The translations under genes and the position numbers were made by a program. This document shows, one piece after another, positions 1 to 64,000 of a stretch of DNA of 64,000 bases. Positions within the stretch are counted from its first letter, which is position 1; each line of letters opens with the position of its first letter. Under the pieces are notes generated by a model that was not told the DNA's origin, did no database searches, and saw nothing but the letters and a program-made list of their open reading frames with translations. This DNA comes from Neoarius graeffei (lineage: Eukaryota; Chordata; Actinopteri; Siluriformes; Ariidae): contig NC_083569.1 in the NCBI RefSeq assembly GCF_027579695.1, forward strand, positions 68,509,149 to 68,573,148, read 5' to 3'.

Positions 1-91
1 AAAATGCACCTTCAGTTGTCACAAGTCTGTCTCCCATTTCCTCATTTCCTCCAAACTGCAAAAGTGTTACACCCATTCTTCTGGCATTTTT

Positions 92-450
92 TTCCATTCC
101 ATTATCTGTAACCACTTATCCTGTACAAGGTCGCAGGCAAGCTGGAGCCTGTCCCAGCTGACTATGGGCGAGAGGAAGGGTACACCCTGGACAAGTTGCC
201 AGATCATCACAGGGCTGACACATAGAGACAAACAACCATTCACACCTACAGTCAATTTAGAGCCACCAATTAACCTAACCTGCATGTCTTTGGACTGTGG
301 GGGAAACCGGAGCACCTGGAGGAAACCCACGCAGACATGGGGAGAACATGCAAACTACACACAGAAAGGCCCCCGTCAGCCACTGGGCTCAAACTCAAAA
401 CCTTCTTGCTGTGAGGCAACAGTGCTAACCACTACACCACCATGCCGCCC
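92..450 (-). mobile_element. tRNA-headed SINE (DANA/V-SINE-like), copy 1
   Basis: The element reads on the minus strand. Its head, at the right end (about 390-450), resembles a tRNA gene: an A-box-like GTGGTGTAGTGGTTAGC followed by a B-box region, here decayed. The middle carries the conserved segment also seen in the other copies in this window (GGTTTCCTCC, ACAGTCCAAAGACATGC). The tail lies at the left. Reading frames crossing it on either strand are repeat shadows, not genes. No clean target-site duplication was found. The V-SINE assignment rests on remembered similarity of the central core; the tRNA-like head is visible. Confidence 0.85.
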
Positions 451-621
451 TTTTCGTCTGGCAAGTGTAGCAGCATAACCCTAATTTATGTTATTCCACT
501 GAGTGTTAGGGGGCATATGAGGTAAATGAAATGACACAAAGTTTGCTAATTATACATTTAAAAAAAAAAACATGGTTTACATGGTCAGATGCTTTTTTTT
601 AGAGAAATGAAAAGATTTGCA

Positions 622-753
622 GCCCTGTGATGACCTAGCGACTTGTCCAGGGTGTACCCCGCCTTTCGCCCGTAGTCAGCTGGGATAGGCTCCAGCTTGC
701 CTGCGACCCTGTAGAACAGGATAAAGTGGCTAGAGATAATTAGAATGAGATGA
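622..753 (+). mobile_element. 5'-truncated SINE 3' end with 13-bp target-site duplication
   Basis: Only the last ~130 bases of the SINE are present, from GCCCTGTGATGACC to the GAGATGA-type tail. The insert is bounded by a perfect 13-bp direct repeat, GAAAAGATTTGCA, at 609-621 and 754-766. Truncation at the 5' end plus a target-site duplication is the mark of LINE-driven target-primed reverse transcription that stopped early. Confidence 0.9.
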
Positions 754-766
754 GAAAAGATTTGCA

Positions 767-1200
767 AATCAAAGCACATTTCCTTTGATCTAAGCACACA
801 GCAGGTAAATAAAAAAATTTTTTTGGCTCATACAACTTTCTGAGACATTGCTGTGCATTACAAGTACTTGTGATATATTATTTTAAACATAATATTTATT
901 AGAATATTCATAGGAAATGTTTTGAAACAGTCACTTGAAATATATAAGCACTATCTAAGTCCATATGCAGAGATAGACATTTACATTTTGTGCCATTACA
1001 AAAATACATATTTGTGGAAATGTTATGATGGTCTTGGATGATTTCTCAAGACCAAGACAGGTCTCAAGTATCACAGCACGACTTGGTCTATGAAGGCATT
1101 TTAACACCTTGTTTACAAGGTACCTATAATGCTGGTCAATGAACTGCACAGGCTGTGGTCTCCAGATCCAGTGGGGATCTACTTTCATCAAAAGAAAAGT
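767..1200. other. No gene recognised
   Basis: AT-rich sequence with no convincing coding region, RNA gene or recognised repeat. A 78-codon minus-strand frame (955-1191) has no motif I can name. Confidence 0.5.
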
Positions 1201-1204
1201 ATAG

Positions 1205-1680
1205 CATGAGCTAGAGAGTGTGATGATGGAGTATTATTTGGCAGAGGTCTTTAGGATGCATGGTGCCACCAGACTCCCTCCACACAAACTGTGGGATTGT
1301 GCTATGGACCTGCTTCCAGGAGATACTCCTCCATGTCCTGGCATCCAGCAAACAGACTGCCTTCCACATGAGCAGCATCAGTCAGGTTTTTCTCGAAGAA
1401 AAATTATGGGGGATTATAGCCATATATAGATTACCAAGGACTGAATCAGGTCACAAAGAAATTTCTGTATGCCCTGCCTTAGGGCCTGGCTGCACTGGAA
1501 CAACTACATGGGATGCCAGGTTTTCAGAAAGCTTGCTTTGAAGGGTGTGTACTGCCCCTTGCCTATCTAGGATGGAGACTAGTGACTTCTCAATAGCCAT
1601 AGGGCACTATGAATACCTGGTGGATGTTATATGGCTTGTGAGGAAACCACTGTGTTCCAGCGCTAGAAGGTACAGGTTTT
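1205..1680 (+). pseudogene. Decayed Ty3/gypsy pol fragment (start of reverse transcriptase)
   Basis: The frame from about 1220 reads [20 protein letters not shown] and then DLLPGDTPP, matching the segment just upstream of the RT palm in fish gypsy elements; the gypsy copy at 62955-63725 has the parallel [20 protein letters not shown] and DLLPGMAPP. Downstream, pieces resembling YRGLNQVT..K..YALP and GHYEYLV appear in shifting frames, so several indels have accumulated. LTRs, protease, RNase H and integrase are absent. It is a dead, isolated fragment. Confidence 0.7.
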
Positions 1681-2960
1681 GTACAGACGATTTCAAAGAT
1701 TAAGTCTTTTACCTTCATGAGTACAGATTGTACTAATAGTAGGACTTAGAGTACTACATAAAAATCACACACACAAATAAATGCACAGCATGAGCTGGTA
1801 AATAGTGTGGATTTTCACAATGTATATTGTATATTCTAAGGTTACTCAGTGTTTCTCTCTCCTGGTTTTCTTCCTGTGCTTATTTCATTGTCCCCAACTT
1901 TTACCAAGCATAATTTTAGCTTAGTTTCAGCACCCTTTCTCTAGAGTGCAATTAGTAAAACATATATAAAAGATAAAGGGAGATTATTGACAGTTAATGT
2001 CTAAAACACTTGTTCCATTTGCTCTGACTAATTCTTTATCGGACTAAACTTCTGAAAAGAATGACTCACTTAGCACTTCCACCTGTTTCCTCCAGATAAA
2101 TGGGTTGTGGCGGGGCTGTTTGATAGAAAGGGGAAACAAAGTATGTCAGCATATCCCTACACCTCAGAGAATTGTTCACCATTCCCCAGTCACTCACTTT
2201 AGAAACTCATTAGTGGGCTGAAATTCTCCCCACCTTACCTAACCTCCTGAAACTGCAACATTCAGCATTTTCCAAAAATTGTTCACTCTCTTTCCTTCCT
2301 CTACTGCTTGCATTGTATAGACTTTATTTTATTTTACTAATGATTGCACTTTTTTAACCTGAGAAAATGAGTGTGTGTGTGTGTTTGATAGTGCTATTGG
2401 GTTCTTTGGTGACTTGAGGCTATTTATTGTACAAGTACTTAAATAAACTGTTCAGATTAAGAAGGGAGTGTCATTATTCAGTTCATGTCTGCTTATGCAA
2501 CTCTTATTTTTATTTAATCCTTTATGTCCTTATTAACTTTACCCCTCCTTATAATCTCTCTCGATGAAAAGACATGCACTTGAAAAGAATCAGCACTGGC
2601 ATAAGGGAGGACGGTAATATCTTTGTGATGCAGTAAGCCTTTGGTGTAGGAGCAGCCTCTTTCAATAGATATGTGACCAGAGGAAGAAACATTTATTAGG
2701 GGTTATCTCAAAGGCACTGGTTGAATTTTGGCAACCTAATTGGTCTTACTGTCTGAAAATGATTTTTTTTTTTTTTTTTTTGTCCTTTGAGATAAAGTTT
2801 TCAGAGTAATGAGATGTTGGAGACCTCAGATCATTTTACAGTTCGATGCAAAACCAAAGGAACATTTTTCCCCCTGATATTCTGCCTAATTTAGTCTTGG
2901 CCAACTCCCAACCTCCAGCCAGCTCTCCCCTATCAGACGATAGCTACCAACCAGGGAGGG
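1681..2960. other. No gene recognised; short (GT)n and poly-T tracts
   Basis: Unique-looking AT-rich sequence. A short GT run lies near 2371-2385 and a run of about 20 T at 2762-2781. I see no exon or repeat family here. Confidence 0.5.
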
Positions 2961-3275
2961 CAAAGGCTAAAGCTGGTTTTACACTGTGCGATTTCAGTGG
3001 TCTTTTGCAATTATACGTTGTCACACTTAATGAAATGATCCCAATAAGAATTCTGTAACAGACTGTGCTTTAACATGTGTGCTTCATGTCAGATTAAGTG
3101 ATGAAGATATCTACTATGCTCAGTCATACTGTGTGCACAGCAATGCAGTACAACATTTTAGCACTTCAACTGGAAAGCATAAACATAGTCGCATTGTCAA
3201 AACATTTCACACTGTCACAATAGTAAATAAACTGTGTGAACAGAACATTTGCATGCTAATTAGCTAGCTACATAC

Positions 3276-3514
3276 CTGGAAAGTGTGTCATCCTCTATTT
3301 CTTTCCATCTCACATCCCTTTTTGTCCTATCATGATATAACTGTGTTGAAACATTATAGAGACATTTTGTCTGATGCTGCAATTCAACAAACTGCACTCC
3401 TTTTAAGTCAAAAATATTTTGTTTACATTTTGCCATTGCCAGGACAATGACTGTTTGCTGTCCCATGAAATTGATGTAATCATGTGTAGTACTCCTATTA
3501 GTAGATTTAAACAA
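3276..3514 (-). pseudogene. MADF-domain exon of a PIF/Harbinger-type second gene (remnant)
   Basis: The minus-strand frame contains CLYNVSTQLYHDRTKRDVRW followed by KEI. This fits the MADF (Adf-1 type Myb/SANT-like) pattern LY....Y.D...R...W..I. Many fish Harbinger elements encode such a DNA-binding protein next to the transposase. The exon appears to end at 3276, where the minus strand reads CCAG|GTATGT, a near-ideal splice donor; beyond it the frame reaches a stop. No transposase was found nearby and the element's ends were not resolved, so this is probably a non-autonomous relic. A host MADF gene exon is a less likely alternative. Confidence 0.6.
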
Positions 3515-4067
3515 GTGTCATAACAGTGGTTACATGCTGAGATTTTAGGCAAAATTTTCTGAATGTGACAGACGTTGATTATCTTTGGTCACAGTGGCAC
3601 TAAATCCACTGGTGAGCATGTCACATTAAGCATTCTAAAATCACCAATCTCAATTTCAAATTATCCTTTACAATTTGTGATTGTGACTGCGAGAGCAAAA
3701 TCAGGCTGAATATCATACACTGTAATGCCGACTTAACACAAGCTTCCTTAGAGACAGGTGAAGTTGCTGACCACATCCTTTTGAACTGCTGCTCATGCTG
3801 CATCACGGGTTGGTGTAACACATGGAAAGCGCTATCCACCTCTCCTGCAAGCATGAGCTCACAGACACCAATGATTTGCTAGTGTCATTATGATAAGTGA
3901 GAGAGTATGCCAGCCCTCCCACCCAGAAAACATGGCCCAGTCACAGATGGCGATGGCATCGTCCAGATTCAAACTTGCAATCTCTGAATTTCAAATTTCA
4001 GAGGAATTGCAGTATTATAAATGGGCATATGTGGTATGAATACATGCATTCATGGATGCAGTATAAA
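3515..4067. other. No gene recognised
   Basis: Possibly the remaining part of the element carrying the MADF exon, but I could not match ends. No other feature is supported. Confidence 0.4.
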
Positions 4068-4233
4068 TACAGCACCAGTCAAAAGTTTGGACACACCTAC
4101 TCATTCATCTGTGTTTCTGTATTTTGATTATTTTCTACATTGTAGAACACTGAAGACATCAAAACTATGAAATAACCTATGGAGCATGTATGGAATTATG
4201 TGGTAAACAAAAAAGTGTTTAAAAAACAACATA

Positions 4234-5843
4234 CAGTGGTGCTTGAAAGTTTGTGAACCCTTTAGAATTTTCTATGTTTCTGCATAAATATGACCTAAAA
4301 CATCATCAGATTTTCACATAAGTCCTAAAAGTAGATAAAGAGAACCCAGTTAAACAAATGAGACAAAAATATTATACCTGGTCATTTATTTATTGAGGAA
4401 AATAATCCAATATTACATATCAGTGAGTGACAAAAGTATGTGAACCTCTAGGATTAGCAGTTAATTTGAAGGTGAAATTAGAGTCGGGTGTTTTCAATCA
4501 GTGAGATGACAATCAGGAGTGAGTGGGCACCCTGTTTTATTTAAAGAACAGGGATCTATCAAAGTCTGATCTTCACAACACATGTTTGTGGAAGTGTATC
4601 ATGGCACGAGCAAAGGAGATTTCTGAGAACCTCAGAAAAAGCATTGTTGATGCTCCTCAGGCTGGAAAATGTTACAAAACCATCTCTAAAGAGTTTGGAC
4701 TCGACCAATCCACAGTCAGACAGATTGTGTACAAATGGAAGAAATTCAAGACCATTGTTACCCTCCCCAGGAGTGGTTGACCAACAAAGATCACTCCAAG
4801 AGCAAGGCGTGTAATAGTCAGGGAGGTCACAAAGGACCCCAGGGTAACTTCTAAGCAACTGAAGACCTCTCTCACATTGGCTAATGTTAATGTTCATGAG
4901 TCCACCATCAGGAGAACACTGAACAACAATGGCGTGCATGGCAGAGTTGCAAGGAGAAAGCCGCTGCTCTCCAAAAAGAACATTGCTGCTCATCTGCAGT
5001 TTGCAAAAGATCACGTGGACAAGCCAGAAGGCTATTGGAAAAATATTTTTTGGACGGATGAGACGAAAATAGAACTTTTTGGTTTAAATGAGAAGCGTTA
5101 TGTTTGGAGAAAGGAAAACACTGCATTCCAGCAGAAGAACCTTATCCCATCTGTGAAACGTGGTGGTGGTAGTATCATGGTTTGGGCCTGTTTGGCTGCA
5201 TCTGGGCCAGGACGGCTTGCCATCATTGATGGAACAATGAATTCTGAATTATACCAGCAAATTCGAAAGGAAAGTGTCAGGACATCTGTCCATGAACTGA
5301 ATCTCAAGAGAAGGTGGGTCATGCAGCAAGACAACGACCCTAAGCACACAAGTCGTTCTACCAAAGAATGGCTAAAGAAGAATAAAGTTAATGTTTTGGA
5401 ATGGCCAAGTCAAAGTCCTGACCTTAATCCAATGGAAATGTTGTGGAAGGACCTGAAGCGAGCAGTTCATGTGAGGAAACCCACCAACATCCCAGAGTTG
5501 AAGCTGTTCTGTACGGAGGAACGGGCTAAAATTCCTCCAAGCCAGTGTGCAGGACTGATCAACAGTTACCGCAAACGTTTAGTTGCAGTTATTGCTGCAC
5601 AAGGGGGTCACACCAGATAGTGAAAGCAAAGGTTCACATACTTTTGCCACTCACAGATATGTAATATTGGATCATTTTCCTCAATAAATAAATGACCAAG
5701 TATAATATTTTTGTCTCATTTGTTTAACTGGGTTCTCTTTATTTACTTTTAGGACTTGTGTGAAAATCTGATGATGTTTTAGGTCATATTTATGCAGAAA
5801 TATAGAAAATTCTAAAGGGTTCACAAACTTTCAAGCACCACTG
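4234..5843 (+). mobile_element. Tc1-A, complete Tc1-like transposon
   Basis: The 1610-bp element begins CAGTGGTGCTTGAAAG and ends with its reverse complement. TA dinucleotides flank both sides (4232-4233 and 5844-5845), the Tc1/mariner target duplication. Terminal inverted repeats are about 213 bp (4234-4446 and 5631-5843), long repeats of the IR/DR type. It sits inside repeat B. Two more members of the same family occur at 8536-31524 and 9882-11490. Confidence 0.95.
4601..5620 (+). pseudogene. Tc1 transposase (DD34E), one premature stop
   Basis: The frame from ATG 4601 to TAG 5620 spans 339 residues, the usual length of a Tc1 transposase, and is broken only by TGA at 4778-4780 (codon 60). 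The sister copy at 9882-11490 has CGA there, so this is one CpG transition. The N-terminal part carries the paired-type helix-turn-helix region (KEISENLRKSIVDA... STVRQIVYKW). Catalytic residues are visible: WTDET (first Asp), [11 protein letters not shown] (second Asp) and SPDLNPMEMLW (Glu). A long minus-strand frame here (4559-5014) is antisense shadow. Confidence 0.95.
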
Positions 5844-6431
5844 TATGTTTCATATTTTAGATTCTTCAGAGTAGCCACCGTTTACCTTGATGACGCTTTG
5901 CACACTACTGGCATTATCTTAACCAGCTTCATGAGGTTGTTTTTTTTTTAAATGACACTGTATTTTCATATGCAGTACCAGTCAAAATTTGGACACCCCT
6001 ACTCATTCATAGGGTTTTCTGTATTTTGATTATTTTTTACATTGTAGAGTAATACTGAAGACATTAAAACTATGAAATAACATCTGGAACATATCTGGAA
6101 TTATGTGGTGAACAAAAAAGTGTTGAAATATGTTTGATATTTTAGATTATTGAAAGTATCCACCATTTACCTTGATGACGCTTTACACACTATTGGCATT
6201 ATCTTAACCAGCTTCATGAGGTAGTCACCTGAAATGCTTATCAATTAACAGGGGTGCCTCGTCAAAAGTTAATTAGTCCAATTTCTTACGTTCTTAATGG
6301 TGTTTGAGATCAAACAGTAAACAGTAAATAATAAAAATACAGTAAATAGCCCTATTCCACAACTGTAGTAATCCATATTATGTCAAGAACCACTTGACTA
6401 AGTAAAGAGAAATGACATCTATCATCACTTT

Positions 6432-6797
6432 AATGCTCCTGCTGTTGGCAGCTTCAAATCTAGACTAAAGACCAAGCTGTTTTCAGATGCTTTCTGCTAA
6501 ATGATTAATATTGTCATCTTTACATGTTTTAAACTTTCTTAACTTTTACAGTCTTTGCATGTTTTAAACTTTACTTAACTTTTATTCTATTTTATTCTGC
6601 TATTTTTTACTGAACTTTTACTTCATTTTATTATTTTATTTTTACTATTGTTTAATTCTTATTATTTTTCTTCCCCATTTATTTTATGTAATTTTATTTT
6701 CTATTGTTTACTGTTTTGCTTTTACTTCTGTAAAGCACATTGAACTGCCACTGTATATGAAATGTGCTATATAAATAAACTTGCCTTGCCTTGCCTA
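6432..6797 (+). mobile_element. LINE 3' end (CR1/L2/Rex-like non-LTR retrotransposon)
   Basis: The first part encodes the last residues of a LINE ORF2, SFKSRLKTKLFSDAFC then stop TAA at 6498-6500; the better preserved minus-strand LINE at 51843-52143 ends with the parallel FKSRLKTYLFSQALC. A T-rich 3' UTR follows, then AAATGTGCTATATAAATAAA and the short tail repeat (TTGCC)n. Severe 5' truncation is typical of target-primed insertions. Confidence 0.75.
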
Positions 6798-6806
6798 AGA
6801 CACTTG

Positions 6807-6881
6807 GTCCTGTCAATTCAATGTTTTTTCTTAATTTTTAATTAATAAAAATAAAGAAAAAAACCATTGAACTGACAGGAC
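6807..6881. repeat. Hairpin with ~27-bp arms
   Basis: GTCCTGTCAATTCAATG near the left is matched by the reverse complement CATTGAACTGACAGGAC at the right (one mismatch), and the A/T-rich centre is also near-palindromic. It lies at the right end of repeat B copy 2. Confidence 0.8.
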
Positions 6882-6890
6882 GAAAATCAA

Positions 6891-8533
6891 TATTTCTTCC
6901 TGCTGTGTCTGCTTAAAATCCCTTACAAAATGGTTCCATCATTTGCAATGTATCTCTTAATAATTAATTCTGTTCTAGCAGTATTTTATTTTTTTTCCTT
7001 TTCTCAGACTTCATCTGCCATTTATTATAATATTATGACATTGTTCCTGCAATTATTAACTGGACATCAATGAGGTACAATAGTGGATATTGTTAATGTC
7101 ATGCATGAACCTTTTTGTTCAAGGGCAACTTGACTGGTGATGATAGTGCAGTTCTAGTCACAGAAAGGTATTAATAAAGTATGATTTGATTCTCTCTATG
7201 AAACAAAGGTTAGGAAGACATGCAGGCAAAGTTCTTAATGATATTCAGCTTAGAGCAGACTGTACCTGAGTCCAGTCTGGTACCACAAAATTAACCCCAT
7301 GTGTATTTCCTTTGCACAATATGTTCCAAGGAGACTAAGATCAACCTACTTCAGCTTTAGGAATTATTAGACTCGACATTAATGTGGTTACCTGCATACC
7401 AACCAGTTCTCTCTAGGGCATAGTGGAAGACTACAAGATTCTTCATATGAAACATTAGCAAATAAGGTTCTTACATGTTCAAATGAAAACTGAGCACTAG
7501 CGTTTTTAATGTGTTTAAACCATTGGCTTTAAAAACAAGAAGAACCTTTTTTGTGTGATATTGCTAATGCTGCAAATAACAGAGGAGTAGGAGTACACAT
7601 CAACCAGGGACTTGCGTCAGTGTCCAGAAGCACTGTACTTAATGAAGTTCAGAGGCATGGAGAAATTAGCAACATCAAAACCAGAATCTACTAATTAATT
7701 AGGCTTCTTGCTCAGTCAGAACACATCCTCTCCGAGAGGCCCATTAACATGTGTCATTAACATGTACCTGCGACTTTTCTGTCAGCTGCTAATGCTAGTT
7801 TATAGAACACATTATGCAGAGCTTTGTCAACATGGTTAGCAGGGAGTCTCATTGGAGATGAACAAAAGCAACAAATGAACAGACACATCCAGGTGCCTTT
7901 GGAATGAGGAAAGTCTAAAGAAGGTGTTTTCAGTAGGTGATAGGTTTCTAAAAACAAGCAGCTTATGAGTCATTCACCACTGTTTTACAGCAACATGTGG
8001 CATGGTGATCAAGATTTATTTTAGGAGCTATCTTGTTTCAACTCCAACTAAGTATGAGAGTATCTAATTTCATGAAAATGTACCTTCTTTTAATAACTGT
8101 CATTCTAACTAGACCTAAAATCGTAAACGACATAATGGTGAAAATTCCAACCTTGAGGGATAAAAGAATTGTGGTAACTTTTTTTTTTTATCCTTTCATG
8201 TCAAAGGAACAGGCGATTTCAGATCATCTCAGAGATAATTTCCTGCACAACATTAAACACCTTTGTCTGACTAGTGTCTATGAAGTTACTTCAATAGTAT
8301 TGGAAATCACCTGCTCAATTGTGCTAATGAAGTGCTCTCTCAGACACGAATGCTCCTGATTAAAAACACCAGTTATTAAATGTGAGATGAATGACATTAA
8401 TTAGGCACCTTTTTTAAAAACAACTTGTCAGTGTAGTTTTGTCACTTAAAAATTGAGGTCTGATTTGCCAAAGGCAAATGAAATGCCTGTGTACGATGTT
8501 GAACAACAAACTGACAGTAGTGATTGTGCATTC
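6891..8533. other. No gene recognised
   Basis: AT-rich single-copy-looking sequence. Reading frames up to about 108 codons (8033-8359) show no motif and no supporting context. Confidence 0.5.
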
Positions 8534-8755
8534 TACAGTGGTGCTTGAAGGTTTATGAACCCTTTAGAATTTTCTACATTTCTGCATAAATATGACCAAA
8601 AACATCATCAGATTTTCACACAAGTCCTAAAAGTAGATAAAGAGAACCCAGTAAAACAAATGAGACAAAAATATTACACTTAGTCATTTATTTATTGAGG
8701 AAAATGATCCAATATTACATATCTGTGAGTGGCAAAAGTATGTGAACCTCTGCTT

Positions 8756-9427
8756 TCAGTATCTGGTGTGACCCCCCTGTGCAGTAATAACTGTAACTAA
8801 ACGTTTCCGGTAACTGTTGATCAGTCCTGTACACCGGCTTGGAGGAATTTTAGCCCATTCCTCCGTACAGAACAGCTTCAACTCTGGGATGTTGGTGGGT
8901 TTCCTCACATGAACTGCTTGCTTCAGGTCCTTCCACAACATTTCAATTGGATTAAGGTCAGGACTTTGACTTGGCCATTCCAAAACATTAACTTTATTCT
9001 TCTTTAACCATTCTTCGGTAGAACAACTTGTGTGCTTAGGGTCGTTGTCTTGCTGCATGACCCACCTTCTCTTGAGATTCAGTTCATGGACAGATGTCCT
9101 GACATTTTCCTTTAGAATTCGCTGGTATAATTCAGAATTCATTGTTCCATCAATGATGGCAAGCCGTCCTGGCCCAGATGCAGCAAAACAGGCCCAAACC
9201 ATGATACTACCACCACCATGTTTCACAGATGGGATAAGGTTCTTATGCTGGAACGCAGTGTTTTCCTTTCTCCAAACATAACGCTTCTCATTTAAACCAA
9301 AAAGTTCTATTTTGGTCTCATCCATCCACAAAACATTTTCCCAATAGCCTTCTGGCTTGTCCATGTGATCTTTAGCAAACTGCAGATGAGCAGCAATGTT
9401 CTTTTTGGACAGCAGTGGCTTTCTCCT
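8756..9427 (-). pseudogene. Tc1-H transposase, C-terminal two thirds
   Basis: Open minus-strand frame from RRKPLLSKKN to the stop at 8756-8758, with first Asp in WMDET, second in [11 protein letters not shown] and Glu in SPDLNPIEMLW, so all catalytic residues are kept. The N-terminal DNA-binding part is not here; it lies 21 kb away at 30450-30785 on the other side of the BEL insertion. Confidence 0.93.
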
Positions 9428-9881
9428 TATGCCGACCATTGATGGGATGCGAGACTCCTGTTCCTTTCACAGATGTTTACTGACACCATAGAACTAAAAG
9501 TTCAAGTAGACAAAATAAAAGACAACATCAGCTATTGCAATCATTACAGAAATAGCATTGCTTAGCACTGTAGCCAATACCGATAAAAAATACATAAAGT
9601 AATACTGACCACTTTAGCCTGCTTTTCAACCAACAGCAGAGTCATTCCCCAGAGGCAATCTTCACAGTAAAAAAAAAAAAGATTCTTCAGCTTACACTTC
9701 TCATAAAACCACATTCACACAGTTATAATAAACACCACAAAGCATGGAGTAAGAATAAAAAGGAACGAACTAGCAGGTAACATCACCGCTACAAGTACTC
9801 CTCGGTCTCTGTGTGACGCTTATGGAGCTAATAGGCGCTACTTCCGTTTTTTTTTTTTTTACTCCTTTCAAAATAAAGGTA

Positions 9882-11490
9882 CAGTGGTGCTTGAAAGTTT
9901 GTGAACCCTTTAGAATTTTCTATATTTCTGCATAAATATGATCTAAAACATCATCAGATTTTCACACAAGTCCTAAAAGTAGATAAAGAAAACCCAGTTA
10001 AACAAATGAGACAAAAATATTATACTTGGTCATTTATTTATTGAGGAAAATGATCCAATATTACATATCTGTGAGTGGCAAAAGTATGTGAACCTTTGCT
10101 TTCAGTATCTGGTGTGACCCCCTTGTGCAGCAATAACTGCAACTAAACGTTTCCAGTAACTGTTGATCAGTCCTGCACACCAGCTTGGAGGAATTTTAGC
10201 CATTCTTCCGTACAGAACAGCTTCAACTCTAGGATGTTGGTGGGTTTCCTCACATGAACTGCTCGCTTCAGGTCCTTCTACAACATTTTGATTGGATTAA
10301 GGTCAGGACTTTGACTTGGCCATTCCAAAACATTAACTTTATTCTTCTTTAACCATTCTTTGGTAGAACGACTTGTGTGCTTAGGGTCATTGTCTTGCTG
10401 CATGACCCACCTTCTCTTGAGATTTAGTTCATGGACAGGTGTCCTGACATTTTCCTTTAGAATTCACTGGTATAATTCAGAATTCATTGTTCCATCAATG
10501 ATGGCAAGCCATCCTGGCCCAGATGCAGCAATACAGGCCCAAACCATGATACTACCACCACTATGTTTCACAGATGGGATAAGGTTCTTATGCTGAAATG
10601 CAATGTTTTTCTTTCTCCAAACATAATGCTTCTCATTTAAACCAAAAAGTTCTATTTTGGTCTCATCCATCCACAAAACATCTTTCCAATAACCTTCTGG
10701 CTTGTCCACATGATCTTTAGCAAACTGCAGATGAGCAACAATGTTCTTTTTGGAGAGCAGTGGCTTTCTCCTTGCAACTCTGCCATGCACACCATTGTTG
10801 TTCAGTGTTCTCCTGATGGTGGACTCATGAACATTAACATTAGCCAATGTGAGAGACACCTTCAGTTGCTTAGAAGTTACCCTGGGGTCCTTTGTGACCT
10901 CGCCGACTATTACATGCCTTGCTCTTGGAGTGATCTTTGTTGATCGACCACTCCTGGGGAGGGTAACAATGGTCTTGAATTTCCTCCATTTGTACACAAC
11001 CTGTCTGACTGTGGATTGGTGGAGTCCAAACTCTTTAGAGATGGTTTTGTAACCTTTTCCAGCCTGATGAGCATCAACAACGCTTTTTCTGAGGTCCTCA
11101 GAAATCTCCTTTGTCTGTGCCATGATACACTTTCACAAACATATGTTGTGAAGATCAGACTTTGATCGATCCCTGTTCTTTAAATAAAACAGGGTGCCCA
11201 CTCACACCTGATTGTCATCCCATTGATTGAAAACACCTGACTCTAATTTCACCTTCAAATTAACTGCTAATCCTAGAGGTTCACATACTTTTGCCACTCA
11301 CAGATATGGAATATTGGATCATTTTCCACAATAAATAAATGACCAAGTATAATATTTTTGTCTCATTTGTTTAACTGGGTTCTCTTGATCTACTTTTAGG
11401 ACTTGTGTGAAAATCCAATGATGTTTTAGGTCATATTTATGCAGAAATATAGAAAATTCTAAAGGGTTCACAAACTTTCAAGCACCACTG
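9882..11490 (-). mobile_element. Tc1-D, complete Tc1-like transposon inside the BEL-1 LTR
   Basis: 1609 bp, CAGTGGTGCTTGAAAG ends, TA on both sides (9880-9881 and 11491-11492). Same family as Tc1-A and Tc1-H. The other LTR of BEL-1 preserves the uninterrupted sequence around GGTACATATTTC (30401-30412), a natural empty site. Confidence 0.95.
10102..11123 (-). pseudogene. Tc1-D transposase with a nonsense codon and a frameshift
   Basis: Minus-strand ATG at 11123 opens MAQTKEISEDLRKSVVDAHQ; the frame runs 219 codons to a TGA at 10464-10466, where the other copies have CGA (Tc1-A and Tc1-H read CGA ATT). Downstream the sequence resumes the transposase, but near 10197 one C of a CCC run is missing relative to the copy at 8756-9427, shifting the frame before the end. 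The first catalytic Asp (WMDET) is upstream of the stop; the second Asp and Glu are downstream. Confidence 0.9.
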
Positions 11491-11667
11491 TATATATTTC
11501 AAAATAAATTCAAAAAGACGGCTGCATTTACACTCCCACCATCACACAATGTGTGATTCACAATGAAAATTGACATTGTTAACAGAACCTTATGAGGCAT
11601 TTTGGTAAATACACAAATATACCTTCAAAAACAAACAAAAAAAAATCTTATTGAAGGGCTAACCTAC

Positions 11668-12471
11668 TTATTCAGCCTCAGGCAATAGTACTGTTTTGTG
11701 TATGGGCCTTCCTAAGTAAACTAGCTTAGTTGTGCATGTACCTTTACTGTCTAGTGTTGTGTCACTAAGAATCAGTTTGAGTTTTCTGACTCTTCCGTCA
11801 GCTCCCTGGAAGACTTCAACTACCTTTGCCAGCTTCCACTGATTTCTTGGTGTGCCATCATCTTGCAACAGGGCAATGTCATTTACTTTAGCATTTCTCC
11901 TGTCCTTGATCCTTTTACTCCTCTGCTGCAGATTCAGCAAATACTCCTTTCAACACCTGGTCCAAAATTCACTGGACAAGAACTGAACTCTCTTCCATCT
12001 TTTCTGAAGATAGAGATCTTCCCTTATAAACTCTCCAGGTGGTGGTGCAATTATTGATGATTTCATTGTCAGTATGTGGTTTGGAGTTAGGGGTTCCGGT
12101 ACTAATGGATCATTGAGATGTTCTGTGGTCAATGGTTGACTATTCACTACCGCCATCACTTCATACAGGTAAGTTCTTAATGAAAAGATGTCTAATCTTC
12201 CAGCAAACTGGTCCAGGATGGATGTGAGGACACTTCTCACGGTCCGAATCTGCCTCTCCCAGATGCTGCCCATGTGACTGGAAGCAGGTGGATTCATGAC
12301 AAAGTTGCATCCTAGCTCTTTCACACATTCTTGCTATATTCCTTTCATTAATTCCTGGAATTCATTGTGTGCCCCCACAAAGTTTGTGCCTTGGTCACTT
12401 TGTAGTTGACTTACATTGCCCCTTATGGCAATAAAGCAGCGCAATGCATTAAGGAAGGCATCAGTAGAAAG
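11668..12471 (-). pseudogene. BEL-1 integrase, second half, and C-terminal domain
   Basis: Read on the minus strand: LQSDQGTNFVGA carries the second catalytic Asp, GSIWERQIRTVRSVLTS the Glu, and EPLTPNHILTMKSS plus RKLKLILSD are typical of the BEL C-terminal region. Frames break near 12330 and 11945, and the frame ends at 11668. The first half of the integrase is at 19843-20463, separated by BEL-2. After the stop come about 130 bp to the LTR. Confidence 0.88.
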
Positions 12472-12476
12472 GTCAT

Positions 12477-12868
12477 TGTAGGAGCCAAATGTTGCTGTGT
12501 GTTCATTGTTGTAATTTTTCTGTGGCACACTGGGTGGCGCATGTCCGCACTTGTTTCAGGTATATAGGTAGCAATTGTAATGTTGTTGGCAGGTGTTTGA
12601 CCCAGAAGGGGCAAAGGGTTTTTGACCGCTAACGCTCGCTACTGCAGACGCTTGCTATTGTTACTACTGTGGAACAGCTATGGACAATTTGTGCGTGATG
12701 GAATAAATGGACCACTTTTGTATTCAACGTCAAGATTTGCCTACCTGCGTTTGTTTACTACACAGTAAGTCAAGTGAGCGTTACATTGTTAACATCTAGC
12801 ACGTCGGCCAGGCCATACCCGAGGTCAGGCACCTCAGTAGTTCAGTATTAGACCGAACTCCTTTAATA
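12477..12868 (+). repeat. BEL-2 5' LTR
   Basis: Begins TGTAGGAGCCAAATG and ends CCTTTAATA. A TATA-like TATATA lies at 12561 and an AATAAA at 12702, placing transcription start and poly(A) signals inside the LTR. The 3' copy is 19449-19848. Just downstream the sequence TTAGTCAAAAACCCGCACC would be the primer-binding region; I could not assign a tRNA. Confidence 0.88.
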
Positions 12869-13249
12869 TTAGTCAAAAACCCGCACCAGTTCGGACTTTA
12901 GTTACAAAGTCGGAGTCTTTGGCATGTATGGAATTAGGACCAGCCAAGAGCCGTCTGTTTTCTTGTGGATTATTGTTTGGATGTTTATGTGGGCTTACTG
13001 GTGATGAGGAATTTCTGGCTTGATACTGAAATCATGCCTAGGAGTACAAGGGACCATCCGATGACTGCACGGCACCCAATGAAAGAGGTATTTGTAGTGC
13101 TACAATCTTTAATGGCCATTTAAATTGTGTGCACACATACCCAGGTATAAAAGAAAAACAAAATGTGTTAAATGCCAGCAGACTGACTGTGGAGACTTTG
13201 TGAACTTTGTGTGACTGACTTTACAGCGAACTGTTCAATTGACTGTTTC

Positions 13250-14011
13250 ATGGAGATGCGTGATACAAGCGCGATTGGACAGACTGCAATGCAAACCTCT
13301 GGTAAAACAAGTGGTGTTGATCACCAGCAGTCTAAACGTGCTGAAGCGCTTGCTGGTAAATTAGTTACGTTGCAAACGGACAGAAAGTCTAAGTTGGACA
13401 AAGCTGGCATTATTAGACAATCTATGCAAAGTTTAAAAAATGATAAACCACAGTTACAAATTGCTCTGAAAGAACTGATAGAAACATGTAATGATGCAAA
13501 ATGTATTCATGAGTCTTTATTGAGTTTATTGCCTGTTGATGAAAAGGAAAAACATGAAATTTGGTTTAAAGCAAAGATGATATCTAACAATGAGGTCATT
13601 TCTGAAACAAAAGTTGGTAATATTGGTAATGTTGATTTGTTAATTGTTTTACCTGAAATGTTTGATGTTGGTTTAAATGCAAATGATCATGGTAAAGTAA
13701 ATGTGGGTTTTAAAGCTGTAAATGAAAATGGTGAGTGTGGGGATGGTGTCAATGAAAATGATAGTGTGTCTAATATTGCTAGCAGACGGTCACATAAAAG
13801 TGGTAGCAGTGGGAGATCCAGCACGTCCTCAGCTAGGATAAAGGCGGAGGCCGAGAGAACTGCACTTGTTGCTAGAGCCACAGCTTTAAAGGAAAAACAC
13901 GCCCTGGAGGAGCAGGAACAACAATTAAGAAGGGAGCAGCTTGATGTGGATGCAGAGTTGGCTGCCTCTGCCGCCAAGTTGGCTGTGTTACAGGCCTTTG
14001 ATCAAAAGTAG
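13250..14011 (+). pseudogene. BEL-2 gag, N-terminal coiled-coil part
   Basis: From ATG 13250 (MEMRDTSAIGQTAMQ). An upstream in-frame GTG at 13211 is not a eukaryotic start. A middle Ser-rich stretch (about residues 190-215) precedes a long charged helix (KAEAERTALVARATALKEKH ... EEQEQQLRREQ), a likely coiled coil. It ends at TAG 14009-14011; matching gag sequence continues in other frames, so the true gag has been frameshifted near 14000 and 14085. Confidence 0.75.
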
Positions 14012-14046
14012 TTGTTCAGCAGCATCCTTCAATGGCATGAATTCCT

Positions 14047-15315
14047 ATGTGGAAAGGGGAAAAAAGGAAAATGGAATCAATAGGTGTCTTAAATCCTAAT
14101 TCAAAGGAATTTCAACCTGGATTGTCAAAGCTAACACAACATGTCTCTGCCAAAGGACCGTTACCACCTAATAACCCACTGGCACCAGATGTGCTCAAAA
14201 GGCAAACAGAGCTGTGGTGCAGGGATACCGCTAAGCATCAGTACAACCCTGCTGAGCTACCTTATGGAATATTAGCACCATTGGACAATCTGCAGCGGTT
14301 GACAACCATGCAACAACACGGACAGCAAAGGCCTTTGACAGACCATCCAGTCAATGGAACTCACTCCCCAGACCTACTGGCCATTATGCAAAGGCAAAAT
14401 GACATTAATGCTACCCTGGTCCGACATCATAATACATCATCTCTGCCGTCAAGAGAGATTCCTGTATTTGACAGGGACCCTCTCCAGTTCAGACTGTTCA
14501 TTAAAGCCTTTGAACAAGGTGTGGAAAGCAAAGCTGAAAGTGTAGACTGTCTTTATTATTTAGAGCAGTTTTCCAGAGGACAGCCACAAGAGTTGGTGTG
14601 TAGCTGTCAACATATGGCGCCTGGACGTGGCTATACAGTGGCAAAGGGTCTTCTGCAGGAACACTTTGGCAATCCATACAAAGTTGCAACAGCTTACATG
14701 AAGATGGCTTTGGCTTGGCAAGCAGTTAAGTCCGAGGATGTGAAAGCATTGCAAGCTTATTCCTTGTTTTTACGTGGCTACTGCAATGTAATGGGAGAGC
14801 TTCAATACGTGCAGGAACTAGACATGCCTGTAAATATGAGGATCATTATCTCAAAGCTACCATTTAAAATGCGAGAGCAATGGAGAACTATAGCTCATAA
14901 CATCATGGTAAGGACTCATGACAGAGCCCATATCAAGGACTTGGTTCTGTTTATTGAACGCTGTGTCAAAATTCTCTCTGATCCTCTGTTTGGCGATATA
15001 CAGGATTCACCTGCAGGAGCCTCTGCACCAAGGCCTACATCAAGGTTTAAATTGCAGCCCAAGAGCCATGTAAAGGGTAACATTGTTGCTACTGCTGTGA
15101 CTTCCAAGGACATGTCTGAGGATGGAAAGGAGCAACGAGGCCTATTGGACAGAGAAAATGCTGAGGAAGCGAAGTGCCTGTGCTGCCATCGTCATCACCC
15201 CATGGAGGAGTGCAAGCAGTTTAAAGGAAAGAAGCATAAGGAGATTTTTTTTTCTGAGGCAAAAGGGAGTTTGTTTTGCATGTCTACTCGTCGGCCACAT
15301 GAGCAGGGACTGTGA
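14047..15315 (+). pseudogene. BEL-2 gag core (DUF1759-like) to zinc knuckles
   Basis: A 422-codon frame. It contains REIPVFDRDPLQFRLFIKAF and LQEHFGNPYKVATAYMK, typical of the Pao-type gag (DUF1759) region, then CLCCHRHHPMEECKQF, a first zinc-binding cluster. Frame is lost at a run of T (15246-15253): the original protein continues in the next frame as CFACLLVGHMSRDCERRL and CKICGQAHPTVLH, two further knuckles. Confidence 0.82.
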
Positions 15316-15810
15316 GAGGCGCTTAGCATGTAAAATCTGTGGACAAGCTCATCCTACTGTGCTACACATTAAAAGGCAACTGCTGCAAGAACAGCTACGA
15401 GCCTCACCTGGCCAGCAGCAGTCCTCGCTTCAAACATGTGGACATACAGGGGCTGGTAAGGACCAGTGTGTGCTATCCATCCTTCCTGTAAAGGTGAAGT
15501 CTGCGAAGGGAAGCCACGTTATTACAACTTGCGCTTTTCTGGATCCTGGAAGTTAGGCCACATTCTGCTCCGAACATCTTATGCGGAAGCTGAACGTCAC
15601 AGGCAAAAGAACTAGCTTCCTGTTGCGGACAATGGGGCAAGAAAAGGTCATTTCAGGATGCTCCCTGTCAGGTCTAGAGGTGTCTGATCTGGACTATACC
15701 CTTCCTGAAGTATTTACACAAAGAAATGCCAGTCACCGTGAGCAACATGATAACATCCGAGGATCTGGCTAGGTGGCCTTATCTGTCCAAGGTGTGCATC
15801 AAGTGTGAAG
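15316..15810 (+). pseudogene. BEL-2 aspartic protease region
   Basis: After the zinc knuckles the frame reads ITTCAFLDPGS, then a TAG at 15554-15556, then ATFCSEHLMRKL in the same frame. DPGS followed by TFCSE is the retropepsin-like catalytic segment of BEL elements (usually D-S-G-S). The frame shifts near 15720 (VFTQ to KEMPVTVSNM) and again near 15805. Confidence 0.75.
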
Positions 15811-18065
15811 GCAAATGTTGACCTCTTAATAGGAACTAATGCGCCTAAGGTATTGGAACCCTGGGAGGACATCAACAGCTGCCAGAATGGTCCATATGCC
15901 ATTAGGACAGTGTTAGGATGGGTGGTTAATGGCCCACTGAGTGGAAACAGTGATGTACCATTATCCTCTGCCACAGTGAACCGCATCTCTCTGCAAAGGA
16001 TAGAAGAAATGCTTGCCAATCAATACAATCATGACTTCAGGGAGAAGGCTGTAGAGGAAAGGGAAATGTCTCAGGAAGACATCAGATTTATGGAGATCAT
16101 GGAGCATTTAGCAGTACTGCAGAATGGAAGGTCCTGTTTAAAGTTACCCTTCAAGAAAAAGGATGTTTCTCTGCCCAATAACTTTGCGGTGGTGAAGCAA
16201 AGGATGCAGGGCTTAAGAAGAAGGTTCTTGAATAATGAACGCTTGTACCAGGAGTATGCAGTGTATGTGAATGGCTTTATTGCTAACAGTTATGCAGAGC
16301 CTGTACCCCAGCAGAAGCTTCAAGGTGAGCCTGGTAGAGTGTGGTACATCCCCCACCATGCAGTTCACCACCCAAGGAAAGGAACCTTTTGGGTTGTGTT
16401 TGACTGTGGAGCCACATTTCAAGGAGTGCCCTTGAATAAGGAGCTGCTTCAGGGACCTAATCTTACCAGCTCACTGCTTGTAGTCCTGCTTCACTTCAGG
16501 GAGGAACCTGTGGCATTCATGGGTGACATACAGGCTATGTTCCACCAGGTGAAAGTTGCAGAAGACTGATTTCCTCCATTTTCTGTGGTGGCCAAATGGA
16601 GATGTCACTCAGGACCTGGTGGAGTTCAGAATGACCATGCACTTGTTTGGTACTGTTTCTTCTCCAAGTTGTGCAAGCTACGCGCTGAGGAAAAGCGCGG
16701 ACGATCATCAGTCTGAGTTTGCTGCCCGTGTATGTCAAGCAAAATTTTTATGTGGATGATTTGTTGAAGAGCTCAATCACTGAGGAAGAGGCTATCCAGA
16801 TGATCCAAGACCTAACTGTACTGTGCCAAGAGGGAGGTTTTGTCTTGGAGAAGTGGATTAGCAACAGCCGTGCTGTCTTGCAGGCCATCGCAACAGAGCG
16901 AAGGGCTAGGGATGTAAAGGATTTAGATCTGGATCGAGATAAGCTGCCCATAGAGAGAGCTCTGGGTCTACTATGGTGTGTGGAAACTGACTCCTTCAGA
17001 TTCAAGATCGAGATGAAGCAACAGGCCCTTACCAGACGTGGTATGCTGTCAACCATTTGCTCAGTATATGATCCCCTGGGATTATTGGCACTAGTGACAC
17101 TGTCTGCAAAAATGATGCAGCAGGAATTATGTAGAAGAGGTTGTGCATGGGATGATTCCTTGCCACCTGACATCTTAAGCCAGTGGAAAGCATGGTTGGA
17201 AGACTTGGACGAGCTTAATGTATTTGAAGTACCTAGATGCGTCCAGCCAGTGGACTTCGGTGTAGTTGCTCAGGCCCAATTACATCATTTTGCTGATGCT
17301 AGTGAAGTTGGATATGGAACTGTGACGTACTTGAGGATGTTGAATCAGCAGCGTCACATCCAGGTCTCCTTTCTGCTCGGCAAGGCTACAGTTACACCAC
17401 TGAAGGCCGTAACTATTCCACGGCTTGAGTTGACGGCAGCTGTCCTTGCTGTATGGGTGGACTCAATGCTAAAGGTGGAGCTGAACTTCAGGTTGGAAGA
17501 TTCTGTCTTTTGGACAGACAGTACTTCAGTTTTAAAGTACATCAAGAATGAGGATAAACGATTCCACACATTCGTGGCTAATAGAATTTCAACCATCCAA
17601 GGGGCATCAGAACCTGGGCAACAGAGGCACGTTTGCTCCAAGGACAATCCTGCGGATGACGCATCAAGGGGATTGAAGGTTGCAGGCTTTTTACAGACCA
17701 GTAGGTGGTGGGAAGGTCCTACATTTCTTTGGAAGCAGGAGGAGGACTGGCCTAATACTACCCTGGATGCGTCCTTGAATCCCAATGATCAAGAGGTGAG
17801 AAGAGAGGTTGTTACCAATGCCATCAATGTGTGTGACTTAGTCAAGCCCACTGACCAGCTCATCAGGTACTTCTCTGACTGGAGGAAGCTCAAGAGGATA
17901 GCCGCTTGGTTTCTCCGTTTGAAGGCTGTGTTGTGGAAGGCTCGTTGGAGAAAACGGCTAAAGGGGTATGTGGAAAGGTTCACTGTGATGCCAAGGAGTA
18001 AAACCCTGACTATAGACGATCTGTCAGAAGCAGAGGCGGCAGTGATTACCTATTGCCAGCAGTAG
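15805..18065 (+). pseudogene. BEL-2 reverse transcriptase and RNase H
   Basis: Begins with VDLLIGTNAPKVLEPWE and VLGWVVNGPL, the linker before the RT in BEL elements. RT motifs follow: PRKGTFWVVFDCGA, FMGDIQAMFHQVKV, FLHFLWWPNGDV and the catalytic QNFYVDDLLKS. RNase H is seen as LHHFADASEVGYGTV and VFWTDSTSVLKYI. Frameshifts lie near 16563 and 16730. The last frame stays open from about 16719 to TAG 18063-18065, where CAG CAG TAG CAA suggests a Gln codon became a stop. Confidence 0.9.
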
Positions 18066-19349
18066 CAATTCAAGGAGGAGATTGCTGCATTGTGCTCTAA
18101 GAAGGCAGCAGTGAATTGCCGGAGTCCAATATATAAGCTGGACCCTGTCCTGGTTGATGGACTGTTGAGGGTTGGAGGCAGGCTGAGTAGAGGAGCGATG
18201 CCTGAAGAGGCCAAACATCCCATGATCCTCTCTAAAGAGCAACACATCTCAACACTCATCCTCAAATATGTTCAGAGTCTGGGCCATGCAGGGCGTGCAC
18301 ACATCATTGAGGAAGAAATTTTGGATTACCAAGGCAAATGCAGCAGTAAGGAAAATGATTGCTGGGTGCAGCTTCTGTAGACGTTATAATGGACGTCTTC
18401 TGGAACAAAAGATGGCTGATCTTCCAGAGGTGAGAATTCAGCCAGGATTTATCCCCCATTTACCAACACGGGAGTGGACTATTTTGGTCCTGTGGAAGTG
18501 AGGAAAGGAAGAGGAACCTGCAAGTGGTATGGAGTCATATTTACCTGTTTAGCCAGTAGAGCTGTCCATCTTGAAATTGCAGCTTCTTTGGAGTCGGATT
18601 CCTGTATCAATGCTCTGCGGCGCTTTATAGGCAGAAGAGGGCAAGTGACTCACCTGGTGTCTGACAATGGTACAAACTTCGGTGGGGCGGACAGGGAACT
18701 GAAGGAAGCTCTTGCTGCATTGAACCATCAGCAGATTGGAGAAGCTCTCTTGCAGGGTGGAATTCGTTGGAGTTTTAACCCACCGACAGGTTTCCATCAT
18801 GGTGGTATGTGGGAGAGGATGATCCGCATCATTAGAAGAGTCCTTAGTTCTGTCCTACGTCAGCAGATACTGGATGATGATGGCTTACATACAGTGTTTT
18901 GTGAAGCCGAAGCCATCTTGAATGATCGACCGCTTACCAAGCTTTCAGACGATCCAAGTGATTTGGAACCACTTACGCCTAACCATCTACTTTTGCTTAA
19001 AGGCAAGCCAGTTTTGCCACCTGGAGTGTTCGAGCCTCATGACGTTTATGTGAAAAGGAGGTGGAGACAAGTGCAATACCTTTCAGACTTGTTCTGGAAC
19101 AGATGGGTGCAGGAGTACCTGCCTTTGCTTCAAGAAAGGCAAAAATGGAATGAAAAGAAGAGGAGTTTGAAGGCTGGGGCTATTGTCGTCATCATGGATG
19201 CTTCGGCTCCTCGTGGTTCTTGGCCACTCGCCAGAGTACTTGAGGTTTTTCCTGATAAGCAGGGCCTGGTACGTTCTGTGAGGTTACAGACAAAATCTAA
19301 TGTCATTGAAAGACCAGTGACCAAACTTTGTTTAGTGTGGGGGGTATAA
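18066..19349 (+). pseudogene. BEL-2 integrase and C-terminal domain
   Basis: The zinc-binding N-terminus spans two frames: LSKEQHISTLILKYVQSLGH, then CSFCRRYNGRLLEQKMADLP after a frameshift near 18300-18380. The core is in the 18474-19349 frame with Asp in MDYFGPVEVRKG, Asp in LVSDNGTNFGGA and Glu in GGMWERMIRIIRR. The tail (EPLTPNHLLLLKGK, YVKRRWRQVQYLSDLFWNRW, PRGSWPLARVLEVFPD) is the BEL C-terminal domain. A purine-rich tract, ATTAGGGGCCGG, lies just before the 3' LTR. Confidence 0.9.
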
Positions 19350-19448
19350 CTGTAAATGTATTGTCTTGATTATTTTGCAACATTTTGTTTCCTTTTTTGT
19401 TTTCATTTGTTTGAATTGTGTCTCTGGCCATCAACAATTAGGGGCCGG

Positions 19449-19848
19449 TGCATAAGAGCCAAATGTTGCTGTGTGTTCATTGTTGTAATTTTTCTGTGGC
19501 ACACTGGGTGGCGCATGTCCGCACTTGTTTCAGGTATATAGGTAGCAAACATAATGTTGTTGGCAGGTGTTTGACCTGGAAGGGGCAAAGGGTTTTTGAC
19601 CGCTAACACTAACACTCACCACTGCGGACGCTTGCTATTGTTACTACTGTGGAACTGCTATGGACAATTTGTGTGTGATGGAATAAATGGACCACTTTTG
19701 TATTCAACGTCAAGATTTGCCTACCTGCATTTGTTTACTACACAGTAAGTCAAGTGAGCGTAACATTGTTAACATCTAGCGCGTCGGCCAGGCCATACCC
19801 GAGGTCAAGCACCTCAGTAGTTCAGTATTAGACTGAATTCCTTTAATA
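19449..19848 (+). repeat. BEL-2 3' LTR
   Basis: Begins TGCATAAGAGCCAAATG and ends CTTTAATA, followed directly by the GTCAT duplication. TATATA at 19535 and AATAAATGG further on parallel the 5' LTR. Confidence 0.88.
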
Positions 19849-19853
19849 GTCAT

Positions 19854-20760
19854 CCAACACCTCAATGTGGATGGCACGTGAGCACATGCAGGTGAATAGG
19901 AGCCCATATCTCTTCAGTTCTTTCCTTCCCATAAAATGGTCCAAAGCAGTCCATACCACTATAGGTAAATGGAGGGGTGGCTTCCATCCTCTCTGGTGGA
20001 AGGTCAGCCATTTTTTGTTCTTGATTACACTGAGTTTTCCACATTTAATGCACTTGATGAGTGATGACACTTCACTACTACACCCCAGGATCCAAATCCC
20101 ACTGGAGCGTAGTTCATTGATGGTCATTCCACGACCCTGATGCTTCACCTTCTCATGGTAGTGCTTTATCAACAATCGAGACACATGATGTCCTCTGGGG
20201 AGGATAGCTGGGTGTTTGACATGGGGATGGAGTGTAGCTTGTGTCAATCTACCTCCCACCCTCAGGATATCTCTGCTATCTATGAAAGGGTTCAACTTGT
20301 GCAGCTCAGTTGACTTGCTCTTTTGTACCTCTTTCCTTTGCATTAGAGACTTGATTTCATCACTGAACGCTTCTTCTTGAACTGCATGGATTATGAATTG
20401 TTCAGCATCCTTTCTTTCTTCAAGTGTTGTAACTTCACTGGATCTTGTTTTAAGACCTTTCATCTCCTTTGCAAGATGCTAAATTCTTGCTATGGCCCTT
20501 ACAGCTCTCTTCCAATCTGAAAATTTCTGAAGTCAGTCTGATAGAGACCTCTCCTCCTTTGCCTTTGTTGTGTGAACCTGTGCTCTTTTAATTTCTGGGT
20601 CGTCCTCATTGAGTTCTCCCACCTTAATCTCTTCTTCCTTAGGGAGGTCCTTTTGCCACAAGAAACTAGGTCCTGTGAACCAGTTAGACTCTGCAAGTTC
20701 CTTTGTGTTGAGTCCGCGAGAGGCATGGTCAGCCAGGTTATTTTCTGAGGCAACATATTG
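19854..20760 (-). pseudogene. BEL-1 integrase, first half, and RNase H-integrase linker
   Basis: Minus-strand frames at 20499-20756 and 19843-20463. The latter contains ILPRGHHVSRLLIKHYHEKV, KHQGRG and LIKCIKCGKLSVIKNKKW, the HHCC zinc domain. YSGMDCFGPF, with the first catalytic Asp, is in a neighbouring frame, so there is a frameshift near 19960. The end, CSRAIHIEVLDD, meets BEL-2; the enzyme resumes at 12471. Confidence 0.88.
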
Positions 20761-20823
20761 CCACTGACTTGGTTCTGTGTTTGATTTGATCTGCTGGATC
20801 CAGTTGGCTACGAATACATGAAA

Positions 20824-21603
20824 TCACTTTTCATCATTATTAATATAACCAAGGACAACCTTGGAATCAGTCCAAAAGTATTCCTGTAGATCTTCTCTCT
20901 CCATTTCTCTCTTTAGCAGATCACTTGTCCTTGTGGCCACGACTGCAGCTGAGAGTTCCAGCCTTGGGATTGTGGTTACCTTCATTGGTGCAACCCTTGC
21001 CTTCCCCATAACAAGAGTGCAATGGACTTCTCCAGACTTCAAAACAGCCCTGAGGTAAGAACACATTCCATAGCCAGAAACACTAGCATCGGAAAAATGG
21101 TGAAGTTCATACTGCTGAACGTCCTTGGCTGTCAATGGTATGTAGTGCCATGGTATCTCTACCGAAGACAGATTATGGAGATTTTGGAGCCATGCTTCCC
21201 AACGCGGCCCAAGGTCATCCGGAAGTGGGTCATCCCATCCTACCTTGTCTTGACACATCCTTTGTAGAATCTGTTTACCCTTCAAAATTACAGGTGCCAC
21301 AAATCCAAGAGGATCAAAAATTGAGGCCACTGTTGACAATACTCCTCTTCTGGTAAAAGGATGTTCTATTACCCTCACTCTGAACTGGAACTTATCTGAG
21401 CTAATGCGCCATTGGACCCCGAGAGCCCGTTCCATCTTGTGTTCTCCCAAGGCCATGTCCAGGTCAGCTGCAGATTCAGCGTGTTCTTGCTTTGGGATTG
21501 TGGCAAGAACCTTCTTGTTGTTGGTAATGAATGTGTAGGCAGAGCTTACCAGTGTTGCAGAGGTCTCTTGCCTCTCTAACAAGCTGGATAGCTTCTGTTT
21601 CAC
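20824..21603 (-). pseudogene. BEL-1 RNase H region
   Basis: A 259-codon minus-strand frame: RRGVLSTVASIFDPLGFVAP is the conserved segment after the RT thumb, QYELHHFSDASVSGYGM carries the first RNase H Asp, and EDLQEYFWTDSKVVLGYINN another. It overlaps the RT frame, so a frameshift separates them near 21590. Confidence 0.88.
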
Positions 21604-22138
21604 TGTCCAAACTTGTTAATCCATCGTCAACATAAAAGTTGCACTGTATAAACCTCACTGTAGCTTCACTAAATTTGCCTACTCCTTCTGTGGCCAGGTG
21701 TTTAAGCCCAAAGAAGTTTGTGCATCCAGGTGACAATGCAGCACCAAACAAGTGAACCTTCATGCGGAACACTGACGGTGGAGCTTCCATATTGCCTCTT
21801 TCCCACCACAGAAATCTGAGGTAGGCTTGGTCCCTTGGTGCAACATGAAATTGATGGAACATCCGCTCCACATCACACATGATGGCTAATTGTCCTTTGT
21901 GGAAGCGACACAAGACCCCTACAAGGGTATTTGTAAAGTCTGGCCCAGTGAGTAGATGTTCATTCAGTGATGCATTCTGAAACTTAGCTGAGCAATCAAA
22001 TACCACACGAATCTTTCCTGGCTTTTGGGTGTGGTAAGCCCCATGGTGAGGGATATACCATGTGGTCTGATTGGTTAACTCAGACTCTGGAACCTTTTCA
22101 GCATCATCTCTTGCTATTATGTCCTCCATAAAAGCCAC
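21476..22138 (-). pseudogene. BEL-1 reverse transcriptase
   Basis: IPHHGAYHTQKPGKIRVVFD opens the fingers; LAIMCDVERMFHQFHV, YLRFLWWERGN and the catalytic IQCNFYVDDGLTS follow in order on the minus strand. The catalytic YVDD is intact. The 5' boundary lies in decayed sequence around 22140-22400. Confidence 0.92.
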
Positions 22139-22517
22139 ATAATCCTTGTGATATTAATCATCTTTTTTAAGCCATTTTTCCAGACATCTGAGTCGATGTT
22201 CTGCACACACTTTATTGTTTGGCAGACTTGGCCTCTCTTCCTTGAAAGTCAATGGCATTTTGTAATGCCCATTTGGCTTTTGCTTGATGCCTTCTTTCAG
22301 CTTTGCCAAGAACTTAATATCTTTCTTGTGATATCAGAACTTCTTCACTGAACTTCTCTGTAAAATCTGACTCAAAGACTTTGAGTATATCTGCCGGAGT
22401 GATAATTTCCTTGACTTGAGTTCTATAAACAAAATGGACCTCAGACTTGAACTCAGAAGAAGGCTTGGTAGCTGGCAGAACTTTATGATGACATGGTGGC
22501 TAACACCGATTTCATCC

Positions 22518-23579
22518 TCATAAATCATAATCAACATCAGTGTTACTATAGCTGATAATGCTCCAACCCAACACAGACCTTTGTGCATATGGCTGGTTTT
22601 CATTGCCCGTGATGACATCTCTGGGAAGTAAGGCTTGGGGACAGTTATAGCTGATTAACAATCCTACTTCACAGCCAAGCTCAGGAGACATTTCATCTGC
22701 CAAATGTTCTAAGTGAGGCCAGGACTTTGCAGTTGTGCTTGTGGGTATATGGGATCTGTTTGGTGGTATGTAATCTCTGGTATAGGTTGATGGGAGTTTG
22801 ATTTTAGTATCAGAGCTAATGCCTCTTACCTGTAGTCCTTGCACCTTTTGGCTATTCACCACTTTTGTTTTTGATGTTATCGTGGACACCAAGTTTTACT
22901 GGCTCTTTCTTGGTGGTTAATGTTTCAGCCGCATCCTTCAGGATGAAGGTTGTGTCGCTCTGACTATCAAGTAAAGCATACACTAGAACTTCCTTGTGTG
23001 GTTCAGTTGTCATGGACACATAGACTGGAACAATAGATGAAGTACGAGTGCTGCTCTTCTCTTGAACAACTCAGAAGTAGCTTGCTGTGTTTCTATAGAT
23101 TCAGACTGTTGGTTCTTGTCTCCTTTGTTTTCATTTGACCTTTCTTGTTTTATTCTTACCCCTTGTTCTTGGTCTTTCTTCCCACATTCTTGATGTAGGC
23201 AAGTGGGGTGGCATTTTCCACACAAGTCACACACACTCCTGGATGTGCAAGCTTTGGAGTTATGGCCGATCTTAAGGCAGCCAAAACAATTTCTCCAGCT
23301 GTACAAACTTAACTCTTTCTTCAACTGGTTTTTCCATGATCTTGCGACATCTATGGAGAGTATGGCCGTTCTTCTTGCAAAACATGCATGTGATGCTTGT
23401 CTTCTCCCTTGTATTAGTGGTAAAAGTCTTAGCACTAAAGTTTTGATTTCTTTGATACCTAGACTGTTCTCGTTCTGTTGGCTTTGATCTTTCTTGGTCA
23501 GTTGGCTTCACTGCATATAATGATGTGATGGGGTTGCATGCAATTCGAGCCTCCATGTTGAGAAATCTCACAAAGTATC
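22518..23579 (-). pseudogene. BEL-1 zinc knuckles, protease and protease-RT linker
   Basis: On the minus strand, CMFCKKNGHTLHRC, CFGCLKIGHNSKAC and CDLCGKCHPTCLH form a cluster of zinc knuckles (about 23190-23400). The protease follows as YALLDSQSDTTFILKDA near 22930-22985, with the catalytic Asp in LLDS. The linker CEVGLLISYNCPQALLPR and YAQRSVLGWSII is typical of BEL. At least two frame changes occur in this stretch. Confidence 0.85.
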
Positions 23580-23582
23580 TAA

Positions 23583-24830
23583 TGCCGCTTTTCCACTACA
23601 AACGCGGCTGAGCCGTGCCGTGCTGAGTCGAGCTGAGCGGGGCTGTTGGAGTTGCATTTCGACTACAACCGCGCTGAACCGTGCTGGCTGGAAGTGGGTG
23701 GACACATTGGGTGGAGTTAGCGAAAGTGGGTGGACGTCACGTGATGTCGTTAAGCAGCGCAAACAGTGACATCAGTGACAGTGGCGGAACAAGTCAGAGC
23801 CGGGCCGGGGGTGGGGTGGGGCAAATGACCGGGCCCTTTATTAAAGCTTATCATAACATCATTTTAGGCTACAAAATGTCCGCAACTGCGGTGTTTACCA
23901 ATTTCAACACTACCGGGTGCAACTATGTTATTTAGTACATCAAGTCCTTCAAACGAACATGTAACTCAGAAACAAAAAACATTAGGATACTGTACATGGC
24001 TCATAATAAAACATCAATAGCCTATACTGCGCACATTATTTGAAGGGCATACGAATGAGCGCTCAGAGGTTGCAACGGTGACAGGAAGAGTCAGAAATAA
24101 AAGGAGGGCGGTGCAAACCTCACTGAATGCACTGTGTTTACCAATTTCAACACTACGGGGTGCAACTATGTTATTTTGTACATTAAGTCCTTCAAACGAA
24201 CATGTAACTCAGAAACAAAAAAACATTCGGCGACATACTGTACATGGCTCATAATAAAACATCAATAGCCTACTGCGCGCATTATTTGAAGGGCATACGG
24301 CGAGCCTTGCGCTCCGCGAACTCGTCCACGATGCTCTGTATGATCTTTTAAGCAGTAGTCTCACGACCCGGATAGTAAACAATAAACATGGAGGACATGG
24401 AGTCGTTAGTGTTGCTGGTCTTGGTGCTGTGGCTTGTTGTCACCGACAACGCCAACAGATACTGGCAAGAGCGTATAGATGAGGCGAGGCGCATAAGGCT
24501 TCAGAAATTCTCGTAATTCGTAATTATTATTCTTCCGGGTTTGCGGTGTTTACAGATCCCAGCGCGCTCGCGGGGCGTGTGTGGGCATGTGAGGACACGC
24601 CTCCTCACCAATCAGTGCACAGGGGAGTGTCTGCTCACGCCCCCAGCCTCACTCGGCACGGTTTGGCTCGCTTCAGCCCCACTCCAAAACGGTGCGAGTT
24701 TTAGGGGCTAAGCAGGGCTGAAACGAGCTGAGTCGTGCTGGTTTTTGGTAGTCGAAACGCGAGCCGTGTCGGGCTGAAGTGAGCTGAAGCGAGCTGAAGT
24801 GAGCTGAAAAAGGGTAGTGGAAAAGGGCCA
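23583..24830. mobile_element. Element P, PIF/Harbinger-type non-autonomous element in BEL-1 gag
   Basis: Termini TGCCGCTTTTCCACTAC (left) and TGGCCCTTTTCCACTAC (right, complement) form the inverted repeat; TAA lies on both sides (23580-23582 and 24831-24833), the classic Harbinger target. Both ends carry degenerate arrays of GAGCTGA and GCTGAAG type motifs. Inside, a ~170-bp direct repeat occurs at about 23891-24057 and 24131-24301. A short frame at 24388-24516 may be a gene remnant. Confidence 0.78.
24388..24516 (+). pseudogene. Small ORF in element P, possible first exon relic
   Basis: ATG to TAA, 42 residues, starting MEDMESLVLLVLVLWLVV and ending QERIDEARRIRLQKFS. A hydrophobic stretch is followed by a charged Arg-rich helix. 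By position it could be the N-terminus of the lost Harbinger transposase or its partner gene; there is no motif to prove this. Confidence 0.35.
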
Positions 24831-24833
24831 TAA

Positions 24834-26232
24834 AGTCAGGGAACATTGTGTGTTCATCTTGATAAATCGTGGCTTCTCTACTCCAGCATGAGCTCAACCA
24901 ATCTGGTAGCTTGACAGTAATCTTTTGGTTTTCCACACAGTCATTAAGAGTATGTAGACCTTGAACATATGGCATAGCTGATTCCACACTGCTCAGAAAA
25001 TCAACAAACTCACAAAGATTTTCACCATCTTTGGGGCCAATTTTATGCCATGCATGTATCTGGTCATGGTATGACTTGGCAACTATGAATGGATTACCAA
25101 ATCTGTCCTCAAGTATGTCCCAGGCAGCACGATAAGCTGTTTCTGTTCCTACAAGGAAATGGCCTTCAATAGCTCTCTTGGCTGTGCCACCAACATACTT
25201 GCATAGAAAGAAGAGCTTTGAGTTGGCAGGTTCTTACAATTAATCAATCAGAGTACAGAAGGAAAGCTTCCAATCTTTGTACTTGAGAGGATCTCCTTTG
25301 AAAACTTCAGGTTCTGGGATTGGAACTCGATCAAGCTGTGATTGCTTCAGCAAGAGTTCTCACAAAGTCACTGGAAACTTCATGAGAGGTCAAAAAGGCT
25401 TGAGTGGCTGGAAGTTGAGTGGAAGGGGCTTGTTGCATAAGTGGAAGTGCAGTCGGGGTGATGACTTGACTTACAGGGACTTGAGGAAATGTGGCTGGCT
25501 GTGGAACAGAATATAAGGTATACATGGAAGGATATGGGAGAGGGTTCTTGGTGGCTGTGACCTCATGTGGGTGATGAACTTGACAGGGCTTGGCTTGTTG
25601 CACAGGAAGAGCTTGAGAGACTGGTGTTTGATGGGAGGGAAAAATGGATCAATTAAAGGGTTAAGTGCAAGTGGTGGGTGGAGAGATTCTGAATAAACTT
25701 GCAATCTCGCTTGTGCTGCAACATGCCCTTTAAGTTCTTCTAGCCATTCTACTTCTCTTCTCTTCCAGCTTCATTTTTCTGCCAGCACTTTCTGCTATAA
25801 ACTGAGCTCTTTTTTAGTGCTCTCTGCTTCAATTTCCCTTTCTTTAGCTTCTCTTTCAGCCTTCAAGATTTGATCTTCCACCTCAAGTCTTTGAATTTCT
25901 TCCTTCTGTTGATGTTGTGCATTTGTTATCTTTATCACCTCTTGTGTTGCCAAAACTTCAGCTGCCGCTTGTTTTGCATTCAGGGACAAGATGGAAGAAT
26001 GGCTGGATGCTTTGGAAGAAGCCCTTGACTTAGCAGTTTGAGCTGAGGAGACACCAGACACTGTGCTGTTAAACACTGACTTAGCAACAGGCCAAGATAC
26101 GTCTTCTGAATCATCACCACTGTGGAAGTGTTGAGCCTTTATATTTGCGATCTTAGTGAATGCTTGGCATGCATCATTCATTCTCCGAATGTCAGGTTCA
26201 GGACTTGATATGGCTCTTATTTCGTGGTAAGT
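24834..26232 (-). pseudogene. BEL-1 gag, middle and C-terminal part
   Basis: From the right on the minus strand: NTYHEIRAISSPEPDIRRMN, a Ser-rich stretch, then a long charged helix (QQKEEIQRLEVEDQILKAE) likely to be coiled coil, ending in a stop at 25795. A Pro/Gln-rich linker follows in shifted frames (25331-25704), then IPEPEVFKGDPLKYKDWKLS, the DUF1759-like core, and EDRFGNPFIVAKSYHDQ. It runs into element P at 24833 and resumes at 23579. Confidence 0.82.
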
Positions 26233-27041
26233 ATTGTCCAGACCCTCCAGGATTTCGCGATGTTGCAATTTGCAACTTCAACGCAAATTCAACCAATCCC
26301 CACGAATTCAGGGCGGTGTTGCAATTATATCCAATCACCGCAACTTTCTCGCAAATTTGACCAATCGTTGGCATCGTCTTGAGGTGATGTCGACAAACTA
26401 CCTTCCACCTTACTTCCATGTATACGTTCAAGAGAAGCAGCATGTGAGCAGTGTTGCCAGATTGGGTGGTTTCCCGCCCAATTGGGTGGTTTAAAGTGCA
26501 TTTTGGCCGGTTTTGAACATATTTTGAGCTGGAAAACGTCAGCAGTATCTGGCAACACTGCATGTGCGAGTCAGTGTTTATGTAGGCTTAAATTCTTTTA
26601 CTGAAAGTGTGTTATGTTTATAGTGAAGCACTGTGTGCACTTTATTTTTTTTTACTTAATACAAGAAATTAATGGATGCCAACATTTTTGCCAAAATGGT
26701 ATTTTATTTTCCATTGTTTAGGCAGCTTCAGCATCATACTGTGAGATTCTGTTCAAATTGTTTTTTTTTTCCTTCTATGAAGCCTGAGCCATTTATTTTA
26801 TTAGTTTATAATTATTGTTTAATTTAGTCTTCAGGAAAGACTGCCTGCACACAGTACTAGTATTATTTCGATTACGTTCATTATGTCTTATATTGAATAT
26901 TGTTAGTTTTTTCTTTTTTATCAGACATCTAATTTTTTAGGTTTGTTTACCTGACATGTTTCGACGTACAACCGTCGTCTTCCTCAGAGTGTCACCGGAT
27001 GTTATTGGTGACGCATCTTTTATCAGCTGATGTTTCCGAAG

Positions 27042-27313
27042 TACACAGGAAACCCACACACACTGACCAAAATTTAAACTGGACTTCCGAACACCCCATA
27101 ATGCACAAAATATCTGTAGTTAGAACATTACATGAACGCGCAGCAATAATTACAGATGCACAGTACAAAGAACAGGAAGAACAACATATACAACACGCAC
27201 TGAAGGCATGTCAATATCCACAATGGGCAATATCCAAAGGGGCGGAACAGGTCAAAAACAATAAAACACAGAAGAGAAAAAACAAACCAACAAACAAGAA
27301 CACAGGGGAGTAG
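27042..27313 (+). pseudogene. Penelope-like RT, C-terminal end
   Basis: VHRKPTHTDQNLNWTSEHP and HKISVVRTLHERAAIITDAQ are the end of the RT thumb region in Penelope-like and related elements. The frame starts inside the left pLTR arm and stops at 27313. The palm with the catalytic YADD-type motif is absent. Confidence 0.75.
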
Positions 27314-27834
27314 TGACATTACCATACATCAGAGGAATAACGGAACGCATTCAAAGAGCAATGAGGAAATACAACATTAACACACCTGTCAAACCACACA
27401 CAACACTCCGTCAGATCCTGGTTAATCCCAAAGACAGAATACATCCGGACAACAGATGCAACACCATATATGAGATTCCATGCCAATTATGCAATAAAAC
27501 TTACATTGGGGAGACAGGAAGGAGTTTCAACACAAGAAAAAATGAACATAAGAAAGAGTGCGAAAAGGAGACAGCTACAAGACAAACCCAAACAATAAAA
27601 GAAAAGGCACAACAGGAAAATTATAAGTCAGCCATAACAGATCATTGCAAAAGGGAAAATCATATTATGGACTGGGGGAATGCCAGAGTCATCCGCACAG
27701 AAGATAATAAACATCAGCGCTGGATCAGGGAGGCCATAGAGATCCGTAAGCAAAGTCCGAGGACCATCAACCGAGATGAGGGAGCATACATGCTCTCCCA
27801 TACCTGGAGTGCCATCTTGCAGGGGACGAGCTGA
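27313..27834 (+). pseudogene. GIY-YIG endonuclease domain of the Penelope-like element
   Basis: A 173-codon frame. NTIYEIPCQLCNKTYIGETG followed by RSFNTRKNEHKKEC matches the GIY-YIG nuclease: Y-(I) before the linker, YIG, then a downstream Arg and His/Glu region. A CxxC (CQLC) precedes YIG, as in the Penelope zinc-linker form. The frame may be complete at its C-terminus (TSYM-like SHTW end), but expression is unlikely without the RT. Confidence 0.82.
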
Positions 27835-28488
27835 CAGTAGAAGGCGTGACCGACCTGTCAATCCAGACAGGAAAGCCACGCCTTCGGAAACATCAGTTGA
27901 TAAAAGATGCGTCACCAATAACATCCGGTGACACTCTGAGGAAGACGACAGTTGTATGTCGAAACATGTCAGGTAAACAAACCTAAAAAATTAGATGTCT
28001 GATAAAAAAGAAAAAACTAACAAAACTAGTATTAATAGTTTTTTTTTCTTACATGAAAGCTGAGGCATTTATATTATATTTTAAGGTAACTTCATGTTGT
28101 GCTGTGAGGTTCTATGCACTTTAACATTTGAACCAACAGGTGCATTTGGATAAGTAAAGCCTATTTTTCTGCATTTTTGTAGTCCTGGTAATCTTTTATA
28201 TTGGTAAAGTTGTTTATAGGACCATTTCTCAGTGTCCTTGTTTTTTCAATCAATAGTTTTTCAGTAATAACTTAATATTTAACATATCACTCAATTTTAA
28301 TCACAAAAAGAGAAAATTGCAACAATTTCTCGCAACTTTCACTTCCTCCTGCAATGCAATTGCAACAAAAACCTAAAAAACACCGCAACTTTCATCGCAA
28401 TTTTTTGGAAAAACCCCCGCAACATCAGACATTTTAGCCCGCAACAATCACAAAAAAGGCCCGCGAAATCCTGGGGGGATTGATTATC

Positions 28489-28929
28489 AATGTCAAGCTG
28501 GATATTGTTGATTTCATTTACAATCTCATCAATCAGATCATCAGCATCATTATTCTTAATCGACCTTTTAAAGCCATTGACATGATACTTCCATCTTATG
28601 TACATCTTTAAAAAATTCACATTTAAATTCTTCAATTTGTCCTCTAACCGAGCTTTTCCTTTTTCAGTGACCTTTCATGTGCGTCCAGTTTTCCTAATTC
28701 CAGGAGGCAGTTGTGTATCATCTGCACTAACCTGAGATTGCGTGTCTTCAACTTGTTCACAAACGTCACCTTGCTGTGGTGGGGTAATCTGCTCTGCATC
28801 ACTATCTTCTTGAAGGTCTCCACTGTTGACCTCTTCAGTTGGCAGAAAACTATTTCCTTTTGCGTGCGACACGTTAATGTACAATGTGTTGAAATTAGAA
28901 TAAAATGTATTGTTCTCTAATGTGTGCAA
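28489..28929 (-). pseudogene. BEL-1 gag, N-terminal part
   Basis: Minus strand. QLPPGIRKTGRT, a TGA at 28675-28677, then KVTEKGKARLEDKLKN and FKRSIKNNDADDLIDEIVNE follow in one frame, matching the start of Pao-type gag. The segment ends at NIQLDIDN, where element Q intervenes; gag resumes at 26232 with NTYHEIRA. The upstream in-frame TTG at 28929 is not a start and no clear ATG was seen. Confidence 0.72.
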
Positions 28930-29192
28930 ATATGAAATGAAATGTTATGTTGAAAATGAAATAAAATGTAAATAAATCTTTGATTACCTTAGCTTAACCT
29001 TTGCACAATGCACATCAAACACTACAGTATCATAATAAAACACTTCAATAAATGAGTAATAAAAATGGCAATTAACGAAGTGTAAATACTTTTAGCACAG
29101 TCTAAATATGAAAAACTCACTTATATAAACAATACTTTGATATTAACTTGTAACATCTTAAGTTCAACTGGGAGAATGGTGAATTTACTTAT

Positions 29193-29962
29193 GGGTTGTT
29201 TTACAATCAGGGTACAAAGTTTGTGTCACAGGGGTCCAAAATTCAAACTGGTTCTTGTACCAGTTTTTAAGTGAAGGGCAAGTTAAAGAACAGATTTCAG
29301 GTAATTTTTTGACATGCGTGTACAGTATGGTAGTTTTGTGTAATCTGCTATAAGATGGGAGAAACAAATGAAGTGATTCTCGGAGAGGACATTTTTTTTT
29401 TGTGACAATTCAGAATCCACTACTTCCATAGTGCTTTTAAATAGAAGGCTGTAAGCTTTGTGTTAGTTGTCTCTAATATTTATGTCCCAATATCTTGACC
29501 ACATTTTAGGATGAAAATAATCATTTTAGATATGTTATTTTATATTGAAAAATGAGCTGTCTCGGAGAGGACATTTTTTGACACAATTACATACTAATTT
29601 GATCAAAATAGTCTGAAAACTTACTGGCATTCAACATTAAAACTTAACTATGTTTCCAATGATATGGAACCAAATATTTGTTTTATGGTATAAAGAATGA
29701 TTTAAGTGCATCCCTTTTGGAGCTACCTGTGGTCAAAAAAAGCACTTTTTCTAAATGACACGAGTAATTTTGCTAAATGTGACATATATTGCCATACATT
29801 CACCAAAAATAACATTATCACCAAATTTTTTTTGCATGGTAAATAGAGCTATCACAGGGCTACAATAAACAACCAAGTTTATTTAGTCAAGCCTTTTGAT
29901 ATTGAAGATAATAAGTGTTAAATGTGATTTTTAGCTTGCGTACCCTGATTGTAAAACAACCC
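29193..29962. mobile_element. Element R, 770-bp non-autonomous inverted-repeat element
   Basis: Left end GGGTTGTTTTACAATCAGGG and the complementary right end form an inverted repeat of about 23 bp; TTAT flanks both sides (29189-29192 and 29963-29966). A motif CTCGGAGAGGACATTTTTT is repeated inside (about 29376 and 29562). No coding capacity. It lies in the BEL-1 5' region between gag and LTR. Confidence 0.8.
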
Positions 29963-30124
29963 TTATCTACTTAATTTCCTTGATTCTTACTAGATAATCA
30001 ATTGCAGGAAAAAATGTCCACTGCTGCTTTAAGGAAAAACACAAATGAAATGTCCGTGTGCTAGAAACTTAATGGAAGCTAACAAGTACTTGCGCTATTT
30101 TCAAGACACTCTCCCTGATGTGCT

Positions 30125-30279
30125 AATCATTACAGAAATAGCATTGCTTAGCACTGTAGCTAATACCGATAAAAAATACATAAAGTAATACTGACCACTT
30201 TAGCCTGCTTCTCAACCAACAGCAGAGTCATTCCCCAGAGGCAATCTTCACAGTCAAAAAAAAATAAAAAAAATAAAAA

Positions 30280-30340
<61 letters not shown>

Positions 30341-30444
30341 TCTTCAGCTTACACTTCTCATAAAACCACATTCCGGTTTTTTTACTCCTTTCAAAATAAA
30401 GGTACATATTTCAAAATAAATTCAAAAGGACGGCTGCATTTACA
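30125..30444 (-). repeat. BEL-1 5' LTR core
   Basis: Matches the left LTR from AATCATTACAGAAATAGC to the terminal TGTAAATGCAGCC (minus), and abuts the CTCCT duplication. An A-rich and (TA)n tract (about 30248-30337) has expanded here. The inner end of this LTR is missing or replaced. Confidence 0.75.
30290..30337. repeat. (TA)n microsatellite
   Basis: Roughly 24 TA units after an A-rich run, inside the BEL-1 LTR. The sister LTR has only a short A run at this point. Confidence 0.95.
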
Positions 30445-30449
30445 CTCCT

Positions 30450-30785
30450 TGCAATCCTGCCATGCACACCACTGTTGTTCAGTGTTCTCCTGATGGTGGA
30501 CTCATGAACATTAACCAATATGAGAGAGGCCTTCAGTTGCTTAGAAGTTATCCTGGGATCCTTTGTGAGCTCGCTGACTATTACACGCCTTGCTGTTGGA
30601 GTGATCTTTGTTGGTCTGGGAGGGTAACAATGGTCTTGAATTTCCTCCATTTGTACACAATCTATCTGACTGTGGATTGGTGGAGTCCAAACTCTTTAGA
30701 GATGGTTTTGTAACCTTTTCCAGCCTGATGAGCATCAACAATGTTTTTTTCTGATGTCCTCAGAAATCTCCTTTGTTTGTGCCAT
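30450..30785 (-). pseudogene. Tc1-H transposase, N-terminal third
   Basis: Minus-strand ATG at 30785. It covers the helix-turn-helix region (FGLHQSTVRQ..) to NVHESTIRRTLNNSGVHGRI. Relative to Tc1-D it has an insertion in a T-run near 30746 and a 12-bp deletion near 30618, so it is dead. The rest is at 8756-9427. Confidence 0.88.
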
Positions 30786-30834
30786 GATACACTTCCACAA
30801 ACATGTGTTGTGAAGATCAGACTTTGATAGATCC

Positions 30835-31194
30835 ATCCATCCATCCATCCATTATCTGTAGCTGCTTATCCTGTCCTACAGGGTCACAGGCAAGCTGGAG
30901 TCTATCCCAGCTGACTATGGGCGAGAGGCAGGGTACATTGCAGGGCTAATACATAGACACAGACAACCATTCACACTCACATTCACACCTACAGTCAATT
31001 TAGAGCCACCAGTTAACCTAACCTGCATGCCTTTGGACTGTGGGGGAAACTGGAGCACCCAGAGGAAACCTACGTGGACATGGGGAGAGCATGCAAACTC
31101 CACACAGAAAGGGCGTTGTCAGCCGCTGGGCTTGAACCCAGGACCTTCTTGCTGTGAGGCGACAGTGCTAACCACTACACCACCATGCCGCCCC
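30835..31194 (-). mobile_element. SINE copy in Tc1-H
   Basis: Flanked by the perfect 12-bp duplication TTTGATAGATCC (30823-30834 and 31195-31206). tRNA-like head at the right (GTGGTGTAGTGGTTAGC, minus), (ATCC)n-type tail at the left. Confidence 0.93.
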
Positions 31195-31532
31195 TTTGAT
31201 AGATCCCTGTTCTTTAAATAAAACAGGGTGCCCACTCACACTTGATTGTCATCCCACTGATTGAAAACACCGGATTCTAATTTCACCTTCAAATTAACTG
31301 CTAATCCTAGAGGTTCACATACTTTTGCCACTCACAGATATGTAATATTGGACCATTTTCCTCAATAAATAAATGACCAAGTATAATATTTTTGTCTCAT
31401 TTGTTTAACTGGGTTCTCTTTATCTATTTTTAGGACTTGTGTGAAAATCTGATGTTGTTTTAGGTCATATTTATGCAGAAATATAGAAAATTCTAAAGGG
31501 TTCACAAACTTTCAAGCACCACTGTATAGGAT

Positions 31533-31821
31533 TGTAACAACTTTCTAAATTTGGGAAACAGAGGAATGGGAAGCAGGCTTCAGAACAGGTGAGTTCGTTT
31601 TATTGGCACACTTTTCATGACACAAACACACTAAACACACACGTGACAGGGTGTCACAGCTCTCTCTCTCTCAGTCCTGACTGTCTGAAAGACACACAGA
31701 GACACAGGTTAATAGACAGCCAGTAATTAGACACAGGTGCACCGTATCACATGTTACCTATTGGTTCAATCTGCCTCTTCACCATTCACAGCCAACGCTC
31801 GACCACGCCCCTGCTGCTACA
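31533..31821 (-). mobile_element. Solo LTR of an LTR retrotransposon
   Basis: 289 bp. On the minus strand it starts TGTAGCAGCAGGGGCGTGG and ends GTTGTTACA (TG...CA), with AATAAA at 31599-31604. Perfect 5-bp duplications AGGAT lie at 31528-31532 and 31822-31826. There is no internal region, so LTR-LTR recombination has removed it. Family probably gypsy, by resemblance only. Confidence 0.85.
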
Positions 31822-31864
31822 AGGATGTTGGAGGACGTGAGGAGAAATGCAATGCAAAATTTGT

Positions 31865-32248
31865 CTCATCTCATCTCATCTCATTATCTCTAGCCGCTTT
31901 ATCCTGGTCTACAGGGTCGCAGGCAAGCTGGAGCCTATCCCAGCTGACTACGGGCGAAAGGCGGGGTACACCCTGGACAAGTCGCCAGGTCATCACAGGG
32001 CTGACACATAGACACAGACAACCATTCGCACTCACATTCACACCTACGGTCAATTTAGAGTCACCAGTTAACCTAACCTGCATGTCTTTGGACTGTGGGG
32101 GAAACCGGAGCACCCGGAGGAAACCCACGCGGACACGGGGAGAACATGCAAACTCCACACAGAAAGGCCCTCGCCGGCCCCGGGGCTCGAACCCAGGACC
32201 TTCTTGCTGTGAGGCGACAGCGCTAACCACTACACCACCGTGCCGCCC
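31865..32248 (-). mobile_element. SINE copy, near full length
   Basis: Flanked by TGCAAAATTTGT (31853-31864 and 32249-32260). Well preserved A box (GTGGTGTAGTGGTTAGCG) and B-box-like GGTTCGAGCCC on the minus strand; tail (TCTCA)n complement at left. Frames of 134 and 183 codons across it are shadows. Confidence 0.95.
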
Positions 32249-32260
32249 TGCAAAATTTGT

Positions 32261-33605
32261 TTCAAGTAAAAACATATCCAGAATATAGTCAAACTTATAA
32301 AATATTTATTGTATGATTAATATAAAACACATTATGATACTTTTTCAATGGAATAAAAACATGTATTCTATTCCCTTATGGTGGGTTTCATTCATTTGGT
32401 TTGATAGCATGCAATATTGTTAGCATATCGCTTATCCTACGTGTATTACGTCACTCTACCCAATGGAGAATGAGCGTTGAATATGGTTTACAATATTGTA
32501 TTTTTGTCAAGACAACGTGATGTCACACATTGGAGCTGATGCGAATACTCAGCGAGAAAGCTTTCTGCTGCACATGGACAGAAGTATTTCTTTGTTCGCC
32601 AGCAGTGCCCACAGTAAACTGTCACAGTGAATTAAGTAACCCCCCTGTTCTTAACTTTTTATAAAGTCTATAATTGTTCCATCAAATGTGTATGAATAAT
32701 AATAATAATAATATTTTTTTTAGTAGTATATCAGATATATTCCATTCAGCTAGCATGATACTGAATGAGTTGAAGACAAGTTCAATATTATGCTAGCCAA
32801 ATGGAATATCTGATATACTATGCCAGCCAATATTGATACAATTTTTAAGCTTGTTTTGAGTCATTTCAACATTCAAGCTTGAAACTGGCTAGAGAAATAG
32901 TATTTTTTTCTCAAAGAAGCAGTGATATTAATCAATTACCTAAATGTATATCACATATAATGTCAGTAGAATGCTCTATAAGCTTAGTAGCTCTGATGTT
33001 TTCTTTGCTTCTGTTGAATGAGGCAGTGAAAAAGAAATCTTACAAGCAGTTGGCCTCCAGGTTTTTCCTTTGTGCTTTGTTACAATCTTCAGGCCAAGCT
33101 AAACCCATTCTGAGTTGACCTTATGCTGTAGAGATTTTATTAGTCGTGACTTTACCACTCAGACTACTAGCAACACTTTCATGCTTCTTTGCTCCTTGTT
33201 CTCTTTTTTCTCCCTCTCATTCTTTCATTCCTGTCTTCTTGTCTGCCACTCAGATCCTGTGTTTCATTTTCAGCAAACTGAAATTCCATCACACGTTGCT
33301 GCACTTTCTCAGATCCTTTACTTGTCCTGTAATGGAACATTCACCCAGTGCAAACTAAAGGATGTTGAAGAAATGAAGCAAAGAATGAGAAAATGCCTCC
33401 AAATCCTAATCTTTTACCAATTGCTCTGAGAATGGGGGAGATGTCCAACTGGAATTCACTAATAAGGTTTCTTTGTTTCCCCTAGCTCTACTCTCATGCC
33501 AATTATTTCAAGGAGAAATCATGTTGTAAGTGATCCAAAGTACTAGTGTCATGTTCTACTAAGGACAAAATTGTATTGCTGTATGTATTACAGTATCATA
33601 CACTG
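32261..33605. other. No gene recognised; one hairpin
   Basis: AT-rich sequence with a short (AAT)n run near 32696 and the hairpin described separately. Frames at 33115-33429 have no recognisable motif. Confidence 0.5.
32724..32820. repeat. Inverted repeat (hairpin), possible miniature element
   Basis: TAGTATATCAGATATATTCC at the left is matched by GGAATATCTGATATACTA at the right, and CTAGCAT by ATGCTAG further in. Arms are about 33 bp. May be a folded-back miniature transposon end; no target duplication identified. Confidence 0.75.
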
Positions 33606-33879
33606 TACTAGTGCATCTCAAAAAAATTAGAATATTGTGAAAAAGTTTATTTTTCATAATTTAATTCAAAAAGGTAAACTTTCATATATTCTATATTCAT
33701 TAGATGTAAAGTGAAATATTTCAAGCCTTTTTTGTTTTAATTTTGATGATTATGGCTTATAGCTCATGAAAATCAGACATCCAGTATCTCAAATTATTAG
33801 AATATTTCCTAAGATCAATCAAAAAAGGATTTACAATAGAGAAATGTCCAACTTTGGAAAAGTATGTTCATTTATACAC

Positions 33880-35212
33880 TCAATATTTGGTTGGGGTTCC
33901 TTTAACATGAATTACTGCATCAGTGCGGCATGGCATGGCATGGCGACAATCAGCCTGTGACACTGCTGAGGTGTTATTGAAGCCCAGGTTGTTTTGATAG
34001 CAGCCTTCAGCTCGTCTGTATTTTTTGGCCGGGTGTTTCTCATCTTCTTCTTGACAATACTCCATAGATTCTCTCTGGGGTTCAGTTCAGGTGAGTTGGC
34101 GGGCCAAATAAGCACAGTCAGCAAACCATTTGGTAGTAGTTTTGGCACTGTGGTCAGATGCTAAGTCCTGATGGAAAAGGAAATTATCTCCATAAAGCTT
34201 AACAGCAGATGGAAGCATGAAGTGCTCTAAAATCTCCTGGTAGATGGCTGCATTGACTTTGGACTTGAAAAAACACAGTGGACCAACACCAGCAGATGAA
34301 ATGGCACCTCAAATCATCACAGACTGTGGAAACTTTACACTGGACTTCAAACACCTTGGATTCTGTGCCACTCTACTCTTCCTCCAGACTATAAGACCAT
34401 CCATCCATCCATTATCTGTAGCCACTTATCCTGTACAAGGTTGCAGGCAAGCTGGAGCCTATCCCAGCTGACTATGGGCAAGAGGCAGAGTACACCCTGG
34501 ACAAGTTGTCAGGTCATTGCAGGGCCAGTGAGGGCCTGCAGGGCCATAGAGACAAACAACCATTCACACTCACATTCACACCTATGGTCAATTTAGAGCC
34601 ACCAATTAGCCAAACCTGCATGTCTTTGGACTGTGGGGGAAACCGGAGCACCCGGAGGAAACCCACTCAGACATGGGGAGGACATGCAAACTCCACACAG
34701 AAAGGCCCTGTCAGTCACTGAGCTAGAACCCAGGACTTTCTTGCTGTGAGGCGACAGTGCTAACCGCTACACCACCATGCCGCTCTGACTCTAAGATGTT
34801 GATTTCCAAATGAAATGCAAAATTTACTTTCATCTGAAAAGAGAACTTTGGACCACTGAGCAACAGTCCAGTTTTTTCTCTCCTTAGCCCAGGTAAGACA
34901 CTTCTGACATCGTCTCTGGTTCAGGAGTGGCTTGATATGAGGAATGTGACAGTTGTAGCCCCTTTCCTGAAGACATCTGTGCGTGGTGGCTCTTGATGTA
35001 CTGACACCAGCCTCAGTCTACTCCTTGTGAAGCTCTCCCAAGTTCTTGAATTGACTTTTCTTGACAATCCCCTCAAGGCTGCGGTCATCCCTGTTGCTTG
35101 TACACTTTCTCCAGCCAGCCTTTTCAGCAATGACCTTTTGTGGCTTACCCTCCTTGTGGATGGTGTAGATGATCATCTTCTGGACAACTGTCAAGTCAGC
35201 AGTCTTCCCCAT
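33880..35212 (-). pseudogene. Tc1-F transposase, broken by SINE and frameshifts
   Basis: Minus-strand ATG at 35212: MGKTADLTVVQKMIIYTIHK, then AEKAGWRKCTSNRDD and KNLGELHKE. After the SINE, LDFKKHSGP-side fragments and IWPANSPELNPRENLWSIVK carry the C-terminal catalytic Glu. It ends ...VIHVKGTPTKY at 33880. Part of the central domain, including the second Asp region, is missing or scrambled. Confidence 0.85.
34397..34786 (-). mobile_element. SINE copy in Tc1-F (first)
   Basis: Flanked by GACTATAAGA (34387-34396) and GACTCTAAGA (34787-34796), one mismatch. Tail (CCAT)n at left, tRNA-like head at right (minus). Contains a small internal duplication around GGGCCAGTGAGGGCCTGCAG. Confidence 0.9.
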
Positions 35213-35341
35213 GATTTTGGTTGTGTGTACTGAACTAGACCGAGAGATACACAGTATTTATACTGTTTTACTCAAACTTGAAATGAAATATTCTAATAAT
35301 TTGAGATACTGGATTTATGAATTTTATGAGCTATAAGCCAT

Positions 35342-35720
35342 CTCATCTCATCTCATTATCTCTAGCTGCTTTATCCTGTTCTACAGGGTCGCAGGCAAGC
35401 TGGAGCCTATCCCAGCTGACTACGGGCAAAAGGTGGGGTACACCCTGGACAAGTCGCCAGGTCATCACAGGGCTGACACATAGACACAGATAACCATTCG
35501 CACTCACATTCACACCTACGGTCAATTTAGAGTCACCAGTTAACCTAACCTGCATGTCTTTGGACTGTGGGGAAAACCGGAGCACCCGGAGGAAACCCAC
35601 ACGGACACAGAGAGAACATGCAAACTCCACGCAGAAAGGCCCTCGCCGGCCACAGGGCTCGAACCCGGACCTTCTTGCTGTGAGGCAACAGCGCTAACCA
35701 CTACACCACCGTGCCGCCCT
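35342..35720 (-). mobile_element. SINE copy in Tc1-F (second, inside its terminal repeat)
   Basis: Flanked by GCTATAAGCCAT (35330-35341) and GCTAGAAGCCAT (35721-35732). Head at right, tail (TCTCA)n at left. Confidence 0.92.
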
Positions 35721-35876
35721 GCTAGAAGCCATAATCATCAAAATTAAGAAAAAAAAAGTTTTGAAATATTTCAATATGTAATAAATATAGAATACATGAA
35801 AGTTTACCTATTTAATTAAATTACCAAAAAAAAACTTTTTCATGATATTCTATTTTTTTTTTTAGATGCACCAGTA

Positions 35877-37977
35877 TATATAACAGTGTAAATTGTATTT
35901 GGGACAAATCCAAACAGTAGTTGTTATTTAATGCAAAATGTAGATTACATTTGTATTTACATTTAAAATGGGTGTAATCCTTATCCCAATCTGATCTTAG
36001 AGATAAATGTTACATCAGAAAATATTTGTCTAAGTGTTACCCCTAAAGAAGCAAAGACATTAATGTGTCAGTTATCATTCTACTGCAAGTTATATAAACA
36101 GCATAATGCTTTTCTCCCCTGCAGATCTCTTCAGTCCTTAGGAAATATCAAAGAAAGTCATCATTTTCAACTGTCATATATTTTCCTCTTCATTTCCAAC
36201 TTTATTTATTATGTTGTTATCTTTTCTGCAAGGGCACCAGACATGCAAGCGAGAACTTGTCGCTCGAAGGTACATTGGGAGCTGGCTTTCAGCATTTCAT
36301 CATCTCCATTGCACAATACGCATAGAGATAGTTCACTCGAGGAGCCATGAGCACAAATCAGTGTAATGACGCTCCGCTTTTCTTCCCTACAAACTGTCAA
36401 CAAGAAAATACTATTGGCATTTGCGTAGTTGCTGTATGCTCTCCAATCCTGCATCTCCCCCCCACATCCATACTGCCATAAGTAAGTAAAATGTATTAAC
36501 AGCAAGTGGAGAAAGAGTGCAGAGGCGAGGCAAGGTGATGAGTGGGTATGCACACTCTCACTGAGAAAGCCCTACTTCCAGAAAACAGCCTTTGCTGCAG
36601 TTCAAAAGTGTTTCACACAAGAGTAAGCCCGTAACTGTAAATATGACACTTTGTGAGGAGTGTCATAACAGCTTGTGTTTGGCTTACAGATGGTTGTTGT
36701 TAAAATGAGTTTGCAGCCCATCACAACACCCTCTCTAAGAGATGCAAATGGATTGTGTGGCACATTCTGAAAAAATATAATGCTGCTAGAACATGAAGAA
36801 TGATTACTTGGTCAATAATAATAATAACAACAACAATATTTACAAGAGGCTGCGTAACTAAGGTTTTGCTGAGTTGCTGTCACTGTTATATAAAAATCAG
36901 TCCACAGACACATATGGAAATATTGTTTTAAAGAATAAGCTCCCTTTTATTTAAAACAGAGCTGCATAATTTGAGTCCAAAAGTTGCCCTGCTGAGTTTA
37001 TTTGCTTTTTATTCATTGTGGAAGAACTGTAGTCAAATAACACTATCATAAATCACACCATTCTACAGCATACCTGCAACCAAGCTGATATTTAAAAACA
37101 TATTATAGGGATGGATCTCTGAACTGGTGGCCTGTTCAGTGGAGTAATTGGTTTCCCACTGAGAAACCCAGCAGTTATGGATTAAGTTTGGTCGCCTGTG
37201 CTCTTGACAAATGCCATCTCTCCACATCCCCCTAAAGCCCCATCACGTCTGCCCAAAGCCTCCCCCAGAGACCTGGTTAAACACAACTCCATTACCTGCT
37301 CCCAGGCACGAGCAATGGATAAGGAGCACATCAATCACTCCGTCTTTGGCTCTTAAAAAATTTATAGGCCTCTGCTTTACTTTTGCCTCCTCCTGCGAGT
37401 AGGTTGGCCATTGTTCAAACATCAATCGTTCAGGCCTGTCAGCTGCAGTGCTCTAGCTCATCATGGCTGCCAGAGAGAGAGAGAGAGAGAGAGCAAGGAT
37501 AGAGACCTGAGGGTGGAAGGTGGGGGGTGAGTGACAGAGTGGTGGCTGGGGTTTAAGGGTTGATGTTGAGTGAGTGAAAGATGAGAATGGGTTTCTAGAA
37601 CAGCAAAAAATATCAAATAAGGTTTGAAATAAAAACTTTAAAATGTGTTGAGCACCATATATTCATTACCTAGTCACTGCAGAGTATATATCCATCATAA
37701 AATGTGCCATGGTGCTCAAACTGTATTTTTAAAACAGTTATGAGTTATATTTTATTTTTTAATTTAAAAATTAAAAAAATCATGATTGAGTCAGAGGAGG
37801 AAAATTGTTCAAAAATATGGTAGTTGTGTGTGTGGCCTCTGCATTTCTGTAATACTAATTCACCAGGAGTCAGTGTTGCTGGGTCAAAATTTGTGGGAGA
37901 TATCTGAGATACATCAGATACCATTCGAGATACATCAAACACCATCATATTGCAACCTTAGAAATAAACCCCACTTC
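35877..37977. other. No gene recognised; (GA)n at 37469-37492
   Basis: Single-copy-looking sequence. Frames of 95 and 114 codons (36063-36350, 36209-36553) overlap on opposite strands and show no motif. A GA microsatellite of about 12 units is at 37469-37492. Confidence 0.5.
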
Positions 37978-38574
37978 ATAGTGCCCTGTCACACTACGAC
38001 GTTCTCACCAGCGTTCGAGTAACGTGTTGCGAAACGCAGAGGAACGTCGAGAACGTTAGAAAAAAGTTACAAGAAAGTTAGACGAGCGTCGGCAAACGTT
38101 GGGGAATGTCGAGGGACGTCGGCGAACGCTGAGGGTGAAAAATAGTTTTGGGTGTGCACAAAAATTCAGGACGTTCTATCAAAACGCTACTTACACGTTA
38201 GAGGAACGTTACACGAAAGTTTGCGGGCGTTACTCGAACGTTACTCGAAAGTCAGGACGTTCCCTGGACGCTAGGCGGACGCCGGCCCATCAGGGTCGAG
38301 TGTCCAGCGCGTGCCTAGCGCTTGGGTAACGCTTGCCTAACGCCTGTGTAACGTCCATCGAACGTCTGTCCAGCGTGTCGCCAACGTTTTTCAGCGTTCG
38401 TCAGCGTTCGCCGAGCGTTCTTAACGCTCATGTAACGCTCTTTCAACATCTTTCTAACGTCTGTCAGCGTTCTGAATTTTTCCAGCGTCTGTGTAACGTC
38501 CATGTAGCATCCTTGTAACGCGCCTGTAACCTACTGGTAGCGTTCAGGAGCATTTGGCAGGCACTTGCCAGAAA

Positions 38575-38585
38575 TATATTTAAAA
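38575..38585 (+). promoter_or_regulatory. TATA-like box for the Harbinger transposase
   Basis: TATATTTAAAA lies about 70 bp before the ATG at 38648, leaving room for a 30-40 base leader. It is the only TATA-like element between the subterminal array and the gene. Confidence 0.5.
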
Positions 38586-38647
38586 GGGGCTTGCAGAGGC
38601 CACCGACAGTCCTGTTGGAACTTTCACAGAGTGAAGACTTCCGAACA

Positions 38648-39943
38648 ATGACAGACCAAGAGAAACACCAGTATGCTGTTGCTGCTCTCATGCATCACAA
38701 CAACCTCCTGCAGTTGGCATTGCACCAGGTTAAGATGTCCAAGGCAGAGGCAAAGAAGAAAAGGAAGAGGAGAGGGAGAAAGAGCTGGGTGAGACCCTGG
38801 ATAGGAAGGCGACCACAGTTTGGTGTTTATGACAAGCTGATGGCTGAACTCCGAGCTGAAGACCAAGCCTCCTTCCACAACTTCCTGCGCATGCCAGCAG
38901 TGATGTTTGATGAGCTGAGACAGAGAGTTGGTCCCAGGATCACCAAGAAGGACACTCGCTTTAGACCGGCCCTCGACCCTGGTATGAAGCTGGCCCTGAC
39001 TTTGCGACACCTTGCCTCTGGTGACAGCTATGCTTCACAGAAGTTTGCCTGGAGAGTACCTCACAACACACAGTCACTGGTGGTCAGAGAGGTTTCCCAT
39101 GCCATACTGGACGAGTACCTGGATGAGATGCTGACCTGCCCCAGTACGCCAGAAGAGTGGAAGGAAGTTGCTGACAGATTCTATCAGAGGTGGAACTTCC
39201 CCCATGTCCTGGGAGCACTAGATGGCAAGCATGTGGCCATTAGGTGTCCTGCAGAGAGTGGCTCCTTGTATTACAACTACAAGGGGTTCTATTCCATCGT
39301 GTTGCTGGCCCTTGTGGATTCTGACTACAAGTTCCTGTGGGCAGATCTTGGAGGCCTGGGATCAGCATCCGATGCCCAGATCTACAACTCCAGTGAGCTG
39401 AAACATGGAGCTGAAGAAGACCTGCTTGGGTTTCCACAGCCTATACCTCTCCCACAAGACACTACAGATGTTCCATACTTCTTCATTGGAGATGACGCCT
39501 TTGCCCTGAGAGCCTACATGATGAAGCCCTACAGTCTCCGTGGTCTATCACAGGAGGAGCGCATTTTCAACTACAGACTGTCGAGAGCCAGGAGGGTCGT
39601 GGAGAACGCCTTTGGGATCCTTGCCAACAGGTTCCAGGTGATTCTTGGCACTATGCAGCACAAGCCAGAGACTGTGAAGCTGATAGTGAAGACCTGCTTG
39701 GTCCTTCACAACTTGATGAGGGTCAGATATCCAACACTGCAGAACCAACAGCTGGACCAGCCAGAAGGTCCAGAAGAAGACTTTGTGCCTGGTGCCTGGA
39801 GAGATGGCTTCAATATGGAAGACACACAGGTTGTTGCAGGCCCCAACACTGCGACCAAAGAAGCCAAGAAGCAGAGGAACCTCATCAAGCACTGGGTCAA
39901 CTCCTCAGCTGGGGCACTGGACTGGCAGGACAGGATGGTGTAG
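38648..39943 (+). CDS. Harbinger transposase (HARBI1-like, DDE)
   Basis: 431 residues from ATG 38648 (MTDQEKHQYA). The frame is open from TTG 38591, but TTG is not a likely eukaryotic start. Order: basic stretch KKKRKRRGRKSW (possible nuclear signal), ELRAEDQASFHNFLRMPAVM, helix-turn-helix region LALTLRHLASGDSYASQKF, then the DDE_4 catalytic core: Asp in LGALDGKHVAIRCP, Asp in GSASDAQIYNSSEL, Glu in RARRVVENAFGIL. There are no stops or frameshifts, length is as expected for the family, and all three catalytic residues are present, so this is the one gene in the window that could still be functional. It would cut at the terminal repeats, normally with a MADF/Myb-like partner. Confidence 0.93.
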   Translation: MTDQEKHQYAVAALMHHNNLLQLALHQVKMSKAEAKKKRKRRGRKSWVRPWIGRRPQFGVYDKLMAELRAEDQASFHNFLRMPAVMFDELRQRVGPRITKKDTRFRPALDPGMKLALTLRHLASGDSYASQKFAWRVPHNTQSLVVREVSHAILDEYLDEMLTCPSTPEEWKEVADRFYQRWNFPHVLGALDGKHVAIRCPAESGSLYYNYKGFYSIVLLALVDSDYKFLWADLGGLGSASDAQIYNSSELKHGAEEDLLGFPQPIPLPQDTTDVPYFFIGDDAFALRAYMMKPYSLRGLSQEERIFNYRLSRARRVVENAFGILANRFQVILGTMQHKPETVKLIVKTCLVLHNLMRVRYPTLQNQQLDQPEGPEEDFVPGAWRDGFNMEDTQVVAGPNTATKEAKKQRNLIKHWVNSSAGALDWQDRMV

Positions 39944-40061
39944 ACCTGGACCCTAGTGTTGCAATGCAGAATGGACTTAATATAGACTATACTTTTTGGT
40001 AGAAACTGAAATATTGTATGTGTAACTTAATTACAATGACTTATTTGTCGATAACAGTAAT

Positions 40062-40067
40062 AATAAA
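40062..40067 (+). terminator. Poly(A) signal after the transposase
   Basis: AATAAA 119 bases after the stop codon, followed by GTGTGTGTCATTT, a GT-rich downstream element. Confidence 0.6.
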
Positions 40068-40404
40068 AGTAATTGTGTGTGTCATTTCGAAGTAATTATT
40101 TTTACTGATCGCCCTACTTTTTTAGCCAATCTGTTCTAGGCATGATCTCTTTTTCAATTATTTATTTTACTGAGTTCCCGGTCGACCCCTTTTCACGTAA
40201 CCAAACGTATAAAACAGTATTAATAAATGTCATAGTTTTATTTTGTATTGTTTTATTCTTTTTAATTTTTTTAACTTTATTTTTTTGGGGGGGGATTTTG
40301 TATTTTTTTATTATATTTTTTATTTTATTTTAGATTTTACTTTTTTTTTTTATTTTAAAATAAAAAGTAAACTCAAAAATAAAATAAAAAATAACATAAA
40401 ATAA

Positions 40405-40702
40405 AATAAAACAGATAAACTAAACGAAAAATATAAAATAAAACAGATAAACTAAACGAAAAATATAAAATAAAACAGATAAACTAAACGAAAAATATAA
40501 AATAAAACAGATAAACTAAACGAAAAATATAAAATAAAACAGATAAACTAAACGAAAAATATAAAATAAAACAGATAAACTAAACGAACAATATAAAATA
40601 AAACAGATACAATAAACGAAAAATATAAAATAAAACAGATACAATAAACGAAAAATATAAAACAAAACAGATAAACTAAACGAAAAATATAAAATAAAAC
40701 AT
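40405..40702. repeat. 32-bp tandem array inside the Harbinger element
   Basis: About nine copies of a unit around CAGATAAACTAAACGAAAAA plus TATAAAATAAAA, with a few substitutions (GATACAATAAACG in some). There are no spacers. It sits between the two convergent genes, flanked on both sides by T/A-rich sequence that is itself near-palindromic. Confidence 0.95.
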
Positions 40703-40962
40703 ATATTTTACTTTTTATTTTATTTTTTATTTTATCTTTTATTTTATATTTTATTGTATATTTTTTATTTTACCTTTTATTTTTTATTTTATCTTTTATT
40801 TTATTTTATAATCTTTTTTTACTTATTTTATTTTTTATTTTTTTTCCATTATTTTTTTGGGGGGGAAAATATTAAAAACAAGAAATTGAAAGTTTCACGC
40901 AAGAACCAGGCAAAGTTCAAACTATGTACAACATTTATTTACAGATTCCTAAACAAAAAGTT

Positions 40963-41095
40963 CTACGAGTCAGTCTCTGGGTCCACTGGTGGCTGTGGAG
41001 TGTTGAGCGTGTCAGTCAGAGAGGTAGCCGTGGACGGGGTGGCAACTGGACCTGGACTGTCCAGGGTGCTGAATAAGTCGCTGACACTGAGGGAA
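40963..41095 (-). pseudogene. Possible 3' exon of the Harbinger second gene
   Basis: The minus strand is open from a possible acceptor (TTCCCTCAG near 41085-41093) through SVSDLFSTLDSPGPVATPST and TPQPPVDPETDS to TAG at 40963-40965. The Ser/Thr/Pro-rich end looks like the tail of a MADF/Myb-type partner protein, convergent with the transposase as in two-gene Harbingers. The DNA-binding part would have to lie between 41095 and the terminal repeat, where there is no room, so it has been deleted. Weak on sequence alone. Confidence 0.4.
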
Positions 41096-41250
41096 CGTTG
41101 GCTGAGCGTTACCCAAGCGTTACAAGAACGTTACAACATCGTTGACCTAGAAACTTAATTTGAAGAACGTCGACGTTCCCCGGCGTTTCGCAAATTTTTA
41201 AAAACGCAACCAAACGTCGAACAAAACGCTATAGTGTGACAGGGCCCATA

Positions 41251-42140
41251 CAGGCCTAATGAGCTTGCTGGCTAATGTTAGGTAATTAGCTAAGCCCAAA
41301 GAACTAAATCCAATACATTTTTTTAAATCACATAAAAACTGTAATATATGCTTAAAGTAATTAGGAATTTTTTCCCTGCACATCATCTTTTAGATATCTA
41401 GCTAAAGTTAGCCGACTAGCTCACCAGCATTGATGTCAGAGCACCACAGGAAGTGAGTAGAAATCACACAGGGTCTCTGAATGCTCCAATGTCAAAGGAG
41501 AGTAATCCTTCCTGCTTTGTGTTTTATATATGTAACCAATATAGGCAACTAGTTTTGTCTCTACTGTGCTGTTACACTGTTCCATCAGTGATCAGGTCAG
41601 ATGTGTATGAACACACCTGCGGTAAGTTAGGTGTCTTAAAACCAAACACTTGTTAAAAATTGAGTTTCTTTTTATACCTGGTACTCAGCAATTGTGACAG
41701 TCATGTGTATTATCTTATCTAAGTTACTGTATTATCATTATAGCACTTTTGTATTAGTGAGGAAATAACGATAATGGCAGCAGAGACTATAATTACATTA
41801 TTTCGAGTCTCGAAAATGCCCCAAAATTCATACTACCACACTAACTGGAATGTCAAGACAGAAAAGGGGCTGTTATTACTGAGACATATTATTTAGTGCA
41901 TAATATGTGATTTGGTACAAAATCTCATTAGTACTTAGATGTGTATTGACATTTACTTGTGTGATGTAGACAGGAACAGAACAACAATGTTAAAAAGATC
42001 TTTTGCAAATAACTTTCAATAGCACTTTTGGTTAAAACCCCAAATCCTAACTCACCAGCTTTACATAATGTTCATTCTACCCACTTTTTTTTTTTTTTTT
42101 ATTTAAGGTAATGAAGGCAATACAGTCTGTCATCTTAGTT
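41251..42140. other. No gene recognised
   Basis: AT-rich, no motif. A poly-T run lies near 42089. Confidence 0.5.
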
Positions 42141-42325
42141 TAGAGGGAATGCCATGGTCTAATGGTTAAAGCTTTGGGACTTTAGCTTTGGGACTAAAAG
42201 GTTGCCGGTTTGATTCCCTAGACTAGCAGGAGCAAGGCACCTAACCCCCAACTGCTCCCCAGGCTGCTCTGGGTATGCTGTATGTCGCTCTGGATAAGAG
42301 CGTTTGCTAAATGGCATTAATGTAG
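42141..42325 (+). mobile_element. tRNA-derived SINE of a second family
   Basis: Head ATGGTCTAATGGTTAAAGC (A box) and GGTTGCCGGTTTGATTCC (B box), then GAGCAAGGCACCTAACCCCC and the LINE-like tail TCGCTCTGGATAAGAGCG followed by TTTGCTAAATGGC. A GGGACTTTAGCTTT segment is duplicated inside the head. Unlike the DANA-like SINE it lacks the GGTTTCCTCCGG core. Confidence 0.8.
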
Positions 42326-44875
42326 TTTGTACCTTCTGTTGGGTCAAACTGTCCCCCAAATGTAACTCCAGGTACTTTAAAAAAAAAAATTGTGGAAAAA
42401 TGTATTGGGTTGAAAGCCTAAAATGGTGTGTCAGCTGTCCATCCATTGCGAAGTGGTAACCAGGACATGAAGCTTTTATACAGTTGGTACTACTGCCTGC
42501 CATTCTCACTATATTATGAACCCACTTCATGCTGTCATTGTGGTCAGTGTGAATGCCAACTTATAGGTCACTCTAATAATAGTGTAAATAAGCACCGAGT
42601 GTAGGAAGGGCATAGGTGTCACTGTGTGACAGGTTGGAAGGTACACTATTCTGGTACCTAAGTGCCACTGCTGAGTAACAGTAAGAGGCCAGAGGGATAC
42701 GTGAAAGGTCAGGGTACAGGTGCAATGACACACTACAATAAAAAGTATTACCACGGGAGCACAAACAATAAGCAGAGAATGAGACTGAACAAACAGTGAA
42801 AAGAGACAGAAATGGTCTGACTATTGGAACTGGCCAGCACAAACAGGTGGCAGCTGTCAAATAGAGCAATGTTGTGTGAGGATGAGGGTTATCATCTTCC
42901 CACCATAAAGTTTTTCACTCTCTCTCACTCTCTCCCACACACTGTCAAACAGAGTGTGAAAAAATCGCAGTATGTAAAGTTAGAATATTTCACCCATCAG
43001 TCCTACGTTACTGAAATAACTCATAGCTTGTCAATTGTGTCATTCTCACAAGCCCTAATATGATCAGTTCATTCTTCAGGACTTAATTATCAACAAATTA
43101 GCATTAGCTGCTAAGATAAACAAACACACACTCTTCCCATATGGCCCATCATAGTTACACAGTTTTCATCCAACACCTTCATAGATGCACTAAGGCTTCC
43201 ACGTACATTCACATAATCACTTGAGGCCTCTCGAAGTCTCTTCCACCTTTACTCGTCATCAAAATGGAAAATGCCATGATGCACCTGAATGCTTAAGACA
43301 GAAGGTTTTTCTTTTTTAAGTTCATGTACAAATAAAAGAAATAAAGAAGGAAAACTTACTTGGCCTTTCAGTTCTTGGAGTAATCGTATGAAACAGAACA
43401 CTATTATTTGTTAATAGGGTTCAATTAGGCCTGTGAAGTGGTCTATGCAGAGATAAGCAGTTTCTTGAGCCTGGTGGGGGGCCCTGAAAGCACTTGTAAT
43501 GAACAGATAGAGGCATTGTTGATGCACAGCAGTCATTAAGAAGCTGATAATTATGTTGGGTATCGCAATTGCTTGTGTGTTTGTGTATGTGTGGGGGTGT
43601 TCGTGTGTGTGTGTGTGGGTTTTAAACTGCTGTGTACTGATAAATTCTGATAAATTCTATAAGATTAATCCGCATCCTTCCACCCCTGACCCATCACTTC
43701 TAATATCAGTCTATTATGTCCTCTTATAGTTTCTTTATAGTTTTTCTCTATAAATGTATTTGATGTTGCACAAATGCAAGCAGTGCATTTAGTCTTTCCT
43801 TTTTGGAGCTGCGAAGACAAACAGTTAATAGGCACATGACCAAATTTAAGCATGGAGGGGGGTGTTGGATAAAGATAACAGGTAGGATTAATTTTATTAC
43901 AATGACCGGCAGGTGAACTGCAGAATTTAATCCACTTACCGATGAAGGATAATTCTTCAATTATTCTATGTTAAAGGACAAATATGTGGTATTTACAGCC
44001 CTCTTTCCTACAGCCTTCCTTTCCCCCTCACATAGACCCCATCTTCTTTGTTGAAACTATGTATGAACTGTTTTTTAATCAGACATTGATGAGCAGCTCT
44101 GTTCCACATGGTGCTGATATCTAGGCTGGAAAAATGTGAACTATTTTAAACGACAAAACAGTCCAGTTCAATTGCATAGCAGTGTTGCAAATCACATTCA
44201 ATTTTTATTTAATTATATACTTATTACAAGCGTAAGACACTTTATAATTACAAACTGCACCTTTAACCAAGGTGAAGACCAGACTCATGAATCTGGAATT
44301 TAGTCTACCTACACTTCGAACATGTGAAGAGACATATTTCATAAGGTCTAGGAATGAGTACACACTATTGTCATTGTAAAGGTAATAAAGGTATCCCTTA
44401 AGGCTTTGTTCTTCATATTTCATATCAGAGAATGTCTTCTATGCCATGGTGGAGTGCTGGCTGGCCTTCTGACAGAAGACAGACAGCAGGTCTGACAGAA
44501 TTTATAAGAAGAAATAGCAGTCATTCTGTCTTCACAAGATACTCTAGTCAAGTCATGTGATCCAGGTTCATATTAACAACATAATGGTGTGAGCTTTCTC
44601 TCATGGGGTCATACATTATATTTATCACAGTTTAGGGATGTGTATTAGCATTCAGTGTGCTTTTGATTGACATATGATACAAATTGTAAGTGGGGAAAAA
44701 ATGAAAGGGAAAGTTTCTAAGCATTTTAAATTTACATGCATGCTACATGTGGCATCACAGTTACCCTCAAACCAATATGTCTAGTATATTTACATGTGTA
44801 TATCTATTTGTTGCTAATGCAGTATAACATGTAGATACTGTTGCTGTCAATCAGTTTAATTAAACCACCACATAT
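42326..44875. other. No gene recognised; short (GT)n near 43590-43620
   Basis: Frames of up to 98 codons on either strand have no recognisable domain. A GT-rich run at about 43569-43619 is the only repeat noted. Confidence 0.5.
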
Positions 44876-44891
44876 AGTTTAAGTTTGAATA

Positions 44892-45349
44892 ATGCCAGAG
44901 GCTGTTCACCTTGGAGACCTGCTGCGGATATGGGTACAGCCCGGCACGAGACTTACACCCTCTCCCCCGGATTTTCAAGGGCCAGCAAGAGCTCACCGGA
45001 CGCCGCCAGAACCGTGGCACTTTCCAGGGTGCGGGCCCCTATCTCAGGTTGAACCCATTCCAGGGCGCCCTGCCCTTCACAAAGAAAAGAGAACTCTTCC
45101 CGGGGCCCCCGCCAGCGTCTCCGGGTTCGTTTGCGTTACCGCACTGGACGCCTCGCGGTGCCTATATCCGCCACTCCGGGTTCGGGGATCTGAACCCGAC
45201 TCCCTTTCAATCGGCCGGGGGTGACGGAGGCCATCGCCCCGCCCTTCGGAACGGCGTTCACCCATCCCTTAGGACCGACTGACCCATGTTCAACTGCTGT
45301 TCACATGGAACCCTTCTCCACTTCGGCCTTCAAAGCTCTCGTTTGAATA
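44892..45349 (-). pseudogene. 28S ribosomal RNA gene fragment
   Basis: Complement of an internal part of large-subunit rRNA: on the minus strand it runs from TATTCAAACGAGAGC, GGTTCCATGTGAACAGCAG and GGGTCAGTCGGTCC to CCATATCCGCAGCAGGTCTC and GGTGAACAGCCTCTGGCAT. This stretch is highly conserved in animals, so identification is secure from memory. It is GC-rich, unlike its surroundings, and is not a functional gene. Frames of 110 and 123 codons across it are artefacts. Confidence 0.95.
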
Positions 45350-45540
45350 AAGCCAGATAATTATGTTCTCCCCGTTTGAATAATGCCAGAGAATTACAGT
45401 ATGTTCTCCCCGTGTCCGCGTGGGTTTCCTCTGGGTGCTCCGGTTTCCCCCACAGTCCAAAGACATGCAGGTTAGGTTAACTGGTGACTCTAAATTGACC
45501 GTAGGTGTGAATGTGAGTGTGAATGGTTGTCTGTCTCTAT

Positions 45541-46231
45541 GGCTACGTTTACATTACGTCGAATCAGCGGATCATCAGATTAATGTTCTTAAAATGATTC
45601 GCGTTTACACTAAAACCGTTAGCCGTGCACACAGCAACACCAATACGCGGATACGCTCGGCTCCGCAGGCATCCTGCGCTCCAAATCACTCCGCCCTGAA
45701 CAGCGAGTGTCCTCTGGAGGGTGTGCACTCCGGCCCTGCGCAGCTCACAGAGCGCGCGAGTGAAGTGAACAAGCCACGATTCGGGACTGAGCCGCTGTGT
45801 GTGTGATCCCAGCGCATATCACTTATTACTTGCAAGTGGAAGGATGGCAAGCCTAAAGACAATCATAACTACACAATGGGCAGTATTTGCATCAGTATTT
45901 GCAGTATTTTCATACTTTTATACTCTTTAATGAAAGGTGATACAAGGCGGAAGTCTGCGCCGTTTTTCAGCAGTCGCGTCACATGACCAACGCCAGCGAA
46001 TCAGGAAGGTGGATGTCACAGTGACGTTGTCCAATGAGACGCCAGCTAGAGCTCAGCACAGCGTATTCGCGTATTCTCAATGTTTACACAGCACCGGAGC
46101 TGATACGATCTAGATTGAATACGTGGACGCTGGCGGATTCCCGTTTCCCCGCTTTTTCAGGGGGGTTAATGTAAACGGACAGTGCATCCGCGAAGAAAAC
46201 GAGACAGATACGGTCTAGTGTAAACGTAGCC
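45541..46231. mobile_element. Element M, copy 1 (inside a SINE)
   Basis: 691 bp, ends GGCTACGTTTACATTA and GGCTACGTTTACACTA (complement). TAT/TAA flanks suggest a short target duplication in SINE sequence. The interior is CpG-rich in its first part, then contains a short ORF at 45844-45930. About 95% similar by eye to copy 2. Confidence 0.85.
45844..45930 (+). CDS. 28-residue hydrophobic ORF in element M (copy 1)
   Basis: ATG to TAA, beginning MASLKTIITTQWAVF and ending FSYFYTL: a short polar start and a hydrophobic stretch that could span a membrane. The same ORF is found at 49297-49383 with no visible difference, while surrounding element M sequence does differ. Function unknown; it may be the first exon of a captured host gene or chance. 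Confidence 0.35.
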   Translation: MASLKTIITTQWAVFASVFAVFSYFYTL

Positions 46232-46367
46232 TAAGTGTCAGCCCTGTGATGACCTGGCAACTTGTCCAGGGTGTACCCCGCCTTTCGCCCGTAGTCAGCT
46301 GGGATAGGCTCCAGCTTGCCTGCGACCCTGTAGAACAGGATAAAGTGGCTAGAGAATGAGTTTAAGT

Positions 46368-48276
46368 GTTCCTTAGCCAGGATACATTTAACATAAACCT
46401 GTCTCCACTTACTCAGCAAGAAATACTGTACCTGAATAGCAAATCAGATCCAAAAAAATAAATAAATAAAAAAAAGTGTCCAAAATGGGTCTTATATGGT
46501 AAAATTAATGTCCATCCAAGGCTGGCCATTTAGCATTTATCTTGAAAATCTCAGGTATATAATAGTGAGTTAAGTAATAGCTGTTCAAGTACACCATTTA
46601 GTTAATTACTTAAATGTTATGTTAAATGTTTCCATGATGCTGTTTAAGCTTTAAATGAATTGATGATTTTATTTAGTAAATTCAATGTAAATACATACAA
46701 ACAATTGGAAATACATTAAAAATAAATGGATGGCACAAGAAAGTGAAAACACTTATTTCCATTGTGGTCCATAATGAACACAATCATTTATGAGTGAATG
46801 GCCCTTCAAATTTCAATTTTAAAACAGAGAGTAGAAATTCACATAGAATGTCTTTGCATTCTTTCTATTCTAATGAATAAAATAACTCTCAGGTGAACAA
46901 AAGAAATGATCTGAGAGCAAATAACAGAGCCAGCTATACACAGCATGAGCAGTCTTGAAGGATCTGGTATGCTACAAAAGAGGTCAGCTCTCAGTGTCCC
47001 TCGGTGAGCTCCAGCCTGGGCTGAGTGGCACAGCAGCAGTGCCTACGCTTTGCTGGCAACAGCTTAATTGAATGGTGTTGGACACATAGAGAGAGGAGAA
47101 TTTCATCCAGATACAATTAAACAGAGAAATGATGCATGAAATGGGGGGAAATAGAGAAAGAGAGAAAAAGAAATGGGACCTAATGCCATTAAAACAAAGG
47201 GGGAGAAAAAGTTAAAAATGTTCAAAAGTGAAATTTAAGAAATGCAAATGAAAAAAAAGCTCTCTCAAAAGAGGAAATGAAGCTTTGATGTCAGAGCTTT
47301 GCGAAAGTGCCAAAAAAGAACAGTATATCTTTTTAGTCAACATGTCAATTGTCATAAAAAAGGCTCTGACATTTTCACAGTTGTCTTTGAACCTGAAGAG
47401 ACTGAACTTTTCATCATCAGAAAGTGTCCTTCACTAGCACGTATCAACTCTCAACATGAGGTAAGGACTTTGACTTTGCAGACTCAGGCATGTATAAAGT
47501 TTGTCCTCCTGTCACAGATTGTCCTCTGCTGTACCATGAAACATCTTGACTTGACTCATGCAAGAAGTGGAGCTTTCAAAATGGCCTGCTGTCACTGCAA
47601 GACAACCTTGTCCCTTCGGTGATCAGCTCTGAGGAGATGCCTGAGGAACGTTGTCATCTTGACCCTGCTTGACTTGAAAAGCCACCATAGGCTGTCACTG
47701 TCTTACATGTCAGGCAGCGTAAGGCATGGTAAGCTACACTGTTTTATGCCTGGGAGTGTATGAAGCTCTAAGATGTGATAACTGCATACATCCGTATGCA
47801 TATAATTGCAATAAATCTTAAGACAGACAACAGACAACACAAGGTCATTCACTTTTAAGTACTGACTGAAGTAAAGAGTATTTTATAGGATTGAAGTTTG
47901 TATTAATAGACATGTTTTAAACCATGTAAAGGGAACGAAAGACTGTCTTAACATTTGTCAACATAAATATATTTTAGAAATGATAGAAATTTATAGCATT
48001 GGACTATTTTACTGCTTTTCCTTAACATCACTTCTTATAGAGCTACATGGCATCTATTTCAGTTTTCTTGACATTTTGTTGTCTTATGATGCTTTTTGGT
48101 ATGACTTAACCAAGCCTTAGAAAGTAAAATCAGCTCATTTTTGAGCTTTGTATAAACATGGTATGTCACATAAGGGTAATGATATGGTGTCAAACATTAA
48201 ACCGAGCTCACTCTAATTTATGGTCTGGGACAATATCCAAAACTCTGTCATTATTGTGTCAAGACAATGGCATGGT
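46368..48276. other. No gene recognised
   Basis: AT-rich sequence; a 107-codon frame at 47299-47622 has no domain I can name. No repeat family seen. Confidence 0.5.
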
Positions 48277-48291
48277 TGTGCATTAATATCT

Positions 48292-48655
48292 CATCTCATC
48301 TCATTATGTCTAACCGCTTTATCCTGTTCTAAAGGGTCGCAGGCAAACTGGAGCCTATCCCAGCTGACTACGGGTGAAAGGCGGGGTACACCCTGGACAA
48401 GTCGCCAGGTCATCACAGGGCTGACACATAGACACAGACAACCATTCACACCTACGGTCAATTTAGAGTCACCAGTTAACCTAACCTGCATGTCTTTGGA
48501 CTGTGGGGGAAACCGGAGCACCCGGAGGAAACCCACGCAGACACAGAGAGAACATGCAAACTCTGCACAGAAAGGCCCTCGTCGGCCACGGGGCTCGAAC
48601 CCGGACCTTCTTGCTGTGAGGCGACAGCGCTAACCACTACATCACCGTGCGGCCC
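48292..48655 (-). mobile_element. SINE copy with 15-bp target duplication
   Basis: TGTGCATTAATATCT at 48277-48291 and 48656-48670, perfect. Head at right with GTGATGTAGTGGTTAGCG, tail (TCTCA)n at left. Close to the SINE at 31865 in sequence. Confidence 0.95.
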
Positions 48656-48984
48656 TGTGCATTAATATCTTATAGTAAATAGTAAAATGAAATATCATAT
48701 TTCAAGAAAGGCCCAGAGAAAATATATTTCATTATCACAGAATGTTAGGTGGGGGGCTCGGTGGTGTAGTGGTTAGCGCTGTTGCCTCACAGCAAGAAGG
48801 TCTGGGTTCGAGCCCTGTGGCCGGTGAGGGCCTTTCTGTGCGGAGTTTGCATGTTATCCCCGTGTCCACGTGGGTTTCCTCCGGGTGCTCCGGTTTCCCC
48901 CACAGTCCAAAGACATGCAGGTTAGGTTAACTGGTGACTCTAAATTGACCGTAGATGTGAGTGTGAATGGTTGTCTGTGTCTAT

Positions 48985-49684
48985 GCCCATGTTTACATTA
49001 GACCGTATCAGCGGATCATCAGATTAACGTTTTTAAAACGATTAGTGTGCACACAGCAACACCAATACACGATTTGCGTGCACACAGCAACACCAATACA
49101 CGGATACGCTCGGCTCCGCAGGCATCCTGCGCTCCAAATCACTCCGCCCTGAACAGCGAGTGCCCTCTGGAGGGTGCGCACTCCGGCCTTGCGCAGCTCA
49201 CAGAGCACGCGAGTGAAGTGAACAAGCTGTGATTCGGGACTGAGCCGCTGTGTGTGTGATCCCAGCGCACATCACTTACCACTTGCAAGTGGAAGGATGG
49301 CAAGCCTAAAGACAATCATAACTACACAATGGGCAGTATTTGCATCAGTATTTGCAGTATTTTCATACTTTTATACTCTTTAATGAAAGGTGATACAAGG
49401 CGGAAGTCCGCGCCGTTTTTCAGCAGTCGCGTCACATGACCAACGCCAGCGAATCAGGAAGGTGGATGTCACAGTGACGTTGTCCAATGAGACACCAGCT
49501 AGAGCTCAGCACAGCGTATCCGCGTATTCTGAATGTTTACACAGCACCGGATCAGACACGATCTGGATTGAATACGTGGATCCTGGCGGATTCCCGTTTC
49601 CCGGCGTTTCCAGGCGGTTTAATGTAAACGGACAGTGCATCCGCGAAGAAAACGAGACAGATACGGTCTAATGTAAACTTGGCC
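48985..49684. mobile_element. Element M, copy 2 (same SINE position as copy 1)
   Basis: 700 bp, ends GCCCATGTTTACATTA and, complemented, GGCCAAGTTTACATTAG. Compared with copy 1 it has a small duplication of CACACAGCAACACCAATACA near 49068-49099. Sits after the same SINE base as copy 1. Confidence 0.88.
49297..49383 (+). CDS. 28-residue hydrophobic ORF in element M (copy 2)
   Basis: Same peptide as at 45844-45930 (MASLKT...FYTL). No stop or frameshift difference between the copies. Confidence 0.35.
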   Translation: MASLKTIITTQWAVFASVFAVFSYFYTL

Positions 49685-49825
49685 TATGTGTCAGCCCTGT
49701 GACAACCTGGTGACTTGTCCAGGGTGTACCCCGCCTTTCGCCCGTAGTCAGCTGGGATAGGCTCCAGCTTGCCTGCGACCCTGTAGAACAGGATAAAGTG
49801 GCTAGAGATAATGAGAATGTTAGGT

Positions 49826-50290
49826 TTTCATTAAATAACTGATTGATACATTTTAGGCTGGGGTTTTATTTTTCTATCATTTTGAGGACCTAATTGACAA
49901 CGGACTACATTGTTATTACTATGTCCATGCTTCATTAAGGAGATTTGTTTTCATTTATACTGAAAAGACACTTAAACTAATACACTTCACCATATACAAT
50001 ACAAGTTTTATCAAGCAACAGTGCAGTGGAACGTCCCTGTCATGCTCCCTCATAGCTATCTGAGCTAGCAGTGCAATGGGACAATCCTGGAAAGTATTGC
50101 AACATTAGCAAGAGTTAGCTGACATCAACTAATCCTCCCTATAAGGACAATGATTTTTGTTTTTTTGGCTTCCTGATGTCCTCCCCTCAGGTCCTTTACC
50201 TATCCAGACATGAACAGCCAGTAGGCTTGTGCTCTATGGGGTTCTGTATGACTGTTTTACAATATTGTTTTTTTTTTGTATATATTATAT
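49826..50290. other. No gene recognised
   Basis: AT-rich, nothing recognised. Confidence 0.5.
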
Positions 50291-50294
50291 AAAA

Positions 50295-50739
50295 CAATAC
50301 TGAAGACATCAAACCTCTGAAATAGCATATGGGACATATATAGAATCATGTGGCAAACAGTGTTAAAAGATTTATATTTGAGATTCCTGAAAGTCACCAC
50401 CATTTACCTTGATGACGCTTTGCACACTATTAGCATTATCTTAACCAGCTTCATGAGGTAGTCACCTGGAATGCTTTTCAGTTAATAGCTGTGCCTCGTC
50501 AAAAGTTAATTAGTGCAATTTCTTGCCTTCATAATGTGTTTGAGATCAAACAGTAAATAATAAATATACAGTAAATAGCCCTATTCCACAGCTGTAGTAA
50601 TCCATGTTATATCAAGAAGTGCTCAACTAAGGAAAGAGAAACGACATCCATCATTACTTTAGGACATGAAGTGACTTTTAACTAATAAAAATAAAGAAAA
50701 AACATTGACTTTTAAGGTGTGTTCAAAATTTTGACTGGT

Positions 50740-50740
<1 letters not shown>
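50295..50740 (+). mobile_element. Tc1-like repeat B, copy 3 (5'-truncated)
   Basis: Matches copies 1 and 2 from ACTGAAGACATCAAA through CTTGATGACGCTTTGCACAC and GTCAAAAGTTAATTAG, then has GTGTGTTCAAAATTTTGACT, the complementary terminal repeat, at its right end. It is an internally deleted, non-autonomous form. Confidence 0.8.

Positions 50741-50741
<1 letters not shown>

Positions 50742-50780
<39 letters not shown>
50742..50780. repeat. (CA)n microsatellite
   Basis: About 19 CA units between repeat B and a SINE. Confidence 0.97.
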
Positions 50781-50784
<4 letters not shown>

Positions 50785-50942
50785 TGTAGCCGCTTATCCT
50801 GTAAGGGTTGTGGTCAAGCTGGAGCCTATCCCAGCTGACTATGGGTGAGAGGCGGGGTACACCCTGGACAAGTTACCAGGTCATCGCAAGACTGACACAT
50901 AGAGATAAACAACCATTCACACTCACATTTAGGGTCAATTTA

Positions 50943-52143
50943 AGTCAAGTCAAGTTTATTTGTACTGCACTTTTAACAATAAACATTGTTGCAAAGCAGC
51001 TTTATAGCATTTGTACGACTTAAAACACGAGCTAATTTTATCCCTAATCTATCCCCAATGAGCACGCCTGTGGTGATGGTGGCAAGGAAAATCTCCCTCA
51101 GACAACATGAGCAAGAAACCTCGAGCGGAACCAGACTCAAAAGGGAACCCATCCTCATTTGGGCAACAACAGACAACATGACTAACATTAACAATTATAA
51201 CATGAAGTCAGTTTCGTTGATGTTATAACTCTTCATTGATGGAAATTTGAGTGCTAAACTGTCCATGGCAACTGCAGTCCTAAAGTTAGCAAGTCAACTG
51301 TAGTCCTCAGCCATAAAAGCATTACTGTAAGTGTCCAGAGCGTCCTCCAAGTGTGACTTTCAACTGTCCACACGGGGCTGTCCTCCACAGGAGTGATGCG
51401 ATGAGACTCCAACCAGACACAGGGCACCAGGATGGATCAGGCAGGTCCGAGGAGCAGAAGAGGTCAGCATCTCGATCCCAGGACCGACATGTAACTCAGA
51501 GGGACAGATGGGGGGGGGGGGGGGGGGGGGGGAGAGAAAGAAAACACAGGTTGTTAGGTATGGCCAACGTCACCTGAATAAGTAGGAATGGTATACATAT
51601 TGCACTGAGTACAAGCAGGGACTCCAGCAAAACTAACTATGACAGTATAACTAAAAGGGGAGAGCCAGAAGGTAACACAGGCATGAGGGAGCCCCGGGAC
51701 ATAAAGCAGCCAGCCACTACACAGTCAACAAACTCGAGTGAGCAAGCGAGTGGGGGACTGACAGCATCCATACATCCCAGTTTACCAAAACACTCTATGT
51801 CTGAGGACCCTCCAGATCTACTCCTTTAACTCATAAACACCATTAACACAAGGCTTGACTAAACAGATATGTTTTCAGCCTAGACTTAAACGCTGAGACT
51901 GTGTCTGATTCCCGAACATTACTTGGAAGGCTGTTCCATAACTGTGGGGCTTTGTAAGAAAAGGCTCTGCCCTCTGATGTAGCCTTCACTATATGAGGTA
52001 CCAGCAGATAGCCTGCACCATTTGATCTAAGTAGGCATGGCGGGTCATAGAGGACCAGAAGTTCACTCAGGTACTGTGGAGTGAGACCATTCAGTGCTTT
52101 AAAGGTCAATAGTAGTATTTTATAATCAATACAAAATTTGATT
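50943..52143 (-). mobile_element. 5'-truncated LINE (CR1/L2/Rex-like)
   Basis: Flanked by AATTTA (50937-50942 and 52144-52149). Minus strand: ORF2 end, 3' UTR of about 900 bp with a conserved-looking block (CCCCAATGAGCACGCCTG, AAAAGGGAACCCATCC on the plus strand), and a tail ATAAACTTGACTTGACTTAAA-like. A run of 23 G at 51510-51532 lies in the UTR. Confidence 0.85.
51843..52143 (-). pseudogene. LINE ORF2, C-terminal end
   Basis: LLLTFKALNGLTPQYLSELL, APQLWNSLPSNVRESD and FKSRLKTYLFSQALC then TAA at 51843-51845, on the minus strand. This is the region after the RT in CR1/L2/Rex-type fish LINEs. The endonuclease and catalytic RT are absent. Confidence 0.85.
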
Positions 52144-52664
52144 AATTTAGATCCACCAATTAGCCTAACCTGCATGTCTTTGGACTGTGGGGGAAACCGG
52201 AGCACCCAGAGGAAACCCACGCAGACATGGGGAGACATGCAAACGCCACACAGAAAGGCCCTCGTTGGCCGCTGGGCTCAAACCCAGGACCTTCTTGCTG
52301 TGAGGCAACAGTGCTAACCACTACACCACCATGCCACCCTACACACACGCGCACACACACAAAAAAAAAAACTAAAGGAAGGCTGTCTGTCTGTTCACCT
52401 ATGCAAATCGACGTGGCTGGACACACATACTCCATACTTTGCACATGGATTGGTGACACCCCAGAGGGGCCCAAGACAACATTTTCGATTTTGGGATTAG
52501 TGCTAATCCAACAGACTATCCATTTCCTATAGGCATCAGCAGCATGCGCCGCCATTTTGTTTTTCTTTCTTCACAGTATATAAGCTGATAGCCTAATAAT
52601 AAAATAGCCAGTCAGAGCATGCGATTGCTCATATCTAGTGAATGTGGATCGAATTTTATATTTT

Positions 52665-52744
<80 letters not shown>
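52665..52744. repeat. (GATA)n microsatellite
   Basis: About 20 copies of GATA/ATAG. Confidence 0.97.
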
Positions 52745-52751
52745 TACTTAA

Positions 52752-54015
52752 CAGAGGTGGTGGCAGGAAGTTTTGGATGGGGGCTACATGTTGTGCGCCA
52801 AATATAGGGGTGTCCGGGGGCATGCACCCCTGGGAAATTTTGGAATTTTTAACTCTCTAAAATGCTATTTCCTGCATTTTGAGAGGCAAATTTTGGTGGA
52901 GTAAAGCTAAGTTTAATGGCTCTATTAGAGTACATTTTGTCCATGTATTTTTTCTATATGAAACAGAACCAATGATACTATTGTTGCATATTTTTCAAAT
53001 CACAACTGTGTGATATTGGTGTATTGAAGCATGTACGAATGACATATGGGGCTGTATCGGTAAACTGGAAAAACTACATTACCTTAGTTCTCTCATGGAG
53101 AAAACAAAATGCGAGAAAATTTGTCCTCAATATCCTCGTTGAATTAAAGAGCTAATTGATTTATATACCAGCTCAGCTACGTGGTATAAAGCAAGAGCAC
53201 TAATAACTGTTTTTCCTTTAGTCTTCAGTGCAAGTAAACAGTCATTTATTTCTTGGTTTGCAAAATTTGACTTGGGATGTTAAAAAAAAAAGTTATACTG
53301 AAAACTTACCTCGTTATCATCAAGCAACTTGGGTGCCTTTGTCAAAAAGTTTGCAGTGGATATTTGTCTGCAACTCCTCTTCATATTTTCAGTCAGTGGT
53401 CAGGGCAGCAAGTGAATTCATGTAGCTCTAAAGCAGCATCAAGTTTTTGGGTGCCCAAAACTGCTTGTACGCCTCATGAACGCTATCTAGCCATCCAGAC
53501 AGGACACGAGTTATCAGTCAGATGCAAATGTAGCGACACTGTCATAGCCTTGCTGTCACAGGGTCCCCGCTTTGGCGTGAGTACCCAAGGAGACCAGACA
53601 TGTCTAGACAGTTGCCACAGCAATGGGTTAATTAGTCCACAGAATATTAATAAATCAGCTTGTCTACTAAAATTGATGGGTTTTGCAGTTCTGCATAAGC
53701 CAAATAAGGAAAATCCCGGAAAGTGGAGGCAGTCAGTGACGTCAGGGCCAGGCTAATTTGCATCAGTTTTGGTGCAAATGGGTGCTACCAACCTACAGTA
53801 CAAAGGGACACCGCTGGGATGCTGAGATAAAGGGACGCAGTGGGATTTAATAAAGGAAAACAAAGGCGCACAGCGGGCTGTTTATTCACACTACTCTCTA
53901 ATTTTCTTCCTTGTAAATAGTCAAAGGACTCCCATCGTAACTTGACATCCAACATAATTTTTTTTTTTTTTGGGGGGGGGGGCAGTTGCCCCACCCCCCA
54001 CCCCCGCCACCACTG
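52752..54015. mobile_element. Possible hAT-type non-autonomous element
   Basis: Ends CAGAGGTGGTGGCAGG and, complemented, CAGTGGTGGCGGGGG resemble hAT termini. The 8-bp flanks do not match, so boundaries or integrity are doubtful. A 159-codon plus frame (53277-53756) shows no transposase motif I recognise. A G-run and C-run lie at the right end. Confidence 0.4.
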
Positions 54016-54027
54016 TTTTTGTGCGCG

Positions 54028-54030
<3 letters not shown>

Positions 54031-54095
<65 letters not shown>
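54031..54095. repeat. (GC)n(AT)n microsatellite
   Basis: GCGCGCGCGC followed by about 30 AT units. Confidence 0.97.
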
Positions 54096-54098
<3 letters not shown>

Positions 54099-54199
54099 GA
54101 ACAGTAAAACAATTGCACTGCATTGTATAATGTGTAACAGCACATTATTTGATGTGTTACATCTGTTTTGTAAGGTGTGCTACTGTACAGGGTCATCAT

Positions 54200-54880
54200 G
54201 GTCATAATTTTTTGTATCAAAATTTGCCATGTATTCTCTTTTGGGACAGCCCCCTTGCCCACCCCCTTTGGGACAGGTTTTGCATTGTCTTATTGAAATA
54301 TCCAAGGACAACTGTCATCTTGAAGGCAGCATATGTTGCGCCACAATCCCATACCATGACAGACCCTAGCTTTTGGACTTGTTGCTGGTAACAGTTTGGA
54401 TGGTCCTTTTCATCTTTCATCTGGAGCATATGGCATCCATTTCTTACAAAAAAAGACCTGGAATACTAATTCCTCTGATCACAATTCACGTTTCCACTGT
54501 GTGATAGTCCATTCCAAATGTCTTTGAGCCCAGAGAAGTCAATGGTGCTTCTGGACACACTTAATATAAGGCTTCCTTTTTGCACAGTAAAGTTTTAACT
54601 GCCATTTGCCAAAGGTTTGCCAAAATAATCCCGAGTCCATGTAATTATACCAGCTATAGATGAATGATGGTTCTTGATGCAGTGCCATCTGAGAGATCAG
54701 AGAACATGGGTGTTCAGCTTAGGCTTGTGCCCGTGGCCTTTATGCACTGAAATTCCTCCAGATTCCTTGAATCGTTTAATTACCGTATTTCATGCACTGC
54801 AGAGGGTGAAATCTATATCCCTTAATATCTTTCTTTGAGGACCATTGTTTTATCAGCTTTGTTGAAGCCATCTTTTTTCT
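54200..54880 (-). pseudogene. Decayed Tc1-like transposase of a third family
   Basis: On the minus strand, pieces read YQQQVQKLGSVMVW, then AAFKMTVVLGYFNKTMQN and further upstream SRTIIHL.., AKPLANGS-like segments in shifting frames. Order and wording follow the Tc1 core around VMVWG and the QQDNA segment. Much of the catalytic region is gone. Confidence 0.6.
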
Positions 54881-54987
54881 CTAGTTATGTTTAAGATGTG
54901 CATAGAAGCACATATGGTGACCACAGCAGAAAATTCTATGACTGAAACATTAATACACAGCACATAAAAGATACACAGCTCTTGTTA

Positions 54988-55502
54988 AGGCCAATTTATG
55001 CTGACAACCCAGTCCTCGCAGACGGCGTCGCAGATGGTGTCTGCATAGCCCCCCCACCTTCGCAGACGCTGTGCGCGCACCTCCCAAAAATTGTGACCAC
55101 CGCAGAAGCCTCGCAGACAGCGTCGCAGACAAGAGGGCTCTGATTGGTCCACTCTACATCCGCTGTACACGCACTTCTGCTTCCCTACTTTCCCGGTTTG
55201 GTTTGTTTTCACGGCCGCCATTTTTAAAAACACGAGCGAAGATGGAGCAGCACGAAGAGCAGTTGATCGAGGAAGTGAGGAAGTACGTACATCTATACGA
55301 CTCCAGTTCTAGTCGTTATAAGTAACCGGAGGATAAACACTCCACTAACCACACCCACCAACTACTCCTAGCGATTTCGCGACTTCGCACCCCCTTGCGT
55401 TGTGGCGGTGAATAACATCGTGCACGCCTACTCAACGATAAATTACAACTGTCTGCGAAAAGCTATCTGCGAAAGCCTTGTTGCAAGAGCATGCAGAGGC
55501 CC
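54988..55502 (+). mobile_element. Harbinger-type non-autonomous element with MADF start
   Basis: TTA on both sides (54985-54987 and 55503-55505). Ends AGGCCAATTTATGC and GGGCCTCTGCATGC (complement) match weakly. Iterated CGCAGA/TCTGCG motifs fill both subterminal parts. It contains the beginning of a MADF-type gene at 55242. Confidence 0.65.
55242..55325 (+). pseudogene. MADF gene first-exon relic
   Basis: ATG, then MEQHEEQLIEEVRKYVHLYD and SSSSRYK: LIEEVRK..xLYD....Y is the start of a MADF domain. The frame stops at once after, but AAGTAACC there could be a splice donor, so the rest of the domain would have been in a deleted second exon. A CpG-rich leader precedes it. Confidence 0.55.
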
Positions 55503-55505
55503 TTA

Positions 55506-55948
55506 GACTACAATGACTGTAAAAATCACATTTTCCTGCCAATGTTATAACCAGATGCTTGACAGGAGACATTGCATGGTGTGTAGGAAGTGCCCATTTT
55601 TATTCAATTTTCTATTTAACCATACTTTTCTAAGCTATATTATATCAGGTGACTCTCACATACCAAATGTCAGTTGGCGTTACACTGTAATCTGACACTG
55701 ACAAAAGCTGATATTTGTATCAGCTTGTAAAACTGTTATGCAGGTTTGCCAGTCAGGGTCAATGGCTGTAGACATAGCTGTAATGTAGTCCTAAGACTTA
55801 AGTCCTACCCTTAATCAAAGTGTTAAAGTGAAGTTTGGCTAAAGGTAACAGACCTTTCACTCCACACAATAGTTGGGGGGGGGGGGGGGGGGAGTTCACA
55901 ATCTTATTCATATTTTTTAAAGGGAGAAAAAACCCCAAACACACACGC

Positions 55949-56001
<53 letters not shown>

Positions 56002-56759
56002 CCCAGGACAGAGTACTCAATGTTGCATGAAATGGAGCTAATTCTACATTGCAAACATGCATGTGCTCTGGCAACATTTACTTGTTATTCTACAGATGTA
56101 ATTAGAGGGTCCAGGACTCAACTTGTGTTGGAGTTAAGTGACTATAGTCCTGTAGCCTTGGCAGTAGTGGCAGCTGTATGCTGATAAAGAAGCTTGCAAA
56201 GGATTTGGCACTGAGGAGTGGAGGAGGCTAGTGAAATGACTCGTCGAGGAGCCTTATCGGTGCGAGGCCGAGAGGATATGAAGGGAAAATGGCCTTTAAA
56301 TGATCTCTAATGGGAGTCCAACTCTGATTGTTAAAGTCCTGCTGTGAGTGCAGGAGTGTGGTGTGGAAAATGTGAGGTGAATTGCCCATAAAGTGCAAAA
56401 TGTGACATGATTGAGAGGGATTTGGGCTCTAAATCAACTTTATTTTAAGTGATTCCTGACCACTCACAGGCACAGCAAGTAGGTTTTAGAGTGCAAAGAG
56501 ACAGGAGGATAAATAGTGAACCAAGAAAATGAAAAGTTTAAAAAAAATGTCGAATATAGTGTACATCATGGTATGGGAATGTGCAAATGCTACTTATACA
56601 TGTGCACATGCTCCACGCTCAAAAAGACAGTGTGGAAAAAATGTATAACTGGATATTTATAGCGGTTAAATTAAACTGTAAAGAAGGATGACAAAGATCT
56701 ACTGCGCTATGATAAGTTTCCTCCACAAATCAGGAATACAGTATTTCAAATCCCGTAAA

Positions 56760-56836
<77 letters not shown>

Positions 56837-58135
56837 TTCCTCTCTCACACACACCACCCACCCCATTTCCCCACCCAGCCATCATACTTCTTTTATGACC
56901 AAACATTAAACTCAAATCAGAAACTGCGGACGATAGGCATTCAATCACAGCACATCCTTGCTATGCGCTCTTCTCTCCATGTACTTCTTCAACCTGAGCC
57001 CATAAGCCACGTCCACACGTCTCTTCCCCCTCTGCTCTGATCCGCAGCAGTTTAATATACTGCCCTCAGCGCTTCCCCACAATGCTTTAAAAGTACATTT
57101 TATGAGACTGCAATTTCATTCCAGTGGAGGAGCCGGCACAGTAAATCCTATTTGCCTGGCGTCACACACTGACACATTAACATGACAAAAGTGCCGGCTG
57201 CTGCTGGGTACTGCTGAAGTTCTGTGGGCCATTATTGCTCGGCCAAGCGCTTTATAGGGTGATAGGGTAGTACCACCTCTGCCTGACACAATCAGTCTTA
57301 TCAAGGAGAAAGAGAATTTGAGATCAAAATTAACTTTATGGAAGAGACAGAAAATAGCCTCTCCAATACCTCTGTGCATTTTGTTTTATTTAAAGAGATT
57401 TTTGTTGTATAAATGGTGCACTCTTGGGGAGTACATGATCATTATAATTTATACAGCTGCTGTTACTAGTTCTAGACACCTAGAGCAGAAATTCTCTATT
57501 CCTTTTCCATTGTTTCCTGCATATTTTTAGGTATTCCCTGCTCCAAACACTGATCCAACTCATGAAAGGATTGAGCATAAGCTGTTGAGTTGGATCAGGT
57601 GTGTTGCCTGTGGCAGGTCAGTAGGTGCCCAGGACTGGAGCTGAAAACAGCTGAAAATTCCAGCACTAGAAGGTAAGGGTATAACTTGGAAAATCACATC
57701 TGCCCTTTGGCTAGGGATCTGGCAGAACTTTAGGTTGTATTATGTGCTAGGCTTGCACATAATACATCTGGGCACCATGCAACTGACAAAAGGACAAAAT
57801 GTGTCATTAACATCCAATCAGGTGTTTGCAACTTTCTAAATTGTGAATATGGTGTGGCCTCAGTCATGTCAGAACTGCCCAAGAACCCAACAGTGATACA
57901 AATGCCCCAAAACGAAGTATCCAATAACTGACTAGAAGCAAGTGCAAGACAGTTGTAGGAAGAACATAAAGCTGTACCTAAATCAAATAGTTGGCTTAGG
58001 TACTAATACACATGACTGCAATATACAGTACATCGCTCACAATTTCATTCAGTGTTTCATTTTGCTGTTATTCCTCATATGATTTCTTGTTCTTTGTATT
58101 ATATGCATATGTTAATTAAATATAGCTATTAGGGA
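55506..58135. other. No gene recognised; several simple repeats
   Basis: Includes poly-G (about 55872-55893), (AG)n at about 55955-55999, (TC)n(AC)n at about 56763-56834. A short inverted repeat, ATCCAACTCAT and GAGTTGGAT, at about 57551-57595 resembles a common fish miniature element, uncertain. No exon recognised. Confidence 0.5.
56763..56834. repeat. (TC)n(AC)n compound microsatellite
   Basis: About 17 TC units followed by about 18 AC units. Confidence 0.97.
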
Positions 58136-58369
58136 TGCACCAAAACTGCTTCTGGTATTGGCCCAGATACTGTGCTCATCTACTCGTACTCGCAAAAATG
58201 GACTCAATACCTGTAACCAATCCCACATCCACTTGTGCATAAATGTGGGTCACATGAGCAAAAGCCATCCACATGAAATAATAAGAACAAAAGGAGGCAG
58301 TAATACAATTTTAAGGATGTAAGCTGCAAGGAAAAGGCAAGAAGGAGGAGGAGAAGTCCACATAAATGT

Positions 58370-58735
58370 TGCAGTGTGGAAGCATTACAAAATCAACAAG
58401 GAAAACCAAAGTGTAATGAAGTGCAAGCTGTGCTCTGCAAAAATATCAAGAGGAGGTCAGAAATACGAGTGAGTATGATGAAACTACGCCTATACCAGAA
58501 GTACTCTGAAACAACCAACAGTGCAGCAAATGCTAGCAAGGAGAGAGAAAGTGGCTAACAATAATCCTCAGGCAGTGAGAATAACTGAAGCTCTTACCTA
58601 GTTTATTGCCCTTGATGGTCAGCCATTGGTGGTCATTGATAATGTTGGATTTCAGTGACTCCTGAATGTGATGGAGCCAAAATTCCAAGTCGTACCTATA
58701 TCACAGATAACATCTTCCCAAAAGGTACATGATTT
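58370..58735 (+). pseudogene. hAT transposase fragment with BED zinc finger
   Basis: VWKHYKINKENQSVMKCKLC with SAKISRGG is a BED finger (W..., CxxC). After a degenerate stretch, AVRITEAL, FIALDGQPLVVIDNVGFQ and LNVMEPKFQVV match the start of the hAT catalytic domain (usually ...PFSVVEN.GF..L). Frameshifted; the rest is lost. Confidence 0.7.
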
Positions 58736-59035
58736 TGTTTAAAAAAAAAAAAAGTTATGAGTTTATTGCACAACATAACTACAGTGAGCTTCACCACAGG
58801 CATTTGGAGCAGCAGTGCATGTCCAATGTCTCTCATAAACTGAACTGCACAGTGGATATATGACTGTTTTATTTTCGATTTAATTCTAACTTAGGAGTCA
58901 TATATTTGCTGCAATCAGTTAGCCTCCCTCCATCAACAAATGCTTTGTATCTGAAAGCATAAGTCATATTATACTGTAATTGAGGGAAAATGGTACTGGT
59001 TTTGGTGAGTACTAAAAGATAAGTATTTACACTCA

Positions 59036-59598
59036 TAGACTGGTACCAAAATTCAAAAAAAGTGCTTATTTAAGGAGTTAAAGGCATTTTTGAGACAAAG
59101 TCGGCAAACAGTCTTATTTTGTCAATTTGGGTGTGCCAAATTCAAATCTGCAATATGCCGAGCTCTATCTGACCTCTGTTGACCTCTAGAGGTCATTGAA
59201 CTTTGGGCCTGTAAACGTCTCAGCTGAACCCAGTTTCTCAGCTTTCTAAGGAATGAAATGTACTAAAATGATTAATGAAGTTAGCAAATGGCCTTGTTTG
59301 TTAAATGTTTGGGTGCTGAATTCATTTTCATTTGTAAAACGACATATGACCTCTGATAACCTCCCCCAAAAAGAATATGAACAGACAAAAAACAAATAGA
59401 AAGGAACAAATACAACATTAAATGCCAGTCCATGTACATGTGACTTACTTTTCACAATGAGAATGCCTAGGCGATCACCTTACATAACATTGCATTACAT
59501 TTAGCGGTTATTGTTTATACAAAGCTACTGAAAAAAGGACAGATTCAGCAGCATACAAAATGTGGGGGCATACAGGGTATACAGGTTAATCAGGGTTA

Positions 59599-59667
<69 letters not shown>

Positions 59668-60369
59668 TTTTTTTCTTTGTTGTTTGTTTTGTTTTGTTTT
59701 AAACAGGGTAAAGCCTTTACAAAAAACAAACAACAAAGAAAAAAACTCTCATATATACTAACCCTGATTAACCTGTATACCCTGTATGCCCCCACATTTT
59801 GTATGCTGCTGAATCTGTCCTTTTTTCAGTAGCTTTGTATAAACAATAACCGCTAAATGTAATGCAATGTTATGTTATGCCTAGGCATTCTCATTGTGAA
59901 AAGTAAGTCACATGTACATGGACTGGCATTTAATGTTGTATTTGTTCCTTTCTATTTGTTTTTTGTCTGTTCATATTCTTTTTGGGGGAGTAAAGTCAGT
60001 TTAAAAATGCCATTAAATGCATAGGCCTATAGGCCAAGTTTAATGACCTTGAGGTTATCAGAGGTCATATGTCATTTTACAAATGAAAAATGAATTCAGC
60101 ACCCAAACATTTAACAAGCAAGGCCATTTGCTAACTTCATTAATCATTTTAGTACATTTCATTCCTTAGAAAGCTGAGAAACTGGGTTCAGCTGAGACGT
60201 TTACAGGCCCAAAGTTCAATGACCTCTAGAGGTCAACAGAGGTCAGATAGAGCTCGGCATATTGCAGATTTGAATTCGGCACACCCAAATTGACAAAATA
60301 AGACTGTTTGCCGACTTTGTCTCAAAAATGCCTTTGGGTGTCACAATTCTGGATTTTGGTACCAGTCTA
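59036..60369. repeat. 1.33-kb palindrome (fold-back element)
   Basis: Arms of about 650 bp begin TAGACTGGTACCAAAAT and meet around 59690-59720 at TGAGAGTTTTTTTC / GAAAAAAACTCTCA, with a ~45-base spacer. The left arm lacks ~75 bp present in the right arm (60000-60050 region) and has a long (TA)n at 59600-59662 absent from the right. TCA occurs outside both tips. No coding capacity. Confidence 0.9.
59600..59662. repeat. (TA)n microsatellite in the palindrome left arm
   Basis: About 31 TA units; the right arm has only TATATA at the same place. Confidence 0.97.
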
Positions 60370-60429
60370 TCATACTCAGTCTGAAAAAAAAATTGTATGG
60401 TGGCATCCTTTATACATATGATCTTTAAG

Positions 60430-60898
60430 GTCCAAGTTCAAATCAGAGTTTGGGCTCCTGTCTGTGCAGAAACAGTAATCCAATAAATAATGAGATTTAA
60501 TCCAGGGAAAGGGCGTGGCAAAAAAGGTAAACAAACAAAATGGCAAAAATAGTCCAGGTACAAAGAGACAAAAAAAACTTGACAAAAACATGAGATAGAC
60601 AAGGACAAAAACACTAGAGTAAAAAAAACAAATAAGAAAAAACCCTTAGTGCAAAAACATGAACTAGAAAAATAGCTTGAGCAAAAACCATGAAACACAA
60701 TAAAGGCACAGAAACGGCTAGAATAGCAAAACGAGACGTTCTGGCAAAGTCAGGGTCTGAGAATGGCTCATTTATACACAGCAGAGAGAACCAGGAAGTG
60801 AAATGCAGGCTAGATGGAATTCCCGTCCCGGATCCAGATTAGCGCTGACATGGGAGATAAGTAATCTCCAGAGTGGAAGTCCGGGGCAGAGCATGACA
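60430..60898 (-). repeat. Gypsy 3' LTR
   Basis: Starts at 60898 on the minus strand (TGTCATGCTCTGCCCC) just after a G-rich polypurine tract (GGGGGGG, plus strand CCCCCCC at 60902-60908). TATAAA is at 60771-60776 (minus). The far end is uncertain. Confidence 0.75.
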
Positions 60899-61593
60899 GT
60901 ACCCCCCCAACGAGCGCCTCCAGGTGCTTTAGGAAGAGCGTCAGGGTGTTGCTGGTGGAAATCTGTGATGAGTGTTGGGTCCAATATGAACCTGGCGGGG
61001 ACCCAACTTCTCTCCTCGGGACCGTAACCCTCCCAGTCCACCAGGTACTGGAGTCCTCTGCCTCGCCACTGCATCTTCAGCAGTTTCTTGACTGTGTAGG
61101 CCTCGCCGCCATCGATGAGCCTGGGAGGAGGAGGAGGGGGTTTGGAGGGTGGGAGCAAAGGACTGGAGACCAGGGGTTTAAGTTGTGATACATGAAAGGT
61201 AGGGTGAACACGTCACATGGTGAGTGGTAAAGCCAGTCTGACGGAACATGGATTGATTACCTTGCTGATGAGGAAAGGTCCTAGGTACCTGGGAGACAGC
61301 TTGCAGGAGATGGTTCTGAGTGGCAGGTGGCGTGTGGAGATCATGATGCATTGCCCCACCCAGTAGGTGGGCGCCTTACAGTGGCATTTGTCGGCCTGCC
61401 TCTTGGATGCTAGGGCGGAACGAATGAGTCTTCTCTGGGCCATTGCCCACGTCCTCCTGCAGCAATGTATGAAGATCTGGACTAAGGGTACGGCAACCTC
61501 CTCCTCCTGGCTGGGAAACAGTGGTGATTGGTACCCTAGTGAGCACTGGAATGGAGAGAGACCTGTGGCAGATGAAGGAAGAGTGTTATGAGC
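60772..61593 (-). pseudogene. Gypsy integrase C-terminus and chromodomain
   Basis: [19 protein letters not shown] is the integrase C-terminal fold; after a TGA at 61213-61215 the same frame reads [13 protein letters not shown]. Chromodomain: [38 protein letters not shown], with the aromatic cage residues. The frame runs through the polypurine tract into the LTR and stops at 60772. Confidence 0.9.
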
Positions 61594-62220
61594 TTACTCG
61601 ACCCAAGGTAAGTACTTACTCCAAGAACCGGCATCCCTGGATGCCATGCACCTAAGTGCCACCTCCAAATCTTGGTTCACCCGTTCCGCCTGGCTGTTGG
61701 TTTGAGGGTGGAACCCTGAGGAGAGACTACAGAAGGCCCCAATGAGTTTGCAGAAGGCCCTCCAAAACTGCGCAGTGAACTGAGGACCCCAGTCAGAGAC
61801 GATGTCAGTGGGGAGTCTGTGTATGCGGAAAATATGGAGGATGAGTAATTCGGCAGTTTCTTTAGCTGTGGGAAGCTTGGGCAGAGGGATGAAACGGACT
61901 GTCTTGGAGAAACGGTTGATAACTGTGAGGATGCATGTGTTGCCACCTGAGTTGGGGAGTCCTGTGATGAAGTCCAGGGCGATGTGAGACCAGGGTCGAT
62001 GAGGAATCGGGAGGGGTCTTAGCAAGCCGGCAGGGGTTCGACTGGCTGTCTTGTTCCAGGCACATGTGTCGCAGGCTGCCATGAACTCCTGGATGTCTTC
62101 CTTGATGGATGGCCACCAGAAGCGCTGTTGGACGAGTGCCAGGGTTTGAGCAGCTCCCGGGTGACAAGCCAACTTGGTCCCATGACCCCCCACTGCAGCA
62201 CCTGGGTTCACACAGAACAA
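61594..62220 (-). pseudogene. Gypsy integrase core
   Basis: [20 protein letters not shown] to [11 protein letters not shown] is the HHCC zinc domain; catalytic Asp in [10 protein letters not shown], Asp in [10 protein letters not shown] and Glu in [13 protein letters not shown] stop at 61594-61596 (WVE* where a Tyr is usual) interrupts the frame before the C-terminus. Confidence 0.93.
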
Positions 62221-62951
62221 GGAACAAACAGATGGTTAGGTGGTATGTTGCTTGAGTTACCTTCACCGGGGTCCTGCTCCAGGGCCTTCTGCACAAGCGT
62301 CTCAACCTCTAGAATGGCAGCTCCCACCAGGCAGCGTGGAGGAAGGATGATCTCAGGTGGCTTGGACTCCTCTTGGTGGGAAGAGAACATCCTGGACAGG
62401 GTGTCGGGTTTGCCGTTCTTGGAGCCTAGGTGGTAGGAGAGCGTGAAGTTGAACCAGGAGAAGAAGAGAGACCAACGGGCTTGACGGGAATTGAGACATT
62501 TGGCAGACTTGAGGTACTCCAGGTTCTTATGGTCGGTCCAGACTAGGAAGGGGAGATCCAACCCCTCGAGCCAGTGCCTCCACTCCTCCAAGGCTAGCTT
62601 GATGGCCAACAACTCTCTGTTGCCGATGTCGTAATTATGTTCAGCAGGGGACATCTGGTGAGAGAAGGAGCAGGGGTGGACCTTGTTATCACTGGCCCTC
62701 TGGGGGAGAATGGCTCTGACCCCGGACTCTGAAGCGTCGACCTCCACGATGAACTGTTTGGTCAGATTGGGTATGGTGAGAATGGGTGCTGTGGTGAATT
62801 TGCACTTGAGCATAGAGAAGGCTTTCTCTGCTTCTTCCCCCCACTTGAACTTGGTCTTAATCAAGGTCAAGGCAGTGAGAGGTCCGGCCACCGTGCTGAA
62901 GTTGCAGATGAAGTGCGTGTAGAAATTAGCGAATCCCAGGAAATGCTGGAG
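62208..62951 (-). pseudogene. Gypsy RNase H
   Basis: FIVEVDASESGVRAILPQ has the first catalytic Asp; NRELLAIKLALEEWRHWLEG the Glu; FLVWTDHKNLEYLKSAKCLN another Asp. It ends at TGA after FVPCSV with a 1-base shift to the integrase frame. Confidence 0.93.
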
Positions 62952-62954
62952 CTC

Positions 62955-63725
62955 TCATTGCGAGGATTGGGTAGGCCAGTCTGTGACTGCCTCAAGCTTG
63001 AGGGGGTCCATCTGGATCCTAGCCTGGGAGATGATGAACCCCAGAAATGAGACAGAGCTCTGGTGGAATTTGCTTTTTTCCACCTTGACAAACAACTTGT
63101 TTTCTAGCAGGTGCTGGAGGACATCATGGCCCCGAGAGAAGATCAGGATGTCATCCAGGTACATGAAAATGAAGATGTTAAGAAAGTCCCTTAGGACGTC
63201 ATTGACGAGTGCCTGGAAGACTGCGGGCACGTTGGTCAGGCCGAAAGGGACCACGAGGTACTTGTGGTGGCCAGTGGTGGTGTTAAAGGCCATCTTCCAC
63301 TTGTCCCCCTCCCTGATCCTGACGATATGGTAGGCATTGTGTAAGTCAAACTTGGTGAATATCTTGGCTCCCTGGAGTAGTTCAAAGGTTGTAGAAATGA
63401 GCGGTAGGGGATAACGGTTCTTGATGGTGATGGTGTTAAGACCTCGATAGTCAATGCAGGGGTGGAGCGACTTGTCCTTTTCCACAAAGAAAAATCTCGC
63501 CCCTACTGGGGAGGAGGAAGGGCAGATGATCCCAGCTGCCAGAGACTCAGAGATGTACTTCTCCATGACTTGCCTCTCAATGGGAGAAAGAGAGTTGAGG
63601 CGACCTTTGGGTGGCGCCATCCCCGGCAGGAGGTCGGTTCCACAGTCATAGAGTCTGTGAGGAGGGAGGGACACTGCTTGGGTCTTACTGAAAACAAGTC
63701 TTAAGTCCAGGTATTCCAGAGGCAC
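62955..63725 (-). pseudogene. Gypsy reverse transcriptase
   Basis: 256 codons open. [49 protein letters not shown] (YLDD catalytic centre) and [15 protein letters not shown] in order. Followed in frame by TGA 62952-62954, then ELQHFLGFANFY, the RT end. Only that stop separates it from the RNase H. Confidence 0.95.
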
Positions 63726-63806
63726 GTGAGCGAGGTTGGGAAACTCACTGGCTGAAGGCTACGGTGGCTTGACAGGAGGCAGAGCGGAGTTCAGGCAGGA
63801 AGCTAG

Positions 63807-63995
63807 TCAGGAATGGCTCCAGCCTAGGATGGTATTATCAGCCCAGTTTAGGTGGGGGTTGTGCTGTGTTAACCAGGGTAATCCTAGGATGATGGGTATG
63901 TGGGGGTTGTTCATGACGTGGAGTTGGATGGTTTCAGAGTGGTTGCCGGAAATCCTCGGGATGAGCGGGGCGGTAACATGGGTGATGGTGGTCAA
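63807..63995 (-). pseudogene. Gypsy protease, C-terminal end
   Basis: PHIPIILGLPWLTQHNPHLN is the ILG (I/V-x-G) and PWL end of the gypsy protease. Two stops separate it from the RT frame. The catalytic DSG lies outside the window. Confidence 0.85.
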
Positions 63996-64000
63996 GCCAG

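Follow-up and report, generated by a model that had tools for sequence, protein, structure and literature searches.

A 458-nt piece of 28S rRNA and a SINE without its head stand side by side in the genome of Neoarius graeffei, in opposite orientations and within one target duplication, and both have likely been inserted in a single event. The locus lies in a 64,000-nucleotide stretch of contig NC_083569.1 (positions 68,509,149 to 68,573,148 of the forward strand), which we call the window and whose own numbering we use throughout. The anatomy of the locus, its enclosing duplication, and its head-to-tail 28S junctions were observed directly, and no second copy was found. Our best reading, to which we give a probability of about 0.6, is a target-primed SINE insertion during which the other DNA end was primed on a 28S fragment (twin priming). 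The main rival is the capture of a 28S circle. New here are the composite SINE as a partner, the head-to-tail arrangement of the 28S sequence, and a genome-wide hint of one-turn rRNA pieces.

The 28S rRNA piece and its ends

The piece is recognized by the Rfam model LSU_rRNA_eukarya (44893-45349, minus strand, E = 1.4e-81, model positions 1468-1888 of 3401). Aligned without gaps, it comprises 458 nt (44892-45349) with the 28S sense on the minus strand, and it immediately precedes the SINE on the 5' side, in antisense orientation to it. It agrees with a human 28S stretch at 421 of 458 positions. We take it to correspond roughly to domain III of the large subunit and presumably to another region than the hot spot of the human chimeras discussed below (28S 3,636-4,115). 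Compared with the majority of the other genomic 28S pieces (20 regions, leaving out L027 and L031-L041), it differs at 14 of 458 sites, 11 of which represent CpG decay. No complete 28S gene was present among the matches listed in two genome searches, in which common words were skipped.

Other genomic pieces reveal how this part of 28S naturally continues: the right flank TTTGCTACTACCACC, or a near-identical version of it, is found in L018, L022, L023, L026, and L028, and the natural left start TTCCCTTACCTACATTG..CCAAC in L016 and L025. These natural flanks are absent at the window piece, and the seven places at which a genome search located the right flank do not include the window. Both ends are thus true breakpoints, and a natural 28S continuation past the 458 nt was ruled out. 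A pattern search of genome contigs found nothing with its first pattern, while its second returned a single bacterial contig that contains a stretch of eukaryotic 28S, and this supplied a natural left flank only. This stretch (L001:4100-4482, Mangrovicoccus) probably reflects contamination or misassembly. The viral contigs, plasmids, and phages searched contained no match.

The Rfam structure has 117 pairs in positions 1468-1888; every one of them closes inside the piece and none leaves it, the last pair ending at 1888. Local covariance-model matches are closed by construction, so the match by itself proves nothing; the agreement with a domain rests on the ends defined by the head-to-tail junctions, which are independent of the model and end at most 1 nt from the closed-domain limits. 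A domain excised with its ends so close together would be well placed for a jump within the molecule or for circle formation.

As for promoter elements, the best B box on the plus strand of the 28S part has 2 mismatches, and the minus strand carries a B box with 1 mismatch (45186-45196) along with A-box-like words with 1 mismatch. Since the window holds 24 B-box matches (at most 1 mismatch) where 20.2 are expected, we make no claim of a Pol III promoter for the 28S part.

Head-to-tail junctions and a duplicated unit

The head-to-tail 28S junctions, the tandem duplication, the ~690-nt insert, and the abundant composite SINE family described in this and the next section all go beyond the first-pass annotation, which had been made from the letters of the window. 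On the left, a 9-nt stub GTTTGAATA (44883-44891, minus strand) is identical to the last 9 nt (plus strand) of the 28S piece, creating the first head-to-tail junction between 44891 and 44892; such an equality arose in 9 of 200,000 random placements. On the right, the first 9 nt of the piece recur twice: the copy at 45383-45391 is exact, and the one at 45350-45358 carries 2 changes. The head-to-tail junction reads CTCTGGCAT followed by TATTCAAAC. With 9-nt stubs of the opposite end on both sides, the template was read head to tail over approximately 1.04 turns (458 nt, extended by 9 nt on either side), whether through jumps from one template end to another or around a circle.

On the side of the SINE, the junction is present as a tandem duplication of a 33/38-bp unit (45341-45411). 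Copy 1 (33 bp, 45341-45373, plus strand) contains the 28S end, the 28S opposite end with 2 substitutions, a filler that is 5 nt shorter, and SINE TGTTCTCCCC. Copy 2 (38 bp, 45374-45411, plus strand) runs through GTTTGAATA, ATGCCAGAG, AATTACAGT, and ATGTTCTCCCC, and thus holds the second head-to-tail junction, the filler, and the SINE start. A 9-nt filler, AATTACAGT, lies between 28S and SINE (45392-45400, plus strand). Slippage with a shared CGT would yield such a duplicated unit, and when slippage of the 38-bp unit is modeled, only 2 substitutions and a 5-nt deletion separate the result from the observed junction. The unit includes the first 11 nt of the SINE, and this locking of the SINE start and the 28S end into one duplicated unit counts against two separate insertions. 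We also considered whether the 28S had entered the SINE unit later, creating an 18-bp duplication, and rejected this because each half of the 18-mer is simply one of the 28S ends.

The composite SINE partner

The SINE is composed of a truncated 5' arm (45401-45541, plus strand) beginning with ATGTTCTCCCC, an insert of ~690 nt with short terminal inverted repeats GCTACGTTTACA (~45542-46235, plus strand, the ends being uncertain by a few bases), and a 3' arm with its tail (46236-46358, plus strand), a tail that we take to be L2-like. At 45401 the first ~100 nt are missing, and this head is present in seven of seven other aligned copies. The head is putatively tRNA-like, as judged by its B box. 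A second composite copy (48753-49815) has its insert at the same SINE position, retains the head, and is surrounded by a duplication of its own, AGAATGTTAGGT; further SINE copies within the window are partial.

Relative to this second copy, the SINE arms show 8 differences over 252 aligned sites; between the 5' arm and a plain copy there are 3 over 140. Between the two inserts, 46 of 689 sites differ, which is above the divergence of the arms and for which insert subtypes are the only explanation we can offer. The SINE-insert junction pattern has 4,662 occurrences in the genome (at most 2 mismatches) and 0 when read backwards. At the first 30 places listed (L056-L085), SINE sequence lies on both sides in all 30. 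A credible 11-19-nt duplication, as judged by us, encloses the whole element at 13 of them, among which L075 and L076 share one duplication and L069 is the second copy of the window. The interiors occupy the same site throughout, 12 of the 30 matching the insert of the second copy and 18 differing from it. Considering this junction abundance and the loci listed first, the SINE joined to the 28S is a member of a large family of composite SINEs.

Evidence for a single insertion event

The sequence AGTTTAAGT stands at both ends of the chimera (44876-44884 and 46359-46367), with the last two bases (GT) of its 5' copy common to the 28S stub. A match of at least 9 nt between sites 1475 nt apart, with a slack of ±3 nt, was obtained in 14 of 20,000 random placements within the window. 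This single duplication encloses the 28S and the SINE together, and the 28S has no duplication of its own besides its own ends. The divergences of the two parts appear to be of the same order, although they are not like for like (majority versus pair). One enclosing duplication and divergence of the same order together support a single event. The situation is different in L030, where a full SINE adjoins a 28S piece but is flanked by a separate duplication, ATATTCTATCCAC, and represents an independent insertion.

Much of the first-pass annotation is hereby confirmed, as it had described a 458-bp antisense 28S piece, a SINE lacking its own head, and one duplication around the whole. Its further suggestions of one insertion event and of an inversion such as twin priming gives also find support.

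Copy number

It had also been proposed that the locus, if amplified, would be a new rRNA-headed SINE family, with a genome search to distinguish multiple copies from a one-off chimera. The junction 18-mer GTTTGAATAATGCCAGAG has 2 exact places in 2.34 Gb, both within the window locus, and the 3 kb read around each of its 5 one-mismatch places contain no 28S match. A genome search with 566 bp listed 50 matches (107 candidates, 40 of them scored), and none of the 49 other matches listed spans the 28S-SINE junction. This search could miss a copy that had decayed further or that was among the candidates left unscored. Within these limits of assembly and search, the chimera seems to be a one-off, and the proposed new family is refuted. 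The SINE-with-insert body does have thousands of relatives, but with the exact junction nowhere else and 2 mismatches in the best plus-strand B box of the 28S part, membership of a newly amplified rRNA-headed family is hardly credible. Recurrent ends at the 28S edges were also considered as the mark of a fixed-end family and dismissed, as for pieces with natural flanks they are merely the ends of the query.

Permuted 28S sequences elsewhere in the genome

Covering 44 of the 49 other matches of the 566-bp search, 32 regions were fetched, seven of which contain 28S sequence in permuted order. Expressed in 28S positions, L010 reads 49-430 and then -5 to 53, L012 reads 50-356 and then -6 to 54, and L013 reads 271-430 (preceded by a piece from ~232, read by eye) and then -7 to 227. 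L015 consists of 246-430 and then 33-242 with an internal rearrangement, L017 of 64-280 and then 64-116, L019 of 242-283 and then 64-256, and L029 of 396-435 and then 280-431 with an internal gap. Five of these seven end at most 15 nt from one full turn. Five of seven was reached in 50 of 200,000 simulations, a figure that is not a probability for independent events, since the loci share flanks and L013 has a start assigned by eye. All seven share flanks among themselves or with other fetched loci, and these flanks read like an LTR retroelement (short coding motifs and a stretch resembling a primer-binding site), so the seven loci may go back to few events.

The permuted loci are a phenomenon separate from the window insertion, yet of the same kind of rRNA joining. 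One tentative and on balance doubtful generalization is that the capture of 28S fragments as circles (RNA or DNA) of roughly one turn is a recurrent event in this genome. The locus described here would then be the case caught by a SINE, and the circle would be a self-contained 28S domain with adjoining ends.

Some further observations were made in the fetched regions. Position 430 of the 28S is a recurring break in L010, L011, L013, and L015. Eleven regions (L027 and L032-L041) carry a 28S-like segment of ~106 nt with ~82-87% identity (93% in L027), whose flanks are alike in the four that were read (L027, L032, L033, and L036), perhaps indicating a repeat family. In L028:763-1722, minus-strand matches to 28S overlap plus-strand matches to the 18S 3' end, with SINE copies on both sides. 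L018:981-1460 is an antisense 28S retrocopy with a T run, located between AAT-type microsatellite stretches.

Proposed mechanism and rival explanations

In the twin-priming reading, a LINE reverse transcriptase would start target-primed reverse transcription of the composite SINE RNA (with its ~690-nt insert) at the site, and synthesis of the SINE cDNA would stop at 45401 with loss of the head. The other DNA end (...AGTTTAAGT-3') would prime on a 28S rRNA fragment, helped by the GT match, and its extension on 28S would amount to twin priming with a foreign RNA, resulting in the inverted orientation. The enzyme would run to the 5' end of the fragment, jump to a 3' end, on that copy or on a different one, and read 458 nt. 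A second jump would add 9 nt, whereupon the two cDNAs would be joined through the filler, and a short slippage at the CGT microhomology would duplicate the junction unit afterward. The identity of the enzyme, the order of these steps, and the RNA nature of the template we infer.

If 28S served as the second template in twin priming, this would explain why the 28S part is inverted and lies 5', why the SINE is truncated, and why a single duplication is seen, and the presence of the SINE 3' end and tail next to a truncated 5' side counts for a target-primed insertion. On the other hand, the duplication is short (9 bp), and 2 of its bases also belong to the 28S stub. If starts and stops were random, it would be a strange coincidence for both stubs to measure 9 nt, and the filler and the duplicated unit also fit end-joining repair. 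The higher divergence of the insert counts against this reading as well, as does the antisense orientation, a minority type among the human 28S/LINE-1 chimeras, 83% of which are sense.

The main rival holds that the template was a real circle, either a 458-nt circular 28S RNA or a small extrachromosomal rDNA circle, copied or ligated into the retrotransposition break. Head-to-tail junctions on both sides and 1.04 turns suit such a circle, as do the permuted loci close to one turn and a fragment whose ends, within 1 nt of a closed domain, would lie close together. Nevertheless, linear fragments with end-to-end jumps yield the same junctions, and the opening of a circle at most 9 nt from its own junction is improbable by chance. 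Moreover, the domain agreement rests on junction-defined ends and the permuted loci, with their shared flanks, may not be independent. Overall, we judge a circle to be unlikely.

A single first-strand synthesis could also have switched from the SINE RNA to an antisense 28S transcript, or have copied a pre-ligated chimeric RNA. Either would put the 28S 5' of the SINE inside one duplication, as observed, but would require antisense 28S RNA, whereas sense 28S is the abundant RNA, which makes this improbable. Two independent insertions, the SINE first and then the 28S piece at its 5' edge, might be expected where both kinds of sequence are common in the genome, and L030 is a real case. Against this, one duplication surrounds both parts in the window, the 28S has only its own ends repeated, one duplicated unit unites the SINE start with the 28S end, and the divergences are of the same order. 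We therefore give independent insertions very little credence.

Comparison with known systems

Eighteen 28S/LINE-1 chimeras have been described in human, with 83% in sense orientation, fragment sizes of 50-482 nt (median 269), and a hot spot at 28S 3,636-4,115; twin priming is the explanation given there for the antisense bias of human RNA/LINE-1 chimeras (PMC13174262). The locus shares with them the 28S at the 5' junction of the retroposon, one target duplication, a likely single insertion, and a size within range, but its partner is a composite SINE instead of LINE-1, and its 28S is antisense and head to tail. End-to-end template jumping is reported for LINE reverse transcriptases (PMC6895275). 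The pseudogenes derived from the circular RNAs circRFWD2 and circSATB1 likewise carry a head-to-tail RNA junction into an insertion, although from exons and not from 28S rRNA joined to a SINE inside its duplication (PMC5345220). A circular source RNA with the junction of this locus is a candidate.

In 5'-inverted L1 insertions made by twin priming, an inverted 5' part also accompanies a target-primed insertion, whereas here the second primer would have used a different RNA (PMC2912911). An enclosing duplication and a 5' inversion are thus present, as in twin-primed LINE and SINE insertions, but the two parts have different source RNAs, and the locus therefore works like a twin-primed insertion rather than being one. 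SINE28 elements are SINEs derived from the 3' end of 28S and also have 28S sequence 5' of the retroposed unit; the locus here carries an internal 28S domain (1468-1888 of 3401), antisense and in single copy (PMC8010984). Neither a multicopy head-body junction, within the limits of the search, nor a head from the 28S 3' end, as in an rRNA-headed SINE family, was found.

A 28S-SINE chimera in fish was not found in the literature searched, which is not proof of absence. The locus extends the observation of human rRNA/LINE-1 chimeras to a SINE, and to fish, and its head-to-tail rRNA junctions resemble what end-to-end template jumping, or circular rRNA, would leave behind in a genome. Its single-copy outcome illustrates that such a chimera need not found a new SINE, and the one-turn permuted 28S pieces elsewhere in the genome make the circle question directly testable.

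Other elements in the window

The window harbors several other mobile-element sequences. An open frame at 4877-5620 encodes a Tc1-like transposase with DDE_3 and HTH_Tnp_Tc3_2 domains, and the open frames at 8756-9439 and 10464-11123 look similar to it. A 450-aa open frame with a DDE_Tnp_4 transposase domain (38591-39943) is presumably Harbinger-like. A 173-aa open frame at 27313-27834 contains a GIY-YIG domain marginally over the Pfam cut-off, and a UnaL2 LINE 3' element at 42267-42320 scores marginally over the Rfam gathering score.
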